This document shows, one piece after another, positions 1 through 64,000 of a DNA stretch of 64,000 nt; position 1 is the first letter of the stretch, and each line of letters starts with the position of its first letter. The position numbers were made by a program, and so were the translations under genes. A model generated the notes under the pieces. The model was not told the DNA's origin. It saw nothing but the letters and a program-made list of their open reading frames with translations, and ran no database searches. Source of the DNA: Proteiniphilum propionicum (lineage in GTDB: Bacteria; Bacteroidota; Bacteroidia; Bacteroidales; Dysgonomonadaceae); assembly GCF_022267555.1 (NCBI RefSeq), contig NZ_CP073586.1:1727501-1791500 (forward strand). The letters are read 5' to 3'.

Positions 1-395
1 GTACCCAGAATCAATGCTTTTCTGTGAACATCTGCCTTCAATATAGGGTTAAGAGAGTTTTTAAATCCGGTATAGTCGGTATTGTAACCTGTAAGCTTGT
101 AGTAATACATGTCTCCGGGCTTTCTCTCAATCCTGATCACGTTGACGGCACCAATTCTTTCTGCTTCGGGGGAGATATCGTGCAAAAATGGAATCACTTT
201 TTCTTTGTAGGGAATTGTAACATTCAGACCCTTCAGATGCTGATTAAAAAGTATAACTCGACGAATATCCAAGATATCCTCCAGTTCGAAATTCAGGTAT
301 TCAGCATCAATATTCTCCCGCATGAACTTCTCAGTGAAGAATTTTGCCGAGAAAGAGTGTTTAAGCGGAAAACCAATCAGTCCGTAAGTATCCAT
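1..395 (-). CDS. aroE: Shikimate dehydrogenase, N-terminal part (cut by window edge)
   Basis: Reduces 3-dehydroshikimate to shikimate with NADPH in the cytoplasmic chorismate pathway. The reading frame starts at the ATG at 395 and reads MDTYGLIGFPLKHSFS, the shikimate-binding N-terminus of AroE (G-x-P-x-x-H-S). It continues through NVTIPYKE and a GAVNVI stretch, both typical of the family. The sequence ends at the window edge just as the Rossmann glycine loop begins (ALILGT), so the NADP-binding half lies outside. It starts 9 bases after the ubiE stop, so it is probably the last visible gene of the purF-like/phoH/purC/ubiE/aroE transcript. The family call is secure from the motifs. Only about 131 residues are visible. 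Confidence 0.9.
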   Translation of the reverse strand, partial: MDTYGLIGFPLKHSFSAKFFTEKFMRENIDAEYLNFELEDILDIRRVILFNQHLKGLNVTIPYKEKVIPFLHDISPEAERIGAVNVIRIERKPGDMYYYKLTGYNTDYTGFKNSLNPILKADVHRKALILG

Positions 396-404
396 TATTT
401 CAAA

Positions 405-1151
405 TTATAAAACCGGTTTCTCTGCAATGTATAATGTTGTAATACCAAGCGTATATCGTCTTAAGCGTATGTTTGTAAACCCGTTTTTCTTCAGGATAAG
501 CATCATTTCTCTTCCCTGTGGAAAAGCTGCAATAGACTCGGGAAGATATTCATATGCCCTCTGTTCGGTTGCGAGGATACCTGACAAAACAGGCATTACA
601 TATTTGGTATAAGCAGAATAGAGCTGTTTCATCGGTGTTTTGCCGGGTGTTGTAAGTTCAATAAATAGAAATACCCCTCCCGGCTTCAAAACACGAAGCA
701 CCTCTTTGAAACTTTTGTCTATATCTTCGAAGTTACGTACCCCAAATGCTATGGTGGAAGCATCGAAGCTGTTATCAGGAAAGTTCATCTCTGCGCAATC
801 CTGTTTTTCGAAAGTTATGATATCGTCAAGTCCTCCTGCTTTCACTTTGCGGCGGCCAATCGACATCATCCCTTCTGAGATATCAACAGCCATGATCTTT
901 TCAGGTTTCAGGATCTTCTGTGCCAGAATAGCGAAATCACCGGTGCCAGTAGCAATGTCCAGTATCTGATGGTGAGGGTATTTTTTCAACACCTTAAGGG
1001 CATCACTGCGCCAGTAATTATCAATACCCAGTGATAGTGCACCATTAAGCTTATCATATCCCGGAGCAATTTCATTGAACATGTGAATAATCTGCTCTTT
1101 CTTTGGCTTATCGGGATGGTAAGGATTTACCCTTTCTACTTTATAACTCAT
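405..1151 (-). CDS. ubiE: Demethylmenaquinone methyltransferase
   Basis: This is a class I SAM-dependent methyltransferase of 248 aa that carries out the last step of menaquinone synthesis, methylating demethylmenaquinone at the membrane face. The SAM-binding motif I (LDIATGTGDFA) is at residues 64-74. The UbiE signatures are present: MFNEIAPGYDKLN near residue 24, then FGVRNFEDI and a C-terminal FTNIRLRRYTLGI stretch. The length is that of the family. It lies 34 bases after purC and 9 bases before aroE, which argues for cotranscription. Bacteroidales respire with menaquinone and not ubiquinone, so the menaquinone role (also called menG) is the likely one. Nothing is odd in the sequence. Confidence 0.93.
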   Translation of the reverse strand: MSYKVERVNPYHPDKPKKEQIIHMFNEIAPGYDKLNGALSLGIDNYWRSDALKVLKKYPHHQILDIATGTGDFAILAQKILKPEKIMAVDISEGMMSIGRRKVKAGGLDDIITFEKQDCAEMNFPDNSFDASTIAFGVRNFEDIDKSFKEVLRVLKPGGVFLFIELTTPGKTPMKQLYSAYTKYVMPVLSGILATEQRAYEYLPESIAAFPQGREMMLILKKNGFTNIRLRRYTLGITTLYIAEKPVL

Positions 1152-1185
1152 TTTTCAGGTTTAGTGACTTTTTTACTTTTAGTTG

Positions 1186-2127
1186 TCAGTGGGTTAAATA
1201 TTCAGTAATATTATTCTCAATGCGTTTTTCCAGAGCTTTCGCATCTGCTTTCACAAATTTCTTTCCCACAATTTTTTCGTACAATTCAATATATCTTTCC
1301 GAAACGCTGTTGCAATATTCATCTGTCATTTCGGGAATTTTTTGTCCGGGTTGCCCCTGAAATCCGTTATCCATAAGCCATTTGCGTACAAACTCTTTCG
1401 ATAGCTGCCTTTGCTCTTCTCCCTTATCGAAACGCTCTTTATACCCTTCGCTGTAGAAATAGCGTGACGAGTCGGGTGTGTGAATCTCATCTATCAAGTA
1501 TATTTTACCATCTTTTTTGCCAAACTCGTATTTGGTGTCCACCAGAATAAGCCCCTTTTCAGCAGCCATTTCAGTCCCTCTTTTGAACAGTGCATACGTG
1601 TATTCTTCCAGCTGTTCGTAATCTTCCCTGCTTACCAGCCCCTGGGCTAGAATCTCCTCTTTCGAGATGTTTTCATCATGCCCTTCATCTGCTTTAGTGG
1701 TAGGAGTGATAACAGGTGATTCAAACTTCTGATTTTCCCGCAATCCATCAGGTAACGAAAGCCCGCAAATGGAACGTACCCCTTTCTTGTATTCGCGCCA
1801 TGCACTTCCCGTGATGTAGCCGCGGATAACCATTTCTACCTTAAACGGTTCACAACGTATTCCTGCTGTAACCATCGGATCGGGAGAGGCAGTTTTCCAG
1901 TTGGGTACAATATCGGAAGTGGCATCGAGAAAGTCGGCTGCTATCTGGTTTAGTACCTGCCCCTTATATGGGATTCCCTTTGGTAATACCACATCGAATG
2001 CTGAAATGCGGTCGGTGGTAATCATTACCAGCGTGTCGCTTCCAATGCTGTATACGTCGCGTACTTTTCCATAATAAACACCTGATTGTCCCGGGAAATT
2101 ATAATTTGTTTTTGTTAACGTATTCAT
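1186..2127 (-). CDS. purC: Phosphoribosylaminoimidazole-succinocarboxamide synthase
   Basis: Joins aspartate to CAIR with ATP to form SAICAR in de novo purine synthesis. The 313-aa protein has the SAICAR synthetase signatures: the glycine-rich start [10 protein letters not shown] near residue 20, the [15 protein letters not shown] segment near 103, and DTKYEFGKK followed by [12 protein letters not shown] in the C-terminal half. The length matches the longer, eukaryote-like form of about 300 aa common in Bacteroidetes, not the 240-aa E. coli form. It sits between phoH (30 bases) and ubiE (34 bases). With the purF-like gene two positions upstream, it makes this a purine-linked transcript. Confidence 0.95.
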
Positions 2128-2157
2128 CTTCTCTTTATGATTTTATTTGTTTGTAGT

Positions 2158-3156
2158 TTATCTTGTATCCTCCGCATTTATGTTGCTGGTATTATGACTT
2201 TTGTCTGCTCTTGAGCGTACTAACGCATCTTCTTTCTCATACGCCTCAACTATTCTCTGTACAATCTTATGACGCACAATATCTTTTTTATTGAATTCAA
2301 CCGTGGCGATGCCTTTGATACCATACAGCACCTTCATTGCGTGAATTAGTCCCGACTGTTGCGAACTTGGCAGGTCTATTTGTGTGATGTCACCTGTTAC
2401 AATCATTTTCGCGTTTAACCCAAGGCGGGTAAGGAACATTTTTATCTGTGGCTTCGTGGTGTTCTGTGCTTCATCAAGTATAATAACCGCATCGTTGAGG
2501 GTACGCCCGCGCATAAAAGCCAGAGGTGCTATCTGAATTATTTTATTTTCGAGATACTCTTTCAGTTTTAAGGGGGGGATCATATCCTCAAGGGCATCAT
2601 ACAGTGGTTGAAGGTAAGGATCAATTTTCTCCTTCATGTCTCCCGGAAGAAACCCCAGTTTTTCGCCTGCTTCTACTGCCGGGCGGCTGAGTATGATCTT
2701 GCGTACCTGCTTTGTTTTCAATGCGCGTACAGCCAGGGCAATAGCCGTATAGGTCTTCCCCGATCCGGCAGGGCCAATTGCGAACACCATGTCGTTAAAG
2801 TCGAATACTTCAACCAGTTTTTTCTGGTTGAAGGTACGAGCTAATATAGGCTTTCCGTTAAGCCCGTGAATAATGAGGTTGTCCACATTCACCACCGAGG
2901 GCGCTTTACCCTTCACTATGTCAAGAATGTCTTCCTCTTTCAGCACATTCATTTCGTTGCTGAATTTCTCCAGCTCATGAATTTTTGCTCCGAACGCCAT
3001 TAATTCCTCCTCTTCTCCAATTACCTTGATAACATTTCCTCTTGCTACTATTCTAAGTTTTGGGAACAGTGTTTTCAACAGCTGGATATTACTGTTGTTG
3101 ATGCCGAAAAATACTACCGGGTCTACATTTTCAATGAGTATAATGCGTTCAATCAT
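2158..3156 (-). CDS. phoH: PhoH family ATPase
   Basis: PhoH-like P-loop ATPase of 332 aa, related to E. coli YbeZ, a family linked to RNA metabolism and ribosome-associated YbeY. The N-terminal 100 residues are a small KH-like region. The ATPase core has a Walker A GPAGSGKT at 128-135, a Walker B with ILDEAQNTT, and a later TGDITQIDLP segment typical of the family. The C-terminus (about 25 aa) is polar and probably disordered. It starts 8 bases after the purF-like stop and lies 30 bases before purC, so translation is probably coupled to its neighbours. The exact substrate in Bacteroidetes is not known to me. Confidence 0.9.
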   Translation of the reverse strand: MIERIILIENVDPVVFFGINNSNIQLLKTLFPKLRIVARGNVIKVIGEEEELMAFGAKIHELEKFSNEMNVLKEEDILDIVKGKAPSVVNVDNLIIHGLNGKPILARTFNQKKLVEVFDFNDMVFAIGPAGSGKTYTAIALAVRALKTKQVRKIILSRPAVEAGEKLGFLPGDMKEKIDPYLQPLYDALEDMIPPLKLKEYLENKIIQIAPLAFMRGRTLNDAVIILDEAQNTTKPQIKMFLTRLGLNAKMIVTGDITQIDLPSSQQSGLIHAMKVLYGIKGIATVEFNKKDIVRHKIVQRIVEAYEKEDALVRSRADKSHNTSNINAEDTR

Positions 3157-3164
3157 TCTTGAAT

Positions 3165-5081
3165 TTATGTAAAATTAAGTATATATTGTCTATGTTTATT
3201 TTCGTGTCCTTCTATATAATTGATAAAAGCGTTGTTCACAAGACGATTGCCCCCTGGCGTGGGATAGTTGCCCGAGAAATACCAGTCGCCCCGATGGTTG
3301 GGGCACGCCTTGTGCAAATCTTCTATACGTTGAAAAACTATCTGGACCTTAGCCTTAATATCATTGGAAGTAAGCATACATGCAATCTTTTCAGAGATCT
3401 CCTCTTCAGTAAAAGGTGCGTAAATATCCTTCACGTAATTCACAATCTCTTCCTTACTCTTGTGGCTTTGAGCTACCGATTTTTCGTATGTTTCATCAAT
3501 CACGTGGTGCATACCGCGTTCCTTAAGAAGCTCAATGGCCGACTTGAAAGCAATAAACTCGCTCATACGCGTCATGTCTATACCATAACAATCAGGATAG
3601 CGTATCTGAGGGGAAGATGATACAATAATAATCTTTTTGGGGTCAAGCCTGTCCAGTATTTTGATAATACTCTGTTTTAAAGTTGTTCCACGTACAATAC
3701 TGTCATCGATAATAACCAGGTTGTCCAAACCTCTTTTCAAAGAGCCATAGGTAACATCGTATACATGAGCTGCAAGGTCGTTCCTGGTATTCCCCTGCGA
3801 TATAAAAGTACGGAGCTTGATATCTTTGATGGCAACTTTTTCAGAACGGACTCGTTTGGAAAGAATCCGGTCAACTTCCTCTTTGGTAAGTGTACTGCCT
3901 TTTTCGAGAATGATGGCCGCTTTCTTGTGGTTGAAATGATCTTCCAGCCCTTGAAGCATCCCGAAGTATGCCACTTCAGCGGTATTGGGTATGAAAGAGA
4001 AAACTGTGTTGTCGAAATCGTCATCAATTGCTTTAATTATTTCCGGAACAAGCAGTTCACCCAGTTTTTTGCGTTCACGATAAATATCATAATCCGATCC
4101 GCGTGAAAAATATATACGTTCGAAAGAGCAAGGGGTTATTTTTTCTTTTTTCGGGAGGATCTGGTGAAGGCTGACGGTACCGTTTCGCTTCACAATAAAT
4201 GCTTCTCCAGGCTGCAGTTCGTGCACATCGTCTTTCTTAAGATTAAAAGCAGTTTGAATAACCGGACGCTCCGAAGCTACCACAGCTACCTCACTATCGT
4301 GGTAATAAAATGCGGTGCGTATACCCCACGGGTCGCGAAGTGTAAACGCGTCTCCACTCCCAATTAATCCTGAAAGGGCGTAGCCGCCGTCCCAGTTTTT
4401 GGAGGCTCGCTTTAAAAGGAATGGGATGTCAAGTCTTTCTTCAATCAAATAACTTACCTCTTGTCCGTCGATATTGTTTTTTTCCAGATGATCGTATTGA
4501 TATTGTACTTCTCGGTCTAGATAATGGCCTATCGATTCCAGTATGACGAAAGTATCGGCATAATCGCGAGGGTGTTGTCCCTCCGACAGGAGTTGTTGAA
4601 ACATTTCGTCAACATTTGTCATGTTGAAATTTCCTGCAAGGGCAAGGCTTCTCGATGCCCAGTTGTTACGGCGTAACAGAGGGTGTACATAGGTGAGCCC
4701 TATTTTTCCTGATGTGCTATACCGAAGATGGCCTATAAACAGCTCCGAGGCAAACGGTACTACCTTTTTTACAAATTCAATATCGTTAAGCTGATCTGGT
4801 GTAAACTGCCTGAACGCGTCATGAACCTTTGAGAATATTTCAGAAATTGCGCCTGAGCCCAGTGCACGCTCTCTGAAAATATATTCACTTCCCGGGGTTG
4901 CCTCCAGCTTAACGGCGCCTAGCCCGGCACCTTCCTGGCCGCGGTTATGTTGCTTCTCCATAAGAAGGTAGAGTTTGTCCAGGCCATATTGCCATGTACC
5001 ATACTTTTTGTAATAATATTCAAGCGGTTTGAGAAGCCGGATTACCGCGATACCGCATTCATGCTTAATGCTGTCAGTCAT
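3165..5081 (-). CDS. purF: Amidophosphoribosyltransferase-like protein (long form)
   Basis: Class II glutamine amidotransferase joined to a phosphoribosyltransferase, the architecture of PurF, which makes phosphoribosylamine from PRPP and glutamine. The nucleophile is probably Cys9 (HECGIAVI), after an eight-residue propeptide that would be removed. KQHNRGQEGAGLG is the QHRGQ-like segment. The PRPP-binding loop IIDDSIVRGTT is near residues 455-465, and LRYSTSG and AGNFNMTN match the amidotransferase core. At 638 aa it is much longer than the usual 470-500 aa, with extra segments around Tyr-rich residues 18-30 and a C-terminal extension of about 100 aa. Bacteroidales often carry such a long form beside a standard PurF, so it could be a paralogue with a modified role. 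First gene of the operon. Confidence 0.82.
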   Translation of the reverse strand: MTDSIKHECGIAVIRLLKPLEYYYKKYGTWQYGLDKLYLLMEKQHNRGQEGAGLGAVKLEATPGSEYIFRERALGSGAISEIFSKVHDAFRQFTPDQLNDIEFVKKVVPFASELFIGHLRYSTSGKIGLTYVHPLLRRNNWASRSLALAGNFNMTNVDEMFQQLLSEGQHPRDYADTFVILESIGHYLDREVQYQYDHLEKNNIDGQEVSYLIEERLDIPFLLKRASKNWDGGYALSGLIGSGDAFTLRDPWGIRTAFYYHDSEVAVVASERPVIQTAFNLKKDDVHELQPGEAFIVKRNGTVSLHQILPKKEKITPCSFERIYFSRGSDYDIYRERKKLGELLVPEIIKAIDDDFDNTVFSFIPNTAEVAYFGMLQGLEDHFNHKKAAIILEKGSTLTKEEVDRILSKRVRSEKVAIKDIKLRTFISQGNTRNDLAAHVYDVTYGSLKRGLDNLVIIDDSIVRGTTLKQSIIKILDRLDPKKIIIVSSSPQIRYPDCYGIDMTRMSEFIAFKSAIELLKERGMHHVIDETYEKSVAQSHKSKEEIVNYVKDIYAPFTEEEISEKIACMLTSNDIKAKVQIVFQRIEDLHKACPNHRGDWYFSGNYPTPGGNRLVNNAFINYIEGHENKHRQYILNFT

Positions 5082-5227
5082 TTAGAGAGTTTATGTGCAA
5101 TAATTACATTTTTGCCCTACAAAAGATTAAATGGAGACTATAAAGGCAGAAACCAGTTGATGCCGCCATTAGGGAGGCAATTGCTGCAGGCCATCAATCT
5201 CATTTCAATCAGATTTGAAAGGGAATA

Positions 5228-5235
5228 CAAATTTA
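5228..5235 (-). promoter_or_regulatory. Possible -7 element for the purF-like operon
   Basis: The plus strand reads CAAATTTA, so the minus strand has TAAATTTG, an exact TAnnTTTG match, about 147 bases upstream of the purF-like start. No TTTG is seen at the expected 19-21 base spacing, so this could be chance in AT-rich DNA. Confidence 0.3.
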
Positions 5236-5432
5236 GCTTTATTTGTGGAGATTCAGGATATTTTGCACCCTTAATCTTATTAAAAATGTCAAAAGTTGGC
5301 TCCCCATTACCTGCAATTGAGCATGGATGCGGCTCAGGATCAAGAAAATGCAAGTGTGCATGCAACCGAAGGTGTTAGCAGGTTGCCGAAATTTAATCTG
5401 TTGGCGATGGGGAGAAATCGTTCGAGAGAGGT

Positions 5433-5440
5433 TATCTTTG
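5433..5440 (+). promoter_or_regulatory. dgt promoter -7 element
   Basis: TATCTTTG matches the Bacteroidetes TAnnTTTG consensus. A transcript starting around 5445 would carry the AGGAGG at 5449-5454 and reach the dgt ATG at 5461. This supports the shorter dgt start over the open frame that begins at 5296. Confidence 0.65.
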
Positions 5441-5460
5441 CATATATTAGGAGGATAATC

Positions 5461-6789
5461 ATGAATTGGAAACAGTTATTATCTGCAAAGAGATTTGGAA
5501 TGGAGCATTATAAGGGTGCAAAAAAACATGAGCGCACAGAATTTCAACGAGATTATGACAGGCTGATCTTCTCTTCTCCCTTTCGGCGCTTGCAGAACAA
5601 AACGCAGGTTTTTCCGCTACCCGGTAGTGTGTTTGTGCATAACAGGTTGACACATAGTCTGGAAGTGTCCAGCGTGGGGCGTTCGCTGGGAGAAAATGTG
5701 GCGCGCGCACTGCGAGAAAAGTATCCACGATCGGCAGCACATTTCGAAGAAATTGGTTCGATTGTTTCTGCCGCTTGTTTGGCGCACGATTTAGGCAATC
5801 CGCCATTCGGGCACTCAGGGGAGAAGGCTATCTCCACATTTTTTTCTGAGGGGAGCGGGACTTATTTAAAAACACCGGTTGAGGAGGAGGGTGGGAGGTG
5901 GGCCGATTTTACCTTTTTCGAAGGTAATGCTAATGCTCTACGGTTGCTTATGCATCAGTTCAGGGGAAGAAGAAGAGGCGGTTTCGCGATGACATACGCC
6001 ACACTGGGCTCAATAGTTAAATATCCATACTCATCTGAATTGAGCGGAGGAAAAAACAAGTTCGGTTTTTTCGCATCGGAAGAGGATGATTACAGGAATA
6101 TTGCCGTTGACCTGGGTATAGACGTGCTGAACGGCAACCCGTTGAAGCTGGCACGTTATCCTCTGGTATATCTTGTGGAGGCTGCCGACGATATCTGTTA
6201 CCAGGTAATGGATATAGAGGATGCCCACAAGCTGCATCTGGTATCTACTGAGAAAGCGATGGAGCTGATGCTCGGTTTTTTTGATGAAGAGGGCCGTCGC
6301 AAGCGCACCGCCACATTATCGTATGTAAGCGATGTAAATGAGCAGATTTCTTATCTGCGTGCAGGGGTGATCGGATTACTTGTGGAAGAATGTTCTGAAG
6401 TATTTACCGATAATGAAGAGATGATTCTCAACGGGGAGTTTACCGGTTCTCTTATCAAACATATTTCCCCTGTGGCTGTGAGTGCCTACAATAACTGTTC
6501 TGATTTTGCCTTTCATAAAATTTATCGTTCTAAAGATGTGCTTGATATTGAACTTGCAGGATATCGTATAATAGGTTTTTTACTTGATGTTTTCACCAAT
6601 GCTATCCAAAATAAAGATCATGCCTATTCAAAGCTACTTTTGGACAGAATTCCCGATCAGTATGAAACCAATTCACCAAGCATGTACGGGAAAATTCAAT
6701 CAGTTATTGATTACATATCGGGTATGACAGATGTTTATGCATTGGATCTGTATCGCAAAATCACAGGCATGGGTTTGCCCGATATCTGA
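5461..6789 (+). CDS. dgt: dGTP triphosphohydrolase (HD domain)
   Basis: Hydrolyses dGTP, and possibly other dNTPs, to the nucleoside and tripolyphosphate, setting dNTP pools in the cytoplasm. The start at 5461 (MNWKQLLSAKRFG) is chosen because AGGAGG precedes it by six bases and a TATCTTTG promoter box lies just upstream; the product is then 442 aa. Metal-binding HD motifs are visible: RLTHSLEVSSVGRSLG near residue 65, AHDLGNPPFGHSGE near residue 108, and VEAADDICYQVMDIED in the middle. The N-terminal FSSPFRRLQNKTQVFPL is the usual dGTPase signature. It is a single-gene unit divergent from the purF-like operon. An AT-only stem at 6810-6837 may end it. Confidence 0.93.
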   Translation: MNWKQLLSAKRFGMEHYKGAKKHERTEFQRDYDRLIFSSPFRRLQNKTQVFPLPGSVFVHNRLTHSLEVSSVGRSLGENVARALREKYPRSAAHFEEIGSIVSAACLAHDLGNPPFGHSGEKAISTFFSEGSGTYLKTPVEEEGGRWADFTFFEGNANALRLLMHQFRGRRRGGFAMTYATLGSIVKYPYSSELSGGKNKFGFFASEEDDYRNIAVDLGIDVLNGNPLKLARYPLVYLVEAADDICYQVMDIEDAHKLHLVSTEKAMELMLGFFDEEGRRKRTATLSYVSDVNEQISYLRAGVIGLLVEECSEVFTDNEEMILNGEFTGSLIKHISPVAVSAYNNCSDFAFHKIYRSKDVLDIELAGYRIIGFLLDVFTNAIQNKDHAYSKLLLDRIPDQYETNSPSMYGKIQSVIDYISGMTDVYALDLYRKITGMGLPDI

Positions 6790-6844
6790 TTATATACTTC
6801 CAATTTGATAATAAAAAATATTTTTTGATTTTTTATTGAAATTA

Positions 6845-6876
6845 TTTGGTAGGTTTTAATTTCTTTTTTATATTTG
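6845..6876 (+). promoter_or_regulatory. Promoter (-33 TTTG, -7 TATATTTG)
   Basis: TTTG at 6845-6848 and TATATTTG at 6869-6876 are separated by 20 bases, the ideal spacing for the Bacteroidetes primary sigma factor. Transcription would begin near 6881. The first annotated gene downstream is at 7137 and has its own -7 box, so this promoter probably drives a short RNA or peptide. Confidence 0.55.
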
Positions 6877-6917
6877 TAACGTGGTTTTTTCATAATAGTA
6901 TTAGATTTAAGGTTAAC

Positions 6918-6992
6918 ATGTTTGGCAGAATGTCGAGAGACATTCTGTCAATTCGTTTTAAACGTTTTTTGTTGCGGTATTTTTATAAGTAA
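6918..6992 (+). other. Candidate small ORF or small RNA with a stable hairpin
   Basis: A 24-codon frame begins MFGRMSRDILS and ends RYFYK. It is strongly basic (seven Arg/Lys, one Asp) and would be amphipathic. It lies about 37 bases after the predicted start of the 6845-6876 promoter. The same bases form a perfect 9-bp stem (CAGAATGTC) closed by GAGA at 6926-6947, followed by CGTTT/AAACG and a T6 run near 6966, which looks like a terminator. The two readings, small RNA of about 90 bases or basic micropeptide, compete. I do not recognise either, and no ribosome binding site stands out. Confidence 0.25.
6926..6947 (+). repeat. Perfect hairpin with GAGA tetraloop
   Basis: CAGAATGTC at 6926-6934 pairs with GACATTCTG at 6939-6947 around GAGA. 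It is the most GC-rich structure in an AT-rich spacer and lies inside the transcript predicted from the promoter at 6845-6876. Confidence 0.5.
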
Positions 6993-7110
6993 TACTTTAT
7001 GAAACAAATGAATATAGGGATTATTCAAGAAGTATTCATGCTGAATTACAATTCATGACAGAAGAAACAAAATAAAGTCTAATTTATTTTAAATCCAGTC
7101 TAATCTTTTT

Positions 7111-7118
7111 TACTTTTG
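7111..7118 (+). promoter_or_regulatory. -7 element of the lipoprotein/dispanin cluster
   Basis: TACTTTTG is an exact TAnnTTTG match. Transcription would start near 7123 and reach the ATG at 7137 after about 14 bases, a leader length like that of uvrA and dgt in this window. Confidence 0.6.
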
Positions 7119-7136
7119 TGGTATAATTGTTTGCTT

Positions 7137-7538
7137 ATGCAAAAAAGATACATTATTCTAACTGTCGCTTTTTTTTCTATACTGCTTACCCGGTGTAATT
7201 CAGGGGACAAGGAGCTAAACAGGAAATTATCGGAAATGGCAGCCTCTATCAATGAATCAGCCCCTGTCATGCTTGATGGCTACACGCGATTCGAAGAAGC
7301 ATCGGTATCGTCAGATAACGTCTTCAGATATCGATATACGGTGTTAAATACAACCAACCCGGACTCTCTTGTAGAGAGTGGAGCGGTGGCACTTGTTGAA
7401 AATATTAAAAAAGAGTTTTCCGGGAATCCCGATCTGCTCATTTTTAAGGAGAACAAAGTAGTGATAGAATATATGTATAACGATGAAAACAACAGAAACA
7501 TCAACTTGATACGAATAACACCCGATGATTACCAATAA
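7137..7538 (+). CDS. Small probable lipoprotein, unknown function
   Basis: A 133-aa protein with a hydrophobic N-terminus (MQKRYIILTVAFFSILL) followed by TRCNSG. The Cys fits a lipoprotein, but the preceding Arg is atypical for a lipobox, so anchoring is likely and not sure. The rest is soluble, mixed alpha/beta, with a short region of charged residues and no motif I know. The ATG at 7137 is preferred over one at 7116 because the promoter box at 7111-7118 overlaps the latter. It is followed after 11 bases by the GYF-dispanin gene, so it probably heads the small membrane-protein cluster at 7137-8958. It could be an envelope partner of those proteins. Confidence 0.7.
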   Translation: MQKRYIILTVAFFSILLTRCNSGDKELNRKLSEMAASINESAPVMLDGYTRFEEASVSSDNVFRYRYTVLNTTNPDSLVESGAVALVENIKKEFSGNPDLLIFKENKVVIEYMYNDENNRNINLIRITPDDYQ

Positions 7539-7549
7539 AATAAGAAGCT

Positions 7550-8113
7550 ATGAACCACTATTTCTACATTGACGCTGCGGGAAAGCAAAAAGGGACTTTC
7601 TCTCCTGAGGAGCTTGGACAAGAGAGTATAAAAAGAGACACCCTTGTATGGACACAAGGAATGGAGCAATGGAAACGTGCTGAAGAGGTTGACGAGCTGC
7701 AGTATCTTTTTTACGGTACATACAGTACACCTCAACCAACTAATGCGCCTCACCCTTCATCTTATGGGCAGGCTAGTGCTGTACCTGGGTACCGTGAGCA
7801 GCCCGTCATGCCCAAATCGTGGCTTGTGGAGTCTATTCTTGTGACTATCTTGCCATTTATGCTGTGCAGCAGCTTCCTGAGCCTTCTCGGAATCATCGGT
7901 ATAGTATATGCGTCTCAGGTTGAATCCTTCTACAACAGAGGAGACTATGCCGCAGCAGCTGAGGCTTCGCGGTCTGCTGGCAAATGGACCAAAATTGCCA
8001 TGTGGATAGCAATAGGATGGATACTGTTGATAATAATCTCAATAACTCTTTTTATGGTGTTTATTGGATCTTTTGCTGCTATACCAGGACTAAGCGATTT
8101 GATAAATACTTAA
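7550..8113 (+). CDS. GYF_2-dispanin (CD225) membrane protein
   Basis: A 187-aa protein with two recognisable parts. Residues 1-55 (HYFYIDAAGKQKGTFSPEEL, TLVWTQGMEQWKRAEEV) are a GYF_2/DUF4339 domain, a small cytoplasmic module thought to bind proline-rich peptides. A proline-rich linker (PQPTNAPHP) follows. Then comes a CD225/dispanin-type pair of membrane segments (near 96-122 and 149-175) joined by the typical ASQVESFYNRGDYAAAAEASRSAGKW loop, written here as separate parts ASQVESFYNRG and AAEASRSAGKW. The eukaryotic relatives are IFITM proteins; the bacterial role is not established. The gene is followed by a second dispanin gene and a DUF2752 gene. Its last codons (LINT-stop) recur in the micro-ORF downstream. 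Confidence 0.85.
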   Translation: MNHYFYIDAAGKQKGTFSPEELGQESIKRDTLVWTQGMEQWKRAEEVDELQYLFYGTYSTPQPTNAPHPSSYGQASAVPGYREQPVMPKSWLVESILVTILPFMLCSSFLSLLGIIGIVYASQVESFYNRGDYAAAAEASRSAGKWTKIAMWIAIGWILLIIISITLFMVFIGSFAAIPGLSDLINT

Positions 8114-8115
8114 AA

Positions 8116-8175
8116 ATGGAAAAAGCCTCATATTCATCTAAGGCAGCATCTCAACGCAATTTGATAAATACTTAA
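8116..8175 (+). pseudogene. 19-codon remnant between two dispanin genes
   Basis: A frame of 19 codons starts MEKASYSSK and ends NLINT-stop. Its first three residues match those of the next gene (MEK) and its last five match the end of the preceding gene (DLINT against NLINT). At the DNA level ATTTGATAAATACTTA occurs at both ends, followed each time within five bases by ATGGAAAAA. It looks like what remains after internal deletion of a third dispanin paralogue, or a short duplication of the intergenic junction. It probably has no product of its own. Confidence 0.45.
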
Positions 8176-8178
8176 TCT

Positions 8179-8556
8179 ATGGAAAAAAATTATAATATGG
8201 AAGATCAAAATTTCACACAGCCACCTATTCCGCCACAGCAAGAGAATCATGCAGATAACATTCCTCCTTTAAAACCGGGTAACTGGCTATGGCAGTCTAT
8301 TTTAGCTACAATATTCTGCTGCATACCATTTGGAATTGTTGGAATTGTTTATGCAGCCAAGGTCGATTCGTTATATTTCAACGGAATGTATGCCGAATCG
8401 GAAAGGGCTGCTCAAAAAGCTAAGATGTGGACACTTATAGCTTTTGGTACAGGATTATTGTATCTGATTATTTGGATAATTCTTTTATCTACAGGTAATT
8501 TACCTTCATACATGGAAAATATTATTGAGAACAATGCAAGCGGCTACAATTTTTAA
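8179..8556 (+). CDS. Dispanin (CD225) family membrane protein
   Basis: A 125-aa protein with a proline-rich cytoplasmic N-terminus (about 35 aa, QPPIPPQQ) followed by a CD225/dispanin core. The core has a first membrane segment near 36-56 (ILATIFCCIPFGIVGIVYAA), the conserved loop AKVDSLYFNGMYAESERAAQKAKMW, given here as AKVDSLYFNG and ERAAQKAKMW, and a second membrane segment near 85-105. It is paralogous to the C-terminal half of the upstream GYF-dispanin gene. The proline-rich N-terminus could be a ligand for that protein's GYF domain, but this is inference. Function in bacteria is unknown. Confidence 0.85.
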   Translation: MEKNYNMEDQNFTQPPIPPQQENHADNIPPLKPGNWLWQSILATIFCCIPFGIVGIVYAAKVDSLYFNGMYAESERAAQKAKMWTLIAFGTGLLYLIIWIILLSTGNLPSYMENIIENNASGYNF

Positions 8557-8574
8557 GCACGTCTTGCTGAAGCA

Positions 8575-8958
8575 GTGAAAAAAAACAAGGGATTAGCAAT
8601 TGGTTCTGCCATAGGTTTTCTTCTTATGGTAGCTCTTTTTGTGTTTTATCGCTTCGATCCATCGGTGAAGCCGTTTTTCCCGAAATGCCCTTTCCTTCTC
8701 GCAACCGGTTACGAATGCCCGGGGTGTGGCTCACAAAGGGCTATTCACAGCTTGCTGCATCTTGATATCAGAACTGCATTCAGACAGAATGCTTTTATGG
8801 TGCTTGCACTGCCTTATATCATTCTGGGTATTTATCTGGAGTATTTAGGAGGGAAAGAGCAATACCCGAAGATCGAAAAATTCTTTTTTGGCAGATGGGC
8901 GGCTGTGGTACTGTTGGTTGTAATTTTTGCCTATTGGATATTGAGAAATCTGTTTTAA
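8575..8958 (+). CDS. DUF2752 membrane protein
   Basis: A 127-aa protein starting with GTG at 8575 (MKKNKGLAIGSAIG), 18 bases after the dispanin stop. It carries the DUF2752 hallmark CPFLLATGYECPGCG followed by SQRAIHSLLHLD, with several membrane segments (about 10-26, 78-95, 108-124). The conserved Cys residues may bind metal or form disulfides. In Bacteroidetes such genes commonly sit beside dispanin genes, as here, which hints at a shared membrane complex. The function is unknown. It is the last gene of the cluster and faces uvrA. Confidence 0.82.
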   Translation: MKKNKGLAIGSAIGFLLMVALFVFYRFDPSVKPFFPKCPFLLATGYECPGCGSQRAIHSLLHLDIRTAFRQNAFMVLALPYIILGIYLEYLGGKEQYPKIEKFFFGRWAAVVLLVVIFAYWILRNLF

Positions 8959-9106
8959 ATCAGTGTTTTCTCAAAATATTAATCTCTTGCCGTTCAAGTA
9001 AAGATATTGGAGTTCAGCTACATTATCAGCAACAATATCTGCTTAAGATTTTCTAGCTTTAGATACGGTTCGGAATGCAATGTCTATGGTTTCAACTCCG
9101 CTATAT

Positions 9107-11905
9107 TTAATGTCGTAACTTCTCCTTCAGGAAACGTCCGGTGTACGATTGATCACATTTTGCTATCTGCTCAGGTGTACCCTCGCACACAATGTATCCT
9201 CCGGCTTTGCCACCTTCGGGACCCATGTCAATTATGTAATCGGCGCACTTTACAACCTCCATGTTGTGCTCAATAATGATTACCGTATGTCCGCGTTCGA
9301 TAAGCGCATTGAAAGCTTTAAGCAGTGTCTTTATATCGTGGAAGTGCAGGCCGGTAGTAGGTTCGTCGAAAATAAAAATAGTGGGCTGCGTTTTTTCTTC
9401 CCCCAGATAATATGCCAGTTTTACACGCTGATTTTCACCGCCCGAGAGAGTTGATGATGATTGTCCCAGTTTCAGGTATCCTAATCCCACATCTTGTAAA
9501 GGCTGAATTTTTTTAACAATTTTCTTCTCTGCAGCACCTTTCTGCATTCCAAAAAATTCAATGGCACTGTCTATTGTCATTTCTAGCACATCATAGATTG
9601 TAACCCCTTTGTATTCAACCTCCAATACCTCGGGAGAGTATCGTTTGCCATGACACGATTCGCACTCCAGCCTGATATCAGCCATGAATTGCATCTCAAC
9701 AGTAATGGAGCCTTCTCCCTTGCACTCTTCGCAACGGCCTCCTTCCACATTAAAGGAGAAGTAAGCAGGAGAGAAATCCATCTGCCTGGCAAGGGGTTGT
9801 GCCGAGAACAGCTTTCTTATTTCGTCAAATGCCTTAAGGTAAGTTACGGGATTGGAACGTGATGATTTTCCAATTGGGTTCTGATCAACATATTCCACTC
9901 CTTTCATTAACTTTATATCCCCTGTAATATCGCTGAAATCTGCACGTTCCAGTGCAGTGCCTTTGTAATGAAATTGTAATGCTTTGAAAAAGATTTCGTT
10001 TACAAGCGACGATTTCCCGGAGCCGCTTACGCCAGTTACCACGGTCATTACATTAAGCGGAAACTTCACATCGATATTCTTCAGGTTGTTCTGGCGTGCC
10101 CCTTTAACTTCAATGTAGTTGTTCCATTTGCGACGTATTTCAGGGATCTCTATCTGCTCTTCACCTGTAAGGTATTTTACGGTATAGCTGTCACTGTTGT
10201 TGTCCAGCTCGGACATATAACCCTGGTACATGACTTCACCTCCCAGACGGCCTGCCATGGGACCGATATCAATAATATAGTCTGCTTCACGTATTATCTC
10301 TTCATCGTGTTCAACAACAACTACGGTATTGCCTATTTGCTGTAATTCACGAAGTACCTTTATTAACAGGTGAGTGTCTCTTGAATGCAGCCCGATGCTG
10401 GGTTCATCCAGTATATATAGCGAACCCACCAGGCTGCTTCCCAGGGAAGATGCCAGGTTGATGCGCTGACTTTCACCTCCTGACAGGGTGTTCGAGAGCC
10501 GGTTTAGAGTTAGATAACCAAGCCCCACATCAATAAGAAACCGTAAACGGTTGTTTATCTCTGTCAACAGCCTTTCAGAAATAGCAGCATCAGTTTCATC
10601 CAACTGCAGATGTTCGAAAAACAGTTTTAATTCAGTTACCGGCATCATCACCAGCTCGGCAATAGATTTACCGCCTATTTTCACATAAAGTGCTTCCTGT
10701 TTAAGCCGTGTGCCTTTGCAAAGGGTACAATCGGTCTTGCCGCGATATCTGGCCAGCATAACCCGGTATTGGATCTTATACAGGTTTTTTTCGAGCATAC
10801 CAAAGAAGTCGTTGATTCCGTAAATATCTTGTTCATGCCGGCCATTCCATAGTATATCTTTTTCTTCTTCCGACAGATCATAATAGGCGCGGTGGATAGG
10901 AAAATCAACTTTATAAGCATTGTAGGTAAATTCTTTTCTCCATTCGCTCATTTTTTCACCTCTCCAACACTGTACACACTCTTCCTGAACTGAGAGGCTT
11001 TTATCCGGTATCACCAAGCTTTCATCAATTCCAACTATTTTGCCGAATCCTTCGCATCTGGGACAGGCGCCGGCGGGGCTGTTGAAATTGAACATCAGAT
11101 CTGAAGGCTCTTCAAAAGTAATGCCGTCGGCCTCGAAACGGTTGGAGAAAGTGAACGATTCAATTCCTTTTTCACCCCAGAAGCGGACAATACATTCGCC
11201 GTTACCCTCAAGGAAAGCGGTTTCAACAGAATCGGACAGACGATTGACAGCAGCTTTATCGGGAGAACAGGATAGGCGGTCGATTACCAGCATAACCTCA
11301 TTTTCGGGAGGAAGTTTTTTCTGTTCCAGTAACTCGTCAATCCGGTAAAACTGTTCTCCCACATCAACACGGGTAAAACCTTCTTTCATAAGTATTTCCA
11401 ACTGCTCACGCAGGCTTCGGCCGTTTCTCAACTGTATATACGACAATACCGCCATTCGTGTCCCGGCACGGTATTCTTGCATTTTCTGCACCACATCATG
11501 TACATAATGTCTTTTTACCTCTCTGCCCGAAACTGGAGAGATAGTTTTTCCTGCCCGGGCATACAATAGACGCAAATATTCATAAATTTCGGTGGAAGTG
11601 CCAACCGTGGAGCGCGGATTGCGTGAAGTCGTTTTCTGTTCGATGGCAATAGCGGGAGGAATACCATGTATATAGTCACATTCGGGTTTGTTCATGCGAC
11701 CCAGAAATTGACGTGCGTAGGCTGAGAGGCTTTCTACATAGCGCCTTTGACCTTCTGCATAAAGCGTATCGAATGCCAATGAAGATTTACCGGAGCCGGA
11801 AAGACCGGTAATTACAGTGAAAGTGTTTCTGGGGATAACCACGTCGATGTTTTTGAGGTTATTGACGCGCGCACCTTTTATTTCGATTTGTTTCGGATTA
11901 CTCAT
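9107..11905 (-). CDS. uvrA: UvrABC excinuclease subunit A
   Basis: DNA-damage sensor of nucleotide excision repair that dimerises and loads UvrB. The protein is 932 aa from the ATG at 11905 ([17 protein letters not shown]). This start is preferred over 11980 because a TACCTTTG promoter box sits at 11926-11933, inside the longer frame. It has two ABC ATPase modules with Walker [13 protein letters not shown] near the N-terminus and [11 protein letters not shown] in the second half, signatures LSGGESQRI and [11 protein letters not shown], and zinc-binding Cys pairs ([31 protein letters not shown]). The length is normal. It is a single-gene unit, divergent from the antiporter gene. Confidence 0.97.
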
Positions 11906-11925
11906 AATTTGTGACACATAACCTG

Positions 11926-11933
11926 CAAAGGTA
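11926..11933 (-). promoter_or_regulatory. uvrA promoter -7 element
   Basis: The minus strand reads TACCTTTG, an exact TAnnTTTG. It predicts a transcript start near 11920 and a leader of about 15 bases to the ATG at 11905, which decides the uvrA start. Confidence 0.6.
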
Positions 11934-11990
11934 ATCACTTTAGAAACGCCAAAAAAGGAAGCAGGCACCAAAAAAATCAAAAAAAATAAT

Positions 11991-11998
11991 TATTTTTG
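11991..11998 (+). promoter_or_regulatory. Antiporter promoter -7 element
   Basis: TATTTTTG is an exact TAnnTTTG match. Transcription near 12003 would leave about 55 bases before the ATG at 12059. The ATGs at 11996 and 12008 would be inside or almost at the transcript start, so they are less likely. Confidence 0.6.
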
Positions 11999-12058
11999 TT
12001 CCTGAATATGGAGATCTCCTTACCGGAATCAGTTTCCCAAACCTCAAAAATTTACCCA

Positions 12059-14128
12059 ATGGATTCTTTACTTTCCAAATTACAACTTGAGTTTGCCTTA
12101 CCGTTTTCAAATCCGGTATTGATATTCGCACTGCTTTTGTCGATTGTTCTTTTGTCTCCCATACTACTTAAACGAATTAATGTGCCAAGCATTATCGGTT
12201 TGATTGTTGCAGGTGTAATTATCGGCCCTCATGGGCTTAACTGGATTGATAATACTCATGCCGGAGTTGAGATGTTCTCTACCATAGGGTTGCTTTATAT
12301 TATGTTCATTGTAGGCCTGGAGCTTGATCTCGGTGAGTTTTTGCTCAATAAAAACAAAAGTTTCGCTTTTGGCTTTTACACCTTTGTTATTCCATTACTT
12401 GTAGGTTATCCTGTTTGTCATTACCTGCTTGGTTACGATGCCGAAGCAAGTTTCCTTATAGCAAGCATGTTTTCTACACATACGTTGGTGGCCTATCCTA
12501 TTGTAAGCCGTATGGGGATTTCACGCAATCAGGCGGTAGCAATCACGGTTGGAGGTACTATTTTCACAGATACGGGTGTGCTTATTATACTCGCAATAAT
12601 TTTATCAAACAGCAACGGAGGGTTTAATTCCACTTTCTTAGTGAATTTGCTGTTCTCGCTGCTTCTCTTCTCCCTGATTATTTTTCTTATTCTGCCACGT
12701 ATTGCCAAGTGGTTTTTTAAGAGAGCCACATCGGAAAAATATACTACATTTATCTTTGTGCTGTTCGCGGTATTTTCTGCCGGTTTCCTTGTTGAACTGG
12801 GAGGAATTGAGCCCATTATCGGGGCATTTGCCGCAGGGTTGGCCCTGAACAGATTAATTCCACATTCATCGGCGTTGATGAACAGGGTTGAGTTTTTCGG
12901 GAATGCACTTTTCATCCCTATTTTCCTGATCTCGGTAGGGATGATGGTAGATATAACTGTTGTGCTGGATGGACCACGTACACTTATCGTGGCTTTGACT
13001 CTCACAATGGTTGCTCTGCTTGGAAAGTGGCTGGCAGCATGGGCAACACAGAAGACGTTTCGCTATTCCAAAACCCAGAGAACCCTTATTTTCGGGCTTA
13101 GCAGCTCACATGCAGCTGCTACGCTGGCCATCATATTGGTGGGTTACAAAGCTGGACTGCTAGATGAATATATTTTAAACGGCACCATTATCCTTATCCT
13201 GCTCACTTGTATTGTGGCTTCGGTCTTTACACAAAATGCCGCCAGGGAGATAGCGATCAGCGAAGAGGATGAACCTCTGACTCCCTCTACTATGGGGGAG
13301 TTTGCACAGGAAAAGATTCTGGTACCCATTGCCAATCCCACCAATATCGGTCAACATGTTGAGCTGGCGTTACTGCTGAAAGATAAAAAATCGGTAAACC
13401 CGGTTTCATTGCTTGGGGTTGTTCCTAACAACCGGGAGGCGGAAAAGAATATTGTGAGTTTTAGGAACCAGTTGCAGGGTTTTGTCTCCACTGCCACGGC
13501 TGCAGAGGTAAAAGTAGATATAATTACTACTATTGATCATAATCCTGCCGATGGCATTTCTCGAATAGCTCGTGAAACAATGTCTGATATAGTAATTCTG
13601 GGATGGCCTGGAAAAGTGGGGTTATGGGACAGGTTGCTGGGAGAAAAGGTAGACCTTATAATTAAGGGAATGGATAAGAACTTGTTTGTCTGCCATGTGG
13701 AGCAGCATCTTATTTCGAATAAACGTATTGTTGTGATCTCACCGCCATTGGCTCAAAAAGAAGATGGCTTCGGGCTCTGGGTGAGCAAAGTAGCCAAGCT
13801 CTCCTCAGAGTTGTCAATCCCCGTGCTGCATCTGGGGCACCCTGAAACGCAGGAGATCATTAACGGGCAGAAAAAATCGGGAAATTTCACTTTCCAACCT
13901 TTTGTGGATTGGAACAATCCGTTGTCTTGTGGCGACCTGATAAAAAAAGATGATCTTATAATTCTTATTTCTGCCCATAAAGGCTATATTTCTCATATTC
14001 CTGTTTTGGAGAGCCTGCCTTCACGCCTTGAGAATCGCTTTCCACATCATAATCGTATCGTTGTCTATCCCAAGCAGCATTCGGCGGATCAGTTGCTGGA
14101 AAACGAAGATCATATTTTTATTCCGTAA
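12059..14128 (+). CDS. CPA2-type cation:proton antiporter with universal-stress-like tail
   Basis: Inner-membrane antiporter that exchanges Na+ or K+ for protons. The start at 12059 (MDSLLSKLQLEF) gives 689 aa. Residues 1 to about 390 form 11-13 membrane helices with family motifs: VPSIIGLIVAGVIIGPHGLN near the first helices, VGLELDL, and GRxxGG-like FGLSSSHAAATLAII. The cytoplasmic C-terminal 270 aa begin at QEKILVPIANPTN and read like one or two universal stress protein domains, which could bind nucleotide and gate transport. An acidic EEDEPLTP linker separates the parts. It stands alone between uvrA (divergent) and the GHL10 lipoprotein, 22 bases apart. The cation cannot be named from sequence. 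Confidence 0.85.
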   Translation: MDSLLSKLQLEFALPFSNPVLIFALLLSIVLLSPILLKRINVPSIIGLIVAGVIIGPHGLNWIDNTHAGVEMFSTIGLLYIMFIVGLELDLGEFLLNKNKSFAFGFYTFVIPLLVGYPVCHYLLGYDAEASFLIASMFSTHTLVAYPIVSRMGISRNQAVAITVGGTIFTDTGVLIILAIILSNSNGGFNSTFLVNLLFSLLLFSLIIFLILPRIAKWFFKRATSEKYTTFIFVLFAVFSAGFLVELGGIEPIIGAFAAGLALNRLIPHSSALMNRVEFFGNALFIPIFLISVGMMVDITVVLDGPRTLIVALTLTMVALLGKWLAAWATQKTFRYSKTQRTLIFGLSSSHAAATLAIILVGYKAGLLDEYILNGTIILILLTCIVASVFTQNAAREIAISEEDEPLTPSTMGEFAQEKILVPIANPTNIGQHVELALLLKDKKSVNPVSLLGVVPNNREAEKNIVSFRNQLQGFVSTATAAEVKVDIITTIDHNPADGISRIARETMSDIVILGWPGKVGLWDRLLGEKVDLIIKGMDKNLFVCHVEQHLISNKRIVVISPPLAQKEDGFGLWVSKVAKLSSELSIPVLHLGHPETQEIINGQKKSGNFTFQPFVDWNNPLSCGDLIKKDDLIILISAHKGYISHIPVLESLPSRLENRFPHHNRIVVYPKQHSADQLLENEDHIFIP

Positions 14129-14150
14129 AACATATTTTTTGAAAAAGCAT

Positions 14151-15671
14151 ATGAATCAGTTTAATCGATTAAGTTATTTGTTATTTATTATTGTTTTAAT
14201 ATCCGCTTGCGGTGTCTCAAAAAAAACTTTAACGCATCAATATTCAAACACCCCAAAAAGGGAGTTCCGCGGAGCCTGGATTCAGACCGTGGGGCAGTCG
14301 CGTTACACGCATATGAACAGCGCTGCCATGAAACACTATTTTTCGGAGATGGTACGCAAGCTGGATGAAGCAGGTATTAATGCTGTTATTTTTCAGATAC
14401 GTCCCGAAGCCGATGCATTTTATAAGTCCGACCTGGAACCCTGGAGCCGGTTTTTGACAGGTGAGCAGGGTAAAGCACTCGACGACCCCGATTTTGATCC
14501 GCTGGCTTTTATCACTGCGGAGTGCCATAAACGGGGGATGGAGCTCCATGCCTGGCTGAATCCATACAGGGTAAAAACAAATATAAATAATCCGCTTTCT
14601 GCCAGCCATATTTACATGAAATATCCCGAACGCTTTATTCAATACGGTAATCAACTGTACTTCGATCCGGGACTACCCGAGAACAGGAGCTTTATTTGCG
14701 AGGTCGTTCGCGATATTGTTTCCCGGTATGATGTGGATGCCATCCACATGGACGACTATTTTTACCCCTATCCCATTGCTGGAACCCCTTTTCCTGACGA
14801 AAAAAGCTTCAATAACTATGCAGCATCACAGGGATTTTCTGCCGGACAGCTTGCCGATTGGAGAAGAAACAATGTGAATCTGCTTATCAGGCAGATAAAA
14901 TATACAATTGCCGGTACAAAACCATGGGTGCGATTTGGTATAAGCCCTTTCGGTATTTACCGCAATAAGCGAAGTGATTCGAACGGAAGCGATACGAACG
15001 GACTGCAGAATTATGACGACCTTTACGCCGATATTAAACTGTGGGTGGAGAAAGGATGGATCGACTACAACCTGCCGCAACTCTATTGGGAGATAGGGCA
15101 CAGTGCCGCCGATTATACTACGTTGCTGAACTGGTGGAATGCCAATAATTTTCAACAAACACTCTATATCGGACAGGACTTAAAGCGAAGCATCGATAAA
15201 AACGAGCTGGAAGTGAAGATCCGCCAATCGCGTGAAATGCCTTTCGTGAATGGCAATTGCTACTGGTACGGATACCAGATACTGGATAATACGGGTGGTG
15301 TGGCTGATATGCTGAAAACCGATATTCACCGTGCCAGGGCATTGGTCCCCGCCAGCACACATATGCACAACGGACGTCCGGGAGCTGTGAAAAAGCTTAC
15401 GAATATATATACCGAAGATATGCATTTTCTTACATGGGAGCATAAAAAAACGCCTATGAATCCTGAGACAGCGCAGAAATTTGTAGTATATCGTTTCCAC
15501 CACGGCGAACGGGTGGATATTGATAGTGCCGAAAATATTGTAACGGTAACGCCCGATAATTTTTTTCTGCTGCCTTATGAAGGTGGTGAAACCCGCTGGA
15601 CATACGTAGTTACCGCATTGGATGCTTTTGGCAACGAATCAAAGGGACAGCGAATAAAAATCAAGCTGTAA
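14151..15671 (+). CDS. GHL10-type glycoside hydrolase-like lipoprotein
   Basis: A 506-aa outer-envelope lipoprotein of the family that includes B. subtilis YngK (PF02638, GHL10). The start at 14151 gives a signal with a lipobox, VLISACGVS. The catalytic-domain landmarks are KREFRGAWIQTVG near residue 38, FQIRPEADAFYKSDLEPWS, and DAIHMDDYFYPYP, a strand end with acidic residues typical of a TIM barrel. A C-terminal FnIII-like region (TWEHKKTPMNPETAQKF) follows from about residue 420. The substrate is unproven; relatives have been tied to peptidoglycan or other glycans. It lies 22 bases after the antiporter and may share its transcript. Confidence 0.85.
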   Translation: MNQFNRLSYLLFIIVLISACGVSKKTLTHQYSNTPKREFRGAWIQTVGQSRYTHMNSAAMKHYFSEMVRKLDEAGINAVIFQIRPEADAFYKSDLEPWSRFLTGEQGKALDDPDFDPLAFITAECHKRGMELHAWLNPYRVKTNINNPLSASHIYMKYPERFIQYGNQLYFDPGLPENRSFICEVVRDIVSRYDVDAIHMDDYFYPYPIAGTPFPDEKSFNNYAASQGFSAGQLADWRRNNVNLLIRQIKYTIAGTKPWVRFGISPFGIYRNKRSDSNGSDTNGLQNYDDLYADIKLWVEKGWIDYNLPQLYWEIGHSAADYTTLLNWWNANNFQQTLYIGQDLKRSIDKNELEVKIRQSREMPFVNGNCYWYGYQILDNTGGVADMLKTDIHRARALVPASTHMHNGRPGAVKKLTNIYTEDMHFLTWEHKKTPMNPETAQKFVVYRFHHGERVDIDSAENIVTVTPDNFFLLPYEGGETRWTYVVTALDAFGNESKGQRIKIKL

Positions 15672-15677
15672 AATCAC

Positions 15678-15685
15678 TATCTTTG
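15678..15685 (+). promoter_or_regulatory. -7 element of the RNA methyltransferase gene
   Basis: TATCTTTG, preceded by TCAC as in the guaA promoter of this window. A transcript start near 15690 allows use of the ATG at 15709. Confidence 0.6.
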
Positions 15686-15708
15686 CATTATCAATTAAAT
15701 ATAAGAGA

Positions 15709-17475
15709 ATGATTGAATCTGAAAGTTTTAGTGAACAGGAAGAGCAAAGTGCAGTTTCGGGCGGACCGGAACATAGCAAAGAAACGGCCAATTCCGGTAA
15801 AGAGTTTCCAATGATAGCCAAAACTATGGCGGAGCTGGAGGATGTGTTGGCCGGGGAGCTGATAGCATTGGGCGCAAACAACGTAGAAATTGGTACCCGG
15901 ATGGTGTCGTTTACCGGCGACAATGCATTGATGTACAAGTCAAATGTGTGTTGCCGTACAGCATTGCGTATATTAAAACCAATTTATACTTTCAAGGCTG
16001 ATAATGCCGATGAGGTGTATGAGGCACTTAAGCTACTCAACTGGGATGAATATCTGGCATTGGATAATTCATTTTTGATCGATTCAGTGGTCTTTTCGCA
16101 TATTTTTACTCATTCGAAGTTTGTGGCGTACCGCGTGAAGGATGCTATCTCAGACTGGTTTACAGAAAAGTATGGGAAACGTCCTTCAGTGAGTGTTACA
16201 AATCCCGACCTGGTGTTTAATATTCATATTGCACATAACAAATGTACTTTGTCGCTTGACAGTTCAGGCGAATCTCTTCATAAGCGCGGCTACAGGATCG
16301 CCCAAACTGAAGCGCCACTGAGCGAGGTGCTGGCGGCTGGGATGATCCTGAAAACTGGATGGCACGGTGAAAGTACGTTTATTGATCCCATGTGCGGGTC
16401 GGGGACATTGCTGATTGAAGCGGCAATGATTGCCCTGGGAATCCCACCCGGTATTCACCGGCAGCATTTTGCCTTTGAAAAATGGAAAGATTTTGATGAA
16501 AAACTTTTCAGTGAGATATATAATGATGACTCCGGAGCGCGTGAGTTAAGGTATCGCATAATAGGGTGTGATATCTCCCCCAAAGCTATTGCCATAGCAG
16601 AAAAAAACATTAAAAATGCGGGATTGAAAAAATATATCGACTTGGAGGTAAAACCTTTTCAACAATTTACTGAAGCACCGGAACCTGCAGGAATTCTGAT
16701 GACTAACCCTCCTTATGGTGAGCGCATTAAAGTGGAGGATATGGATGAACTTTATTCGATGATAGGTGAACGCCTTAAACACGTCTTTACAGGATACAAC
16801 GCTTACATATTGAGCTATAGAAAAGAGGCTTTTGATGCAATAGGATTAAGACATTCCAAACGGTTTTTTCTTTATAACGGAGCCCTGGAATGTGAGATGC
16901 GTGAGTACGAAATCTTTTCCGGAAAGCGTGATGAGCGTCCCGCAAGAGAATTTTCGGGGAAGAAGACGTCAAGGAAAGATGAGTACCATTACGAAAGAAA
17001 TTCAAGGGAGGGTTACCGCCGCTCGAAAAGAACCGAACGGGGCGAGGATGACAGGGCGCAAAGTGGCTTCGGCCTTAAGGGTAAGGATAACAGGACACAA
17101 AGCAGCTCAGGTTTTCACAGAGAGGGTGAAAGGACGCAAAGCGGTTTTGGCCGTAAGGGTGAGGATGAAAGGAAACAAAGCGGTTTCGGCCGTAAGGGCG
17201 AGGATGGCAGGACTAAAAGACGAGAAGGAAAGCCTTTTAAACCCGTGAACCGTTCATTCGGTAAAGAACGTGACTCACGTTTACGAGAACACTCCTCCGA
17301 TGTAGACCGCAAATCCTACGGACGTTCTTTTGATAAAGAGCATGATGAATTTCCCCGCAAAAAAAAGGATTATAAATCCGGAAAAGTTTTCAAGACTGAT
17401 AAACGCTCTTCAGATATGCCGCATCCAGGGAAGAAAGGCGAGTATTCAAAAAGAAAAGATAAGCCCGGGGCATGA
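15709..17475 (+). CDS. THUMP-domain class I rRNA methyltransferase with basic repeat tail
   Basis: A 588-aa SAM-dependent RNA methyltransferase of the RlmL/Trm11 group, likely acting on guanine in 23S rRNA. Residues about 35-190 form the ferredoxin-like/THUMP part (AKTMAELEDVLAGEL). The Rossmann core follows with FIDPMCGSGTLLIEAAMIA near 225 and the catalytic NPPY motif (MTNPPYGER) near 332. From about 400 the tail is Arg/Lys/Gly/Ser-rich and disordered, with four 13-residue repeats. The first 34 residues are acidic and not typical; homologues I recall start near MIAKTM (15811). A promoter box at 15678-15685 makes 15709 usable. It faces the operon at 17625. Confidence 0.88.
   Translation: MIESESFSEQEEQSAVSGGPEHSKETANSGKEFPMIAKTMAELEDVLAGELIALGANNVEIGTRMVSFTGDNALMYKSNVCCRTALRILKPIYTFKADNADEVYEALKLLNWDEYLALDNSFLIDSVVFSHIFTHSKFVAYRVKDAISDWFTEKYGKRPSVSVTNPDLVFNIHIAHNKCTLSLDSSGESLHKRGYRIAQTEAPLSEVLAAGMILKTGWHGESTFIDPMCGSGTLLIEAAMIALGIPPGIHRQHFAFEKWKDFDEKLFSEIYNDDSGARELRYRIIGCDISPKAIAIAEKNIKNAGLKKYIDLEVKPFQQFTEAPEPAGILMTNPPYGERIKVEDMDELYSMIGERLKHVFTGYNAYILSYRKEAFDAIGLRHSKRFFLYNGALECEMREYEIFSGKRDERPAREFSGKKTSRKDEYHYERNSREGYRRSKRTERGEDDRAQSGFGLKGKDNRTQSSSGFHREGERTQSGFGRKGEDERKQSGFGRKGEDGRTKRREGKPFKPVNRSFGKERDSRLREHSSDVDRKSYGRSFDKEHDEFPRKKKDYKSGKVFKTDKRSSDMPHPGKKGEYSKRKDKPGA
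17053..17208 (+). repeat. Four tandem 39-bp repeats coding a basic tail
   Basis: Four in-frame 39-bp units encode RAQSGFGLKGKDN, RTQSSSGFHREGE, RTQSGFGRKGEDE and RKQSGFGRKGEDG. The third and fourth units are nearly identical in DNA, which points to recent duplication. The number of units probably varies between strains. Confidence 0.8.
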
Positions 17476-17525
17476 TACTTCATTAAATCTTTATTTATAA
17501 TACAGATGACCAATTAGTTATGCTG

Positions 17526-17560
17526 GAATATCAAAAGCGCCATACTCTATTTTGATATTC
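17526..17560. terminator. Possible bidirectional terminator hairpin
   Basis: GAATATCAAAA at 17526-17536 pairs perfectly with TTTTGATATTC at 17550-17560 around a 13-base loop, between the convergent methyltransferase and TPR genes. There is no long T-run on either side, so the terminator role is only likely from position. Confidence 0.4.
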
Positions 17561-17624
17561 AGTGAACTATAAGAATTATTTTAAAAAATTACCGAAGTGT
17601 TGTTATTCATAAATGGTACTTTAT

Positions 17625-18239
17625 CTACTTTAAAAGCTTCAGCCCGTCTTTAGCCGATTGGTCGGCAGGAGAGATAATCAGCACGGTATTGAACAACCGT
17701 TTTGCATCTGACTTCTTTCCAAGGAAATATTTTGTCCAGGCAGTCATCAGCGTGGAGTAATAGTCGAACGGGTACATCGCCTGTACCAGCTCAAAATATA
17801 TTTCTGCTTGCTGAAAATCTTTCCGGTAATAATAGATATTGCCTAATGCATAATTCACTTTCGAGTTCATTTTATCTAAAGTCAGAATCTGCTTGTAAAC
17901 CTTTTCCAGCTCATCACCCTTTTTTTGAGCTTCCAGCGGGTAGCATAGGCCCAGTAGCGCTTCTACCGCTTTTGGTGCCAGTTGAATGGCAGAACGGTAA
18001 TGTTTCTTGCTTGTTTCATAATCTTTTGACAGGTAATAGAGCCATCCCAGCCGAAGCGATTTGTGATAATCGTAACCGCTGACACTCTGCAGCACCCCGA
18101 TAGCTTTCTGATAGTCTCCAGATGCTTCGTAACTGTAACTGTCAGAAAATACCTGTGATGGGTTAATCTGTGCCGTCGCCATCGGTACAATCGCTAAGAA
18201 CAGCAGTATGATCAGGCTTTTAATGTTTAAAAATTCCAT
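17625..18239 (-). CDS. Secreted TPR protein, last gene of the PqqD/ATP-grasp operon
   Basis: A 204-aa periplasmic protein. A signal peptide is visible (MEFLNIKSLIILLFLAI ending ATA-Q). The rest is four to five tetratricopeptide repeats (YSYEASGDYQKAIGVL, GWLYYLSKDYETSKKHY, ALGNIYYYRKDFQQAEIYF, WTKYFLGKKSDAKRLF) that would form a peptide-binding or scaffold solenoid. Its start overlaps the upstream barrel gene by 13 bases, so the two are translationally coupled and probably work together at the outer membrane. No enzymatic motif is present. The role in the operon is unknown; a scaffold for the barrel and the M23 domain is inference. Confidence 0.82.
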   Translation of the reverse strand: MEFLNIKSLIILLFLAIVPMATAQINPSQVFSDSYSYEASGDYQKAIGVLQSVSGYDYHKSLRLGWLYYLSKDYETSKKHYRSAIQLAPKAVEALLGLCYPLEAQKKGDELEKVYKQILTLDKMNSKVNYALGNIYYYRKDFQQAEIYFELVQAMYPFDYYSTLMTAWTKYFLGKKSDAKRLFNTVLIISPADQSAKDGLKLLK

Positions 18240-19570
18240 GAGAAAGAGATATTTATAAGGTGGTTGTTGTATTTATACGGGAGATAACGGGTGATTGAGG
18301 AGGCATAGCCTTCCCTTTGCTGCCATTGATATCCGGCGGTAGCCACCGCTTTTGTTATGTACCAGGAGAGGGTCAGCCCGGCAAGAGCTTTTACTGCATC
18401 GTAGGTGTCGTACACCATAAATGAATGATTGCTGATATAATTAAGGTGGTTGCCTATGCCGGCCGATCCTTCCAACCAAAGCTGTCTCGCCAGTTTGCAT
18501 CCCAGATGCTGGGATACGATAAACTGGTTATTCACCCAGGAGTCACTGTTGAAGATAGCTGCCATTGAAGTGGTTCCGTAAAAGTTTAGGTTCCCCAACG
18601 GGTAATAGGTTAATGACCCTTTTGCCTGATACTGTTCCCAACCGCCAAAGTTGGACCAGGCAACGGCGATCTCCGGCATCAGGTAGGTCCATCTTTTATT
18701 GATAAATGCCAGGGCTGAAAATGCAGATGCCCTGTCCGTTTCAGAACTTGAGAGAGAAAAGAGGTTGTGACGTTTTATGAAGCCACGGCCGACTCCTGTT
18801 CCGTTGTTTTCAGCATAAGCGGAGGATTTGGTTGGCTTATCTTTCCCGTCGATACTGTAGTATCCTCCGGCTAATCCACACGAAAGGCTCTCCCCCGTAA
18901 AAAATTCGAATACTAAGTTTAGCTGGTGCTGAGACAGGATGTTACTATATAGCAAACCCGAGGCATTGTGGCGTTCAAAGGCGTTGTTGTAACGCTGGTA
19001 TCCGAGTAGTAGCTTCGACCTGCCAGATAGGTTGATACCTATGCCCAGAGATGCAAATGCCATATTGCGGTACAGGTTAAGCGAATCTAGCCCCGTGAGT
19101 TTACTCCCCAGTTCGGGAGTGTTCCCGCTGTAGGAATAGCCACCCGAAATCGATATATAGTCAACCACTTGCGGAGAGTATCCGATGGTGGCCTGGACAT
19201 GAGGCGGCAGCGACCGTGCAACAATATTGGCATTTGTTTTTTGTCCGCTCAGAAGATATGCATAATAAAGACTCTCCAGCAGAACAGGGTCTCCCGGATT
19301 TTGCTCCAGTGTCTTACGGTAATATCGTGCTGCATTTGCATAATTCTTCAGTTCAAAGTATGCAATAGCAGTACGGTAGTCCAGATAATAGAACCCGATC
19401 TGCCGGGCACGAGCCTTTTTGGAGGTCTCAATCAGCTTCTGATAATCCTTTTGCAGGTATTGCTGATATGTTATACTGTCGATACTGGCTGTTTCGGGTG
19501 GTTGTTGTGCAATGAGTGGTAGCATCGACAATATAAATGTCGAGATGAATGTTATACCCAGTCGATACAT
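18227..19570 (-). CDS. TPR/outer-membrane beta-barrel protein
   Basis: A 447-aa protein with a signal peptide (ISTFILSMLPLIAQQ). An N-terminal TPR-like region (about 25-130: YQQYLQKDYQKLIET, AIAYFELKNYANAARYYRKTL) is followed by about 310 residues of alternating amphipathic strands rich in Tyr, Gly and Ser. It ends in INISFSWNF, a terminal Phe typical of outer-membrane barrels. It could form a pore or an anchor for the preceding periplasmic domain. It overlaps the upstream transporter/M23 gene by 19 bases and the downstream TPR gene by 13. I do not recognise a named family; some Bacteroidetes TPR-barrel proteins have this general plan. Confidence 0.78.
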   Translation of the reverse strand: MYRLGITFISTFILSMLPLIAQQPPETASIDSITYQQYLQKDYQKLIETSKKARARQIGFYYLDYRTAIAYFELKNYANAARYYRKTLEQNPGDPVLLESLYYAYLLSGQKTNANIVARSLPPHVQATIGYSPQVVDYISISGGYSYSGNTPELGSKLTGLDSLNLYRNMAFASLGIGINLSGRSKLLLGYQRYNNAFERHNASGLLYSNILSQHQLNLVFEFFTGESLSCGLAGGYYSIDGKDKPTKSSAYAENNGTGVGRGFIKRHNLFSLSSSETDRASAFSALAFINKRWTYLMPEIAVAWSNFGGWEQYQAKGSLTYYPLGNLNFYGTTSMAAIFNSDSWVNNQFIVSQHLGCKLARQLWLEGSAGIGNHLNYISNHSFMVYDTYDAVKALAGLTLSWYITKAVATAGYQWQQREGYASSITRYLPYKYNNHLINISFSWNF

Positions 19571-21723
19571 AATGTGTGATTTTTTGTGTTGATTTTGATT
19601 TGGTGATGATTCACTGTGATGACAGATATCCTTCTGTGAAGCTTAATGTTGAATGATTTTGTTTCCAGCAAACTTCTGTAAACCATCTTTTCCGGATAAT
19701 GGATATTATCCGTTTCAATCAGTACCGACCGGTAACAAATTTGGGTGAAAATAACGAAAGGTGCCAGAAGATCCTGAAACCAGCGGGTTCCTTTAGGGTG
19801 CTCCTTAGTTAAAGGGATATTGTCCGAAACTGGTATCTCCCTTTCGTTAGACAGCAATAGTTTAAAGCAGCTTCGGTAGAAAAGATAAAGCGGTGACGAT
19901 TTTTTCCCTTCAAAATCGGTGAAGTATAACATTGTGCCGTCATTTTCCATGTAGGCGGTTGCACGCGACTTTCGGCAGTGTATATAGGTTTTGTTGTATT
20001 CATCGGTAGCAATATACCATGAATATGGCTCATCATCATAAGTAACACTCATCGCTCTTCCCGGTTTGTTATCAAATGCCTTATGTGCCATCAGAGATGG
20101 TTGAATGTTGTAAATGGTACTCTTTTCTTCGGGTACCTTGCCAATATGCAGTAGGGGTTTCTCTTTTCCTTTCTCGAAAAAATATCCAATTGGATAGGCG
20201 TGGGTCTGTGCACCAATCTCGGGGGAGAGCTGCACCTGGAAGTGGAGATGCGGCTCGGATGAACGCCCCGAATTTCCGCAGGCGGCCAGGACAGTACCTC
20301 TGGTTACGTAATCACCGATGCGTACCTTGAAACTGTCTTTCTTTAGATGGCTTATCTGTGTATATAATCCGTTCAGGTGGTTGATGACAATACTGTTCCC
20401 CCAGTTTTTACGGGTGTTTACATCGCCTATCTCATTATCTTCGGTGATGTTGCCGATCATGTATACATAGCCATCGGCAGGGGCCATCACCGGTTTGTTG
20501 AAACAGTAAAAATCTTCTTTTTCCGCACAACGGCCTAAACAGGTAGATCCCTGCTCGTCTGTAATCACAAAATCGAGCGCTTTTCCCCATGCTCCCAGAT
20601 GGGTGATGCCGCCATCATATCCCTGGCTAACCTGCCATTCCCCCAAAAAAGGAAGCTGCAGCTTGAACAATGACTCCTGTGAAAAGCGTTCCATGTAATT
20701 CACATATTTGTAAACAGTTTTCTCAGGATTGAAATATTGGATATAGGGAAATATGAAGAAGCGGCTCAGGCTTCGTTGTTTTAGAATGAACAATACAAGT
20801 ATTGATAACAGGCTGAATGGCAGAGTATAAGATGATAGACCTAACCCGGCAATCAGATTTTCTATGCTTGCATAAAAAAGAAAGAGGGCCGGGGTGAGCA
20901 CAATCACCAGCAGATAGCTGAAGCTGTTCGGTATAATAAAAAAACTACCAATAGCCATTCCCCAGAAGATATAGTTCACACCTGCAAGATTCCGGGTTAG
21001 TTCCTGTATATCCACGCCTAGCAGTTTGCTGGTAAAAAATGCGAAGAAAAATCCCAGGAAAGCAACCGTCGATTTGATGCGTGAATGAAAGATCAATGCA
21101 ATCGTTATGATGATGCCGACCAACAGGCTGTCGGTGAAGAAAACCGATGCCAGCGTCTTGAAATAGTAGTAGAATATTGATGGAAGGGGAACCCTATCCA
21201 TCGCATGCGCTACCGGATACCATGGTACCTCCATTTGATTGGCCAGCACAACCGTGAAGCGGTCGAACAGGCCGATTGTCTCTATTTTGGTAAAGGTTTT
21301 TACCGAAAGGTCAACGACGAAAAGTGTGAAAACAAAAGGAAGCGTAAGTATTGGAAGGCTGTGTTTTGAGAAAAGCGATTCTAGCCAGATGGTGAACATG
21401 AAGGCCATGATTACCGAGAAAACAAAGAGTATCAGAAATGAATTGTTCGTATAAAACTTGTACATTAGCCCTATTCCTACGAAAATAGCATTGAAACCAT
21501 AAATTCCAGAACGGATTTTCTGCTTCGAGAAACCTAGTATATGAGCAATAATGTTGGTCAACAGCACGGCGGCTAACCCGCCTGCTCCCAGCCTGCAATC
21601 GAGCATGCTAATCAGTAGGAGTATCAGCGAGAACCAGCGCTCCTTCGAAAAGAAAATCATACCGTAACTATTCAATGTCCCGTCAAGGTACATGAGTGTG
21701 TATGTTCTAAGCCTGTTACCCAT
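19552..21723 (-). CDS. Urea-transporter-like protein fused to an M23 peptidase
   Basis: A 723-aa fusion. Residues 1 to about 315 form ten or so membrane helices in two halves, with urea-transporter signatures YGFNAIFVGIGL (76-86) and GVNYIFWGMAIGSFF (248-262). A soluble M23 (LytM-type) metallopeptidase covers about 355-530. Its zinc ligands look intact: His375 and Asp384 (THLGAWGKALDF) and His494 in PHLHF (491-495). The likely catalytic His are 459 (ISHL) and 492. About 200 further residues lack a recognised domain. If the topology is conventional the peptidase faces the periplasm. It is the central gene of a coupled operon. The transported solute need not be urea. M23 enzymes usually cut peptidoglycan cross-links or peptides. 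Confidence 0.85.
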   Translation of the reverse strand: MGNRLRTYTLMYLDGTLNSYGMIFFSKERWFSLILLLISMLDCRLGAGGLAAVLLTNIIAHILGFSKQKIRSGIYGFNAIFVGIGLMYKFYTNNSFLILFVFSVIMAFMFTIWLESLFSKHSLPILTLPFVFTLFVVDLSVKTFTKIETIGLFDRFTVVLANQMEVPWYPVAHAMDRVPLPSIFYYYFKTLASVFFTDSLLVGIIITIALIFHSRIKSTVAFLGFFFAFFTSKLLGVDIQELTRNLAGVNYIFWGMAIGSFFIIPNSFSYLLVIVLTPALFLFYASIENLIAGLGLSSYTLPFSLLSILVLFILKQRSLSRFFIFPYIQYFNPEKTVYKYVNYMERFSQESLFKLQLPFLGEWQVSQGYDGGITHLGAWGKALDFVITDEQGSTCLGRCAEKEDFYCFNKPVMAPADGYVYMIGNITEDNEIGDVNTRKNWGNSIVINHLNGLYTQISHLKKDSFKVRIGDYVTRGTVLAACGNSGRSSEPHLHFQVQLSPEIGAQTHAYPIGYFFEKGKEKPLLHIGKVPEEKSTIYNIQPSLMAHKAFDNKPGRAMSVTYDDEPYSWYIATDEYNKTYIHCRKSRATAYMENDGTMLYFTDFEGKKSSPLYLFYRSCFKLLLSNEREIPVSDNIPLTKEHPKGTRWFQDLLAPFVIFTQICYRSVLIETDNIHYPEKMVYRSLLETKSFNIKLHRRISVITVNHHQIKINTKNHTLCIDWV

Positions 21724-21766
21724 TCAATTTCCTGTTTAACTTATTAGCATTGACTATACGCCTTTA

Positions 21767-23122
21767 TTACAAGGTGAAACTTTTGAGGTGTTCAGGCACC
21801 TTCTCCTGTTGCACAATGGTATCAACTGATTCGCTTTTGCGAATAAGATGCACTTTCCCGCTGGTATCTATTATGACAACGTTGGGACGAAGCGTGATGA
21901 ACTGCATCCATTGTGTCATATTGTAAGCTCCAACCTCATGTATCACTACACGGTCGCCCTTTTTTAAGAGTGGCAGGCTCACGCTTTCACGCAGACAGTC
22001 TATGTTCATACAAAGAGGCCCATAAAGTACCATTTCTTCGGCATGTTGTGTGAAGTCCTGTGCCGGTGATACTTTATGGTTATACCAAAAGGAGGTGAAC
22101 AGGATGTTTACGCCTATATCAAGCACGGTAGCCCTGCGTCCGTCAGCAAGCCGTTTTGTAGCCAGCACCGATCCCAGCAGGTAGCCCGCTTCATCAATTA
22201 AGGCACGACCATTTTCCAGAATCAGCAGGGGCATTTCATCCGGCTTAAAGCCTGCTTGCAGGATTGTGCCGGTGATTGCTTCAGCATAGTCGTCGAACGT
22301 GGGAATCACATCCACTCCCTGCAGATAGGAGCCTTTCAGGGTGTTAGACGAACAGAAGCCGCCCCCCATATCTATATATTTAATCTTTATCCCGGCAGTT
22401 CCGGCAGTTTGTCGCGCCAGATCGCACATTTTTCTGGCAGCCACAGCATAGGCGTTTACCGTAAGCATGTAGGTGCCGATGTGGGTGTGTAAACCCTCCA
22501 ACTGCAGGTTGGGCTGTGTGGCAATCTTCATGATCGCATTCCATGCCTGTCCCGATTCGTAATTAAAGCCAAAGCGATCCCACTGGGGATAGACACCGGT
22601 GTCCATGTTCACACGGATAGCCACCCTTGCCTTGTTGGCTGAACCTTCCAGCAGTTCAATCAACGTGTATAGCTCGTCGAAATGATCAATATGGATAAGA
22701 GAGTGGTTCTCAACCGCTCTTTTCAGGTCCTCTTCCGACTTATCGGGCCCGTTGAAGAGAATCAGGTTTCCGGGAACACCGTTGCGTATAGCTTTACGGT
22801 ACTCAAAACCTGATACCACCTCCGCCCAGCTGCCCTCCTGATGGAAAATGTTGCAGACGGCATCAAGGTAGTTCGTTTTATAGCTCCAGGCAAACTGCAC
22901 TTTTGGATAGCGCATTCTGAATGCTTTCAGCGCTTTCTGATAGGTCTGACGGATTGTTTTTTCACTGATTACGAAAAGAGGTGAGCCGTATTGTTCCATC
23001 AGGCTGGCGACAGCTACGCCATCGATCTGTTTTAACGGGGTATATCCGGTACGGCTGCCAAATTTATTTAACAGGCCTGTATTCAGCTTCTGAATGATTG
23101 GCCTTTCATAAGTCGGTTTCAT
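21767..23122 (-). CDS. PLP-dependent decarboxylase, diaminopimelate/ornithine decarboxylase fold
   Basis: A 451-aa fold-type III (alanine-racemase fold) decarboxylase of the LysA group. The PLP lysine is Lys82 (FAWSYKTNYLDAV). The barrel carries HTHIGTY and the phosphate-binding GGGF, and the C-terminal domain has LILENGRALIDEAG and GPLCMNIDCL, matching the Cys-containing active-site loop supplied by the partner subunit. All expected catalytic features are therefore present. It starts 2 bases after the ATP-grasp stop, so it is coupled to it. A biosynthetic LysA would not usually sit in such an operon. The substrate may be a diamino acid, a peptide-linked amino acid or the ATP-grasp product. 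Substrate assignment is open. Confidence 0.85.
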   Translation of the reverse strand: MKPTYERPIIQKLNTGLLNKFGSRTGYTPLKQIDGVAVASLMEQYGSPLFVISEKTIRQTYQKALKAFRMRYPKVQFAWSYKTNYLDAVCNIFHQEGSWAEVVSGFEYRKAIRNGVPGNLILFNGPDKSEEDLKRAVENHSLIHIDHFDELYTLIELLEGSANKARVAIRVNMDTGVYPQWDRFGFNYESGQAWNAIMKIATQPNLQLEGLHTHIGTYMLTVNAYAVAARKMCDLARQTAGTAGIKIKYIDMGGGFCSSNTLKGSYLQGVDVIPTFDDYAEAITGTILQAGFKPDEMPLLILENGRALIDEAGYLLGSVLATKRLADGRRATVLDIGVNILFTSFWYNHKVSPAQDFTQHAEEMVLYGPLCMNIDCLRESVSLPLLKKGDRVVIHEVGAYNMTQWMQFITLRPNVVIIDTSGKVHLIRKSESVDTIVQQEKVPEHLKSFTL

Positions 23123-23124
23123 AA

Positions 23125-24174
23125 TTACATCTCTCCTGTTGTTGAAATTTTTTCAAATTCCGATATATCCACGATCATATCGTAGGAATAGCGGATAAAC
23201 ATTTTGCCGCTCTTATATTCCGTGAACGGCTTAACTTTTTTGCCCAGAGCCATTTTTAAAAGTGCTTCGGCATGATTCTGCCCGCATCCGTTGGCCAGGT
23301 ACACCCAGGCCGGAAAGCGGGGATTCATCTCTAGCAGGTAATACTCATTTTTTTTTGTCTTTATGAATTCCAGCTCACAACCACCTCTCCAGCAGCTTTT
23401 CTCTATCACGTGGCGCGAAATTGCCAACAGCTCTTCATCTTCTAACGATATACCCGACCAGGCTTTACCCTTGTCGGTTATGTAGAGTTTACGCATCGGT
23501 ATGGCACCGATACAGTTTCCCTGACCGTCTCCTATAGCGGTAACGTTCACTTCCGTGCCTGGAATAAACTCCTGCACAATCACCGGATAGCCCCATTTGG
23601 CAACAATCTTGTAGAAATACGAGCTTGCCTGCTCGTAGGATGAGGCAATATAAGCATCGTAATAACGCCCTTTGATCACCATAGGGTAATCTAGTTCGTC
23701 TTCCAATTTTTTGATCTCCGATACCCGGCTGATCATATGGTTTTGAGGTACTCTGACACCATATTTGTCACCAAATCTGGAGAGCTCTGGTTTTTGCCGT
23801 TCTTCGAACTGTTCGTGTGAAGGCAGGAAGGTTGCAATGCCCAACTCCGATTTCAGCTCCTTTTGAAGCTTGATGAAATTGTGTAACTCCGCATCGAAAT
23901 TGGGAATTAGCACATCGATCGGTTCCCTGCCGGCAATGTATCGCAACCGTTCTTTTAGCACAGCCGATCCCGCTGTGGGTAACGGAAGCTGATATACACT
24001 GTCCACGAGATGGTGCATATATATTCCTGGCTCCAGTGTTTCATACGAAAGGCCAATAATGCGCACTTCAAACTCTTTGCTTTCTTTCAGTGCTCTTATT
24101 ACCGGAATTCCAGGTCCCGGACTGTCGATATTGTTCAGTCCTGTTACGGCAACGGTGATTTTTGTTTTACTCAT
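23125..24174 (-). CDS. ATP-grasp ligase
   Basis: A 349-aa ATP-grasp enzyme. The first 110 residues are a pre-ATP-grasp Rossmann-like domain (VAVTGLNNIDSPGPGIPVIRAL as VAVTGLNN and GIPVIRAL). The ATP-grasp core has the nucleotide lysine near 168 (YPMVIKG), QEFIPGTEVNV at 201-211, and the metal-binding LEMNPRFPAW at 281-290 with Glu-x-Asn-Pro-Arg. It resembles carbamoyl-phosphate-synthase-like ligases that join a carboxylate to an amine. It overlaps pqqD-like by 8 bases and is 2 bases from the decarboxylase gene, so these three are coexpressed. It probably forms an amide on a peptide or amino acid. The substrate is unknown. Confidence 0.88.
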   Translation of the reverse strand: MSKTKITVAVTGLNNIDSPGPGIPVIRALKESKEFEVRIIGLSYETLEPGIYMHHLVDSVYQLPLPTAGSAVLKERLRYIAGREPIDVLIPNFDAELHNFIKLQKELKSELGIATFLPSHEQFEERQKPELSRFGDKYGVRVPQNHMISRVSEIKKLEDELDYPMVIKGRYYDAYIASSYEQASSYFYKIVAKWGYPVIVQEFIPGTEVNVTAIGDGQGNCIGAIPMRKLYITDKGKAWSGISLEDEELLAISRHVIEKSCWRGGCELEFIKTKKNEYYLLEMNPRFPAWVYLANGCGQNHAEALLKMALGKKVKPFTEYKSGKMFIRYSYDMIVDISEFEKISTTGEM

Positions 24175-24412
24175 GTTCGGTTAGTTGATAGCTCTTCAGC
24201 ATGGTCAGAAAATCATTCAGGTCCTTTTCTGCTGTATAGGTGTCCAATTCATACTCCTCCCGAAGGGCCTCTAGTATGTTTTTGTCACTCTCCCCCTCTT
24301 TCAGCTTTAGAAGGACAAAAATACCGGTCTGATTTACACTGAAGCTGTCGCCGGTGAGTGGATTAAAAATAAACCCGTTCTCACTGATAGCAATGTTTTT
24401 TCTAATTTTCAT
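24167..24412 (-). CDS. PqqD-like peptide chaperone (RRE domain)
   Basis: An 81-aa PqqD-family protein starting at the ATG at 24412 (MKIRKNIAISENG); an upstream ATG at 24451 would add 13 poorly supported residues. The winged-helix pattern is clear: FIFNPLTGDSFSVN, then TGIFVLLKLKEG and a helix AEKDLNDFLTMLKSYQL. PqqD domains are RiPP recognition elements that bind a precursor peptide or a partner. It is the first gene of the six-gene operon and overlaps the ATP-grasp gene by 8 bases. No radical-SAM gene or obvious precursor peptide is next to it, so if it binds a peptide the substrate is encoded elsewhere or is one of the small frames not called here. Confidence 0.82.
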   Translation of the reverse strand: MKIRKNIAISENGFIFNPLTGDSFSVNQTGIFVLLKLKEGESDKNILEALREEYELDTYTAEKDLNDFLTMLKSYQLTEHE

Positions 24413-24482
24413 ATCAGGTTGGCATTTGGTTTTGGATATGTGATTGTTCAATTCTGACAGTCATCATATCAAAAGTCAGTAA

Positions 24483-24515
24483 CAAAAATAATCGTTTATT
24501 TGTGTTGTTCACAAA
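24483..24515 (-). promoter_or_regulatory. Promoter of the PqqD/ATP-grasp operon
   Basis: On the minus strand TTTG (24515-24512) and TATTTTTG (24490-24483) are 21 bases apart, a consensus Bacteroidetes promoter. Transcription would start near 24478, 66 bases before the ATG at 24412. It overlaps the T-run of the terminator of the upstream operon, so the six-gene operon is a separate transcription unit. Confidence 0.6.
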
Positions 24516-24547
24516 AAAACCTGCTGAAATTTTGTTTTCAGCAGGTT
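24513..24547 (-). terminator. Intrinsic terminator of the ECF sigma operon
   Basis: AACCTGCTGAAA at 24518-24529 pairs perfectly with TTTCAGCAGGTT at 24536-24547 around a 6-base loop. On the minus strand the stem is followed by a T-run. It lies 30 bases after the end of the EF-hand-like gene. Confidence 0.85.
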
Positions 24548-24576
24548 AAAGTTAGAAATCGGATTAGTAAAATCAC

Positions 24577-25032
24577 CTATTTTGTCTCTCTCCAGTCACA
24601 GATGCCGTTTTTGTTGGCATCTACGAAGTTTACACCGCGACCCCTCCCATTGCGAATCCCGGCTCGGTATCCGGCGCCACGTCCGCGACGCGGTGTCCCT
24701 TTCTCGAAGTTGTCACAAACGCCGTTGCCATCGGCATCTATGAAATATCGTCCCCGCCCTTGTCCGTTACCAAATCCCATGCCTCTGCCACGTCCGCTGC
24801 CGTTGCGTAGTGCCTGTCTGCCATTGGCATTGGGATTCCCGGGGGTGCCTTTTTCGTAATTATCGCAAATGCCATTGTTGTTGCTATCTACGAATGCGGG
24901 GCCTCTCTGTATTGTTTGTCCGGCCTGGATCGTTTTATCCTGAACTTTTTCTGTTTGATCCTGATTTTGGGCAGCTGCCCATCCAATGGTGACAACCATC
25001 ATTAATGTGATTGTAAAAAGTTTTGTTTTCAT
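24577..25032 (-). CDS. Secreted EF-hand-like repeat protein
   Basis: A 151-aa exported protein with a signal peptide (MKTKLFTITLMMVVTIG ending AAA-Q). Three copies of an EF-hand-loop-like motif are visible: FVDSNNNGICDNYEKGTP, FIDADGNGVCDNFEKGTP and FVDANKNGICDWRE. Each has Asp/Asn ladders of Ca2+ loops plus a conserved Cys. They are separated by Gly/Arg/Asn-rich linkers (RGRGMGFGNGQGRGR). It could bind Ca2+ or another divalent cation in the periplasm, with possible disulfides. It is the last gene of the sigma operon and sits 35 bases after the Spy-like gene. Its function is not established. Similar short proteins accompany ECF operons in this phylum as far as I recall. Confidence 0.8.
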   Translation of the reverse strand: MKTKLFTITLMMVVTIGWAAAQNQDQTEKVQDKTIQAGQTIQRGPAFVDSNNNGICDNYEKGTPGNPNANGRQALRNGSGRGRGMGFGNGQGRGRYFIDADGNGVCDNFEKGTPRRGRGAGYRAGIRNGRGRGVNFVDANKNGICDWRETK

Positions 25033-25067
25033 TTTTCTTTATTTATTTAATGATTTTGATTTATTGT

Positions 25068-25628
25068 TTACGGTTTATTCCACCCTCTCCCGTATCTATG
25101 TCTGTAGCCCCCTCCCGTGCTGTCCGGACGGTAATATCCGAATCCGCGCCGGGCGTTGCTTGTCTCATCCCTGTAGAGAGGAAGGAATGTTTCTTGCAGC
25201 CTGTAGCATTGAGCTGAATCACATACCGATTTAATTGAGAGGTAAAAATCGTTAGTGATTTTCTTCAGCTCAGCGTGATGCCTACCTATATGGTCTGATA
25301 TGCTGTTCAACCTGATCGTGTCGGGCTGTTCCCTGTTCAACTCTATGAACATCTCTGTCTTCAGCGAATCCATCTCGTAGATCAGTAAGTTTGCCTGTGG
25401 CTGGAATTGCCGATTTGCTTTCCGGAAGGCGTTCATCTGCTCATCATCGAACCTAAGTGTCTGACGGAAATACCTTCCGGTGAGCGGAGCCCGGCTTTCA
25501 TCTATAACAACTGCAGCCTCATTGTCTTTTACCTGCCGGTTATGATAAAATATGGTTCCTATGGTGGTCAGGTTCAGCACCACTAACAGCGCAATTACCC
25601 ATATCTGTATGCTGTTCTTCTTAGTCAT
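25068..25628 (-). CDS. Spy/CpxP-like periplasmic sensor, membrane-anchored
   Basis: A 186-aa protein with one N-terminal membrane anchor (IWVIALLVVLNLTTIG) and a helical periplasmic part. FRQTLRFDDEQMNAFRK and the heptad-like MDSLKTEMFIELNREQPD match the Spy/CpxP/ZraP-type (periplasmic heavy-metal sensor) family, which forms helical hairpins that bind metal or misfolded protein. The C-terminus is Gly/Tyr/His-rich (GGGYRHRYGRGW), a possible metal ligand. It overlaps the upstream putative anti-sigma gene by 8 bases. It probably senses an envelope signal for the ECF sigma factor. The C-terminal Cys pair (KSVCDSAQCYR) is notable. Confidence 0.8.
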   Translation of the reverse strand: MTKKNSIQIWVIALLVVLNLTTIGTIFYHNRQVKDNEAAVVIDESRAPLTGRYFRQTLRFDDEQMNAFRKANRQFQPQANLLIYEMDSLKTEMFIELNREQPDTIRLNSISDHIGRHHAELKKITNDFYLSIKSVCDSAQCYRLQETFLPLYRDETSNARRGFGYYRPDSTGGGYRHRYGRGWNKP

Positions 25629-25914
25629 AATCTTCCAAATTATAATATTCCAGGTTTTCTATCTGACTATCGTTGATATTCATACCCAGCTTCGGATAAT
25701 AATCACCTTTATAACTATTTCCGAGAGTGATTCCCAACACTGTAACAGCAGCAAAACTGGCAGCCAGGGCAATGGCTTTCCACACAGATGGCCGGTAGTT
25801 TGCCTGCAGCTGCTTTCTTTCTATCTCCGCCAATACGCGTGTGCTCAGGTAGGGACTGGGGACCATCTGCTTTTCGCGTTCAATCAGGTCATTGATATAT
25901 TTTTCTGTTCCCAT
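25621..25914 (-). CDS. Small membrane protein, likely anti-sigma factor
   Basis: A 97-aa protein with a cytoplasmic N-terminal half (EKYINDLIEREKQMVPSP), one membrane helix (about 45-67, AIALAASFAAVTVLGITLG) and a short periplasmic acidic tail (QIENLEYYNLEDYD). It lies 36 bases after the ECF sigma gene and 8 bases inside the Spy-like gene, which is the place of an anti-sigma factor. It lacks a zinc-binding HxxxCxxC motif, so any sigma binding would be non-ZAS. The role is inferred from position and topology only. Confidence 0.6.
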   Translation of the reverse strand: MGTEKYINDLIEREKQMVPSPYLSTRVLAEIERKQLQANYRPSVWKAIALAASFAAVTVLGITLGNSYKGDYYPKLGMNINDSQIENLEYYNLEDYD

Positions 25915-25950
25915 TCTGTTGGTTTGTTTATATGTTTGACAAGTCTCCCA

Positions 25951-26496
25951 TTATTTTCCTACGGTTTTGTCCAGTTTCTTTTGCAGATTACCCTTTGCTC
26001 GTTGCAGTAGTTGTTCTACAGCCCCTTCTGATTTATTCATGATACGGGCGACCTCTTTCTGGGGCAGTTCTTCATATCTGCTCAACACAAAAGCTGTTCG
26101 TTGAGAGGTGGGAAGGCGGTCGATTGCCGCTTTTATCAGTCTGTCTCTCTCCGCTGCTTCCAATTGTTCAAGTGGCGTTTTCTCGTTGCTATAATAGTTG
26201 AAGATGTTTTCGAGCGACAGCAATAACCTGTTTTTACTGTTCCGTTTAATAAAATTAATGCTGCAGTTCGCTGTTATCCGGTAGAGCCATGTGGAAAACT
26301 CAGCCTTTCCTTTGAAGGAGTGCAACGATTCAAAAACCCTTATAAAAACCTCTTGGGTGAGGTCATCCGCATCAGCTTTGGAATGCACGAATCCCATGGC
26401 TGTGCGAAATACCACTCCCTGATATTTTTCTATTAATTCCTTAAAGGCTTGAGTGTTGCCGGAGTTAATTTTTTCTATGAGTTCTGAGTCCGTCAA
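25951..26496 (-). CDS. ECF sigma factor (RpoE family)
   Basis: A 181-aa ECF sigma factor. Region 2 is complete (FKELIEKYQGVVFRTAMGFV, shown in part as YQGVVFRTA, then DADDLTQEVFIRVFES and FSTWLYRITANCSINFI). Region 4 has LPTSQRTAFVLSRYEELPQKEVA and the helix-turn-helix recognition segment SEGAVEQLLQRAKGNL. It heads a four-gene operon with a putative anti-sigma, a Spy-like sensor and an EF-hand-like protein. That pattern suggests an envelope or metal stress regulon, which is inference. A small palindrome, TCCTACGGTAGGA, lies at 26543-26555 upstream. Confidence 0.92.
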   Translation of the reverse strand: MTDSELIEKINSGNTQAFKELIEKYQGVVFRTAMGFVHSKADADDLTQEVFIRVFESLHSFKGKAEFSTWLYRITANCSINFIKRNSKNRLLLSLENIFNYYSNEKTPLEQLEAAERDRLIKAAIDRLPTSQRTAFVLSRYEELPQKEVARIMNKSEGAVEQLLQRAKGNLQKKLDKTVGK

Positions 26497-26542
26497 AGTG
26501 CATGATGTTTGATTTAGTATTTAGACAACAGTTCCCTGATTT

Positions 26543-26555
26543 TCCTACGGTAGGA
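26543..26555. repeat. Small palindrome upstream of the sigma gene
   Basis: TCCTACGGTAGGA is a perfect 6-bp arm palindrome about 47 bases before the sigma ATG. It may be part of an operator or a promoter structure. A palindrome of this size also arises by chance. Confidence 0.3.
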
Positions 26556-26691
26556 TTACTTTTTACGGTTTTATTTCATTCTTTTACGTAAACGTTTTTT
26601 AATCTGCTTGATCGTTAACCGGAACCTGTTTCTTTTTTAACTCCTGGAGGGCTGTATGTGGCGGATGAAAAATAAATTGGTTGCCTGGTCG

Positions 26692-28002
26692 CTACTTCTC
26701 AAAATAGGTTTTCGTTGCTTTATTGTTAAGTCGCACCCGTACCCATTCAGTAATTTTCTTCTGCTCGTTGCGGTTCAGTTCCTTTTTTGATGTGAAGACT
26801 ACGATAGGTATTCGTTCTGATCGGGTTGTATCGGTAAAAATAACCGACTCGGCATAGGAGCAGCTCTTCATCTGTGGGTATATTTGCCTGATCTCCTTTA
26901 AAAGGTTTTCTCCCATCCCAGGTATGTTTTGTATACTGTCCAGTCTCCATTGGGCTTTTTTCAAAGAGGAGGTGGTGATGTTGAGCTTGTTTTCCAGCTC
27001 CTGTGCTTCTGTTAAATAGCGACTGGCACTTTGTTTCAGAATTTCAGCATCTGCTCCTTCAATAATACTGATTTTTGAGGTGTCCAGCTGAAAGATAAGT
27101 GCTTTTTCTTTTATTTGAACCAGTTCTTCTTCGTTAGGCCCATATCCTGAATAGAGGAGTGATATTGAGCTCTGGTTCGGGTCCACCTTTGCTTCAATCA
27201 AGTAGCTGCCGCTTAAAATCGATATCTCCTGCAGATAACGGTTTGAACTTTCAGAAAAACGCTCCTTCTTTACCAGATCGTATCCGAATATGATGCTTGG
27301 GATGATGGTGATAAGCAAAATGGTGGTGATGGCGCTGTTAACCCTTTTACGCTGGGCTGGATCTATGATGCTGCGAATAGGAAGTTTAAGGATCTGACAG
27401 ACGGTGAGTGATGATACCGCAATAAAAACTGTATTAATGGTGAAGAGGTAAAGGGCACCAAAGAAAAAATTCAACTGGAGGGTAGCAAGCCCGTAACCTG
27501 CAGTGCACAGAGGTGGCATTAGTGCAGTGGCAATTGCAACGCCGGGGATTACGTTCCCTTTCAATTTGCTGCTAATGGCTAATATCCCTGCCAGGCCTCC
27601 GAAAAGCGCAATAAATACATCGTAAATAGTGGGGCTTGTGCGTGCCAGTAATTCGGAATGAGCTGTATTTACCGGGGTGATGACAAAATAGAGTGTTGAA
27701 GTGATCAGACTTATACCGATGGCAAATGTGAGGTTTTTTATCGACCGCCTGAACAAATGCCAGTCATAGGTCGCGATGCTATACCCCATACCGTTGATGG
27801 GTCCCATCAGTGGAGATATAAGCATGGCACCTATGATTACCGCTGTTGAATTCATGTTCAGGCCCACCGATGCCACCAGGATGGCACACATTAGAATCCA
27901 CAAGTTGGTTCCCTTGAAGACAATCCCTTTTTCAATTTCAGAGTGGATAACGTCAAAATCTTCCAGTTCTTTTCTGATGTCAAAATAGCTGATTATGCTC
28001 AT
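26692..28002 (-). CDS. DUF389 family membrane protein
   Basis: A 436-aa protein. The N-terminal half has seven or so membrane helices with the DUF389 (TIGR00341) hallmarks STAVIIGAMLISPLMGPI and GVAIATALMPPLCTAGYGLA, plus a PVNTAHSELLARTSPTIYDV loop, cited here as SELLARTSPTIYDV. The C-terminal 190 aa are soluble, with coiled-coil potential near 310-345 and an alpha/beta tail. Its function is not established in the family. It lies alone between the sigma operon and the chimeric gene on the same strand. No promoter with an exact consensus was found upstream; CATCTTTG, one base off, is at 28066-28073 on the minus strand. Confidence 0.85.
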   Translation of the reverse strand: MSIISYFDIRKELEDFDVIHSEIEKGIVFKGTNLWILMCAILVASVGLNMNSTAVIIGAMLISPLMGPINGMGYSIATYDWHLFRRSIKNLTFAIGISLITSTLYFVITPVNTAHSELLARTSPTIYDVFIALFGGLAGILAISSKLKGNVIPGVAIATALMPPLCTAGYGLATLQLNFFFGALYLFTINTVFIAVSSLTVCQILKLPIRSIIDPAQRKRVNSAITTILLITIIPSIIFGYDLVKKERFSESSNRYLQEISILSGSYLIEAKVDPNQSSISLLYSGYGPNEEELVQIKEKALIFQLDTSKISIIEGADAEILKQSASRYLTEAQELENKLNITTSSLKKAQWRLDSIQNIPGMGENLLKEIRQIYPQMKSCSYAESVIFTDTTRSERIPIVVFTSKKELNRNEQKKITEWVRVRLNNKATKTYFEK

Positions 28003-28114
28003 TCTTTTTTGAGTATATGTTAATTATAGCAACGTAGTTTAAGTATGTTATAATTACTTTACTCTTCAAAGATGCAAAAAATAACTGGACATAACTTTTA
28101 TTTTTTTATTTTTT

Positions 28115-29044
28115 TCATTGTGTAACAGAAAAACTTGCTTCATTGGAGTTATCAGCAGAACTTTGAGCAATCCACAGTTTAAAGTCGCCCGGTTCGGTTT
28201 TTTTCTTCATGTCAATTCCGTAGAAGGCCAGATCTTCGGAAGCAAGATTAAACGTTACCTGTTTGGATTCACCCGCCTTTAATGCAATCTTTTTAAACCC
28301 TTTTAGCTCTTTCACCGGGCGGGTTACGCTTGCAACAAGCTGTCGGGTATAAAGCTGTACTACAATCTCTCCGTCTGCCGGCCCTGTATTTCTGACATCA
28401 GCGTTATTTAGTTGTTTGCGTGTCAATAGCCTTTGAAAATCTTCACCGTTGAAACTGCAAAAATCATTATCTATCATTTGCGCAAACATCTTGTCTCCCG
28501 ATGGGAAAAAATACAATACGGCAGGATAGGGCTTGAATGTCCTCACCTCTTTGCCATCGAAGACAAAGAATGCAGAAAACGACTGGAAGTAAATCTTTCC
28601 ATCGAAAGGATATATCGTCCATATTTCATCGTTATGAAACTGATAATCATCAACAATACTTTTTATTGAGTAATAAATAAGCTGATTGGACCGGTTTCGT
28701 TCGAAATATCCGAATTCCTCGAATGAACCTACATATATTCGCTCAGTCGAGTGATTGTTGTCTATATAAATAGACTTTACTGAGAGATTATTGGGGAGTG
28801 GACACAGAGACCAGTTGACTCCGTCAAAACTCAAAAGCCCGTTTTCGTTACCAAAATAGATTACTCCGTTACTGCCCTGTTCTGCTGCCCAGTTTTGGTT
28901 GCCTGCCCTATATATATTTGTAGTATAGTTATAGACCGGGGGAATGAACGGGATTTCCTGTGCACTGCTCCCGATAGAGAGAACGATTAAAATTACGGTT
29001 AAGAGTGTCTTGCAAATATTTTTTTTACGTACAAGATAAATCAT
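28115..29044 (-). pseudogene. Chimera of regulator N-terminus and GH3 glucosidase C-terminus
   Basis: A 309-aa open frame made of two unrelated parts. Residues 1 to about 212 have a signal peptide and Reg_prop beta-propeller repeats (NQNWAAEQGSNGVIYFGNENG, in part VIYFGNENGLLSFDGVNW; ERIYVGSFEEFGYFE). They match the sensor half of a long Bacteroidetes propeller regulator. From about residue 215 the sequence switches to the C-terminal fibronectin-like domain of a GH3 beta-glucosidase (RNTGPADGEIVVQLY, SVTRPVKELKGFKKI, EPGDFKLWIAQSSADNS). Both halves would normally belong to proteins of 750-1000 aa. The junction at about 28391-28420 looks like an in-frame deletion scar. A stable product is unlikely but possible. 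Confidence 0.75.
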
Positions 29045-29075
29045 TTTCAGATCTTCTTTAGTGAGGGACTGATGG

Positions 29076-29801
29076 CTATTTCTTATCTAACAGCTCATCT
29101 ATCTCTTTTTCATTCAGTACTTTTACATTGGTAAAAAGAAATTTTGTATCGAGAAAATTTCCGTATTGATTACACTCAGTGATAGCGTCGTGGAGGCTCG
29201 ACTTAACATCCTTATCAAATGGGAAAAGCATGAGGATGGTAAAGTAGTTTTCTTTGATTACAAATTTTTCAATAACTATTTCTGCTTTTTGCAACTGAAA
29301 AATAAATTCGCGCTCTACCATCTCCTTTTGCAAATCGGTAAGTTCTTGCCTGTTATTGGTTGTGAAAAGGGCGAAAAACCGCAGTTTCTTATCGTGGCCA
29401 CCCAGGCCCGAAGAGATATATACTTGCTGATGCCCCGAAAGGTCTGAGCTAAGAATGATACGGCTGCTGACAAGTGCCATGGACGACCAGTTAAGCAGTT
29501 CAGGCTCTAGTGGACTACTGTGATATGTTTCAATAGATCTGTATGCTCCTACATCGGGTATGGAAGCAAGAAGGGTCAGGCTTTTTTTCTTACGTTCGAT
29601 GGACTCGTCGGGAGAAAATAAAACAGCTACCTCTTCATCTCGCACAAAGGGGGTGTTTTCTCGCCGCATCCTGTCGAAATATCTGAAATACTCCATCTGC
29701 TCCTCAATTGGCACCAGTTCCTCGAGGATATGAAATGAGTCAATTCCCTGTTCATTCAGCGTTTGACGTAATTTTGCCAAAAGATCATCTTGTCCGCTCA
29801 T
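29076..29801 (-). CDS. Conserved hypothetical protein
   Basis: A 241-aa soluble protein with no motif I recognise. The N-terminus is helical and acidic (DDLLAKLRQTLNEQGIDSF, VPIEEQMEYFRYFDRMRREN, in part EEQMEYFRYFDRMRR). The middle has beta-strand patterns (SSMALVSSRIILSSDLSG, KKLRFFALFTTNNR), and a C-terminal ferredoxin-like stretch (FVIKENYFTILMLFPFDKDV, in part YFTILMLFPFDKDV). A TATCTTTG box at 29807-29814 on the minus strand lies only 6 bases from the ATG, so the mRNA may be leaderless. Context gives no clue to its job. It is divergent from dut. Confidence 0.7.
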   Translation of the reverse strand: MSGQDDLLAKLRQTLNEQGIDSFHILEELVPIEEQMEYFRYFDRMRRENTPFVRDEEVAVLFSPDESIERKKKSLTLLASIPDVGAYRSIETYHSSPLEPELLNWSSMALVSSRIILSSDLSGHQQVYISSGLGGHDKKLRFFALFTTNNRQELTDLQKEMVEREFIFQLQKAEIVIEKFVIKENYFTILMLFPFDKDVKSSLHDAITECNQYGNFLDTKFLFTNVKVLNEKEIDELLDKK

Positions 29802-29806
29802 ATATG

Positions 29807-29814
29807 CAAAGATA
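29807..29814 (-). promoter_or_regulatory. -7 element next to the start of the conserved unknown
   Basis: The minus strand reads TATCTTTG, ending 6 bases before the ATG at 29801. The predicted start of transcription would be within a base or two of the start codon. Confidence 0.5.
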
Positions 29815-29955
29815 TGGTTTTTTCTTACTTCACGAGTGACAATCTCTCAAAATGTTATATTCCTTTGGAATTAAATTCCTTAAATTTCATCAAATTGATA
29901 ATAATTTCCTCAGAATTGTATAAATTCGCATAATTAATTCGAATGACTCTCACCA

Positions 29956-30390
29956 ATGAAGATTAAAATAGTAAACATGTCACGTCATCCGCTTCCTGAA
30001 TATGCAACGATGTCGGCTGCCGGACTAGACCTACGTGCGAATATTGAAGAACCTGTTGTTTTAAAGCCTCTGGAGCGAGCCCTTGTGCCGACCGGCATTT
30101 TTATTCAGCTCCCTGAAGGATATGAAGCTCAGATACGCCCCCGAAGCGGATTAGCAATAAAACATGGTATTGGAATTGTGAACTCACCCGGTACAATTGA
30201 TGCCGATTACCGTGGTGAAATTCGGGTGATCATGGTGAACCTGTCGAATGAAAATTTTACCATAAACGACGGAGAACGCATCTGCCAGATGGTGGTTGCT
30301 CAACATGCCAGCGTAGAGTGGGAACCGGTTGACACACTGGATGAAACAAAAAGAGGAGATGGAGGGTTTGGACATACCGGCAAACAATAG
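29956..30390 (+). CDS. dut: dUTP diphosphatase
   Basis: Hydrolyses dUTP to dUMP and pyrophosphate, keeping uracil out of DNA and feeding thymidylate synthesis. All five trimeric-dUTPase motifs are visible in 144 aa: AGLDLRANI near 23, [20 protein letters not shown], in part [17 protein letters not shown], then [18 protein letters not shown], and the Phe-containing C-terminal lid [10 protein letters not shown]. The length is normal. The start at 29956 (MKIKIVNMS) is the only good one. It leads an apparent dut/TPR/DUF4292/EnvC-like gene set, with the TPR gene starting 16 bases after its stop. Confidence 0.96.
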
Positions 30391-30406
30391 AAACTGTAGG
30401 CAAAGA

Positions 30407-32149
30407 ATGAATTATCTGACAGAAATAAAAAAGCTGAATGCCGGCCTGGTTTTATTATACCTGGTATTGGCAGTTATGCCACTAAAGGCAGTAGCTCGCC
30501 AGGATGTACGTCAAATACATCATAATGAAGCAACTGATAGGAAATTTGATTACTATTTTTACGCTGCTTTGAATGCAAAAGCTCTTGGGAAATATGATGA
30601 AGCTATCGACTTTTTTCAGCATTGTTATGCACTGGATTCAACCAATGCAAATGTAATGGTTGAACTGGGGACTTTCTACAGTGTGCTTCAGGAAAAAGAC
30701 AGGGCGCTGGATTTTTTCCGGAAAGCTGTTCATTACGATAATTCCAACTACTACTATAATATGATGCTTGCGGGATTATGCAAAGAACTCGAGCTTAAAC
30801 AAGACGTTCTTGGCATTTACAGTTCTTTGCTGAAGTTATACCCCGACAGATCAGAACTTTATTTCGAACTGGCAAACGCATATGCAGATAATGGAGAACA
30901 ACAAAAAGCTATAGATGCGCTTAACGAACTTGAAAAAAGTACTGGAATGTCAGAGATGCTTTCACTTAACAAGTTCCGTCTATATTCCCTGATGGACAAA
31001 AAGGAGAAAGCATTTGAAGAAATTCAGCAGTTCATTGACAAAAATCCCGGTGATCCCAGGTATCTTATCCTTATGGGTGATCTATATATGGAAGACAATC
31101 AGGATCAGAAAGCACTGCAATATTACGAACAGGTGAAAGGTATAGATCCTGATTATCCAGAACTTATTCTATCCATGGTGAACTATTATGAGAAAACAAA
31201 CAATAAGCCCGCCGCACAGGCTGAGTTACAGAAAGCCATCACAGGATCGTTTATGGATGTTGAGACAAAACTGCAGCTTCTTACACGTTATCTCGGCATT
31301 CTGCAGCAGAACCGACAGGAACTGAAACAGGCAAATACACTGTTCGAATCACTCTTTGAACAGCATCCCAACAACAGGCAACTGAACATGATTTATGGCA
31401 ATGTCCTCATGCTACAGAATGACAAAGAGGGCGCCATGGAACAGTTCGAGATATATACCAAGGATAATCCTGGTGATCCGGCAGGGTATGAGCAAATGAT
31501 CCGTATTGCCTTGCCTGATGAAGATCTGGAGAAAATTAAGGAGGTAACAACTGAAGCACTAAAACATCTTCCAAAGGAGCCTCAGTTCTATTTCTACTTA
31601 GGTGCTGCCCATTATCAACAGAAGAATTATAAGGAAGCATTAAGGGTATTTGAGGAGGGGTTGAAAAATGCAGTAATGCTGAGTCCAGCTATGGAATCAG
31701 ATTTTCATGGTCAGATAGGCGACCTGAACTATTTTCTTGGGAATAAAGATATTGCTTTCGGATGTTATGAAAAAGCTTTAAAGCTGAATCCGCAAAATCT
31801 TCCTGTTTTAAACAATTACAGTTATTATCTGTCTCTTGAAAAGAGGGATCTGAACAAAGCAGAGCAGATGAGCGGGATTACAATAAAGGCAGATCCGATG
31901 AACCCTACTTACTTAGATACTTACGGGTGGGTATTGTTTGAACAGGGATCTTACCTTATGGCAAAAATATATATTGAAAAGGCCATGGAATATAGCAAGG
32001 AGAATCCATCAGCTGAGGTTTATGAACATTACGGAGACGTTTTGTTCAAAACCGGAGAAAGAGAGAAGGCAATAGAACAGTGGAAAAAGGCAAAAGAACT
32101 GGGACGTGACTCAAAAAAATTAAATGAGTCCACTTTAAAAAGTCCCTGA
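30407..32149 (+). CDS. TPR protein, 3' end altered by an IS insertion
   Basis: A 580-aa secreted protein starting at 30407 (MNYLTEIKKLNAGLV); the signal region ends VMPLKAVARQ. About ten tetratricopeptide repeats follow (DYYFYAALNAKALGKYDEA as ALNAKALGKYDEAIDFF; FYFYLGAAHYQQKNYKEALR as YLGAAHYQQKNYKEAL). The last seven codons (ESTLKSP) are not native: they are read from the terminal inverted repeat of an IS at 32126. Removing the element and one TTAAAT copy restores KLNKKIKTRKL and a stop at 33996-33998. The protein is otherwise intact, so function is probably kept. It normally precedes DUF4292 and EnvC-like genes in one operon, which the IS now splits. Confidence 0.9.
   Translation: MNYLTEIKKLNAGLVLLYLVLAVMPLKAVARQDVRQIHHNEATDRKFDYYFYAALNAKALGKYDEAIDFFQHCYALDSTNANVMVELGTFYSVLQEKDRALDFFRKAVHYDNSNYYYNMMLAGLCKELELKQDVLGIYSSLLKLYPDRSELYFELANAYADNGEQQKAIDALNELEKSTGMSEMLSLNKFRLYSLMDKKEKAFEEIQQFIDKNPGDPRYLILMGDLYMEDNQDQKALQYYEQVKGIDPDYPELILSMVNYYEKTNNKPAAQAELQKAITGSFMDVETKLQLLTRYLGILQQNRQELKQANTLFESLFEQHPNNRQLNMIYGNVLMLQNDKEGAMEQFEIYTKDNPGDPAGYEQMIRIALPDEDLEKIKEVTTEALKHLPKEPQFYFYLGAAHYQQKNYKEALRVFEEGLKNAVMLSPAMESDFHGQIGDLNYFLGNKDIAFGCYEKALKLNPQNLPVLNNYSYYLSLEKRDLNKAEQMSGITIKADPMNPTYLDTYGWVLFEQGSYLMAKIYIEKAMEYSKENPSAEVYEHYGDVLFKTGEREKAIEQWKKAKELGRDSKKLNESTLKSP
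32120..32125. repeat. Target-site duplication, left copy
   Basis: TTAAAT directly precedes the left end of the IS and is repeated at 33966-33971 after the right end. A 6-bp duplication shows the insertion was by transposition. Confidence 0.8.
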
Positions 32150-33965
32150 CTTTAATTTTGTTGTTTTATTTCCGTTTTTTGTTGATAAAACGCTCTGAAA
32201 ATCCCTTGTTATCAGATAAAAAAATCGTATTTTGCATCACCTAAAAGAGAAGAAATCATGTTCAAGAAGACATCTGTAAATCCACAATATGACATGTTTT
32301 CCACACCTTCCACCCAAATGGGTAAGCGTGAGGCAAAAAAATATGATGATCCTGCGGCGTGGCACAACCGGTTTTATGCAAACGTCACCTCCCAAATAGA
32401 CGAAACCATATTTGCTCCCCTTTTCAAACAGGGTAACATGGGCGCTCCCAATGCTTCCATACGGGTGATTATCGGAATGTCCATCATCAAGGAGGGTTTT
32501 GGCTGTAGCGATGAAGATCTGTTCGATAAATGCCAGTTCGATCTCCTGGTGCGTAAAGCCCTGGGTCTAGTCTCCCTGAGTGATGTTGCACCCTCTATCG
32601 ATACTTATTATTTACTGAGAAGGCGTATTTGTGAATACGAAAACCGGTATGGTGTAAACCTGATGGAAAAGAGCTTCGAGCAGCTCACTGGCGACCAACT
32701 CTCCACCTTCAAGATATCCGGCAAATCTGTCCGTATGGACAGTAAGCTCATTGGCAGCAACATCGCCTGGTACTCCCGTTTCGAGATCATTCACAACACT
32801 TTCCGCGGGTTTATCAAGGACCTGGGCGATAGGGGGATGCTTCTTTTGAACCCCAGGCTCAGGAAACAGGTACTTCTATTTTTTAGAAGAAGATGCTCAG
32901 AATATGGTTTACCGCTTAAACAGTGAAACTCTCGGCGAGAAAATCTCTTCCCTGGGTGGGCTCATTTATCAGGTTCTTAAACGCCTTGCAGAGACCACTA
33001 CCGGCTACGACCTTCTTCACCGTGTCTTCCACGAGCAATACGAGGTGGTCAAGGGACAGGCTATCCTTCGTCCCAAAGAGGACATCACGGCCAGGAGCGT
33101 TCAAAACCACAATGACCCCGATGCCGATTATCGAAAAAAAAGGAGACCAGAAGGTAAAGGGCTACAGTGTGAACATCACCGAGACCTGTGATGACACGGA
33201 TGAACAGAAGGACAAACCCAACCTGATCGTAAACGTTCAGGTGAAACCGGCAAGTGCTGCAGACAATGGCTACCTGAAGGATGCCGTTACCAACATCCAG
33301 GAGAAGGTAAGCACCGATATAATAGAGAAAGTCTATGCCGATGGTGCTTATCAATCCCCCTGGTAACAGGGAGTTTGCCGATATGAACTCAATTGAACTT
33401 ATAACAAGCGGATTACAAGGGAGACAATCTAAATATGACCTGGAGATGAAGGAGGGTGAGCTGGTTGTCACCCATATCGAAACCGGAGAGATTATCCCTG
33501 CATACAAAACCGGGGGATAAATGGAGGATTGCCACCACAGGCAAGAGCAAGTACCGGTATTTTACGAACGAACAGATAGCAACTGCAGAACTAAGACACG
33601 AACTCGCGGCTATCCCCGGGCAGGAACAGATGAAAAGAAACAACGTGGAGGCAACCATCTTTCAGTATTGCTTCCATACGAGGAACAACAAAACACGATA
33701 CAGAGGTTTGCTCAGGCACAAATTATTTACTTTCGCCAGATGTTTATGGATAAACCATGTCCGCCTTGGAAATTATCTGATAACAATAAGTCAAAGAGCG
33801 CATGAAAATGGTTTAATAACCGATTTTCGCTATATAAAGACCTCCATAAGGGAGAAACTTTTTATCGTGTTTGATTTTTTACTTCCTTGCTTCTCAAAAA
33901 TAGGAAATGAAAAATCAACGAATTACTTTTTTAAACTTAAAATTGCCACTATTTAAAGTGGACTC
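32126..33965 (+). mobile_element. IS1182-like insertion sequence, 1840 bp
   Basis: Terminal inverted repeats are GAGTCCACTTTAAAAAGT on the left (32126-32143) and, reverse-complemented, GAGTCCACTTTAAATAGT on the right (33948-33965), 17 of 18 matching. The TTAAAT target copies flank both ends. The one gene inside is a frameshifted IS1182-type transposase in the same orientation as the TPR gene. The left end sits inside the last codons of the TPR gene. The family assignment rests on the transposase sequence; the ends could also suit a related IS group. Confidence 0.85.
32258..33956 (+). pseudogene. IS1182-family transposase with four frameshifts
   Basis: A DDE transposase that needs five segments to read. 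The first (32258-32926) carries the DUF772-like N-terminus (VIIGMSIIKEGFGCSDEDLFDK) and KISGKSVRMDSKLIGSN. The last ends with RYRGLLRHKLFTFARCLWIN, the DDE_Tnp_1_6 C-terminus. Frames step +1 at four homopolymers: T6 at 32879-32884, A8 at 33134-33141, C5 at 33356-33360 and G5 at 33512-33516. Removing one base at each gives one continuous frame of about 565 aa, the usual IS1182 length. So it is either decayed by slippage or mis-sequenced; the deposited sequence encodes no working enzyme. Confidence 0.85.
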
Positions 33966-33971
33966 TTAAAT
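33966..33971. repeat. Target-site duplication, right copy
   Basis: TTAAAT follows the right end of the IS; it pairs with 32120-32125. The bases after it (from 33972) restore the original C-terminus of the TPR gene in frame. Confidence 0.8.
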
Positions 33972-34087
33972 AAAAAAATAAAAACCCGAAAGTTGTAAAT
34001 GTCCTAGTTGGTAAATAAATGCCGGATGTGGAATTTTTTATGACCGTTATTTGAAATTAAAAAAACAACTGAAATAATTATCGAGCT

Positions 34088-34939
34088 ATGAATATTTCTC
34101 ACTGCAAACATATCTTTTTATTCTTTTTTTTGTTGGGCATTGCTCTAAATTCCTGTAAGCCCAAACAACAGATTGTTTACTCCACCTCTCCTGTGGAAGA
34201 TAAATCATATAATCAGCTTTTCAATGACATTATTACCAGTGAGTTCCCTTACTATACCTTTTCAGCCAAGCTTAATATGAACTTGACTAACGGTTCCAGG
34301 TCCTTAAGTTCAAGAGGAAATATACGCATTGTGAAGGATAATGCCCTTCAGATTTCTATACAACCTCTTTTCGGTGTGGAAATGTTTCGATTTTATATCG
34401 ATCCCGATTCTGTACTGGTGCTCGACAGGATGAACAAACGTTATGTTCAGGAATCTATCAGTTCTTTGAAAGAGCAATATCCGGTAGGATTCGACTTCTA
34501 TACCATGCAATCGGTTTTTACCAATGCTCTTTTTGTTTCAGGAAAAAAGAAGGTGGAAAACTCAGATTACCTTAACTTCAAATACATTCGCACATCAGAT
34601 CAATATTACTATTTAACCGGTAAGGACAGAGAATCGGGGATAGACTACTCATTCACGGTAAATTGTGACGATCGTATCACATTTACACATCTTATGCAAC
34701 CAGAGAAGAAACATTATCTGCAATGGGGATACAATAATTTTGCAATATTGAACAATATTACTTTCCCGCATAAGATGAATGTAACCCTTTCATCTTCATC
34801 ACGAAAGGTTGATGCCGAACTGCTTTTTTCCGATATTATCACAAATCAGCCATTTCAGTTGGGTAAGAGTGTTCCAGTCGGCTATAATAGAACCTCTATA
34901 GATGCAATATTGAAAATTATCTCTCCGAATAAAGACTAA
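34088..34939 (+). CDS. DUF4292 lipoprotein
   Basis: A 283-aa lipoprotein with a clear signal and lipobox (FLLGIALNSCKPK). It matches the Bacteroidetes DUF4292 family: FSAKLNMNLTNGSRS near residue 60, ISIQPLFGVEMFRFYIDPD, and DAELLFSDIITNQPF near the C-terminus. The fold is thought to be LolB-like, so it may act in lipid or lipoprotein handling at the outer membrane, but this is from the family and not shown here. It is 0 bases from the EnvC-like gene. The IS element separates it from its usual upstream TPR neighbour. Confidence 0.87.
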   Translation: MNISHCKHIFLFFFLLGIALNSCKPKQQIVYSTSPVEDKSYNQLFNDIITSEFPYYTFSAKLNMNLTNGSRSLSSRGNIRIVKDNALQISIQPLFGVEMFRFYIDPDSVLVLDRMNKRYVQESISSLKEQYPVGFDFYTMQSVFTNALFVSGKKKVENSDYLNFKYIRTSDQYYYLTGKDRESGIDYSFTVNCDDRITFTHLMQPEKKHYLQWGYNNFAILNNITFPHKMNVTLSSSSRKVDAELLFSDIITNQPFQLGKSVPVGYNRTSIDAILKIISPNKD

Positions 34940-36301
34940 ATGAAAAGGTTTACTCTTATATATCTTTTTTCATTGTTTGCTTTTGTCTTATTTTCTCAAA
35001 CCAGTCAGATCGAAAGTTTACAGAAACAGCAACAGGCCTTACAGGAGGAGATAAGAAGCACAAACAGGCTTTACCTTGATGTGCAAAAACATACTACAAC
35101 TATACTGGATCGTATTAACCTTATTAATAAACAGATTTCTTCACGAAAAGAGTTGATCAATTTGCGGAATCAGGAAATAGCAGCATTGAAAAATGAAGAA
35201 TCGAGGCTGGAAAGTGAGATTTCACGGCTCAATAAAGAGCTGAAGCGGAAGCAGGATAGCTATGCCAACGCCATGAAAGGCATGTTGAACAATAAGTTCA
35301 GCCAGAATAAGTTACTGTTTATTTTGACAGGAAGGTCCCTTGGCGAGTCGTTGAGAAGAATGCAATACCTGAGGGAGTATTCAAGATGGCAGAAGATGCA
35401 GGCTCAAGAAATAAAGGTGCAAAATGCCGAAATCACAGCCAAAAAGGAATCTCTAACCCTGGCCAGAGCCGGCAAAGAAGAGGCGCTGGCATTGTTGAGG
35501 AATGAACAGATAAGGTTGCAGGAGGAGGAGAAAGCGCGTCAATCGGAGGTAGCAGAGGCTCGTGGGCAGCAACAGAAGTTAAAGAAATCTATTCAGGACA
35601 AACAGCGCAGGGCATCACAGCTGAACGCACAGATTGAAAGATTGATTGCTGAAGAGGTGGCACGCCAGGAGAGGGAGGCTGAGGCTGCCAGGCGGGCAGA
35701 AGAGGCTGAACGACGGAAGAGAGCCGAACGGGAAGCCGCAAAAATCAAGCGCGAAGGAGAAAAGAGCAAGGAGGCAGTAGAGAAGGAGGAGGCAGCCGGG
35801 CGAAAAGAGGAAGCTGCGCCAAGTGGTTCGCCCGCTCCCAGAATTGAGGTAGGAGCGAGTACAGCATCGGCGGAGACATTCAATCTGTCTAAGAATTTTG
35901 CTGCAAATAAGGGAAGACTGCCTATGCCTGTTTCCGGAACTGTATCAATAGTTGGCAATTTCGGCACCAAAAAACATTCGGAATGGAATGTGACAACCAA
36001 TAGTAATGGTATTGATATACAAGCTCAGAGGGATGCCAATATACGTACCGTTTTCGATGGAGAGGTTTCGAAAGTGTTCTCTTTCCCCGGTTCTAACACT
36101 TGTGTTATTGTTCGTCACGGAGAGTACTACACATTTTATGCCAACATATATGATCTTTTTGTTAAACAAGGGGATAAAGTGAAGACAGGACAATCGCTGG
36201 GACGTATTTTCACCGATCCCGATACCGGAGTCTCTACCATGCACTTCCAGCTGTGGCAGAAAACAACAAAACTTAATCCTGCGCCATGGTTGCAGCGATA
36301 A
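34940..36301 (+). CDS. EnvC-like murein hydrolase activator (degenerate M23)
   Basis: A 453-aa periplasmic protein. A signal peptide (MKRFTLIYLFSLFAFVLFSQ) precedes a long coiled coil (about 25-290), Lys/Glu/Ala-rich in its second half. A C-terminal LytM-like M23 domain covers about 330-450. The zinc-binding residues are degraded: where M23 enzymes have HxGxD the sequence reads NSNGIDIQ, YAHL is YANI, and HLHF is MHFQLW. That is expected of EnvC, which activates amidases and does not cut itself. So the role is probably to trigger N-acetylmuramoyl-alanine amidases at division. It starts directly after DUF4292. Confidence 0.9.
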   Translation: MKRFTLIYLFSLFAFVLFSQTSQIESLQKQQQALQEEIRSTNRLYLDVQKHTTTILDRINLINKQISSRKELINLRNQEIAALKNEESRLESEISRLNKELKRKQDSYANAMKGMLNNKFSQNKLLFILTGRSLGESLRRMQYLREYSRWQKMQAQEIKVQNAEITAKKESLTLARAGKEEALALLRNEQIRLQEEEKARQSEVAEARGQQQKLKKSIQDKQRRASQLNAQIERLIAEEVARQEREAEAARRAEEAERRKRAEREAAKIKREGEKSKEAVEKEEAAGRKEEAAPSGSPAPRIEVGASTASAETFNLSKNFAANKGRLPMPVSGTVSIVGNFGTKKHSEWNVTTNSNGIDIQAQRDANIRTVFDGEVSKVFSFPGSNTCVIVRHGEYYTFYANIYDLFVKQGDKVKTGQSLGRIFTDPDTGVSTMHFQLWQKTTKLNPAPWLQR

Positions 36302-36396
36302 TTTAGTTTTGTATTGTAAAGGTGAAAAGAATCTGTTGTTTCATAAAGTTCAAGATTGTATATATTCTCAATATAAGTGGCCTTTGGCCCGCAAAA

Positions 36397-36404
36397 TAAT
36401 TTTG
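36397..36404 (+). promoter_or_regulatory. -7 element of the nucleoside permease gene
   Basis: TAATTTTG is an exact TAnnTTTG match, 24 bases before the ATG at 36428. No ideally spaced TTTG was found; a TTTG lies only 10 bases upstream. Confidence 0.45.
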
Positions 36405-36427
36405 TTTATTGATCTAATTCTAACAAT

Positions 36428-37711
36428 ATGTCGTTAAAGGCACGTCTAATAATTATGAACTTCCTCCAGTTCGCAGTCTGGGGGGCTTATCTCACATCTA
36501 TGTCGCGTTATCTGGGCCCGGCGGGTATGGGATCACATATCGGGGTTTTCTATTCTGTGCAGGGGATAGTATCCATATTTATGCCTGCACTTATAGGTAT
36601 TATCGCCGACAGGTGGATACCTGCTCAAAAGCTGTTGGGGATCTGCCACCTGCTGGCAGCCTCTTTTATGCTTTCCGCAGGTTTGTATGGGATGAACGCC
36701 GGAACGGATATCTCATTTTCTCTGTTTTTTTCTCTCTATACATTGAGCGTTTCTTTTTACATGCCTACACTGGCACTATCAAACTCTGTAGCATACACAA
36801 TTCTGGAAAGAGGAGGAATGGATACCGTTAAAGCCTTCCCCCCGATTCGTGTTTTTGGTACCATAGGATTTATTTGCACCATGTGGCTGGTAGATATTAT
36901 CGGGTTCCAGACCTCAGCCATGCAGTTTGTAGTAAGTGCGATGATTGGATTTGTACTGGGAGCTTACGCTTTTTCACTTCCCAAATGCCCTGTCACTACA
37001 AGTAATAAAGATAAAACCCTGTTCCAGGCACTTGGCCTGGATGCATTTAAGCTGTTTAAACAGCGGAAGATGGCGCTTTTTTTTATATTTTCCATGTTTT
37101 TGGGTGTATCACTACAGATAACCAACGGTTTTGCCAATCCGTTTATTGCCAGCTTTGAAGCTTTGCCGCAATATGTTAATGCATTCGGGGTGAAACACTC
37201 CAACATTCTAATTTCACTTTCTCAAATATCTGAAGCTCTATGTATCTTGCTTATACCTTTCTTTTTGAGGAGATATGGAATAAAGAGCGTAATGCTTATA
37301 GCGATGTTTGCCTGGGTTCTGAGGTTCGCTTTCTTCGGGCTGGGTAATCCGGGAAACGGGCTATCGTTGCTTATATTTTCCATGTTGGTTTATGGTGTAG
37401 CATTCGATTTTTTCAATGTGTCGGGTTCCCTGTTCGTAGATAAGGAGACACCCCACAATATCCGTGCCAGCGCACAGGGGATGTTTATGTTGATGACCAA
37501 CGGTATTGGTGCTACCATTGGGACTTTAAGTGCACAGTGGGTGGTGAATCAATATTGCAAGTGGACTGATGTGAGCGTGGGGACAACCACTAAATCGTTG
37601 CTGGTGGGAGACTGGCCTAGCGTGTGGTTTATATTTGCCGCATACTCCCTGGTGGTGGCGGTAATGTTTGCATTCCTCTTCAAATATAAACATGTGCGGC
37701 AGGTAGAATAG
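36428..37711 (+). CDS. nupG: Nucleoside:H+ symporter (NupG-like MFS)
   Basis: A 427-aa inner-membrane protein with 12 predicted helices and NupG/XapB family features: NFLQFAVWGAYLTSMSRYL near the N-terminus, RVFGTIGFICTMWLVDIIG in the first half and SLFVDKETPHNIRASAQGMF, given in part as PHNIRASAQGMFM, in the second. The family imports nucleosides with protons. It is a monocistronic unit facing the HTCS gene. The exact nucleoside specificity is not visible. Confidence 0.88.
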   Translation: MSLKARLIIMNFLQFAVWGAYLTSMSRYLGPAGMGSHIGVFYSVQGIVSIFMPALIGIIADRWIPAQKLLGICHLLAASFMLSAGLYGMNAGTDISFSLFFSLYTLSVSFYMPTLALSNSVAYTILERGGMDTVKAFPPIRVFGTIGFICTMWLVDIIGFQTSAMQFVVSAMIGFVLGAYAFSLPKCPVTTSNKDKTLFQALGLDAFKLFKQRKMALFFIFSMFLGVSLQITNGFANPFIASFEALPQYVNAFGVKHSNILISLSQISEALCILLIPFFLRRYGIKSVMLIAMFAWVLRFAFFGLGNPGNGLSLLIFSMLVYGVAFDFFNVSGSLFVDKETPHNIRASAQGMFMLMTNGIGATIGTLSAQWVVNQYCKWTDVSVGTTTKSLLVGDWPSVWFIFAAYSLVVAVMFAFLFKYKHVRQVE

Positions 37712-37752
37712 AAATATAAAGTTATCTATTCTGTTTTCATCGTAACTAAAGT

Positions 37753-40700
37753 TTAATCTGTTGACTCCCTGAATTCTTTTGGAGTTTTGTTGTATTTTTT
37801 AAGGAATTCCCTGTAAAAGTAGGCCTTGTTGTTGAAACCTGATGCATACATAACTTCTTGAACAGTTCTGTTAGTTGTTTTCAGAAGTTTCCCCGCATAC
37901 TTAAGCCTTATTGAACGAATAAATTCAGTGGGCGTTTTTTTAGTGATCTCCTTTATTTTACGATAAAGTTGCATCTTGCTGATTGCCGTTTCATTTGCAA
38001 TGAATTCAATCGTGAGTTCTTCGTTATCAATATTGTCATAAATAACTCTCGTAATATTCAGAATCGTTTCTTTATCTTCTTTGTGGATTAGAGAGCCCTC
38101 ATATTGTTCAAGAGCGGAGTAGGGGGAATTACTGTACTCTTCCAATATATTTTTTTTGTGAAGCAAGCTTTTAACAATTACTTCTAAATGACGAAAATTG
38201 AAAGGTTTGTTGATATAAGCATCGGCACCCACTTCGTAACCTTCAATCTGACTTTCGATGGAACTTTTCGATGATAAAAGTATGATTGGTATATGGCTGG
38301 TCATTTCCTGCGTTTTCATTATTTTTACAAATTCAACCCCATTCATTTTCGGCATAATTATGTCGCTGATAACCAGTATTGGATGTTGCCTGTTTACAGC
38401 CTGTAATGCTTCCATCCCGTTAGAAGCTTCTATTATACTGTAATTCGGGCTTAAAAGATCTTTTATCATTGAACGGATTTCCCGGTCATCTTCAACTATC
38501 AAAACAGATCCATCATTTGAAATATAATCTTGTTCCGGTAATTTATTTTTTTCTTCTAATAGATTGATTTCACTTGATGTAATTGATTTTAATCGTGTTA
38601 AGTCAGGCTTATGATATACCTGCTCTAATTCTGCCGATGTTAACTCTAAATTTGGGATACGGACTTCAAACAATGTGTATGTCTCCCCGTCGCTTTCAAT
38701 ACTGATATCTCCTTTTAGGATATTTACTATACTTTTACATAATGCCAGCCCTATACCGTGCCGGGGATAGTCGCCGATAGACATTTGTCTTTCAAGCCGG
38801 TTAAGGACTTCAAATTTGTCGAATAAAATGTCATAGTATTCTGATTTTATTCCGATACCGGTATTTTTGATTGAGATTGATAATATCTCATTTTCGACTC
38901 TGACTCTAATTTCAATATGTTCTTCATCAGATGTGTATTTTACAGCATTTGACAGCAAATTGAAGATGATTTTTTCGAGATTGTTTCTGTCAGTTCTCCA
39001 AACTATGTTTTCATCGGGCATGAAAGTGGTTGTATAATCAATCTTCTTTTGCTCCAATATTTCGATAAAGTTGTCAATCACATATTTAATCAACTCGGAA
39101 ATATCCACCATTTCAATTTTCAGCTTGAGATGTCCGGTTTCGGCTTTTCTGAATTCCACGAGCTGTTCTATCAGATTCTGCATCCTTTCTGAATTTGATT
39201 TTATTACTTGCAGATATTTTTTTGTATAGCTGTCGATCTCTTTTTCTTTCAATAATTTGTCGCAAGGTCCATAGATAAGTGTCAAAGAGTTGGAAAACTC
39301 GTGTGCTATATTGGTGAAAAACTGGAGCTTCCCCTGATGGATTTCTTCTGTTTTTTGCCTTTCCAGTTCTTTCATTCTTATACTGTTGTTAAGACTTATG
39401 CGATACAATATCATTTTCCTTATAATTACCAGGAGAGTTAAGAAAGAAACAAAGTAGAGGAAATAAGCTAAATTGCTTTTCCACCATGGAGGAGTCATTT
39501 CTATTGGCAAACTGTAGAGAGTCTTGCCCCATATTTTATTAGCATTGCTTGTTTTGACTTTAAGTAGATACTTCCCTCTTGGTAAATTAGTGAATACTAT
39601 TACATTTGATGTTCCTAAGTTAACCCAGGCATCGTGGAACCCTTCCAGCATATATGCTATTTCACATTTCGATGGAGCAATGTAGTCAATGGGTATGAAT
39701 CGGAAGCTGAAAGATTTGTGTTCGTGTGATAAAGTAAGAACTTCAAGGCCGCCATTTTGTACTAAATAATCGGCCAGATCAGTCTCTGTATTATCAACAT
39801 GAAATGCGTCAAGCCAGAGTTCAGGCATATATTCATTTTGAATAATTTCAATAGGGTTGAATTCATTGAATCCGCTGATACCTCCAAAATAAAAGAGAGA
39901 AGAATATGGACTTGAATAATATGATCCGTCTGAGAACTCATTGTCCTGTAATCCGTCATTTGTAAAGTATGAAATGATACTGTAGGCGTCTTCATCAGTT
40001 CCATCCGGAATAAGTTTTGCCAGTCCATGATTGGTGCTTACCCACAAATTATTATTCTTGTCTTCTAGAATACCGTGAATGGTATTGTTTGGCATCCCGT
40101 TTTTTTCACTGAAATTAATTACTTCAGGCTGTCCTCTGTTTCTCCAAGTCAGCTTGTTCAGCCCCATACTTGTGCCGACCCATAAACTTCCTTTATTATC
40201 TTTATGAATACATAGTACATCGTCGTTGCCATAGCTGTTAACCGATAATTTGAATATTTGAAAAGTTTCGTCAATGATGTTAAATCTGTTTACGCCTCCT
40301 CCTCGTGTACCTATCCATAAGTGGGCACTGTCTTCTTTTATAATTGAATACACTATATTATTGCTCAAAGAGGATATCTCTTCATTAAATACAAATTGTT
40401 TGTAATCTGTAACTCGGTAAGGGGTTGTTGACAGATCAATTTTCAATTTGTACATGCCATAACCACTTGTCCCTACCCATAAAATATTATCACTGTCCGG
40501 TAAAATGGCATAGATAGATGAAAGGGTTAAGTTATGGGGAATATTTAAACTGCGAATTTTTTTCGTTTTCTTATCATAATAATTTATCCCATTACCATCT
40601 GTTCCAATCCAGTACTCATTCTCAAAGCCTTTTGCTATTTTGTAAACAGAGTTGCTCAATAACCCATTTTCCATGCTGAATATGTTGCTGAGTTTTAACT

Positions 40701-41808
40701 TTCCGGATGCCTGTTCTCTTGTAAAGTTATAAATGCCTGATCCCTTAGTGCCAACCCAAAGAGTCCGGCTTTCGTCTTCAAAAAAAGTCCTCACGGCAGA
40801 ATTTCCAAAATTGAAGGTGTTTTCTGATGAGTAGGTTATGAATTTTTCATCGGAAGGAACAATCTTAAATACTCCTTTCATATCGGTGGCCACCCATATA
40901 ATATTTTGCGTGCCTCTGTAAACATTCAATACAGGAGTGTTTTCTATTATCGGAATAATTTCATTTTTAAAATCGTACAGATACAGTCCTTTGTTTGTAC
41001 CAAAAAAAATTGACCCTTCATAAAATCCGATATCATTGATATAGCCAATATCGCTATTGAAAGGAAGTACCTTTAGTTTATCCTGGCATTTATCATATCC
41101 ATATATTTTATAGTCCGATGTCTGAATTAATATACCACCTGATTTTTGATTGAATAAATTCTCAACATCACTTAATAAAAACAGGCTTGTATCACACACA
41201 ATTATACGACCATTATGGGTTTTCAATTTAACTGAAACCAGAGATTTTTCTTTAGTTAATATCCATAGATTGTCATCGCTGTCAAAAATGATTTTTTTTA
41301 CATTCAGTTTTTTATTGAGATTCAGCGGCTCAAAATATTTTTTTTTAAAGTCGAAATAGTACAGGCCTTGTTGATAAACGTATGCAAAAATTTTACCCTG
41401 AGAATTTCGGGCAATTAAATATGAGTGTTCGTTTGTTATTTCACGGCGGCTTAGAGAGTCGACAAAAAAACGTTCAAAAACTTTTTCTCTGATATTAAAT
41501 CTATTTATACCAATGTCTGTGGCAATCCACAAATAATCCCTTTTTTCCTCAATGATATCTCTTACGATGTTGTTGCTTATACTTCGAATATTTCCAGGAG
41601 AAGGTTTATAAACCTGAAAACCTTTTCCATCATACAAATTAAGGCCATCCCAGGTCCCAAACCACATAAGTTGATTCGAATCTTGAAAAACAACATTTAT
41701 GGAACTGTTCGACAAACCATCTTTGTTCGTCAGAGTTTTAATGTCAAAATAAATTGCATAACCCGATACCGGTAAAATAATAAGTAATATGCAGATAATT
41801 TTTTTCAT
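37753..41808 (-). CDS. Hybrid two-component system regulator (HTCS) of the PUL
   Basis: A 1351-aa single-chain sensor and regulator. A signal peptide and about 14 Reg_prop propeller repeats (VFQDSNQLMWFGTWDGLNL, NIVRDIIEEKRDYLWIATD, in part) and a Y_Y_Y domain fill the periplasmic part to about 770. One membrane helix follows near 780-800. The kinase H-box is NIAHEFSNSLTLIYG; the usual R-T-P after HEF is replaced by S-N-S. The ATPase has NLLSNAVKYT and NTGIGIK. The receiver (about 1095-1210) has VISDIIMPKMNG with the phospho-Asp, and the last 100 aa are an AraC helix-turn-helix. It senses a glycan and activates the divergent PUL at 42185. Confidence 0.94.
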   Translation of the reverse strand: MKKIICILLIILPVSGYAIYFDIKTLTNKDGLSNSSINVVFQDSNQLMWFGTWDGLNLYDGKGFQVYKPSPGNIRSISNNIVRDIIEEKRDYLWIATDIGINRFNIREKVFERFFVDSLSRREITNEHSYLIARNSQGKIFAYVYQQGLYYFDFKKKYFEPLNLNKKLNVKKIIFDSDDNLWILTKEKSLVSVKLKTHNGRIIVCDTSLFLLSDVENLFNQKSGGILIQTSDYKIYGYDKCQDKLKVLPFNSDIGYINDIGFYEGSIFFGTNKGLYLYDFKNEIIPIIENTPVLNVYRGTQNIIWVATDMKGVFKIVPSDEKFITYSSENTFNFGNSAVRTFFEDESRTLWVGTKGSGIYNFTREQASGKLKLSNIFSMENGLLSNSVYKIAKGFENEYWIGTDGNGINYYDKKTKKIRSLNIPHNLTLSSIYAILPDSDNILWVGTSGYGMYKLKIDLSTTPYRVTDYKQFVFNEEISSLSNNIVYSIIKEDSAHLWIGTRGGGVNRFNIIDETFQIFKLSVNSYGNDDVLCIHKDNKGSLWVGTSMGLNKLTWRNRGQPEVINFSEKNGMPNNTIHGILEDKNNNLWVSTNHGLAKLIPDGTDEDAYSIISYFTNDGLQDNEFSDGSYYSSPYSSLFYFGGISGFNEFNPIEIIQNEYMPELWLDAFHVDNTETDLADYLVQNGGLEVLTLSHEHKSFSFRFIPIDYIAPSKCEIAYMLEGFHDAWVNLGTSNVIVFTNLPRGKYLLKVKTSNANKIWGKTLYSLPIEMTPPWWKSNLAYFLYFVSFLTLLVIIRKMILYRISLNNSIRMKELERQKTEEIHQGKLQFFTNIAHEFSNSLTLIYGPCDKLLKEKEIDSYTKKYLQVIKSNSERMQNLIEQLVEFRKAETGHLKLKIEMVDISELIKYVIDNFIEILEQKKIDYTTTFMPDENIVWRTDRNNLEKIIFNLLSNAVKYTSDEEHIEIRVRVENEILSISIKNTGIGIKSEYYDILFDKFEVLNRLERQMSIGDYPRHGIGLALCKSIVNILKGDISIESDGETYTLFEVRIPNLELTSAELEQVYHKPDLTRLKSITSSEINLLEEKNKLPEQDYISNDGSVLIVEDDREIRSMIKDLLSPNYSIIEASNGMEALQAVNRQHPILVISDIIMPKMNGVEFVKIMKTQEMTSHIPIILLSSKSSIESQIEGYEVGADAYINKPFNFRHLEVIVKSLLHKKNILEEYSNSPYSALEQYEGSLIHKEDKETILNITRVIYDNIDNEELTIEFIANETAISKMQLYRKIKEITKKTPTEFIRSIRLKYAGKLLKTTNRTVQEVMYASGFNNKAYFYREFLKKYNKTPKEFRESTD

Positions 41809-41959
41809 TACGATCTAACATTTATTACGCCTGTGTTTAATTCCGGGACTATGATTTTTCTTGTTGCATGCTTTAAGGATGCAGTTATTTAATTATCATG
41901 TTGAGACATCTGTTGCGATTGTTAAAATCTATAAACAAATATTTATTATATTATAGAGG

Positions 41960-41967
41960 CAAATTTA
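41960..41967 (-). promoter_or_regulatory. Possible -7 element of the HTCS gene
   Basis: The minus strand reads TAAATTTG, about 152 bases upstream of the HTCS start. The -33 partner is not clear. Confidence 0.35.
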
Positions 41968-42089
41968 CATCTTTTCTCTTTATGATTTTTAAGATTAGCG
42001 ATACTATTTAAATTTCGCCTGTTTTTAATATCCTGAAAATAGATTGTACTATGTGAATTATCCAATATAAAAGAGTATATATTTTTAAA

Positions 42090-42122
42090 TTGAAAGATAA
42101 GTGTACTATTTTGAAAGATTAG
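42090..42122 (+). promoter_or_regulatory. Candidate HTCS operator, direct repeat 21 bp apart
   Basis: TTGAAAGATAAG at 42090-42101 and TTGAAAGATTAG at 42111-42122 match at 11 of 12 bases and repeat with a 21-bp period, two DNA turns. AraC-type domains bind such direct repeats. The second copy ends 26 bases before the TAATTTTG box at 42149, the place of an activator site near the -35 region. Confidence 0.5.
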
Positions 42123-42148
42123 GATACCACTGTTTGTCCGTAATAAAT

Positions 42149-42156
42149 TAATTTTG
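42149..42156 (+). promoter_or_regulatory. PUL promoter -7 element
   Basis: TAATTTTG is an exact TAnnTTTG match 28 bases before the GH130 start. A TTTG at 42133-42136 is only 12 bases upstream, too close for the usual -33, which fits a promoter that needs an activator. Confidence 0.55.
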
Positions 42157-42184
42157 TTTATATATTATTTAAAACATTTATATC

Positions 42185-43228
42185 ATGGATATTGCAAAAC
42201 GCTTCAGTGAAAACCCATTGTTACGTCCATCTGACCTGCAACCGGGAATAGAAGGAATGGAAATAACCTGTTTACTCAATCCCGGAGTATTCAGGATGAA
42301 TGGCAAGACCTGGCTTTTATTGCGTGTAGCAGAACGCCCAAAACAAGTAGAAGGAAAGATAAGCTTTCCAGTCTATAGTGAAAGTGGAAAAATAGAGGTA
42401 CTTGTTTTCGACAAAGATGATCCTCAGTTAGATGCTTCAGACCCACGGGTGATAAAATACAGGGGACAAAATTATCTTACAACTTTATCCTATTTGCGCC
42501 TTGTAGTTAGTGACGATGGTGTGCATTTTCGAGAAGACCCCGCCTATCCGCCAATATTTGGCGAAGACTCTCTCGAATCATTTGGTATAGAAGATTGCCG
42601 CGTGGCGACGATGGAAGATGGCTTTTACCTTACCTATACAATGGTATCACCAGTTGCGGTAGGTGTTGGCCTGATTGTTACAAATGATTTTAAGACTTAC
42701 GATCGTAAGGGTATGATATTTCCCCCACACAATAAAGATTGCGCTATTTTTGAAGAAAAGATAAACGGGAAATATTATGCTCTGCATCGTCCAAGTAGTC
42801 CCGAACTGGGAGGAAATTACATCTGGCTGGCCGAATCTCCCGACAGGATTCATTGGGGGAACCACAAGTGCATTGCCGTCACCCGACCTGACAGCTGGGA
42901 TTCGGCGCGAGTAGGAGCCGGAGGTGCACCTGTTAAAACGCCGGAAGGGTGGCTCGAAATATACCATGGTGCAAATGCCGACCACCGGTATTGTTTGGGT
43001 GCGTTGCTGCTGGACCTGAACGACCCGTCGAAAGTGCTGGCAAGGAGTGTGGAGCCGATCATGGAACCGGTTGCCGGATACGAAAAAAACGGATTTTTCG
43101 GTAATGTTGTCTTCACAAACGGACATTATGTAGAAAATGATACTATTAAAATATTCTACGGTGCGAGTGACGAGGTTATCTGTGGTGCTGAATTTTCAAT
43201 CAGGGAAATACTGAATTCATTAAAATAG
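42185..43228 (+). CDS. GH130 beta-mannoside phosphorylase-like protein
   Basis: A 347-aa cytoplasmic protein (no signal) of the five-bladed propeller family GH130. The catalytic Asp is in FGIEDCRV. The phosphate-binding region of phosphorylases is present: RVGAGGAPVKTPEGWLEIYHG, in part GAGGAPVKTPEGWL and EIYHGAN, with the Lys and His that hydrolase members lack. So it most likely splits a beta-mannosyl link with phosphate to give mannose-1-phosphate. It is the first gene of the PUL, 4 bases before the MFS gene. The linkage (for example beta-1,4-mannosyl-glucose or -GlcNAc) cannot be read from the sequence. Confidence 0.87.
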   Translation: MDIAKRFSENPLLRPSDLQPGIEGMEITCLLNPGVFRMNGKTWLLLRVAERPKQVEGKISFPVYSESGKIEVLVFDKDDPQLDASDPRVIKYRGQNYLTTLSYLRLVVSDDGVHFREDPAYPPIFGEDSLESFGIEDCRVATMEDGFYLTYTMVSPVAVGVGLIVTNDFKTYDRKGMIFPPHNKDCAIFEEKINGKYYALHRPSSPELGGNYIWLAESPDRIHWGNHKCIAVTRPDSWDSARVGAGGAPVKTPEGWLEIYHGANADHRYCLGALLLDLNDPSKVLARSVEPIMEPVAGYEKNGFFGNVVFTNGHYVENDTIKIFYGASDEVICGAEFSIREILNSLK

Positions 43229-43232
43229 AGAT

Positions 43233-44489
43233 ATGTCGAAAAGCATATTGGGAGAATACAAGTTTTTTCGCTCTCAACCACTGAACATAAGGACGCTTCT
43301 TGTCACAAACATGTTGTACGCGCTTATATTGCCCATCATAGAGATTTTTGTTGGGGCGTACATAATGCGAAACACTGGCAGTCCTGCTTATGTAGCAATT
43401 TACCAGCTTTGTATGTACTGCGGGGTACTGGCTACATCGGTGCTCAACGGGTTAATGTTGAAAAGGTTCAAAGCCTCGTCGCTTTACACTTTCGGCATTT
43501 TGTTGTCGGCCGCTGCATTAATGGCAATGATGTTTGTAAACTCAATAGGAATTGTAGAGCTGGGACTGTCAGGATTTGTACTGGGGGCTTCTACAGGTTT
43601 TTTCTGGACCAACCGTTACCTGCTAACGCTAAACTCAACAAATGATGAAAACCGGAACTATTTTTTTGGGCTTGAGTCGTTCTTTTTTTCGTTGTGGAGC
43701 ATAACTGTTCCGTTAATTGTGGGCGCTTTCCTGGTATCGGTAGATGGGTTTGTATTTTTTGGGAGGGTGCTTGATGTGAATAACGGTTATCAATTTATTA
43801 CCCTGTTCAGCCTGCTTATCGCGATAGCTGCCGGGCTTGTTTTGTCGAAAGGGCACTTCGACAATCCGGTGCAGAAAAGGTTTATCTATACCCGTTTTCA
43901 TCTGCTTTGGCAAAAACTTTTGACTCTTGCCGGACTAAAAGGGATGGTGCAGGGCTTTTTGGTGACAGCACCGGCCATACTTGTTATGCGCCTTGTCGGT
44001 AATGAGGGGTCTTTGGGGTTGATACAAGGTGTGGGCGGATTGCTTACGGCAATCCTGATTTATATATTAGGGCGGATTGCCAAACCCAAACACCGCATGG
44101 CAATTTTTGGACTTGGACTGTTTGTCTTTTTTATAGGTACACTGTTTAACGCTATTCTTTTTTCTGCCATTGGTGTTATTTTTTTCGTGTTGTGCAAAGT
44201 GTTGTTTCAACCTCTGCACGACTTGGCTTATTTCCCAACTATGATGAAAACCATTGACGCCGTGAAAGCAATTGAAAATAGAAATGAATATGCCTATATC
44301 CTCAGTCATGAGGTAGGATTGTTTATTGGCCGCGCTTTCGGAATGAGTTTGTTTATATCACTAGCTTTTTGGGTGTCGGAAGAGTTTGCCTTGAAATATG
44401 CGCTGGTAATTGTAGGTGCTATTCAATTGTTATCGCTTCCGCTTGCTAAAAATATCATCAGTGATATAGATAATAAATATAACAAATGA
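43233..44489 (+). CDS. MFS transporter of the PUL
   Basis: A 418-aa inner-membrane protein with 12 predicted helices; the loop near 155 (NSTNDENRNYFFGLESFFFS, in part DENRNYFFGLE) and LNGLMLKRFKASSLY are MFS-like. It starts 4 bases after GH130, which suggests that it imports the disaccharide that GH130 phosphorolyses. No family with a known substrate is recognised. It is followed after 18 bases by a lipoprotein gene. Confidence 0.85.
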   Translation: MSKSILGEYKFFRSQPLNIRTLLVTNMLYALILPIIEIFVGAYIMRNTGSPAYVAIYQLCMYCGVLATSVLNGLMLKRFKASSLYTFGILLSAAALMAMMFVNSIGIVELGLSGFVLGASTGFFWTNRYLLTLNSTNDENRNYFFGLESFFFSLWSITVPLIVGAFLVSVDGFVFFGRVLDVNNGYQFITLFSLLIAIAAGLVLSKGHFDNPVQKRFIYTRFHLLWQKLLTLAGLKGMVQGFLVTAPAILVMRLVGNEGSLGLIQGVGGLLTAILIYILGRIAKPKHRMAIFGLGLFVFFIGTLFNAILFSAIGVIFFVLCKVLFQPLHDLAYFPTMMKTIDAVKAIENRNEYAYILSHEVGLFIGRAFGMSLFISLAFWVSEEFALKYALVIVGAIQLLSLPLAKNIISDIDNKYNK

Positions 44490-44507
44490 TATTAAATATT
44501 ACTTATT

Positions 44508-46418
44508 ATGAAACCAACATATAAACCTCTTAAACACGAGGATATGAGTAAAAGTGATTTCACTGGAGTTAGATATTTGTACACAATGGCACATTTCAAG
44601 CAAGATTGGGCCTGTTCGTCCTGTTTAACACAATTATTAAATACGATATGTTTGCAAGGAAAGAGACTATTAGGAGGGGCTTATTTATTAAAAATAATAT
44701 TTAACCTCATAATTCTTGGCTGCATTGTTTCGCTATGGTCGTGCAATAAATCTGAAGCATATTATGGAGACCCTGTTGTTCAGGTAAATATTAACAGGGT
44801 AGAACTTATGCCCGACATGCCGCAGCCTTACGAACTTCTGGATTGGAAAGAAAAAGCCCGGCAGTTTGACGAGTATGTTTTTGATTTTGATTCCACGTTG
44901 CCTGCCGGGCCAATGATTTGGCTTGACAATAATAAGCGCAATTTACCACAGCAAACATTCGGGTTATTTACAGCGGTTCATGACGTGCGGCAGGGAGCAG
45001 ATGTGAACAACGGCGAATTTCATGAAAGCCTCAACTCCTTAGCAGCAATATTAGGTGCCGGATTGATAGGTATTGACAAAACCAATCAGAACGGATACAA
45101 CTTTGTGAAAATGATCCAAAACTATTTTAATACAGACAATGGTTGGAATATAATGATGAACAACACAACTCCTGAAGTAGCTCTTTTGGGCGGAGGCTAT
45201 GGGAGGGACTGGTGGTATGATGTTTTTCCGAACGTGTTGTTTTATAATATCTGTGATGTTTTCCCGGATGTTGATAATGCACAAAACATACAGCGTATGA
45301 TTGCAGAACAGTTCTGTAAAGCCGATTCGGTGTTAAACGGAAATTACGATTACTCTTACTTTGATTACGCTCAAATGAAGGGTATGATAAACCAGATTCC
45401 TCTGCAACAAGATGCTGCAGGAGGTCATGGCTATGTGCTTTATGCGGCATACAAGCAGTTTGGGGATAAGCGCTACCTTGAGCATGCGAAATCTGCCATT
45501 GAGGCGTTGGACAATCAAACCGAAAGTCGTTTCTACGAAGTGTTGCTGCCTATTGGCGTTTACACGGCTGCTCGCCTGAATGCCGAGGAGGGAACAGATT
45601 ACGATGTTGCAAAGATGCTTGACTGGGTTTTCGAGGGGACAAAAAGTGAAAACGGGCGTACCGGATGGGGGATTATTGTGGACAGATGGGGGAAATATGA
45701 TGTCAGCGGACTGCAAGGGAGCATTACCGATGGTGGTGGTTATGCATTCCTTATGAACAGTATAAAAATGGCTATGCCCCTTGTACCCATGGTAAAGTAT
45801 GAACCTGAATTCGCTAGGGCTATAGCCAAATGGATGCTGAATAACGTGAATGCATCGCGTCTTTTCTTCCCCGATAAAATACCGGATGCCAATCAATGGC
45901 TTCCGGCGATGCAGGGATACACGAATTCCGTTGTTGCTTACGAAGGTTTACGTTACGCGGACGACTTGCAGAGCCCCCGGCTGGAGGGGGTGCACCCCGT
46001 TGCCATCGGCGACGGGCCGAAGTGGCACAAAGACAATCCAAAAGAATCCATGTTCAGCCTTTACAGTACGGCACCCGTTGGCATATTTGGGGCTATGATA
46101 CAAAAAACCAATGTTGAAAAAGTCCTTAAACTTAACTGTAACGTTACAGACTTTTATTCAGATAGAACCTATCCTACTTTTTTGTTATACAATCCGTATA
46201 ACGAATCTGTGAAAGTGGAGTATACACCCGTGAGAGAGGGAACCGCCCTTTTTGATATTATTTCAAAAACCTACTTGGCCAGATCGGTTGTGGGCAGGGC
46301 AGATATAGAGATGCCGGCCGGGCAAGCCTGTGTAATTGTTGAGTTGCCGTCAGGCGGAGAAATTGAAAAAGTGGACAATAAACTTTTGATTGGTGAAGAA
46401 ATCATATCGTATAAATAA
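44508..46418 (+). CDS. PUL lipoprotein, probable alpha/alpha-toroid protein, unknown function
   Basis: A 636-aa protein as read from 44508. A lipobox (IVSLWSCNKSE) lies unusually far in, near residue 77-84, after about 60 polar and Cys-rich residues. The true start may be nearer, such as a TTG at 44652, but no ATG in frame is well placed. The body has helical repeats (GGHGYVLYAAYKQFGDKRYL, in part) and conserved stretches WLDNNKRNLPQQTFGLFTAVHD (part) that suggest an (alpha/alpha)6 toroid. A C-terminal beta-sandwich-like part (LLYNPYNESVKVEY) follows. I do not recognise the family. In the PUL it could be a hydrolase or lyase that trims the imported glycan. The role is open. Confidence 0.7.
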   Translation: MKPTYKPLKHEDMSKSDFTGVRYLYTMAHFKQDWACSSCLTQLLNTICLQGKRLLGGAYLLKIIFNLIILGCIVSLWSCNKSEAYYGDPVVQVNINRVELMPDMPQPYELLDWKEKARQFDEYVFDFDSTLPAGPMIWLDNNKRNLPQQTFGLFTAVHDVRQGADVNNGEFHESLNSLAAILGAGLIGIDKTNQNGYNFVKMIQNYFNTDNGWNIMMNNTTPEVALLGGGYGRDWWYDVFPNVLFYNICDVFPDVDNAQNIQRMIAEQFCKADSVLNGNYDYSYFDYAQMKGMINQIPLQQDAAGGHGYVLYAAYKQFGDKRYLEHAKSAIEALDNQTESRFYEVLLPIGVYTAARLNAEEGTDYDVAKMLDWVFEGTKSENGRTGWGIIVDRWGKYDVSGLQGSITDGGGYAFLMNSIKMAMPLVPMVKYEPEFARAIAKWMLNNVNASRLFFPDKIPDANQWLPAMQGYTNSVVAYEGLRYADDLQSPRLEGVHPVAIGDGPKWHKDNPKESMFSLYSTAPVGIFGAMIQKTNVEKVLKLNCNVTDFYSDRTYPTFLLYNPYNESVKVEYTPVREGTALFDIISKTYLARSVVGRADIEMPAGQACVIVELPSGGEIEKVDNKLLIGEEIISYK

Positions 46419-46435
46419 CTTAACTTTTGTAAAAC

Positions 46436-49400
46436 ATGAAGAAAGCATTATTTTTTGTCATTGTGGTTTGTGCTGCTTTGGGATTGCATGCTCAAACGAC
46501 TATCAATGTCAGGGGTACTGTTAAAGATGCCCTGACAAATGAAGAACTGATCGGGGTAACCGTACTTGTTGTGGAAACAGGAGCAGGTACTGTTACCGGC
46601 GTAAACGGAAACTTTGAATTGGATGTCCCGGTAAATAATACTCTTAGAATATCATACGTAGGATATTCTATCCAGGAAATTGTTATAACAAATCAAACAT
46701 TTCTGGAGATAAACCTTCAGCCCGAGACTCAATTGATTGATGAGTTAGTTGTTGTTGGATACTCCGTGCAAAAAAAGTCGACTCTTACAGGGGCGGTAGC
46801 ACCTGTCAACGTTGACGATATGGAGCGACGCCGGGTTGCAGATGTAAGGCAGGCGCTTCAAGGGCAGGTGGCGGGTGTTCAGGTTACTCAAAGTACAGGC
46901 GCCCCTGGTGATGAGATAAATATCAGAATCAGGGGAGAGGGTACCATCGGAAACAACAATCCGCTTTATATTGTGGATGGGGTGCCCACCCGGGAATTGG
47001 CGTTTATCAATCCTTCCGATATTGAATCGATGACTGTGCTGAAAGACGCTTCTGCTGCTGCTATTTACGGCTCGAGGGCCTCGGCCGGGGTAATTGTTAT
47101 TACTACAAAAAGCGGGGTAGCGGGAAAAACTAATTTCGACATTAACTTTTTCAGCGGTATACAACAGGCTTCAAATCTTCCCAAGATGCTGAATTCCGTA
47201 CAGTATATGAATGTTGTGGAAAAGGCGTGGAACAATGCCGGATATTCCGGAACAAATCCTTATACTGCAGATAAGGGGCGGAGTGATTTTGCAAACACCG
47301 ACTGGTTAGATGAACTTTTTGAACCGGGCTATACTAATAATATTCAGATGACGGCAAGCGGAGGCAGTGATAAACTGCAGTACTTACTCTCCGTGGGATA
47401 TGTTACACAAGATGGTATTGTTGTATATGATAACGATAAATACAATCGATTCAATTTTCGTACAAATATCAATGCCAATCTGACGGAAAGAATAAAAGTA
47501 GGTACCAATATGCAACTTTCTTATGCCATCCAGGATAAACTTTCGTCTAAAGGCGACACTCCCGGAATAATAAGACACGCGCTTTTGCGTCCACCGGTAA
47601 TTTCCGTATTCAAGTCGCCCAACGATCCCACATATTCAGAAAAAAACCCTTTTACCGATCTGCCTTTTTATATTCATAACAACAGGGATACTGGAGGATG
47701 GGAAAGTGATAAGTATGAATGGACACAAAACCCGATTGCTCTAGCTTATTTCACTGACGACACCCGCTCGCATTTTAAAACATTCGGAAACCTTTTCGGA
47801 GAGATCGCTTTCTTGCCCGAAAAAGAGCTTAGATTCAGGACCAATGCAGGTGTTGATTTGAACTTTCGTCATGAAAAGGCTTTTTTTGCCAATTTTGGCG
47901 ATGATGATGGCGGCGGAAGCCAGATAGATCGTGGTTTAGGCCGCCAAAACAGGCCCAATGGATTAAATGAATACAGGGGCGAAGAGCTGACTTTTACCTG
48001 GAATAACACATTGAGTTATGATAAAATGTTTGACCTTCACTCACTCAATGCGTTGGTCGGGAGTGAATTTATCACCAATTACGGATCGGGAATAAATGCT
48101 TCAAGAAGAAGATATGAGTATGATACCGAGAAGTTCAGATATATTGATTTTGGGAGTACCGAACAGGATTTATGGAATGGGGGCAGTGGATCTGAATGGG
48201 CATTGATGTCATACTTTACCTCGTTGACTTATGTATATGATATGAGGTATATGCTCACGGCTAACTTCAGGGCAGATGCTTCTTCGCGGTTTGCAGAAAA
48301 AAACCGGTGGGGATACTTCCCTTCTTTGTCAGCCGGCTGGAAATTGTCTGAAGAGCAATTTATGAAAAAACATGACTGGCTTTCCGACTTGAAGCTAAGG
48401 GGAAGCATCGGACAGCTGGGAAATCAGGAAATTGCCAATTACGCTTATCTTACGTTGATAAGAAAAGATGGAGACAAATATCTTATCTCCAGGTATGGGA
48501 ATCCCGATTTAAAGTGGGAAACCACCACTCAGTATAACATAGGTATTGATGCAGGTATCTTTAGAAACAGATTGTATTTTACCGCAGACTATTTTCAGAA
48601 ATATACTACGGACATACTGTTGCCTATAAGCCTCCCAAGTATAGTTGGTGACGTGCAGCCTACCATAGTTAATGCAGGTGAAGTGAGCAATCGTGGCTGG
48701 GAATTTGGTATAATGCTTCGCAATTCCGAAAGTGCATTTAAATATAATATCAATGCCAACTTGTCTACCGTAAAAAACCGGGTGGAAAAGCTGCATCCGA
48801 ACCTTCCCAGTCTGGTAGGATCAGTTACAAGAACGGAGCCAGGGCAGCCGCTTAATGCCTATTACGGATATGTTTTCGATGGAGTATATCAAAATGCAAA
48901 CGAAATAAGTACTCACCTGCACGGCACAACCAACCCAACTCCTGTGCCAGGTGATATTCGTTTTAAAGACAGGAATAACGATGGAAGAATTGACGACCAC
49001 GACAGGGATTTCATCGGCGATCCTAACCCGGGATTGTTGTACGGATTGAACTTTTCAGGTTCGTATAAAAATTTCGACATTGCTATACTCTTTCAAGGTG
49101 TCGGAAGTGTGGACAGGTACAACGACTCTAAAAAAATAATTGATTATGATACGCGACCGTTTAATTACACCACAAATATTTTGAAAGCATGGGATGGAGA
49201 GGGGTCAACCAACAAAATTCCACGTGTGAGTTTTACCGACAATGGAAGTAGCAGAGTATCGAGTATATTTGTTGAGGATGCTTCCTACTTAAGATTGAAA
49301 AATATTGAACTCGGATACTCTTTTACAAACATCAAAAAACTTGGCATGCAAAATATAAGGATCTATATGTCGGGTCAAAATCTATTTACACTGACCGGAT

Positions 49401-49495
49401 ATTCAGGACTCGACCCGGAATCTACGGATTTGATTGATATGGGGACCTATCCACAGTCGAGGTCCTTTATTTGCGGAATAAATCTATCTTTTTAA
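46436..49495 (+). CDS. SusC/RagA-type TonB-dependent outer-membrane transporter
   Basis: A 1019-aa outer-membrane barrel that imports glycan fragments with SusD. A signal peptide is followed by a carboxypeptidase-like domain (INVRGTVKDALTNEELIGVTV, in part) at about 22-95. The plug domain has LIDELVVVGYSVQKKSTLTGA (part) and the SusC signature IRGEGTIGNNNPLYIVDGVP near 175. The barrel ends in ICGINLSF with the terminal Phe. Length and order are usual. It is 17 bases after the unknown lipoprotein and 21 bases before SusD. Confidence 0.96.
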   Translation: MKKALFFVIVVCAALGLHAQTTINVRGTVKDALTNEELIGVTVLVVETGAGTVTGVNGNFELDVPVNNTLRISYVGYSIQEIVITNQTFLEINLQPETQLIDELVVVGYSVQKKSTLTGAVAPVNVDDMERRRVADVRQALQGQVAGVQVTQSTGAPGDEINIRIRGEGTIGNNNPLYIVDGVPTRELAFINPSDIESMTVLKDASAAAIYGSRASAGVIVITTKSGVAGKTNFDINFFSGIQQASNLPKMLNSVQYMNVVEKAWNNAGYSGTNPYTADKGRSDFANTDWLDELFEPGYTNNIQMTASGGSDKLQYLLSVGYVTQDGIVVYDNDKYNRFNFRTNINANLTERIKVGTNMQLSYAIQDKLSSKGDTPGIIRHALLRPPVISVFKSPNDPTYSEKNPFTDLPFYIHNNRDTGGWESDKYEWTQNPIALAYFTDDTRSHFKTFGNLFGEIAFLPEKELRFRTNAGVDLNFRHEKAFFANFGDDDGGGSQIDRGLGRQNRPNGLNEYRGEELTFTWNNTLSYDKMFDLHSLNALVGSEFITNYGSGINASRRRYEYDTEKFRYIDFGSTEQDLWNGGSGSEWALMSYFTSLTYVYDMRYMLTANFRADASSRFAEKNRWGYFPSLSAGWKLSEEQFMKKHDWLSDLKLRGSIGQLGNQEIANYAYLTLIRKDGDKYLISRYGNPDLKWETTTQYNIGIDAGIFRNRLYFTADYFQKYTTDILLPISLPSIVGDVQPTIVNAGEVSNRGWEFGIMLRNSESAFKYNINANLSTVKNRVEKLHPNLPSLVGSVTRTEPGQPLNAYYGYVFDGVYQNANEISTHLHGTTNPTPVPGDIRFKDRNNDGRIDDHDRDFIGDPNPGLLYGLNFSGSYKNFDIAILFQGVGSVDRYNDSKKIIDYDTRPFNYTTNILKAWDGEGSTNKIPRVSFTDNGSSRVSSIFVEDASYLRLKNIELGYSFTNIKKLGMQNIRIYMSGQNLFTLTGYSGLDPESTDLIDMGTYPQSRSFICGINLSF

Positions 49496-49516
49496 ACAAC
49501 TTAAATCTTTTGGATA

Positions 49517-51001
49517 ATGAAATATTATAGGAATCTGTTTTTATTTATAATAGGGGTGTTTCTGTTGTCAGGATGCGAAGGCTATCTGTCGAAAGACCCT
49601 ATAGGCCTGCTTACGCCCGATCAGGTTGATATGCAGCCAACGGTTACCACTGTACAATATGCTGTAAGTTCATCGTATCAACTGCTTTCAAGCACGCTGA
49701 ATATTATAGGTGAATGGGGATGGAGTGACGGAACAGTTACCAGAGGCGATTTTATTCTTCAGGATATAGCTTCCGATGATGTACAGAAAAAATGGAACCC
49801 CGATGGAGACCAGGCATGGATGGATGAGTTCAATAACTTTAGTTTTATTGCCTCAAATGGGGGATTTAATGGGCAGTGGACATATAATTATGAAGGAGTT
49901 TCGAGAGTAAATACAGCTATCGACTATTTAACCGATGAAGAGATGATGGCTAAGCTTAATTTTAACAAAGCTGAACAAAACAGGCTTTTAGGAGAGGTGT
50001 ACTTTTTAAGGGCATTTTACTATTTTGATTTGGTGACGAATTTCGGAGGGGTCCCACTGTTGTTGAAGCCGCTAACATCTTTTAATGAGGCTTATGAAGT
50101 CGCTGTAAGGGCAACAGCCGATGAGGTGTGGACTCAGATTGATAAGGATTTAAACAATGCAAGGGGACTGTTGCCTGATGCCAAATATTCTCATCAACAA
50201 GAAAAATGGCGAGTGTCAAAAGGAGCGGTTATGGCCCTTCAGGCGAAAGTGGCTCTGTTTAATGAAAGATGGCAGGAAGTTATTACTCTTGTAGGTGAAC
50301 TAGAAGGCAGCGGATATTATAGCTTAAACAGCAATTACTTCGATAGCTTTGATGTGAATAAAAAATTTCAGGAACAAGAAGTGATTTTTTGCTATGATCA
50401 CGAATCAGCCCAGACCCCAAGAAAAGGTAACGGCCTGTGTGCTCTGCTGGGTTGGGGATTCGTGGCTCCTGAGGTATCGTTTATTGCGGCTTTTGAGGAA
50501 AACGACCCAAGACTACTCTACACTGTAGATATTGAATCAAGGAATGTGAATAAAATATTGGGGACTCTCGACGGGGAATTTAAAGGTGATGATGATGCTC
50601 CAAGCAGCAGAGTTTACATTCGCTTTGCCGATGTTCTGTTGTGGAAGGCAGAAGCGTTGTTGAAAACCGGTAAATTAAAAGAAGCTATCGGCATTATAAA
50701 CCTGATTCGTCGTAGAGCCGGAAGCTCGGTTACAGCCGACGGAACTCAGCCACCAGCCGGAACATTGCCCGACAGAAATGTAAATGAGTCAAATATTACT
50801 GTTGTCACAAACTGGTTGATTCACGAAAGAAGAGTTGAGCTGGGATTTGAGTCCCATCGTTTTCGGGATCTTAAACGCTGGGGTATTGCAGAAGAAGTGT
50901 TAGGAGAGAGAGGGTTTCAGAGTGTGCATTACCTGTATCCCATTCCACAAAGGGAGATAGATAAATCAGGTGGGACTATTGTTCAAAATGAAGGTTATTG
51001 A
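49517..51001 (+). CDS. SusD/RagB-type glycan-binding lipoprotein
   Basis: A 494-aa outer-membrane lipoprotein that partners SusC. The signal ends with the lipobox VFLLSGCEG. The TPR-rich SusD fold shows in NRLLGEVYFLRAFYYFDLVTNFGGVP, in part RAFYYFDLVTNFGGVPLL, and the C-terminus has IHERRVELGFESHRFRDLKRWG and YLYPIPQREID, both family signatures. It is the last gene of the PUL and is followed by a strong terminator. No further enzyme is encoded before the terminator. Confidence 0.95.
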   Translation: MKYYRNLFLFIIGVFLLSGCEGYLSKDPIGLLTPDQVDMQPTVTTVQYAVSSSYQLLSSTLNIIGEWGWSDGTVTRGDFILQDIASDDVQKKWNPDGDQAWMDEFNNFSFIASNGGFNGQWTYNYEGVSRVNTAIDYLTDEEMMAKLNFNKAEQNRLLGEVYFLRAFYYFDLVTNFGGVPLLLKPLTSFNEAYEVAVRATADEVWTQIDKDLNNARGLLPDAKYSHQQEKWRVSKGAVMALQAKVALFNERWQEVITLVGELEGSGYYSLNSNYFDSFDVNKKFQEQEVIFCYDHESAQTPRKGNGLCALLGWGFVAPEVSFIAAFEENDPRLLYTVDIESRNVNKILGTLDGEFKGDDDAPSSRVYIRFADVLLWKAEALLKTGKLKEAIGIINLIRRRAGSSVTADGTQPPAGTLPDRNVNESNITVVTNWLIHERRVELGFESHRFRDLKRWGIAEEVLGERGFQSVHYLYPIPQREIDKSGGTIVQNEGY

Positions 51002-51046
51002 CAACTGATTAAGTTCACATAGTGTTTTGTCCCTGAATATATGTGC

Positions 51047-51092
51047 AAAAAGAGAGGGTAAGATCATATTATGATACATACCCTCTCTTTTT
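51047..51092. terminator. Bidirectional intrinsic terminator
   Basis: AAAAAGAGAGGGTA at 51047-51060 pairs perfectly over 14 bp with TACCCTCTCTTTTT at 51079-51092. A-runs and T-runs flank both arms, so it can end both susD (plus) and the M16 peptidase gene (minus). Confidence 0.9.
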
Positions 51093-51127
51093 CAAACTTA
51101 TTAAACTGGTAAATACCAGTTGTCATT

Positions 51128-53932
51128 TTATTCTGCCACTTTAGGCATCATTACAACTGTTTTTCTGTTGCCCTGGTTCAGCAATTTTGCTGCAAATTCC
51201 TGAATATCCTTACTTGTAACAGCATTTACAGTCTCAATATAGTTTGTGTGATTGTCTTCACCATAAAAATATTTTGTATCGAGAATATTTGTCCAATAAC
51301 TGTTCTCTTTTAGGTTTTCCTTATAGCTTTTATTCATGTACTCTTTTACTTTTGTGAAATCGGTTTTACGTGGACCGTTTAAAGCTATATCATCCAGTAT
51401 ATCCAGGATAATTTGATTCAGGTACTCCATCTTTTCAGGGTCGGTGTCGAACATAATCTGCAGCATGGTTTGTCCTTCGGGATAACGGGAGATTGAGCCT
51501 CCTGCATATACACCGTATGTACCACCCTCCTCTTCTCGTACTTTCTCGGTATATACGATATCCAGCACCTGGTCGAACATACTCATCAGAATCTGATTTT
51601 TCATATTTCGTTCAGTTACTCCTGAAATAGCGTTAAAGACTGAAGCTTTAGGGTTCTGCATCTCTCTGCGGAAAATGTTTGTTAATTCACCCTTCACGAA
51701 GTCCATTGGCACTTTGCTAAATTCATCTTTTGCCGCTTTACCGGGCAGCGATGCCAGATATAATTCAACCACCGGACGAACCTTCTCTTCATCTATGTTA
51801 CCAACGAAGGTAAATACAAAACTACCCGGATTGGCAAACTGTTCTTTGTACATCTCCATAACACGGTCGTAGCTGATCTCTTTTAAATCTTCAGGTTTTA
51901 ACCTTTTTGTAAGCTGATTGTTTCCGTATATTGCAGCGGTTACTGAGTCGCTGAAAGCGACCATAGGCTCGGCTTCCTGATTTTTGAGCTGAGTCTCCAT
52001 GCGCTGAATATACGACTGGAATGCATCTTCATCTTTGCGTGGCGCAGTGAAATAGAGATAGACCAACTGAAGCATGGTCTCAAAATCTTTGATTGAGGAA
52101 GAACCGTTGAAATCGCGTTTAATTAGGCTGACATTTGGACGGGCCGATGCAGTTTTGCCGGCTAGCACCTTGGGCAGATCGGTAGCACTGAAATTACCTA
52201 CACCTCCAAGGGTCATAACATTACTCATCATCCTGCTGTTAATAGGGTCCTGAAGCGCATATCGCGAATATCCCCCCTCACTGGTGCCTGTCATAAGGAT
52301 CTGATCATCTTTAAAGTCCGTGTTTTTAAGAATCACTTTTATCCCGTTCTGCAATGTCCATACGGTGGCATCCATTGTCTCATCTTTTTCAATTTTGACA
52401 ATTTTTCCAGGCACCGGAGGCGTTGACACCAACGGTTCATTGATTACCTGTTCGGCATAGGGTTCAATGGTTTCGGCTTTTACAGAATTTAAGACTGCAA
52501 GTAGCTCATCGCCAGTAGGGTATATTAACTCGTCTTTTTGAGGACCAGTAACTGAGATCACAATATTTTCGTCCCCTATAAGTTGCTGAATGGTCTGATT
52601 AACAGCTTCAACCGGGATATTTGGAGCTACTGCCTGCATGAACTGATACTCATATTCAATACCGGGAATAGGTTCCCCGTCAGTGAATGCACGCACATAT
52701 TCCTGTGAATATGCAGAGTTATTCTGTTTATCGCGGTTATTGTAGGCATTCTCGTAACTTTTAAGGATATTTGTGCGGACAATCTCATATTCCGATGCAG
52801 TAAACCCATGTTTTTTTACTCTTTCGGTTTCGCGGATTATTGCTGCCAGTGCATCCTCAATCTTATCTTCCGCGCTTCCGGCAATTACTGTCCATGCGTC
52901 TTTGGTTTTTGCTACAAAGTAATCGCTATCATAAGCATATGCAGTAGTGAAAGGAGCGTCCGGTTTCTGAATGATCTCGGAAAAGCGCTGATTAATCATC
53001 GATGATGCTGCATTCAATACATATTGTGTTAAATACCCTGCTTGTGTTCTCTTTAACTCATCGGGCATCGGTTCGTGTTTGTAATATAACATAACCCGGG
53101 TATTTCTTGCTTCTTTGTCGGTAGCGATAGCCACAATAGGTTCTTTATTGTCAGGTACGGGGAAATATTCACGTTCAGCTCTATCTGCATCAAGTGTTAT
53201 GGGAGAAAACAACTCTTTTATCTTTTGTTCCATCTCATCCACATTTACATCACCCACTACAATAATACCTTGCAGGTCCGGGCGATACCATTTGTGGTAA
53301 TATGCCCTTATCTCTTCAGGTTTAAAATTATTTATAACATCAATGCTGCCTATAGGCATCCGTTTGGCATATTTGCTGTCGGGGTACATCACGGGAAGCA
53401 GCTGATCCCACAGGCGCTGCTGTGCTCCTCCGCGGGTACGCCACTCTTCGCGGATAACACCCCGTTCGTTTTCCAGCTCAGCATCTTCCAGTGCAATAGC
53501 ATTAGACCAGTCATGCAGCACCAGCAGTGCCGAATCAATTAAGTTCTGATTGGTAGTGGGGATGTTAGTCATGAAATAGACTGTTTCATCGAAAGAGGTG
53601 TAGGCATTAATATTTGTGCCGAATTTTATTCCGTTGTCCTGCAGATAGTTGAGCATATTTTTCCCGGGGAAGTTTTTTGTTCCGTTAAAAGCCATATGCT
53701 CCAGAAAGTGAGCCAGCCCCGCCTGATTGTCTTCTTCCTGCATTGACCCCACCTTTTGTGCTATATAAAAGTCGGCCCTGTTTTCGGGAAGCTTATTATG
53801 ACGTATGTAATACGTCAGCCCGTTTTCAAGTTTCCCTGTCCTCACTTTGGGGTCAACAGGGAGCGGCTGGTTTTGTTGCGAGAAAGCAACAAGTCCAACC
53901 GCAAGAAAAAATAGAGTAAAAATTTTCTTCAT
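51128..53932 (-). CDS. M16 family zinc metallopeptidase, secreted
   Basis: A 934-aa periplasmic protein starting at the ATG at 53932 (MKKIFTLFFLAVGLVAFSQ) where a signal peptide begins; the open frame from 53980 adds 16 residues before it. The zinc motif HFLEHMAFNGTKNFPG (inverted HxxEH) is near residue 60, with ERGVIREEW downstream. Three M16 units (peptidase and two inactive halves) fill the length. The family degrades peptides or processes proteins. It stands alone, and its 242-base upstream gap has no exact promoter box. Confidence 0.93.
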   Translation of the reverse strand: MKKIFTLFFLAVGLVAFSQQNQPLPVDPKVRTGKLENGLTYYIRHNKLPENRADFYIAQKVGSMQEEDNQAGLAHFLEHMAFNGTKNFPGKNMLNYLQDNGIKFGTNINAYTSFDETVYFMTNIPTTNQNLIDSALLVLHDWSNAIALEDAELENERGVIREEWRTRGGAQQRLWDQLLPVMYPDSKYAKRMPIGSIDVINNFKPEEIRAYYHKWYRPDLQGIIVVGDVNVDEMEQKIKELFSPITLDADRAEREYFPVPDNKEPIVAIATDKEARNTRVMLYYKHEPMPDELKRTQAGYLTQYVLNAASSMINQRFSEIIQKPDAPFTTAYAYDSDYFVAKTKDAWTVIAGSAEDKIEDALAAIIRETERVKKHGFTASEYEIVRTNILKSYENAYNNRDKQNNSAYSQEYVRAFTDGEPIPGIEYEYQFMQAVAPNIPVEAVNQTIQQLIGDENIVISVTGPQKDELIYPTGDELLAVLNSVKAETIEPYAEQVINEPLVSTPPVPGKIVKIEKDETMDATVWTLQNGIKVILKNTDFKDDQILMTGTSEGGYSRYALQDPINSRMMSNVMTLGGVGNFSATDLPKVLAGKTASARPNVSLIKRDFNGSSSIKDFETMLQLVYLYFTAPRKDEDAFQSYIQRMETQLKNQEAEPMVAFSDSVTAAIYGNNQLTKRLKPEDLKEISYDRVMEMYKEQFANPGSFVFTFVGNIDEEKVRPVVELYLASLPGKAAKDEFSKVPMDFVKGELTNIFRREMQNPKASVFNAISGVTERNMKNQILMSMFDQVLDIVYTEKVREEEGGTYGVYAGGSISRYPEGQTMLQIMFDTDPEKMEYLNQIILDILDDIALNGPRKTDFTKVKEYMNKSYKENLKENSYWTNILDTKYFYGEDNHTNYIETVNAVTSKDIQEFAAKLLNQGNRKTVVMMPKVAE

Positions 53933-54174
53933 AACAGTTTTTTTTAGAAGAGTAGATTTTTTAAAATTAATATTTAACAACTGAACTTTCGCTTCTGTTA
54001 TATTACAGCTAAAAACATCACTATAATGGCAAAATGTTATTAGACTGTGGTGAGTGCCCTTAAAAAATGCTATATATTTAGCTATATACTCATTTAGTTG
54101 ACACCAGCGAAAGTTGAAAGAATTACTTATGATCTGATGAAAGATACCTGTTTCCGAAATAGCTTAAAGGTAAA

Positions 54175-55041
54175 CTATATTCTGTCCAAAACTATTTTAA
54201 CCAGGTCTTCCGTCGATCCTTTGTAATCGGCGTTAGAATTCAGAGCTACGCGATTTGCTATAATGGCACAAACAGTCATTGCCTTATGTCCCATCAATTT
54301 ACTTAATCCTGCGATAGCGGAACTCTCCATCTCATAGTTGGTTATAGAGTATCCGTTGAAACTGAACGATTCTATCCTGGCATTCAACTCAGGATAGGCA
54401 AGAGGGAGGCGTACATGCCTTCCCTGAGGCCCGTAGAATCCTATAGCCGAAATGGTAACACCCCTTATCATATCATAACCTATGCGATCGACCAACTCTT
54501 CGTCAGCACTCACCACATAAGGGGAACAGTGATAGGGCGACCAGTTGACATGTCTCTGAAAAGCTTCTTCGAATTCTTCTTCACGAATTTTTGCCGAGTT
54601 GGCATAATAATGGATAAGCCCATCGAACCCGATAGATTTTTCAGATACAACATATGATCCCACAGGGCAATGAGGCTGCATGCCTCCCGATGTGCCAACC
54701 CGTATCATGGTGAGTTGCTTGAACTCATCTTTAACCTTTCGAGTATTAAAGTCGATATTTGCCAGTGCATCCAACTCTGTAAGCACAATGTCGATATTAT
54801 CGGTACCGATACCGTGAGATAGTGCAGTAATTCGTTTTCCCTTGTACATTCCTGTGACAGTATGAAATTCACGGCTCTGCACATCACATTCAATAGTGTC
54901 GAAAAATGATGCTGTCATTGTCACACGATCAGGATCGCCCATCATCACAATCTTATCTGAAAGCTGTTCGGGTTTTATATGAAGATGAAAAGCACTTCCA
55001 TCGGAGTTTATTATTAATTCCGATTCAGGTATTATTCTCAT
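54175..55041 (-). CDS. udp: Uridine phosphorylase-like nucleoside phosphorylase
   Basis: A 288-aa protein of the nucleoside phosphorylase family. Visible signatures are IVMMGDPDRVTMTASFF, LSHGIGTDNIDI, VGTSGGMQPHCPVGSYV and the NYEMESSAIAGLS purine/uridine-phosphorylase motif. It splits uridine with phosphate to ribose-1-phosphate and uracil in salvage. It lies 32 bases after floA, so may share its transcript. Uridine against other nucleosides is not certain from the sequence. Confidence 0.88.
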   Translation of the reverse strand: MRIIPESELIINSDGSAFHLHIKPEQLSDKIVMMGDPDRVTMTASFFDTIECDVQSREFHTVTGMYKGKRITALSHGIGTDNIDIVLTELDALANIDFNTRKVKDEFKQLTMIRVGTSGGMQPHCPVGSYVVSEKSIGFDGLIHYYANSAKIREEEFEEAFQRHVNWSPYHCSPYVVSADEELVDRIGYDMIRGVTISAIGFYGPQGRHVRLPLAYPELNARIESFSFNGYSITNYEMESSAIAGLSKLMGHKAMTVCAIIANRVALNSNADYKGSTEDLVKIVLDRI

Positions 55042-55073
55042 AATATTTATTGGTGTTGGTTATATCTATTCTG

Positions 55074-56060
55074 TTACTTTTTATTGTTTCCTCCGCCTTG
55101 GGGCTTCGCTATTGAATCTCTCATATCGGTGTCGGCTTTAATATTTTCCATACGGTAATAATCCATAATACCCAGATTACCGTTTCTGAATGCTTCAGCC
55201 ATGGCTATTGGTACTTCGGCTTCGGCTTCTATCACCTTGGCACGGGCTTCCTGAGCTTTAGCTTTCATCTCCTGTTCAAGGGCTATTGCCATAGCGCGTC
55301 GCTCTTCGGCACGTGCCTGGGCAATATTTTTGTCTGCCTGCGCCTGATCCATCTGAAGAACAGCTCCAATATTTTTACCTATATCAATGTCTGCGATATC
55401 AATTGAGAGAATTTCGAACGCTGTTCCTGCATCCAGCCCTTTTTTAAGTACCAGTTTTGATATGGAATCGGGGTTTTCGAGCACCGACTTGTGCGAGACT
55501 GCGGATCCTATGGAGGACACAATGCCTTCACCTACACGGGCGAGAATGGTCTCCTCCCCGGCACCACCTACTAACCTTTTAATGTTTGCACGTACTGTTA
55601 CTCGGGCTTTTGCTATCAACTGGATACCATCGATGGCAACGGCTGTAACCGGCGGAGTATCAATCACTTTTGGATTTACAGACATCTGTACTGCCTGAAG
55701 AACGTCACGGCCTGCCAGGTCGATAGCGGTTCCCATCTGAAAAGTAAGATCGATGTTTGCTTTTGAAGCAGATACCAGGGCATGAACCACTTTTTCAACG
55801 TGTCCACCGGCAAGGTAGTGTGCTTCAAGATTATCTCTTGTTACATTTTTTAATCCCGCCTTGTGCGCTTCAATCATTGCGTATACGATTGTATGTGGCG
55901 GGACCCGTCGCAAACGCATTAAAAACAACTGAACGAGTGAAATGTGTACCCCTGCCGACAATGCATTAATCCACAGGAAAAAAGGGACGTAATGGAAAAA
56001 AATCAATAAAAAAATGATTATTACGGCAATTGCAACAATTAAGGGAAACGAAAAATCCAT
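55074..56060 (-). CDS. floA: Flotillin-like protein FloA
   Basis: A 328-aa protein of the FloA (UPF0365) family of membrane-microdomain scaffolds. One N-terminal membrane segment ([20 protein letters not shown], in part [14 protein letters not shown]) is followed by an SPFH-like core ([35 protein letters not shown]). A C-terminal coiled coil rich in Glu-Ala repeats ([21 protein letters not shown], in part [15 protein letters not shown]) is near 250-300. It follows nfeD-like DNA after 274 bases and precedes udp. Confidence 0.95.
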
Positions 56061-56334
56061 AATTTTTTGTTTTTGGTGTTATTATTTATTGAATTATTTT
56101 ATAACAAAGTTTCTATAAGCCACATAATCCATTAATTTTCAACAAAATAAACTTAGCTATAACTGTATGGCCTTTTTGCTGATTGTCAGGTGTTTAAATA
56201 AACATTTACAAATTATTTTTATTATTCAGATCTGAAATTATCAGACATTCAGCTTGTGACATAATTAATATACTTTCGTATCTGTCTCGATTTCAGCTAA
56301 ATCATCCGTTATGCTGTATTTTTATATAGCTGTA

Positions 56335-56808
56335 TTATCTCCTTTTTACAATGACATTGTATGTATTCACTTTTACAACCTCAATCTCTGTCTCTTCATC
56401 AATTAATTCGCCATTGAAAGATTTTCCTTCTACTTCTACATCGTTAACCATTACCTTTCCAATTGGATTAAGGCGGGAGAGAGATATTCCTGTATCACCA
56501 GCATTAATTTTCTGAAGATTTCCGGTATCAACTTTCCCCTCGATATTTGCCTCAAGTGAGATCTTTCGCAACGATTTAGATTTTATAAGCCAGAAAAACG
56601 TACCCCCCAGCGCCAGCGAAGCTGCTGCTATGGTTATATTTCCCGCACTGGTCCCCAGGAAAATGTAAGCATAAACAATTCCGCCTATCAGGAAGATAGC
56701 TCCTGCTATACCTGCTATGCTGATTCCCGGGAGTAAGAATATCTCAATAAGCATGAAAAGTACACCCAGTGCTATCACGGCAATTACAATGATGAGGTCG
56801 AGAGTCAT
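56335..56808 (-). CDS. NfeD-like membrane protein
   Basis: A 157-aa protein with three to four membrane helices (LDLIIVIAVIALGVLFMLIE, in part LIIVIAVIALGVLFMLIEIF) and a C-terminal OB-fold domain (GDTGISLSRLNPIGKVMV, GKSFNGELIDEETEIEVV) of the NfeD family. NfeD proteins with flotillins (here floA, next downstream) are a classical pair in membrane organisation. It is 14 bases after the TPR/PD40 gene. Confidence 0.9.
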   Translation of the reverse strand: MTLDLIIVIAVIALGVLFMLIEIFLLPGISIAGIAGAIFLIGGIVYAYIFLGTSAGNITIAAASLALGGTFFWLIKSKSLRKISLEANIEGKVDTGNLQKINAGDTGISLSRLNPIGKVMVNDVEVEGKSFNGELIDEETEIEVVKVNTYNVIVKRR

Positions 56809-56822
56809 ATAAGGGATTACTT

Positions 56823-58250
56823 TTATTTAAAATTATTTAGTATTTCTTCGTTCCTTGCCTCAATTTTTAGTCTGTTTACCTCTCTGAAGAGTGATTCAGT
56901 CTCTTTTTCCAGGTGCAGTATTGTGCTATTCAAATTGTTATTTGATAAACCTCCTTCTGCATACTGATCCCGTTTTTCGGAAAGCTCCTTATTCAAATCG
57001 TTAAGTTGTTTCTCCAGGCCCATTGCCTGTGAGTACACAGATCTGGCTTTGCTGTTTTTAAAATCGGAAAGCGAATGATAGGTAGTTCTGTCGTTGATCA
57101 CGAACTCAAAATCACCTCTCTTTGGTTGATTAGGAACTGTTTCCTGCCGTGCTTTCACACGTAGTGAAGCGTACTCGGCCCCTTTTTTCCAAGTTTCGGC
57201 AATAGAGGATATCTTTGCACGGTTTGCAAGTTGTTTTTCGTCTTCACTTTCGAGCAGAATAATCTGTTGATTCGGAATGAACGTGTATACACAAACTGAG
57301 TCGGCCGGTTGGAAACGGTCTGACGCAAACCACCCGATCTCCTTCTCTTCGTCAATCACCATCATGTAGTCGTTGAACGGTGAGTTGAACGGCATATTCA
57401 GTTGATTTGGGTTGAGATATGAATCGGCAGTCAGGTTATAACGGGTAATATACAGGTCATAGCCGCCGAACGACTGATGTCCTGTTGATGCAAAATAGAT
57501 GGTCATCCCGTCGTTCATCACAAAAGGATAGGCCTGGTCTCCTTCCATATTAATATTTTCCGGCAGTTTTTTCTCATTCCCGAATGTGTCGAGTAGTTTG
57601 TCCATTGTAAACAGATCGAGTCCTTTTACCTGATCGCCCTGCGAATAATAGACTTTGTCTTTCCGCTCATTCATATACAGTGTTTTATCTGTTTTTGACA
57701 AATTGGGAAAAAAATCGTTCAGCGGTACCAGTGAGCCTGAAGATGCGCTCAGGTTATAGGCAGATAGGAGATCTGCTTTTGGAAGCACCAGGCTGTCAAT
57801 AATCTGTATGTCTTCTGTTCTTTTGACAGCTTTTTTCAGTTTTTCGGCATAAATGCGTTTTTGAGCCAGTTTTTCCAGAGCGTCATTGTTCCTGCGGTTT
57901 GCCCGTTGATATTTTTCGAACTCCTTTTCCGCATCTTCAAAACGGTACGTTTTGGAATAGAGTTCGCCAAGGTATATGTATGCTTCGGTGATTTTCTTTT
58001 GTGATGCAAAAGTGAGATACTTTTCGGCTTCAATTAATTTGCCTGTTTCATACAGGCAAACTCCCAGCCATTGATTTACTGAAGCGTTATTGGGATTATT
58101 GAAGTATTCTGCCCTGAAAACAGGAAGTGCATGGGCAAACCTTCCCTCCAGATACATTTTTTTCGCTTCATCAAGTGTTTGAGCCTGTAAAGCGAAAGCT
58201 AATGTGCTAAACAGAAGAGTAAGAAAGATATGTTGTTTCTTCATCATCAT
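56823..58250 (-). CDS. TPR/PD40 periplasmic protein
   Basis: A 475-aa protein with a signal peptide (LTLLFSTLAFALQAQ). TPR repeats fill about 25-140 (EAKKMYLEGRFAHALPVF, YIYLGELYSKTYRFEDAE). A beta-propeller-like PD40 region (YPFVMNDGMTIYFASTGHQSFGG, in part MTIYFASTGHQSFGGYD) lies at about 240-310. A coiled coil (LEKQLNDLNKELSEKRDQYA, in part) is near the C-terminus. Its role is unknown. It shares a divergent promoter region with guaA and precedes nfeD and floA. Confidence 0.85.
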   Translation of the reverse strand: MMMKKQHIFLTLLFSTLAFALQAQTLDEAKKMYLEGRFAHALPVFRAEYFNNPNNASVNQWLGVCLYETGKLIEAEKYLTFASQKKITEAYIYLGELYSKTYRFEDAEKEFEKYQRANRRNNDALEKLAQKRIYAEKLKKAVKRTEDIQIIDSLVLPKADLLSAYNLSASSGSLVPLNDFFPNLSKTDKTLYMNERKDKVYYSQGDQVKGLDLFTMDKLLDTFGNEKKLPENINMEGDQAYPFVMNDGMTIYFASTGHQSFGGYDLYITRYNLTADSYLNPNQLNMPFNSPFNDYMMVIDEEKEIGWFASDRFQPADSVCVYTFIPNQQIILLESEDEKQLANRAKISSIAETWKKGAEYASLRVKARQETVPNQPKRGDFEFVINDRTTYHSLSDFKNSKARSVYSQAMGLEKQLNDLNKELSEKRDQYAEGGLSNNNLNSTILHLEKETESLFREVNRLKIEARNEEILNNFK

Positions 58251-58263
58251 TTTTACTGATTTT

Positions 58264-58271
58264 CAAAGATA
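58264..58271 (-). promoter_or_regulatory. -7 element of the TPR/PD40-nfeD-floA transcript
   Basis: The minus strand reads TATCTTTG, 14 bases before the ATG at 58250. It is one arm of a 17-bp inverted repeat whose other arm is the guaA promoter. Confidence 0.6.
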
Positions 58272-58323
58272 GTGAAAAAAATATTCAATCGATTCAAATA
58301 TTTATGATTTTCTCTTTTTTCAC

Positions 58324-58331
58324 TATCTTTG
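58324..58331 (+). promoter_or_regulatory. guaA promoter -7 element
   Basis: TATCTTTG, preceded by TTTTTTCAC, ends 22 bases before the guaA ATG. Confidence 0.6.
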
Positions 58332-58353
58332 AGGCCTGAAAAAAATTCCTCTT

Positions 58354-59874
58354 ATGCAAGAAAAAATTATAATACTCGATTTCGGTTCACAAACCACACA
58401 GCTTATTGGAAGGCGTGTGAGAGAATTAAAAACTTATTGCGAGATAGTACCATACAATAAATTCCCATTCGGAGATACCTCAGTTAAAGGGGTAATCCTT
58501 TCCGGTAGTCCTTTTTCGGTTAATGATGCGAATGCGTTCAAAACCGATTTAAATGAAATACGCGGTAAATATCCGGTGTTGGGTATATGCTATGGAGCTC
58601 AGCTTATGGTGGTGTCGTCAGGCGGCGAGGTAGGCAGGATTAATGCCCGCGAGTATGGCCGCGCACACTTGAACGTGAGCGCAGTTGATGATTTGCTTTT
58701 AGGCAACATATCACAAAATAGTCAGGTGTGGATGTCTCACGGTGACACAATAGCTCGTATCCCTGATAATTTCAAAGTTATTGCATCTACAGGAGATGTT
58801 AAGCCGGCTGCATATAAGATCGATGGAGAACTTACTTGGGGGGTTCAGTTCCACCCCGAAGTATTTCATACAGACGAAGGGACACAAATATTGGATAATT
58901 TCCTTTCCATTTGTAAAGTAAATAAAGAGTGGACTCCGGCATCGTTTATCGAAGCTACTGTCAGGGAGCTGAAAGAGGAGCTGGGTGACGACAAGGTAAT
59001 TCTGGCTCTTTCAGGAGGTGTGGACTCTTCGGTTACCGGGGTATTGTTAAACAGAGCTATCGGAAAAAACCTTACCTGCATTTTCGTAGACCATGGGTTG
59101 TTACGCAAAAACGAATTTAAAACTGTTCTGGCAAACTATGAGCATTTAGGACTTAATGTGATTGGTGTGGATGCGAAAAATCGCTTCTACAAAGAGCTGG
59201 CCGGTGTTACTGACCCTGAAAGGAAACGTAAGATAATTGGTAAAGGATTTATAGATGTTTTCGAAGAAGAAGCACATAAACTAAAAGATATAAAATGGCT
59301 TGCCCAGGGAACCATCTATCCCGATATTATTGAGTCGCTTTCCATTACAGGTGTCACAATTAAAAGCCACCATAACGTAGGCGGGCTTCCTGAAAAGATG
59401 CATCTTAAACTGTGTGAGCCTCTGAGGTTGCTGTTCAAGGATGAAGTACGTAAGATAGGGCTGGAATTAGGAATAGATCCTTCCCTTATTAACCGCCATC
59501 CTTTTCCGGGACCGGGGTTGGGTATTCGCATACTGGGAGCTATAACGCCCGAAAAGGTGCGGATTGTACAGGATGCTGACGAAATATTTATTTCAAATCT
59601 TCGTACTGCAGGACTTTACAACAAAGTATGGCAGGCCGGTGCTATTCTCTTGCCGGTACAATCGGTGGGAGTGATGGGTGATGAACGTACATATGAAAAC
59701 ACCATCGCTTTGCGTGCGGTTACTTCTACCGATGCAATGACTGCTGACTGGTCGCGCTTGCCTTACGATTTCCTGGCAAAGGTATCAAATGAGATCATCA
59801 ACAAGGTGAAGGGAGTCAACCGGGTAGTTTACGATATCTCATCAAAACCTCCAGCAACAATTGAGTGGGAGTAG
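58354..59874 (+). CDS. guaA: GMP synthase (glutamine-hydrolysing)
   Basis: Converts XMP to GMP with glutamine and ATP. The 506-aa protein has the class I amidotransferase half ([10 protein letters not shown] with the nucleophilic Cys near 82; [10 protein letters not shown]), the ATP-pyrophosphatase P-loop [15 protein letters not shown] near 220 and a C-terminal dimerisation domain ([21 protein letters not shown], in part [26 protein letters not shown]). The length is normal. It is a single gene, divergent from the TPR/PD40 gene and facing the PgpH-like gene. Confidence 0.97.
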
Positions 59875-59911
59875 ATAGCATGTACTCAAAGCTTCCTGGC
59901 AGTTGAACTTG

Positions 59912-59919
59912 CAAAGATA
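59912..59919 (-). promoter_or_regulatory. Possible antisense promoter box near the guaA end
   Basis: CAAAGATA on the plus strand, so TATCTTTG on the minus strand, lies 38 bases after the guaA stop and reads into its 3' end. It could also be chance in this short convergent gap. Confidence 0.25.
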
Positions 59920-59949
59920 GCAACAATAGCAATAATAGAGAGAGGGTAG

Positions 59950-62022
59950 TTAACGTGTGGGCTGTTTCAGTTCGGGATAAGCTATACGGGTGTGATATAC
60001 CGTTTTCAGTTTATCAACAAAAACATCCTTCACTGTCTGAATATCTCTGAATGTGATGGGAGCTATTCTGAAATATCCTTCATTCATCTGTGAATCAATT
60101 ATTTTGTCAACCAGGTTGCGAATAGATTGTTCTGTATATTCCGGGAGGCTTCGCGACGATGCCTCCACCGCATCGGCCATCATCATAATTGCTGTCTCTT
60201 TGGAAAAAGGATTCGGCCCGGGATATAGAAAATCGGCTTCATTGGCCTCTTTCCCGGGGTTGGCATTTTTCCATGAGATATAAAAATATTTCGGCATGCT
60301 TGTTCCGTGATGTGTTTCAATAAAATCGATAATCTGTTGCGGCACGTTGTATTTCTGTGCAATCTTCACCCCATCTTTTACATGATTGATTATGATGCGT
60401 GCACTCTCCTCAAAAGGGAGCCCTGCATGAGGGTTCATTCCAGGTGCTTGATTTTCCGTGAAAAAAGCAGGATTCTTTATTTTCCCTATATCGTGATACA
60501 AAGCTCCAGTCCTTATAAGAGAGGCATTCGCTCCCAGTTTTGCGGCGGCCGCCATTCCCAGATTTGACACCTGTAATGAGTGCTGGAATGTACCTGGCGC
60601 TTTTTCGGAGAGTTCTTTCAACAGAGGTTTATTTATATTTGAAAGTTCTACCAGCGTCACACCTGATATGAATCCGAAAGATTGCTCAACAAGATAGATC
60701 AGTGAATAGGAGAACATTATGAAAATAAAGTTTATTGAGAAATATACCAGCATAACCCAGTCGGCCTCCTTTACATTTCCTTCCTGATATAATATCAGCC
60801 CAAGATACACCGTAACATAGGTAAGAAGGATAAAAAATGAACTTCTTATAAGCTGAGAACGCTCAGTAAGCTCTTTCAGCATAAAAATAGAGACCATGGC
60901 AACTGAAATTTGGATTGCAGTGAACTCGAAAGGAAAAGGCACCATCAGTGAGCTCATGATTACGGTGGTGATACTGGCGAACAAAGCGGTACGTGAATCG
61001 ATAAAGGTACGTATGAGAATGGTAACTATGGCATATGGAATTATATATACGCTGAATAGTTCAAACCGGACAGTGATACATGTTAGCGCCACAAAGAGCG
61101 TTATTAGCAACACCATGAAACTCACATGTTTCCTATTGCGATATTCATGAGGGCGGAAGAATAAAAGGTACATATAAAATGAACCGAACATAAAAAGAAT
61201 AAGAATAAACTGTCCCAGTATTATCCAGCCATTTTTCGTGGCCCCCCCGCTGCGTTCTTCAGTCACACGTTTCAGTGAAGAGAGTATGTTATATGTGCGT
61301 GAGTCAACAATCTCTCCCTGGTCAATAATTCTTTGTCCCTGCTGCACCATGCCGCGGCTGATATCAACCTGCTGAATAAATTCATTTTGCGCTTTCTCTG
61401 ATGTTGCCGCATCGTAAATTATATTCTCTCTGATATACTCATTTATATCAGCCGTTTTCAGAATGTTTGCATCTATATTTGCAGGGGCATCGCTCAATAT
61501 CTTTTCATATGCGGTACGTATTGTATAAAGTGATTCTATCGACCTGGCTTGTGCAACATTCTCTTCTTTTATTCGCAGAGTCTTTGTCTTTGACTCATGT
61601 ATGAGGTCGTAGTCGATTGAGCGCATTATGCCGTTGTTGTATATCTCGTTAAGCTTGTCGCGGATATACAGTTTATATCCGGGAGAGAGAGTGGCAAGTT
61701 TGGCATTCAGGTTTACATCAGCATCAAAGTCGGCAATGGCATTTTTCTGTACATCATAATTTATAATGAAGTAGGGTTCGTAAAATTGCAAAATACTGTC
61801 CTGCTCTGTCTTTAACTGCTCTGCAGGCTTGTAGATGGGGAAATCAAATGGAGCCGTCAACAGGCCATACTGCCAGGGTCTCCCTTCATTGAACGAATAT
61901 TTGAAACTACCCTGACGGGGAAAAATATAGGTTATGAAGAGTACAGCGACAATAAATACCAAAGGAACAAAAATTCTTGTTCTGACTCTTATTTTCTTTT
62001 TTTTTGATGATGAACTGTTCAT
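59950..62022 (-). CDS. PgpH-like 7TM-HD phosphodiesterase
   Basis: A 690-aa membrane protein. The start at 62022 (MNSSSSKKKKIRVRTRI) has AGAGG five bases upstream; the frame from 62061 adds 13 residues without this. One helix near 15-30, an extracytoplasmic part of about 250 aa, then seven helices (about 280-440) precede the HD domain. The HD motif is ALYHDIGKIKNPAFF near 520, with HDIG, and further His in HHGTSMPKYF. It matches PgpH, which hydrolyses cyclic di-AMP. It follows waaA by 57 bases. Confidence 0.88.
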   Translation of the reverse strand: MNSSSSKKKKIRVRTRIFVPLVFIVAVLFITYIFPRQGSFKYSFNEGRPWQYGLLTAPFDFPIYKPAEQLKTEQDSILQFYEPYFIINYDVQKNAIADFDADVNLNAKLATLSPGYKLYIRDKLNEIYNNGIMRSIDYDLIHESKTKTLRIKEENVAQARSIESLYTIRTAYEKILSDAPANIDANILKTADINEYIRENIIYDAATSEKAQNEFIQQVDISRGMVQQGQRIIDQGEIVDSRTYNILSSLKRVTEERSGGATKNGWIILGQFILILFMFGSFYMYLLFFRPHEYRNRKHVSFMVLLITLFVALTCITVRFELFSVYIIPYAIVTILIRTFIDSRTALFASITTVIMSSLMVPFPFEFTAIQISVAMVSIFMLKELTERSQLIRSSFFILLTYVTVYLGLILYQEGNVKEADWVMLVYFSINFIFIMFSYSLIYLVEQSFGFISGVTLVELSNINKPLLKELSEKAPGTFQHSLQVSNLGMAAAAKLGANASLIRTGALYHDIGKIKNPAFFTENQAPGMNPHAGLPFEESARIIINHVKDGVKIAQKYNVPQQIIDFIETHHGTSMPKYFYISWKNANPGKEANEADFLYPGPNPFSKETAIMMMADAVEASSRSLPEYTEQSIRNLVDKIIDSQMNEGYFRIAPITFRDIQTVKDVFVDKLKTVYHTRIAYPELKQPTR

Positions 62023-62118
62023 GCCTCTTTGTGTTAACGTTGTGAGGTTATTATACAACAACTGAACTACTGAATTGTTTGTATATTATGGACCTTTCTC
62101 TGTGGTACTACAAGTTTT

Positions 62119-63339
62119 TCAGAGTGAAATCAGCTTCATTATTTCACGTGTCGCCCCAGCGTTTCCGAATATATATTCTTTTGCTTTCACACCGGCATTT
62201 ATCCTCGATGATGAATCAAGAGCCATCTCATCCATCTTTTTGTTGAATTCTGTCTTGTTGCTGATGGAAAATCCACCTCCGTTAGTTATAAGGCCATGAG
62301 CTTCAATGAACTTTGAGTATCTTGGCCCGAAGATGACAGGTATGCCATACACCGCCGCTTCGGGCAAATTGTGAATTCCCTCTCCAAATCCGCCTCCTAT
62401 ATAGGCTATCTGGCCGTATCGATAAATGGAAGAGAGTAATCCGAAGCAATCGATTATAAGACATTCACACTGTGTAATATTTTCCTCGGTAGCATTTGAA
62501 TAACGCAAGTGTGCGCGTTTCAGCTTCTTTTCTATCTCCCTTAGACGTGGCTCGTCAATCTCATGAGGTGCTATAATCAGTTTCAATCCACTGTGAGTGT
62601 TAAAGTAATCGATCAGTAGATCTTCGTCCGGGGCCCAGGAACTGCCTGCTACGATGACGATTGACTTTTTATCAGCAAATTTTTCAACTACCGGCAGTTC
62701 CTTTGCATTATTCCGCACCTCTATTACTCTGTCGATACGTGTATCACCGGCAAGTGTGACATTTTCAATGCCTTTACCTTTCAGGAGTTTAGCCGATAGT
62801 TCGTCCTGAACAAAAAAGTGTGAGTAAAAGCGAAGCATTTTCCCGTAACGTGTCAGTCTGTTCTTAAAAAAGGGCTGACCAGGCCTGAATACTGCAGAGG
62901 CCAGATAGACAGGGATCTTCCGAAGAAAGCTTTCGTGAATATAGTTATACCAAAACTCATATTTGATGAAAATGGCGATGAAAGGATTCGCCAGATCCAG
63001 AAATCGGCGTACGTTCTTTTTTGTGTCGAACGGCAGATAACACACTATATCGGCCAAAGGATAATCTTTTCTAACTTCATATCCCGACGGAGAAAAAAAG
63101 GTAAGCAGAATTTTATACTCAGGATGCTCTTTTGTTATCGCCTCAATAAGGGGGCGGGCTTGTTCAAACTCACCCAATGAGGCTGCATGTAGCCATATGT
63201 AACGGGACTCCCGGTCTATCTTCTCTTTCAGTTTGCTGAATGTAGCTTTCTGCCCGCTGACCATCAGACGCGCTTTTTTTTTAAAAAGTGCAGCCAGGCG
63301 TATAAAAAACGCCATAAAAAAAATTCCTATATTATACAT
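62119..63339 (-). CDS. waaA: Kdo transferase
   Basis: Transfers Kdo to lipid A precursor in the inner membrane, an essential step of LPS assembly (GT30). The start at 63339 ([19 protein letters not shown]) fits the family pattern, with one membrane anchor at the N-terminus; the frame from 63363 adds eight residues. It is 406 aa. Motifs include [42 protein letters not shown] (part), [17 protein letters not shown] and [20 protein letters not shown] (part). It overlaps the gltX stop by 8 bases, so is coupled to it. Confidence 0.94.
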
Positions 63340-64000
63340 TCTCCTGAACTGGTATGGTATCAATAGCTTGTTGCAGCCTGGAAAGAGTCTCCTCTTTTCC
63401 GATAACTTCGGTTATGTTGAACATGTGAGGGCCTTTCCCTACGCCAACAATTGCCAAGCGGAACGCGTTCATTATGTTCCCGGTATGAAAGCAGTTATTC
63501 TTAATCCAATCCATTACTGCCTTTTCCTGATTTTCTGCTGAAAAGTCTGTCATATTTTCAATCAGTCCAATTAGTTGTTTCATCTGGCCGGGAGTCTCTT
63601 TTTTCCAACGTTTGCGAATGGTCTTTTCATCGTATGCGGCTGGGGCGACAAAGAAGTATGAGGATTGATCCCAAAGCTCTTTCACAAAATGTACGCGGTC
63701 TTTTACAAGTGCCACTACTTTGACCACTTTTTCGGCAGGTGCATTTACCCCTTTTTCCAGTAGGATGGGGGCAAACATACCGGCTAACTCATTGTTGGAG
63801 GTGTGGAGTATATACTGATGGTTGTACCACTTGGCTTTTTCAACATCGAATTTTGCTCCGCTTTTACTGCACCGCTCAAATGAAAACGCCTGTACAAGTT
63901 CTTCCAGAGAGAATATTTCCTTCTCTGTTCCGGGGTTCCATCCCAAAAAAGCAAGGAAATTAATTACCGCTTCAGGTAGATAACCGCTTTCACGGTAACC
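63332..64000 (-). CDS. gltX: Glutamyl-tRNA synthetase, C-terminal part (cut by window edge)
   Basis: The last 222 residues of a class I aminoacyl-tRNA synthetase. [24 protein letters not shown] at the edge (in part [16 protein letters not shown]) and [23 protein letters not shown] (part), with KWYNHQYI, match the GluRS stem-contact and anticodon region. The catalytic HIGH/KMSKS part is upstream of the window. The C-terminus is typical ([19 protein letters not shown], in part). It overlaps waaA by 8 bases and leads into the waaA and PgpH-like genes. Confidence 0.93.

Follow-up and report, generated by a model that had tools for sequence, protein, structure and literature searches.

A conserved six-gene unit of Bacteroidota, with a urea-transporter-like channel fused to an M23 peptidase, that may make and release a small amine

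The window, a stretch of 64,000 nucleotides from Proteiniphilum propionicum, contains six genes which, judged from a gene order kept far beyond chance, are one real conserved unit. At the sequence level, the catalytic residues of its three enzymes (an ATP-grasp ligase, a PLP-dependent decarboxylase and an M23 peptidase) are kept and its channel is a changed urea transporter (UT). We propose, with a probability of roughly one in three, that these genes form one envelope-spanning unit, in which a small amine-bearing molecule would be made in the cytoplasm on an RRE-guided scaffold line and then released.

All six open reading frames lie on the minus strand, between positions 17625 and 24515 of the window (Table 1). 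The PqqD and ATP-grasp genes overlap by 8 bases, gaps of 2 and 43 bases separate the decarboxylase gene from the ATP-grasp and UT-M23 genes, respectively, and the last two junctions are overlaps of 19 (UT-M23/barrel) and 13 bases (barrel/TPR). These coordinates reproduce every value in the first-pass annotation, whose domain labels were also confirmed by Pfam: PqqD, ATP-grasp, Orn_Arg_deC_N, UT with Peptidase_M23, and TPR in the last protein. The same annotation placed a consensus promoter directly after a terminator. The hairpin is present, while a scan of the region for sigma70-type promoters gave no excess over chance (12 found, 13.6 expected). The motif TTTG-N21-TATTTTTG, which matches what we take to be the Bacteroidota promoter consensus, is well placed, its count in the window (2, with 2.16 expected) not being significant.

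Table 1. Features of the six-gene unit and of its upstream boundary
Feature	Position in window	Strand	Remarks
Terminator-like hairpin of upstream gene	24518..24547	-	marks upstream boundary
Bacteroidota-type promoter candidate TTTG-N21-TATTTTTG	24483..24515	-	70 bases before PqqD start codon
PqqD/RRE-fold protein	24167..24412	-	ATG start, 81 aa
ATP-grasp ligase, carbamoyl-phosphate-synthase-like (PRK12767-like)	23125..24174	-	349 aa
PLP-dependent alanine-racemase-fold decarboxylase, FigC/FslC-like	21767..23122	-	451 aa
UT-M23 fusion	19552..21723	-	723 aa
Parts of the UT-M23 fusion			UT channel, about aa 1-320; M23/LytM, about aa 350-515; C-terminal beta-rich part, about aa 515-723
Secreted protein with weak N-terminal TPR-like repeat and presumed outer-membrane barrel	18227..19570	-	447 aa
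TPR protein with signal peptide, presumed periplasmic	17625..18239	-	Pfam TPR, 204 aa

In a sample of 395 Bacteroidota genomes the operon was found in 34, and the order PqqD, ATP-grasp, decarboxylase, UT-M23 was kept in all 33 loci fetched (with ∼2 kb between PqqD and ATP-grasp in locus L083); the TPR protein accompanies the operon in 30 of these 33. The fraction 34/395 underrates the order to which the window belongs, because the sample held only six genomes of that order, including the window's own (G000), and one was positive. Among Bacteroidales the ATP-grasp gene was identified in 121 of 295 genomes, a figure obtained with a different alignment and cut-off from the 34/395. The collection scan recovers close relatives only and speaks to Bacteroidota, not to occurrence beyond the phylum. 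From the 121 positive genomes 20 Bacteroidales loci were read, 19 hand-chosen for contig room and one (G659) for its long frame. All six genes stood in order in 16 of the 20, some with inserted extra genes, and UT-M23 lay elsewhere in the genome in just two, the two three-gene loci. This bears out the claim of one coupled operon: a search for the gene order in other Bacteroidales had been suggested as its check, and scattered homologues in most genomes would have spoken against it. Two loci (L128 and L017) very probably represent the same contig (both 137,700 in length, with a 100% match), so that one partial locus was seen twice. Across three locus sets, the PqqD gene lay beside or upstream of ATP-grasp in 21/21, 33/33 and 20/20 loci. 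Genes for AraC-type regulators or ECF sigma factors occur near several loci and vary from one locus to another.

One genome (G658) carries PqqD and ATP-grasp but no UT-M23, and a search run without a positive control matched no decarboxylase there; the pair may therefore have a role of its own. An apparent ATP-grasp/decarboxylase fusion in G659 (a frame of 837 aa) was traced to a run of N and rejected. The short "barrel" proteins of a second lineage were named from their sequence only. A known defence system was discarded as an explanation, the sole PADLOC match being weak and lying within the TPR part of the barrel protein. As the first-pass annotation had supposed, no named pathway with this gene set was found in the literature searched, nor any description of it.

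The PqqD-like protein scored 44.9 bits against a Pfam cut-off of 23.4 (1.4e-11), and the best PDB match of its profile was the lasso-peptide B1 protein TbiB1 (4.2e-12). PqqD-family proteins can also act merely as protein partners. A LysW-like carrier role through a conserved C-terminal Glu was rejected, since the C-terminus varies. Neither the six proteins nor the neighbours scanned with Pfam included PqqA, radical-SAM PqqE or PqqB/C. In keeping with the earlier observation that no precursor gene adjoins the operon, alignments judged by eye revealed no precursor ORF upstream of PqqD (window and 12 close relatives) or in the ATP-grasp/decarboxylase gap (window and 10 relatives, with a run of N in locus L008).

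The ATP-grasp protein matched Pfam ATPgrasp_Ter (5.3e-9), as well as CPSase_L_D2 and ATP-grasp_3. Its AlphaFold model (pLDDT 93) was closest in fold to 2pn1 (Z 30.4), followed by the L-amino-acid ligase 3vot (24.6) and PylC (24.4), and residues K168, Q201, E267, E269, E282, N284 and R286 are present in 44/44 sequences. The best score against the curated PRK12767-like NCBIfam models was 89.2 bits, below the cut-off of 390; the modelled fold and the ATP residues fit the wider PRK12767-like group.

The decarboxylase (Orn_Arg_deC_N, 9.8e-32) had the N-citrylornithine decarboxylase 7kh2 as its best PDB chain. It scored 220.4 bits with TIGR01048, which gives a LysA-like annotation (cut-off 297.9), and 209.6 bits with the FigC/FslC NCBIfam model (cut-off 500). 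FigC-equivalent positions were mapped by hand in an alignment of 32 sequences, using residue roles given in passages of PMC7857480. As in FigC, Met follows the catalytic Cys (32/32), and the specificity helix has Thr at FigC T327 and Tyr at Y331 (31/32 each). Trp replaces T330 in 32/32, so the pocket is not simply that of FigC, and Ile at H357 and Gln at R387 (32/32 each) mean that the citryl contacts are gone. The marks of LysA are absent: the specificity-helix Arg is replaced by Thr (31/32) or Ser (1/32), and this same Met stands where LysA has an acidic residue. The window's genome encodes three PF02784 proteins, and another of them, LysA (L022), has the Arg and CESSD. Lysine synthesis was rejected on both grounds as the role of the operon enzyme, and the possibility that this enzyme is the only LysA, raised earlier as an objection, falls away. 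By its residues, then, the enzyme is no LysA and resembles FigC/FslC. Since it has pocket residues in common with FigC/FslC and lacks the citrate contacts, its likely substrate is a conjugated amino acid with a neutral end. Passages of PMC7857480 describe conjugates as substrates of the same enzyme branch (FigC, SbnH and AcsE), including a peptidyl-nucleotide for MccE and a carrier-protein-tethered amino acid for BtrK.

The fourth protein joins a UT domain (2.9e-47) to Peptidase_M23 (1.3e-16). In its AlphaFold model (pLDDT 90.5) the UT fold is complete (Z 35.2, rmsd 2.6 over 312 residues to 3k3g), and the peptidase part resembles the LytM domain of DipM (Z 14.8). The M23 residues H375, D384, H459, H492 and H494, which we take to be the zinc and catalytic residues, are present in 42/42 sequences. 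The fusion occurs in 34/34 operon genomes (frameshifted in G005) and is confined to the operon within the 395-genome sample, in which ten other genomes with a UT have it as a stand-alone protein (frames of 280-332 aa). Separate UT and M23 genes in locus L057 were rejected as a natural split, as they look like a frameshift; L001 also has a break.

The residues presumed to contact urea, at two symmetric Gln/Glu and Thr sites, were located by alignment. In fused UTs the first Gln is kept in 36/46, the second Glu/Gln in 0/46, and the two Thr in 10/46 and 11/46; the window's protein has Met, Ser, Thr and Thr. Stand-alone UTs keep all four positions in 7/7 (two of nine loci yielded no frame and were left out). 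The transporter is a UT fold that has lost half its urea-contact residues. Urease was found in 1/34 operon genomes versus 6/10 genomes with a stand-alone UT. On these two observations, urea uptake for urease was rejected as a function.

Lys and Arg are more numerous on the side of the UT termini than on the opposite side in 44/46 fused and 7/7 stand-alone UTs; with the C-terminal linker wholly left out, the termini side is higher in 33/42, equal in 5 and lower in 4 (segment borders set by hand). We assume from mammalian UT-B that the UT termini are cytoplasmic. The most hydrophobic 19-residue segment of the linker reaches at most 1.24, versus 2.44 or more for the UT part; past aa 410 one segment of 1.72 occurs, in one sequence or more. 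On the strength of the UT topology and the charge bias, a catalytically intact M23 peptidase is predicted to lie in the cytoplasm, beside the enzymes. UT-family channels pass very small solutes and are too narrow for a peptide, which makes a modified peptide an unlikely cargo. The first-pass annotation suggested that the operon could make a modified peptide or amine and export it across both membranes; a peptide cargo is improbable given this fold, the fused peptidase is predicted to face the cytoplasm, and a peptide product and a two-membrane crossing keep the standing of steps that we infer. The barrel protein gave only weak TPR matches in Pfam, so its presumed outer-membrane barrel is read from its signal peptide and the look of its sequence.

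In the proposed pathway, the PqqD/RRE protein would hold a short peptide, or the tail of a protein, whose gene lies elsewhere. The ATP-grasp enzyme would link an amino acid, probably through its side-chain amine, to a carboxylate as an amide, and the PLP enzyme would strip the alpha-carboxylate from the conjugated amino acid, leaving an amine. M23, at the cytoplasmic face of the channel, would cut the small product off its peptide, which would make the peptide a scaffold, not the product. The product would then enter the periplasm through the UT-like channel, from where the barrel and TPR proteins might carry it across the outer membrane.

The peptide may be dispensable if the route resembles that to rhizoferrin, with the ATP-grasp enzyme attaching ornithine or lysine to a small carboxylic acid, decarboxylation by the FigC-like enzyme yielding an N-acyl diamine, and the UT and barrel handling this small molecule as a metal chelator, signal or osmolyte. 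A UT channel would suit a small amide or ureido compound, FigC/FslC is the closest solved relative of the decarboxylase, and rhizoferrin clusters pair a ligase with such a decarboxylase and a transporter (passages of PMC7857480). We nevertheless consider this route unlikely, if by no means far-fetched: the citryl contacts are replaced throughout, the ligase is an ATP-grasp enzyme rather than an NIS synthetase, neither a TonB receptor nor an MFS exporter is among the six proteins, and PqqD and the intact, probably cytoplasmic M23 are left without a role. A further reading is an ordinary RiPP pathway with a precursor in trans, where the peptide would be modified by the ligase and decarboxylase and would lose its leader to M23. 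The narrow channel, the lack of any ABC or MFS exporter in the six-protein set and the absence of a visible precursor ORF in the adjoining DNA make this improbable, despite the closeness of PqqD to a lasso-peptide B1 protein, the binding of W/Y/LxxP/L/I sequences by RRE groups including PqqD (passages of PMC12710340) and the decarboxylation by MccE of an amino-acid group on a peptidyl-nucleotide (passages of PMC7857480).

Two families of secreted proteins with T9SS tails, between which hhalign found no homology (probability 0.5 per cent), raise the quite improbable option that the amine serves to modify or anchor proteins that are at the surface or secreted by the T9SS. The first occurs in 13/395 genomes, all operon-positive and 12 with it within 5 kb of ATP-grasp; the second occurs in 12/40 ATP-grasp-positive versus 0/40 negative Bacteroidales genomes, all hand-chosen, the negatives being members of the 295-genome sample absent from its match list. 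Fisher tests gave 1.2e-15 (13/34 vs 0/361) and 9.3e-5 (12/40 vs 0/40), ignoring shared ancestry. However, the 13 genomes are not independent, as they fall in two families only (f18 and f36), of the 12, two were known beforehand (G526, the genome of the query itself, and G658) and three are weak matches (G431, G458 and G483), and the window's genome keeps the whole operon although it lacks both families and none of its proteins passes the Pfam cut-off for a T9SS sorting tail. Uptake or sensing of a small solute modified by the enzymes has a slim chance. UT channels work passively in either direction, and the regulators near several loci would suit it, but they differ between loci, and ATP-grasp with a decarboxylase looks like a pair for building, not breaking. 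Housekeeping lysine, polyamine or urea metabolism, suggested by the UT domain and the sub-threshold TIGR01048 match, is hardly credible beside the canonical LysA encoded separately, the replaced DAPDC Arg and acidic residue, and the scarcity of urease in operon genomes.

A UT channel that carries an intact M23 on the side predicted to be cytoplasmic would be a new use of both folds. As substrates, the residue analysis points to neutral-ended amino-acid conjugates, not DAP, ornithine or citryl-ornithine. Given the ATP-grasp gene in 121/295 sampled Bacteroidales, the product is probably a common molecule of the order. That the whole is a new export machine, a peptide-scaffolded line with cytoplasmic M23 release and a repurposed urea-transporter exit in one protein, yielding an unseen small amine in many Bacteroidota, is a tentative idea and rather doubtful.

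Protease release is also part of peptide-scaffold small-molecule pathways, and the proposed logic is alike: build on a peptide, then clip. Those pathways, in which an amino acid is attached to the scaffold peptide (PMC10979984), use different enzymes, and no scaffold gene was found for the operon. Lasso-peptide B1/PqqD RRE proteins such as TbiB1 have the PqqD fold in common with the operon protein; the lasso cyclase, B2 peptidase and precursor of their systems are absent from the six genes. In graspetides an ATP-grasp enzyme crosslinks a linked precursor; the operon's ligase is CPS/PRK12767-like, and no precursor was seen beside it. The channel has the same fold as the UT family (dvUT and UT-B; Z 35.2) and differs in its lack of a urease link, in the second amide-contact Glu/Gln (0/46) and in its fusion to M23. 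Butirosin synthesis likewise pairs an ATP-grasp ligase, BtrJ, with a PLP decarboxylase, BtrK, one of the matches of the operon enzyme. BtrK acts on a tethered amino acid (passages of PMC7857480); there an acyl-carrier protein is used, whereas the operon has none and has PqqD instead. The rhizoferrin locus fsl/fig likewise combines a ligase, a FigC-like decarboxylase and a transporter, and the C-M-(N/Q)-x-D and GAYN...FI motifs are common to FigC/FslC and the operon decarboxylase. It uses an NIS synthetase where the operon has ATP-grasp; the citrate contacts are lost from the operon decarboxylase, and PqqD, UT-M23, the TPR protein and the barrel are the operon's extras.

The PqqD-like, ATP-grasp, PLP decarboxylase, UT-M23, barrel and TPR genes, transcribed in that order, constitute a real unit. 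The six minus-strand open reading frames of the first-pass annotation were recovered to the base. Searches against Pfam and NCBIfam indicated a PqqD-fold protein, an ATP-grasp enzyme of the carbamoyl-phosphate-synthase-like type, a PLP decarboxylase with the alanine-racemase fold, a fusion of a urea-transporter (UT) domain with an M23 peptidase (UT-M23) and TPR repeats, and signal peptides are directly visible in the sequence at the start of the barrel and TPR proteins. The operon had been described as beginning at a promoter directly after a terminator; a terminator-like hairpin does form its upstream boundary, but the promoter remains a candidate. The host genome, G000, is a single contig of 3.9 Mb, and the nearest named relatives by operon gene in a scan of genome contigs were MAGs labelled Bacteroidales, Petrimonas and Proteiniphilum.

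Coordinates of the operon and of associated features (L, loci read in other genomes)
Feature	Location	Strand	Remark
Six operon genes	window 17625-24412	-	
Terminator-like hairpin	window 24547-24518		
Bacteroidota-type promoter candidate	window 24515-24483		upstream boundary of operon; well placed, not significant by count
Upstream unit	window 24577-26496	-	seemingly separate
Methyltransferase-like gene	window 15709-17475	+	
Histidine kinase and class I/II aminotransferase genes	L016:12537-15485; L132:4873-7838		between decarboxylase and UT-M23 genes
First T9SS-tailed family	L067-L074, L077, L078, L080, L081		upstream of PqqD; only operon genomes in the 395 sample
Second T9SS-tailed family	L016:8950-9747; L132:1284-2081; L136:3799-4578; L138:1422-2213		adjoining operon

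The contig scan yielded 21 loci, in all of which PqqD adjoins ATP-grasp; the decarboxylase gene comes next in 20 and UT-M23 in 15, four of the six loci lacking the latter being cut by contig ends. In an evenly sampled set of 395 Bacteroidota genomes, the ATP-grasp gene was present in 34. In each of the 33 loci fetched (G000 was left out), the first four genes, from PqqD to UT-M23, share a strand and the order seen in the window; UT-M23 is frameshifted in L057, and PqqD lies ∼2 kb away in L083. The TPR gene accompanied the operon in 30. In one lineage the TPR gene precedes a short barrel-like gene (∼280 aa). Within the order Bacteroidales, 121 of 295 genomes encoded the ATP-grasp enzyme, and the gene order proposed for comparison was indeed found there: 16 of the 20 loci read contained the six genes in order, some with inserted genes. 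The others comprised L120, cut by a contig end, two loci with just the first three genes (UT-M23 lies elsewhere in both genomes) and L136 of genome G658, which has only PqqD and ATP-grasp and, after them, a gene for a T9SS-tailed protein. UT-M23 was not found in the G658 genome, and a decarboxylase search, run without a positive control, gave no match; L136 may be either a minimal core or a locus in decay.

Several neighbouring genes were recorded. The inserted kinase and aminotransferase were labelled by Pfam in L016 and by sequence judgement in L132, while L122 and L134 have an extra gene of ∼310 aa between decarboxylase and UT-M23, which may be initiation-factor-2B-like. AraC-type regulators whose N-terminal part is HMA-like lie just 5' of PqqD in L021 and L124 (identified by scan) and in L015, L126, L130, L131 and L136 (judged from sequence). 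The upstream unit in the window encodes an ECF sigma factor, a likely anti-sigma factor of 97 aa, a protein of 186 aa that weakly matches Metal_resist and a secreted protein of 151 aa carrying FVDxNxNGICDxxE repeats; among 13 close-relative loci, the 151-aa protein occurs upstream of the operon in 11 and the 186-aa protein in nine. The methyltransferase-like protein, labelled by sequence only, has a long, basic, repeat-rich C-terminal tail.

Secreted proteins with a T9SS sorting tail accompany the operon in some lineages. The first family, with a 160-aa core outside any Pfam family, was found in 13 of the 395 genomes, all operon-positive and restricted to two families (f18 and f36), and lies ≤5 kb from ATP-grasp in 12 of them. 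The second was detected in 12 of 40 operon-positive versus none of 40 operon-negative Bacteroidales genomes, with some copies far from the operon. Among these 12 are G658 and the genome that supplied the query, both known in advance, and three of the matches are weak. Relatedness of the two families was not detectable by comparison. Neither family occurs in G000, which also lacks any T9SS tail above the cut-off; this lineage-specific partner is therefore optional.

The model of the 723-aa UT-M23 protein (pLDDT 90.5) comprises a complete UT fold (Z 35.2 to dvUT), then an M23 domain (Z 14.8 to the DipM LytM domain) and a C-terminal part left unassigned. The amide-contact residues, positioned by alignment, are partly lost from the fused UTs: the first Gln is retained in 36 of 46 (Met in the window's protein), its second-half partner is Glu or Gln in none of the 46, and the two Thr are retained in 10 and 11, whereas all four are present in 7/7 stand-alone UTs. 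The pore has thus lost the symmetry of a urea filter. A UT occurred in 44 of the 395 genomes, M23-fused in the 34 with the operon (frameshifted in G005) and alone in 10; urease was present in 1/34 of the former versus 6/10 of the latter.

The M23 residues are intact in 42/42 sequences. Both termini of UT proteins lie on the same side of the membrane, and K+R on that side exceeds K+R on the other in 44/46 fused UTs, when the 13 residues that follow the UT part are included, and in 7/7 stand-alone ones; with all C-terminal residues left out, 33 of 42 sequences show the excess, five are balanced and four show the reverse. No further hydrophobic span was found in the linker. Together with the topology of mammalian UT-B, used for orientation, these features place the M23 domain, as a prediction, in the cytoplasm beside the three enzymes.

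The best PDB match of the PqqD profile was TbiB1, a lasso-peptide B1 protein (4.2e-12), and the operon's PqqD is the only one above the cut-off in G000. As previously noted, no precursor was seen beside the operon: inspection of close relatives by eye gave no conserved small ORF upstream of PqqD or in the ATP-grasp/decarboxylase gap. The ATP-grasp model is confident (pLDDT 93), its nearest fold being the uncharacterised 2pn1 (Z 30.4), followed, closely tied, by biotin carboxylases, GAR synthetase, an L-amino-acid ligase and PylC. The enzyme scored above none of the curated NCBIfam cut-offs; the checked ATP-site residues are kept in 44/44 sequences. No description of the PqqD/ATP-grasp/urea transporter/M23/decarboxylase set was found in titles or abstract starts of the open-access papers that the searches listed, and term searches of the main texts of a Bacteroidales RiPP survey (PMC10352776) and an RRE paper (PMC12710340) found neither urea transporter nor M23.

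The simplest account with a job for every part is peptide-scaffolded synthesis. A peptide would be held by PqqD; the ligase, judging from its family and residues, would add an amino acid, which the decarboxylase, on like grounds, would turn into an amine. M23 may then release a small product, which could leave through the UT-like channel and the TPR and barrel proteins. The strongest rival is a rhizoferrin-like pathway without a peptide.

The best solved relative of the operon decarboxylase is the N-citrylornithine decarboxylase 7kh2 (4.7e-88), with diaminopimelate decarboxylases (LysA) behind (best 3e-68). Pocket positions were mapped by hand from the alignment, using residue roles for the rhizoferrin enzyme FigC from PMC7857480, and counted in 32 family members. 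PLP and catalytic residues are conserved in all 32, Met follows the catalytic Cys as in FigC, and FigC T327 and Y331 are each conserved in 31. The Arg marking diaminopimelate decarboxylases is replaced by Thr in 31 and Ser in one, FigC T330 is Trp in 32/32, and Ile and Gln occupy the positions of the citrate contacts His357 and Arg387, again in 32/32. The operon enzyme is not the only LysA candidate, the possibility raised in the first-pass annotation, as G000 encodes a separate LysA with canonical residues. Because the pocket departs from LysA and the citrate contacts are replaced, the substrate is probably a conjugated amino acid with a neutral far end; the known substrates of this branch, according to PMC7857480, comprise citryl amino acids, the peptidyl-nucleotide of MccE and the carrier-bound glutamate of BtrK.
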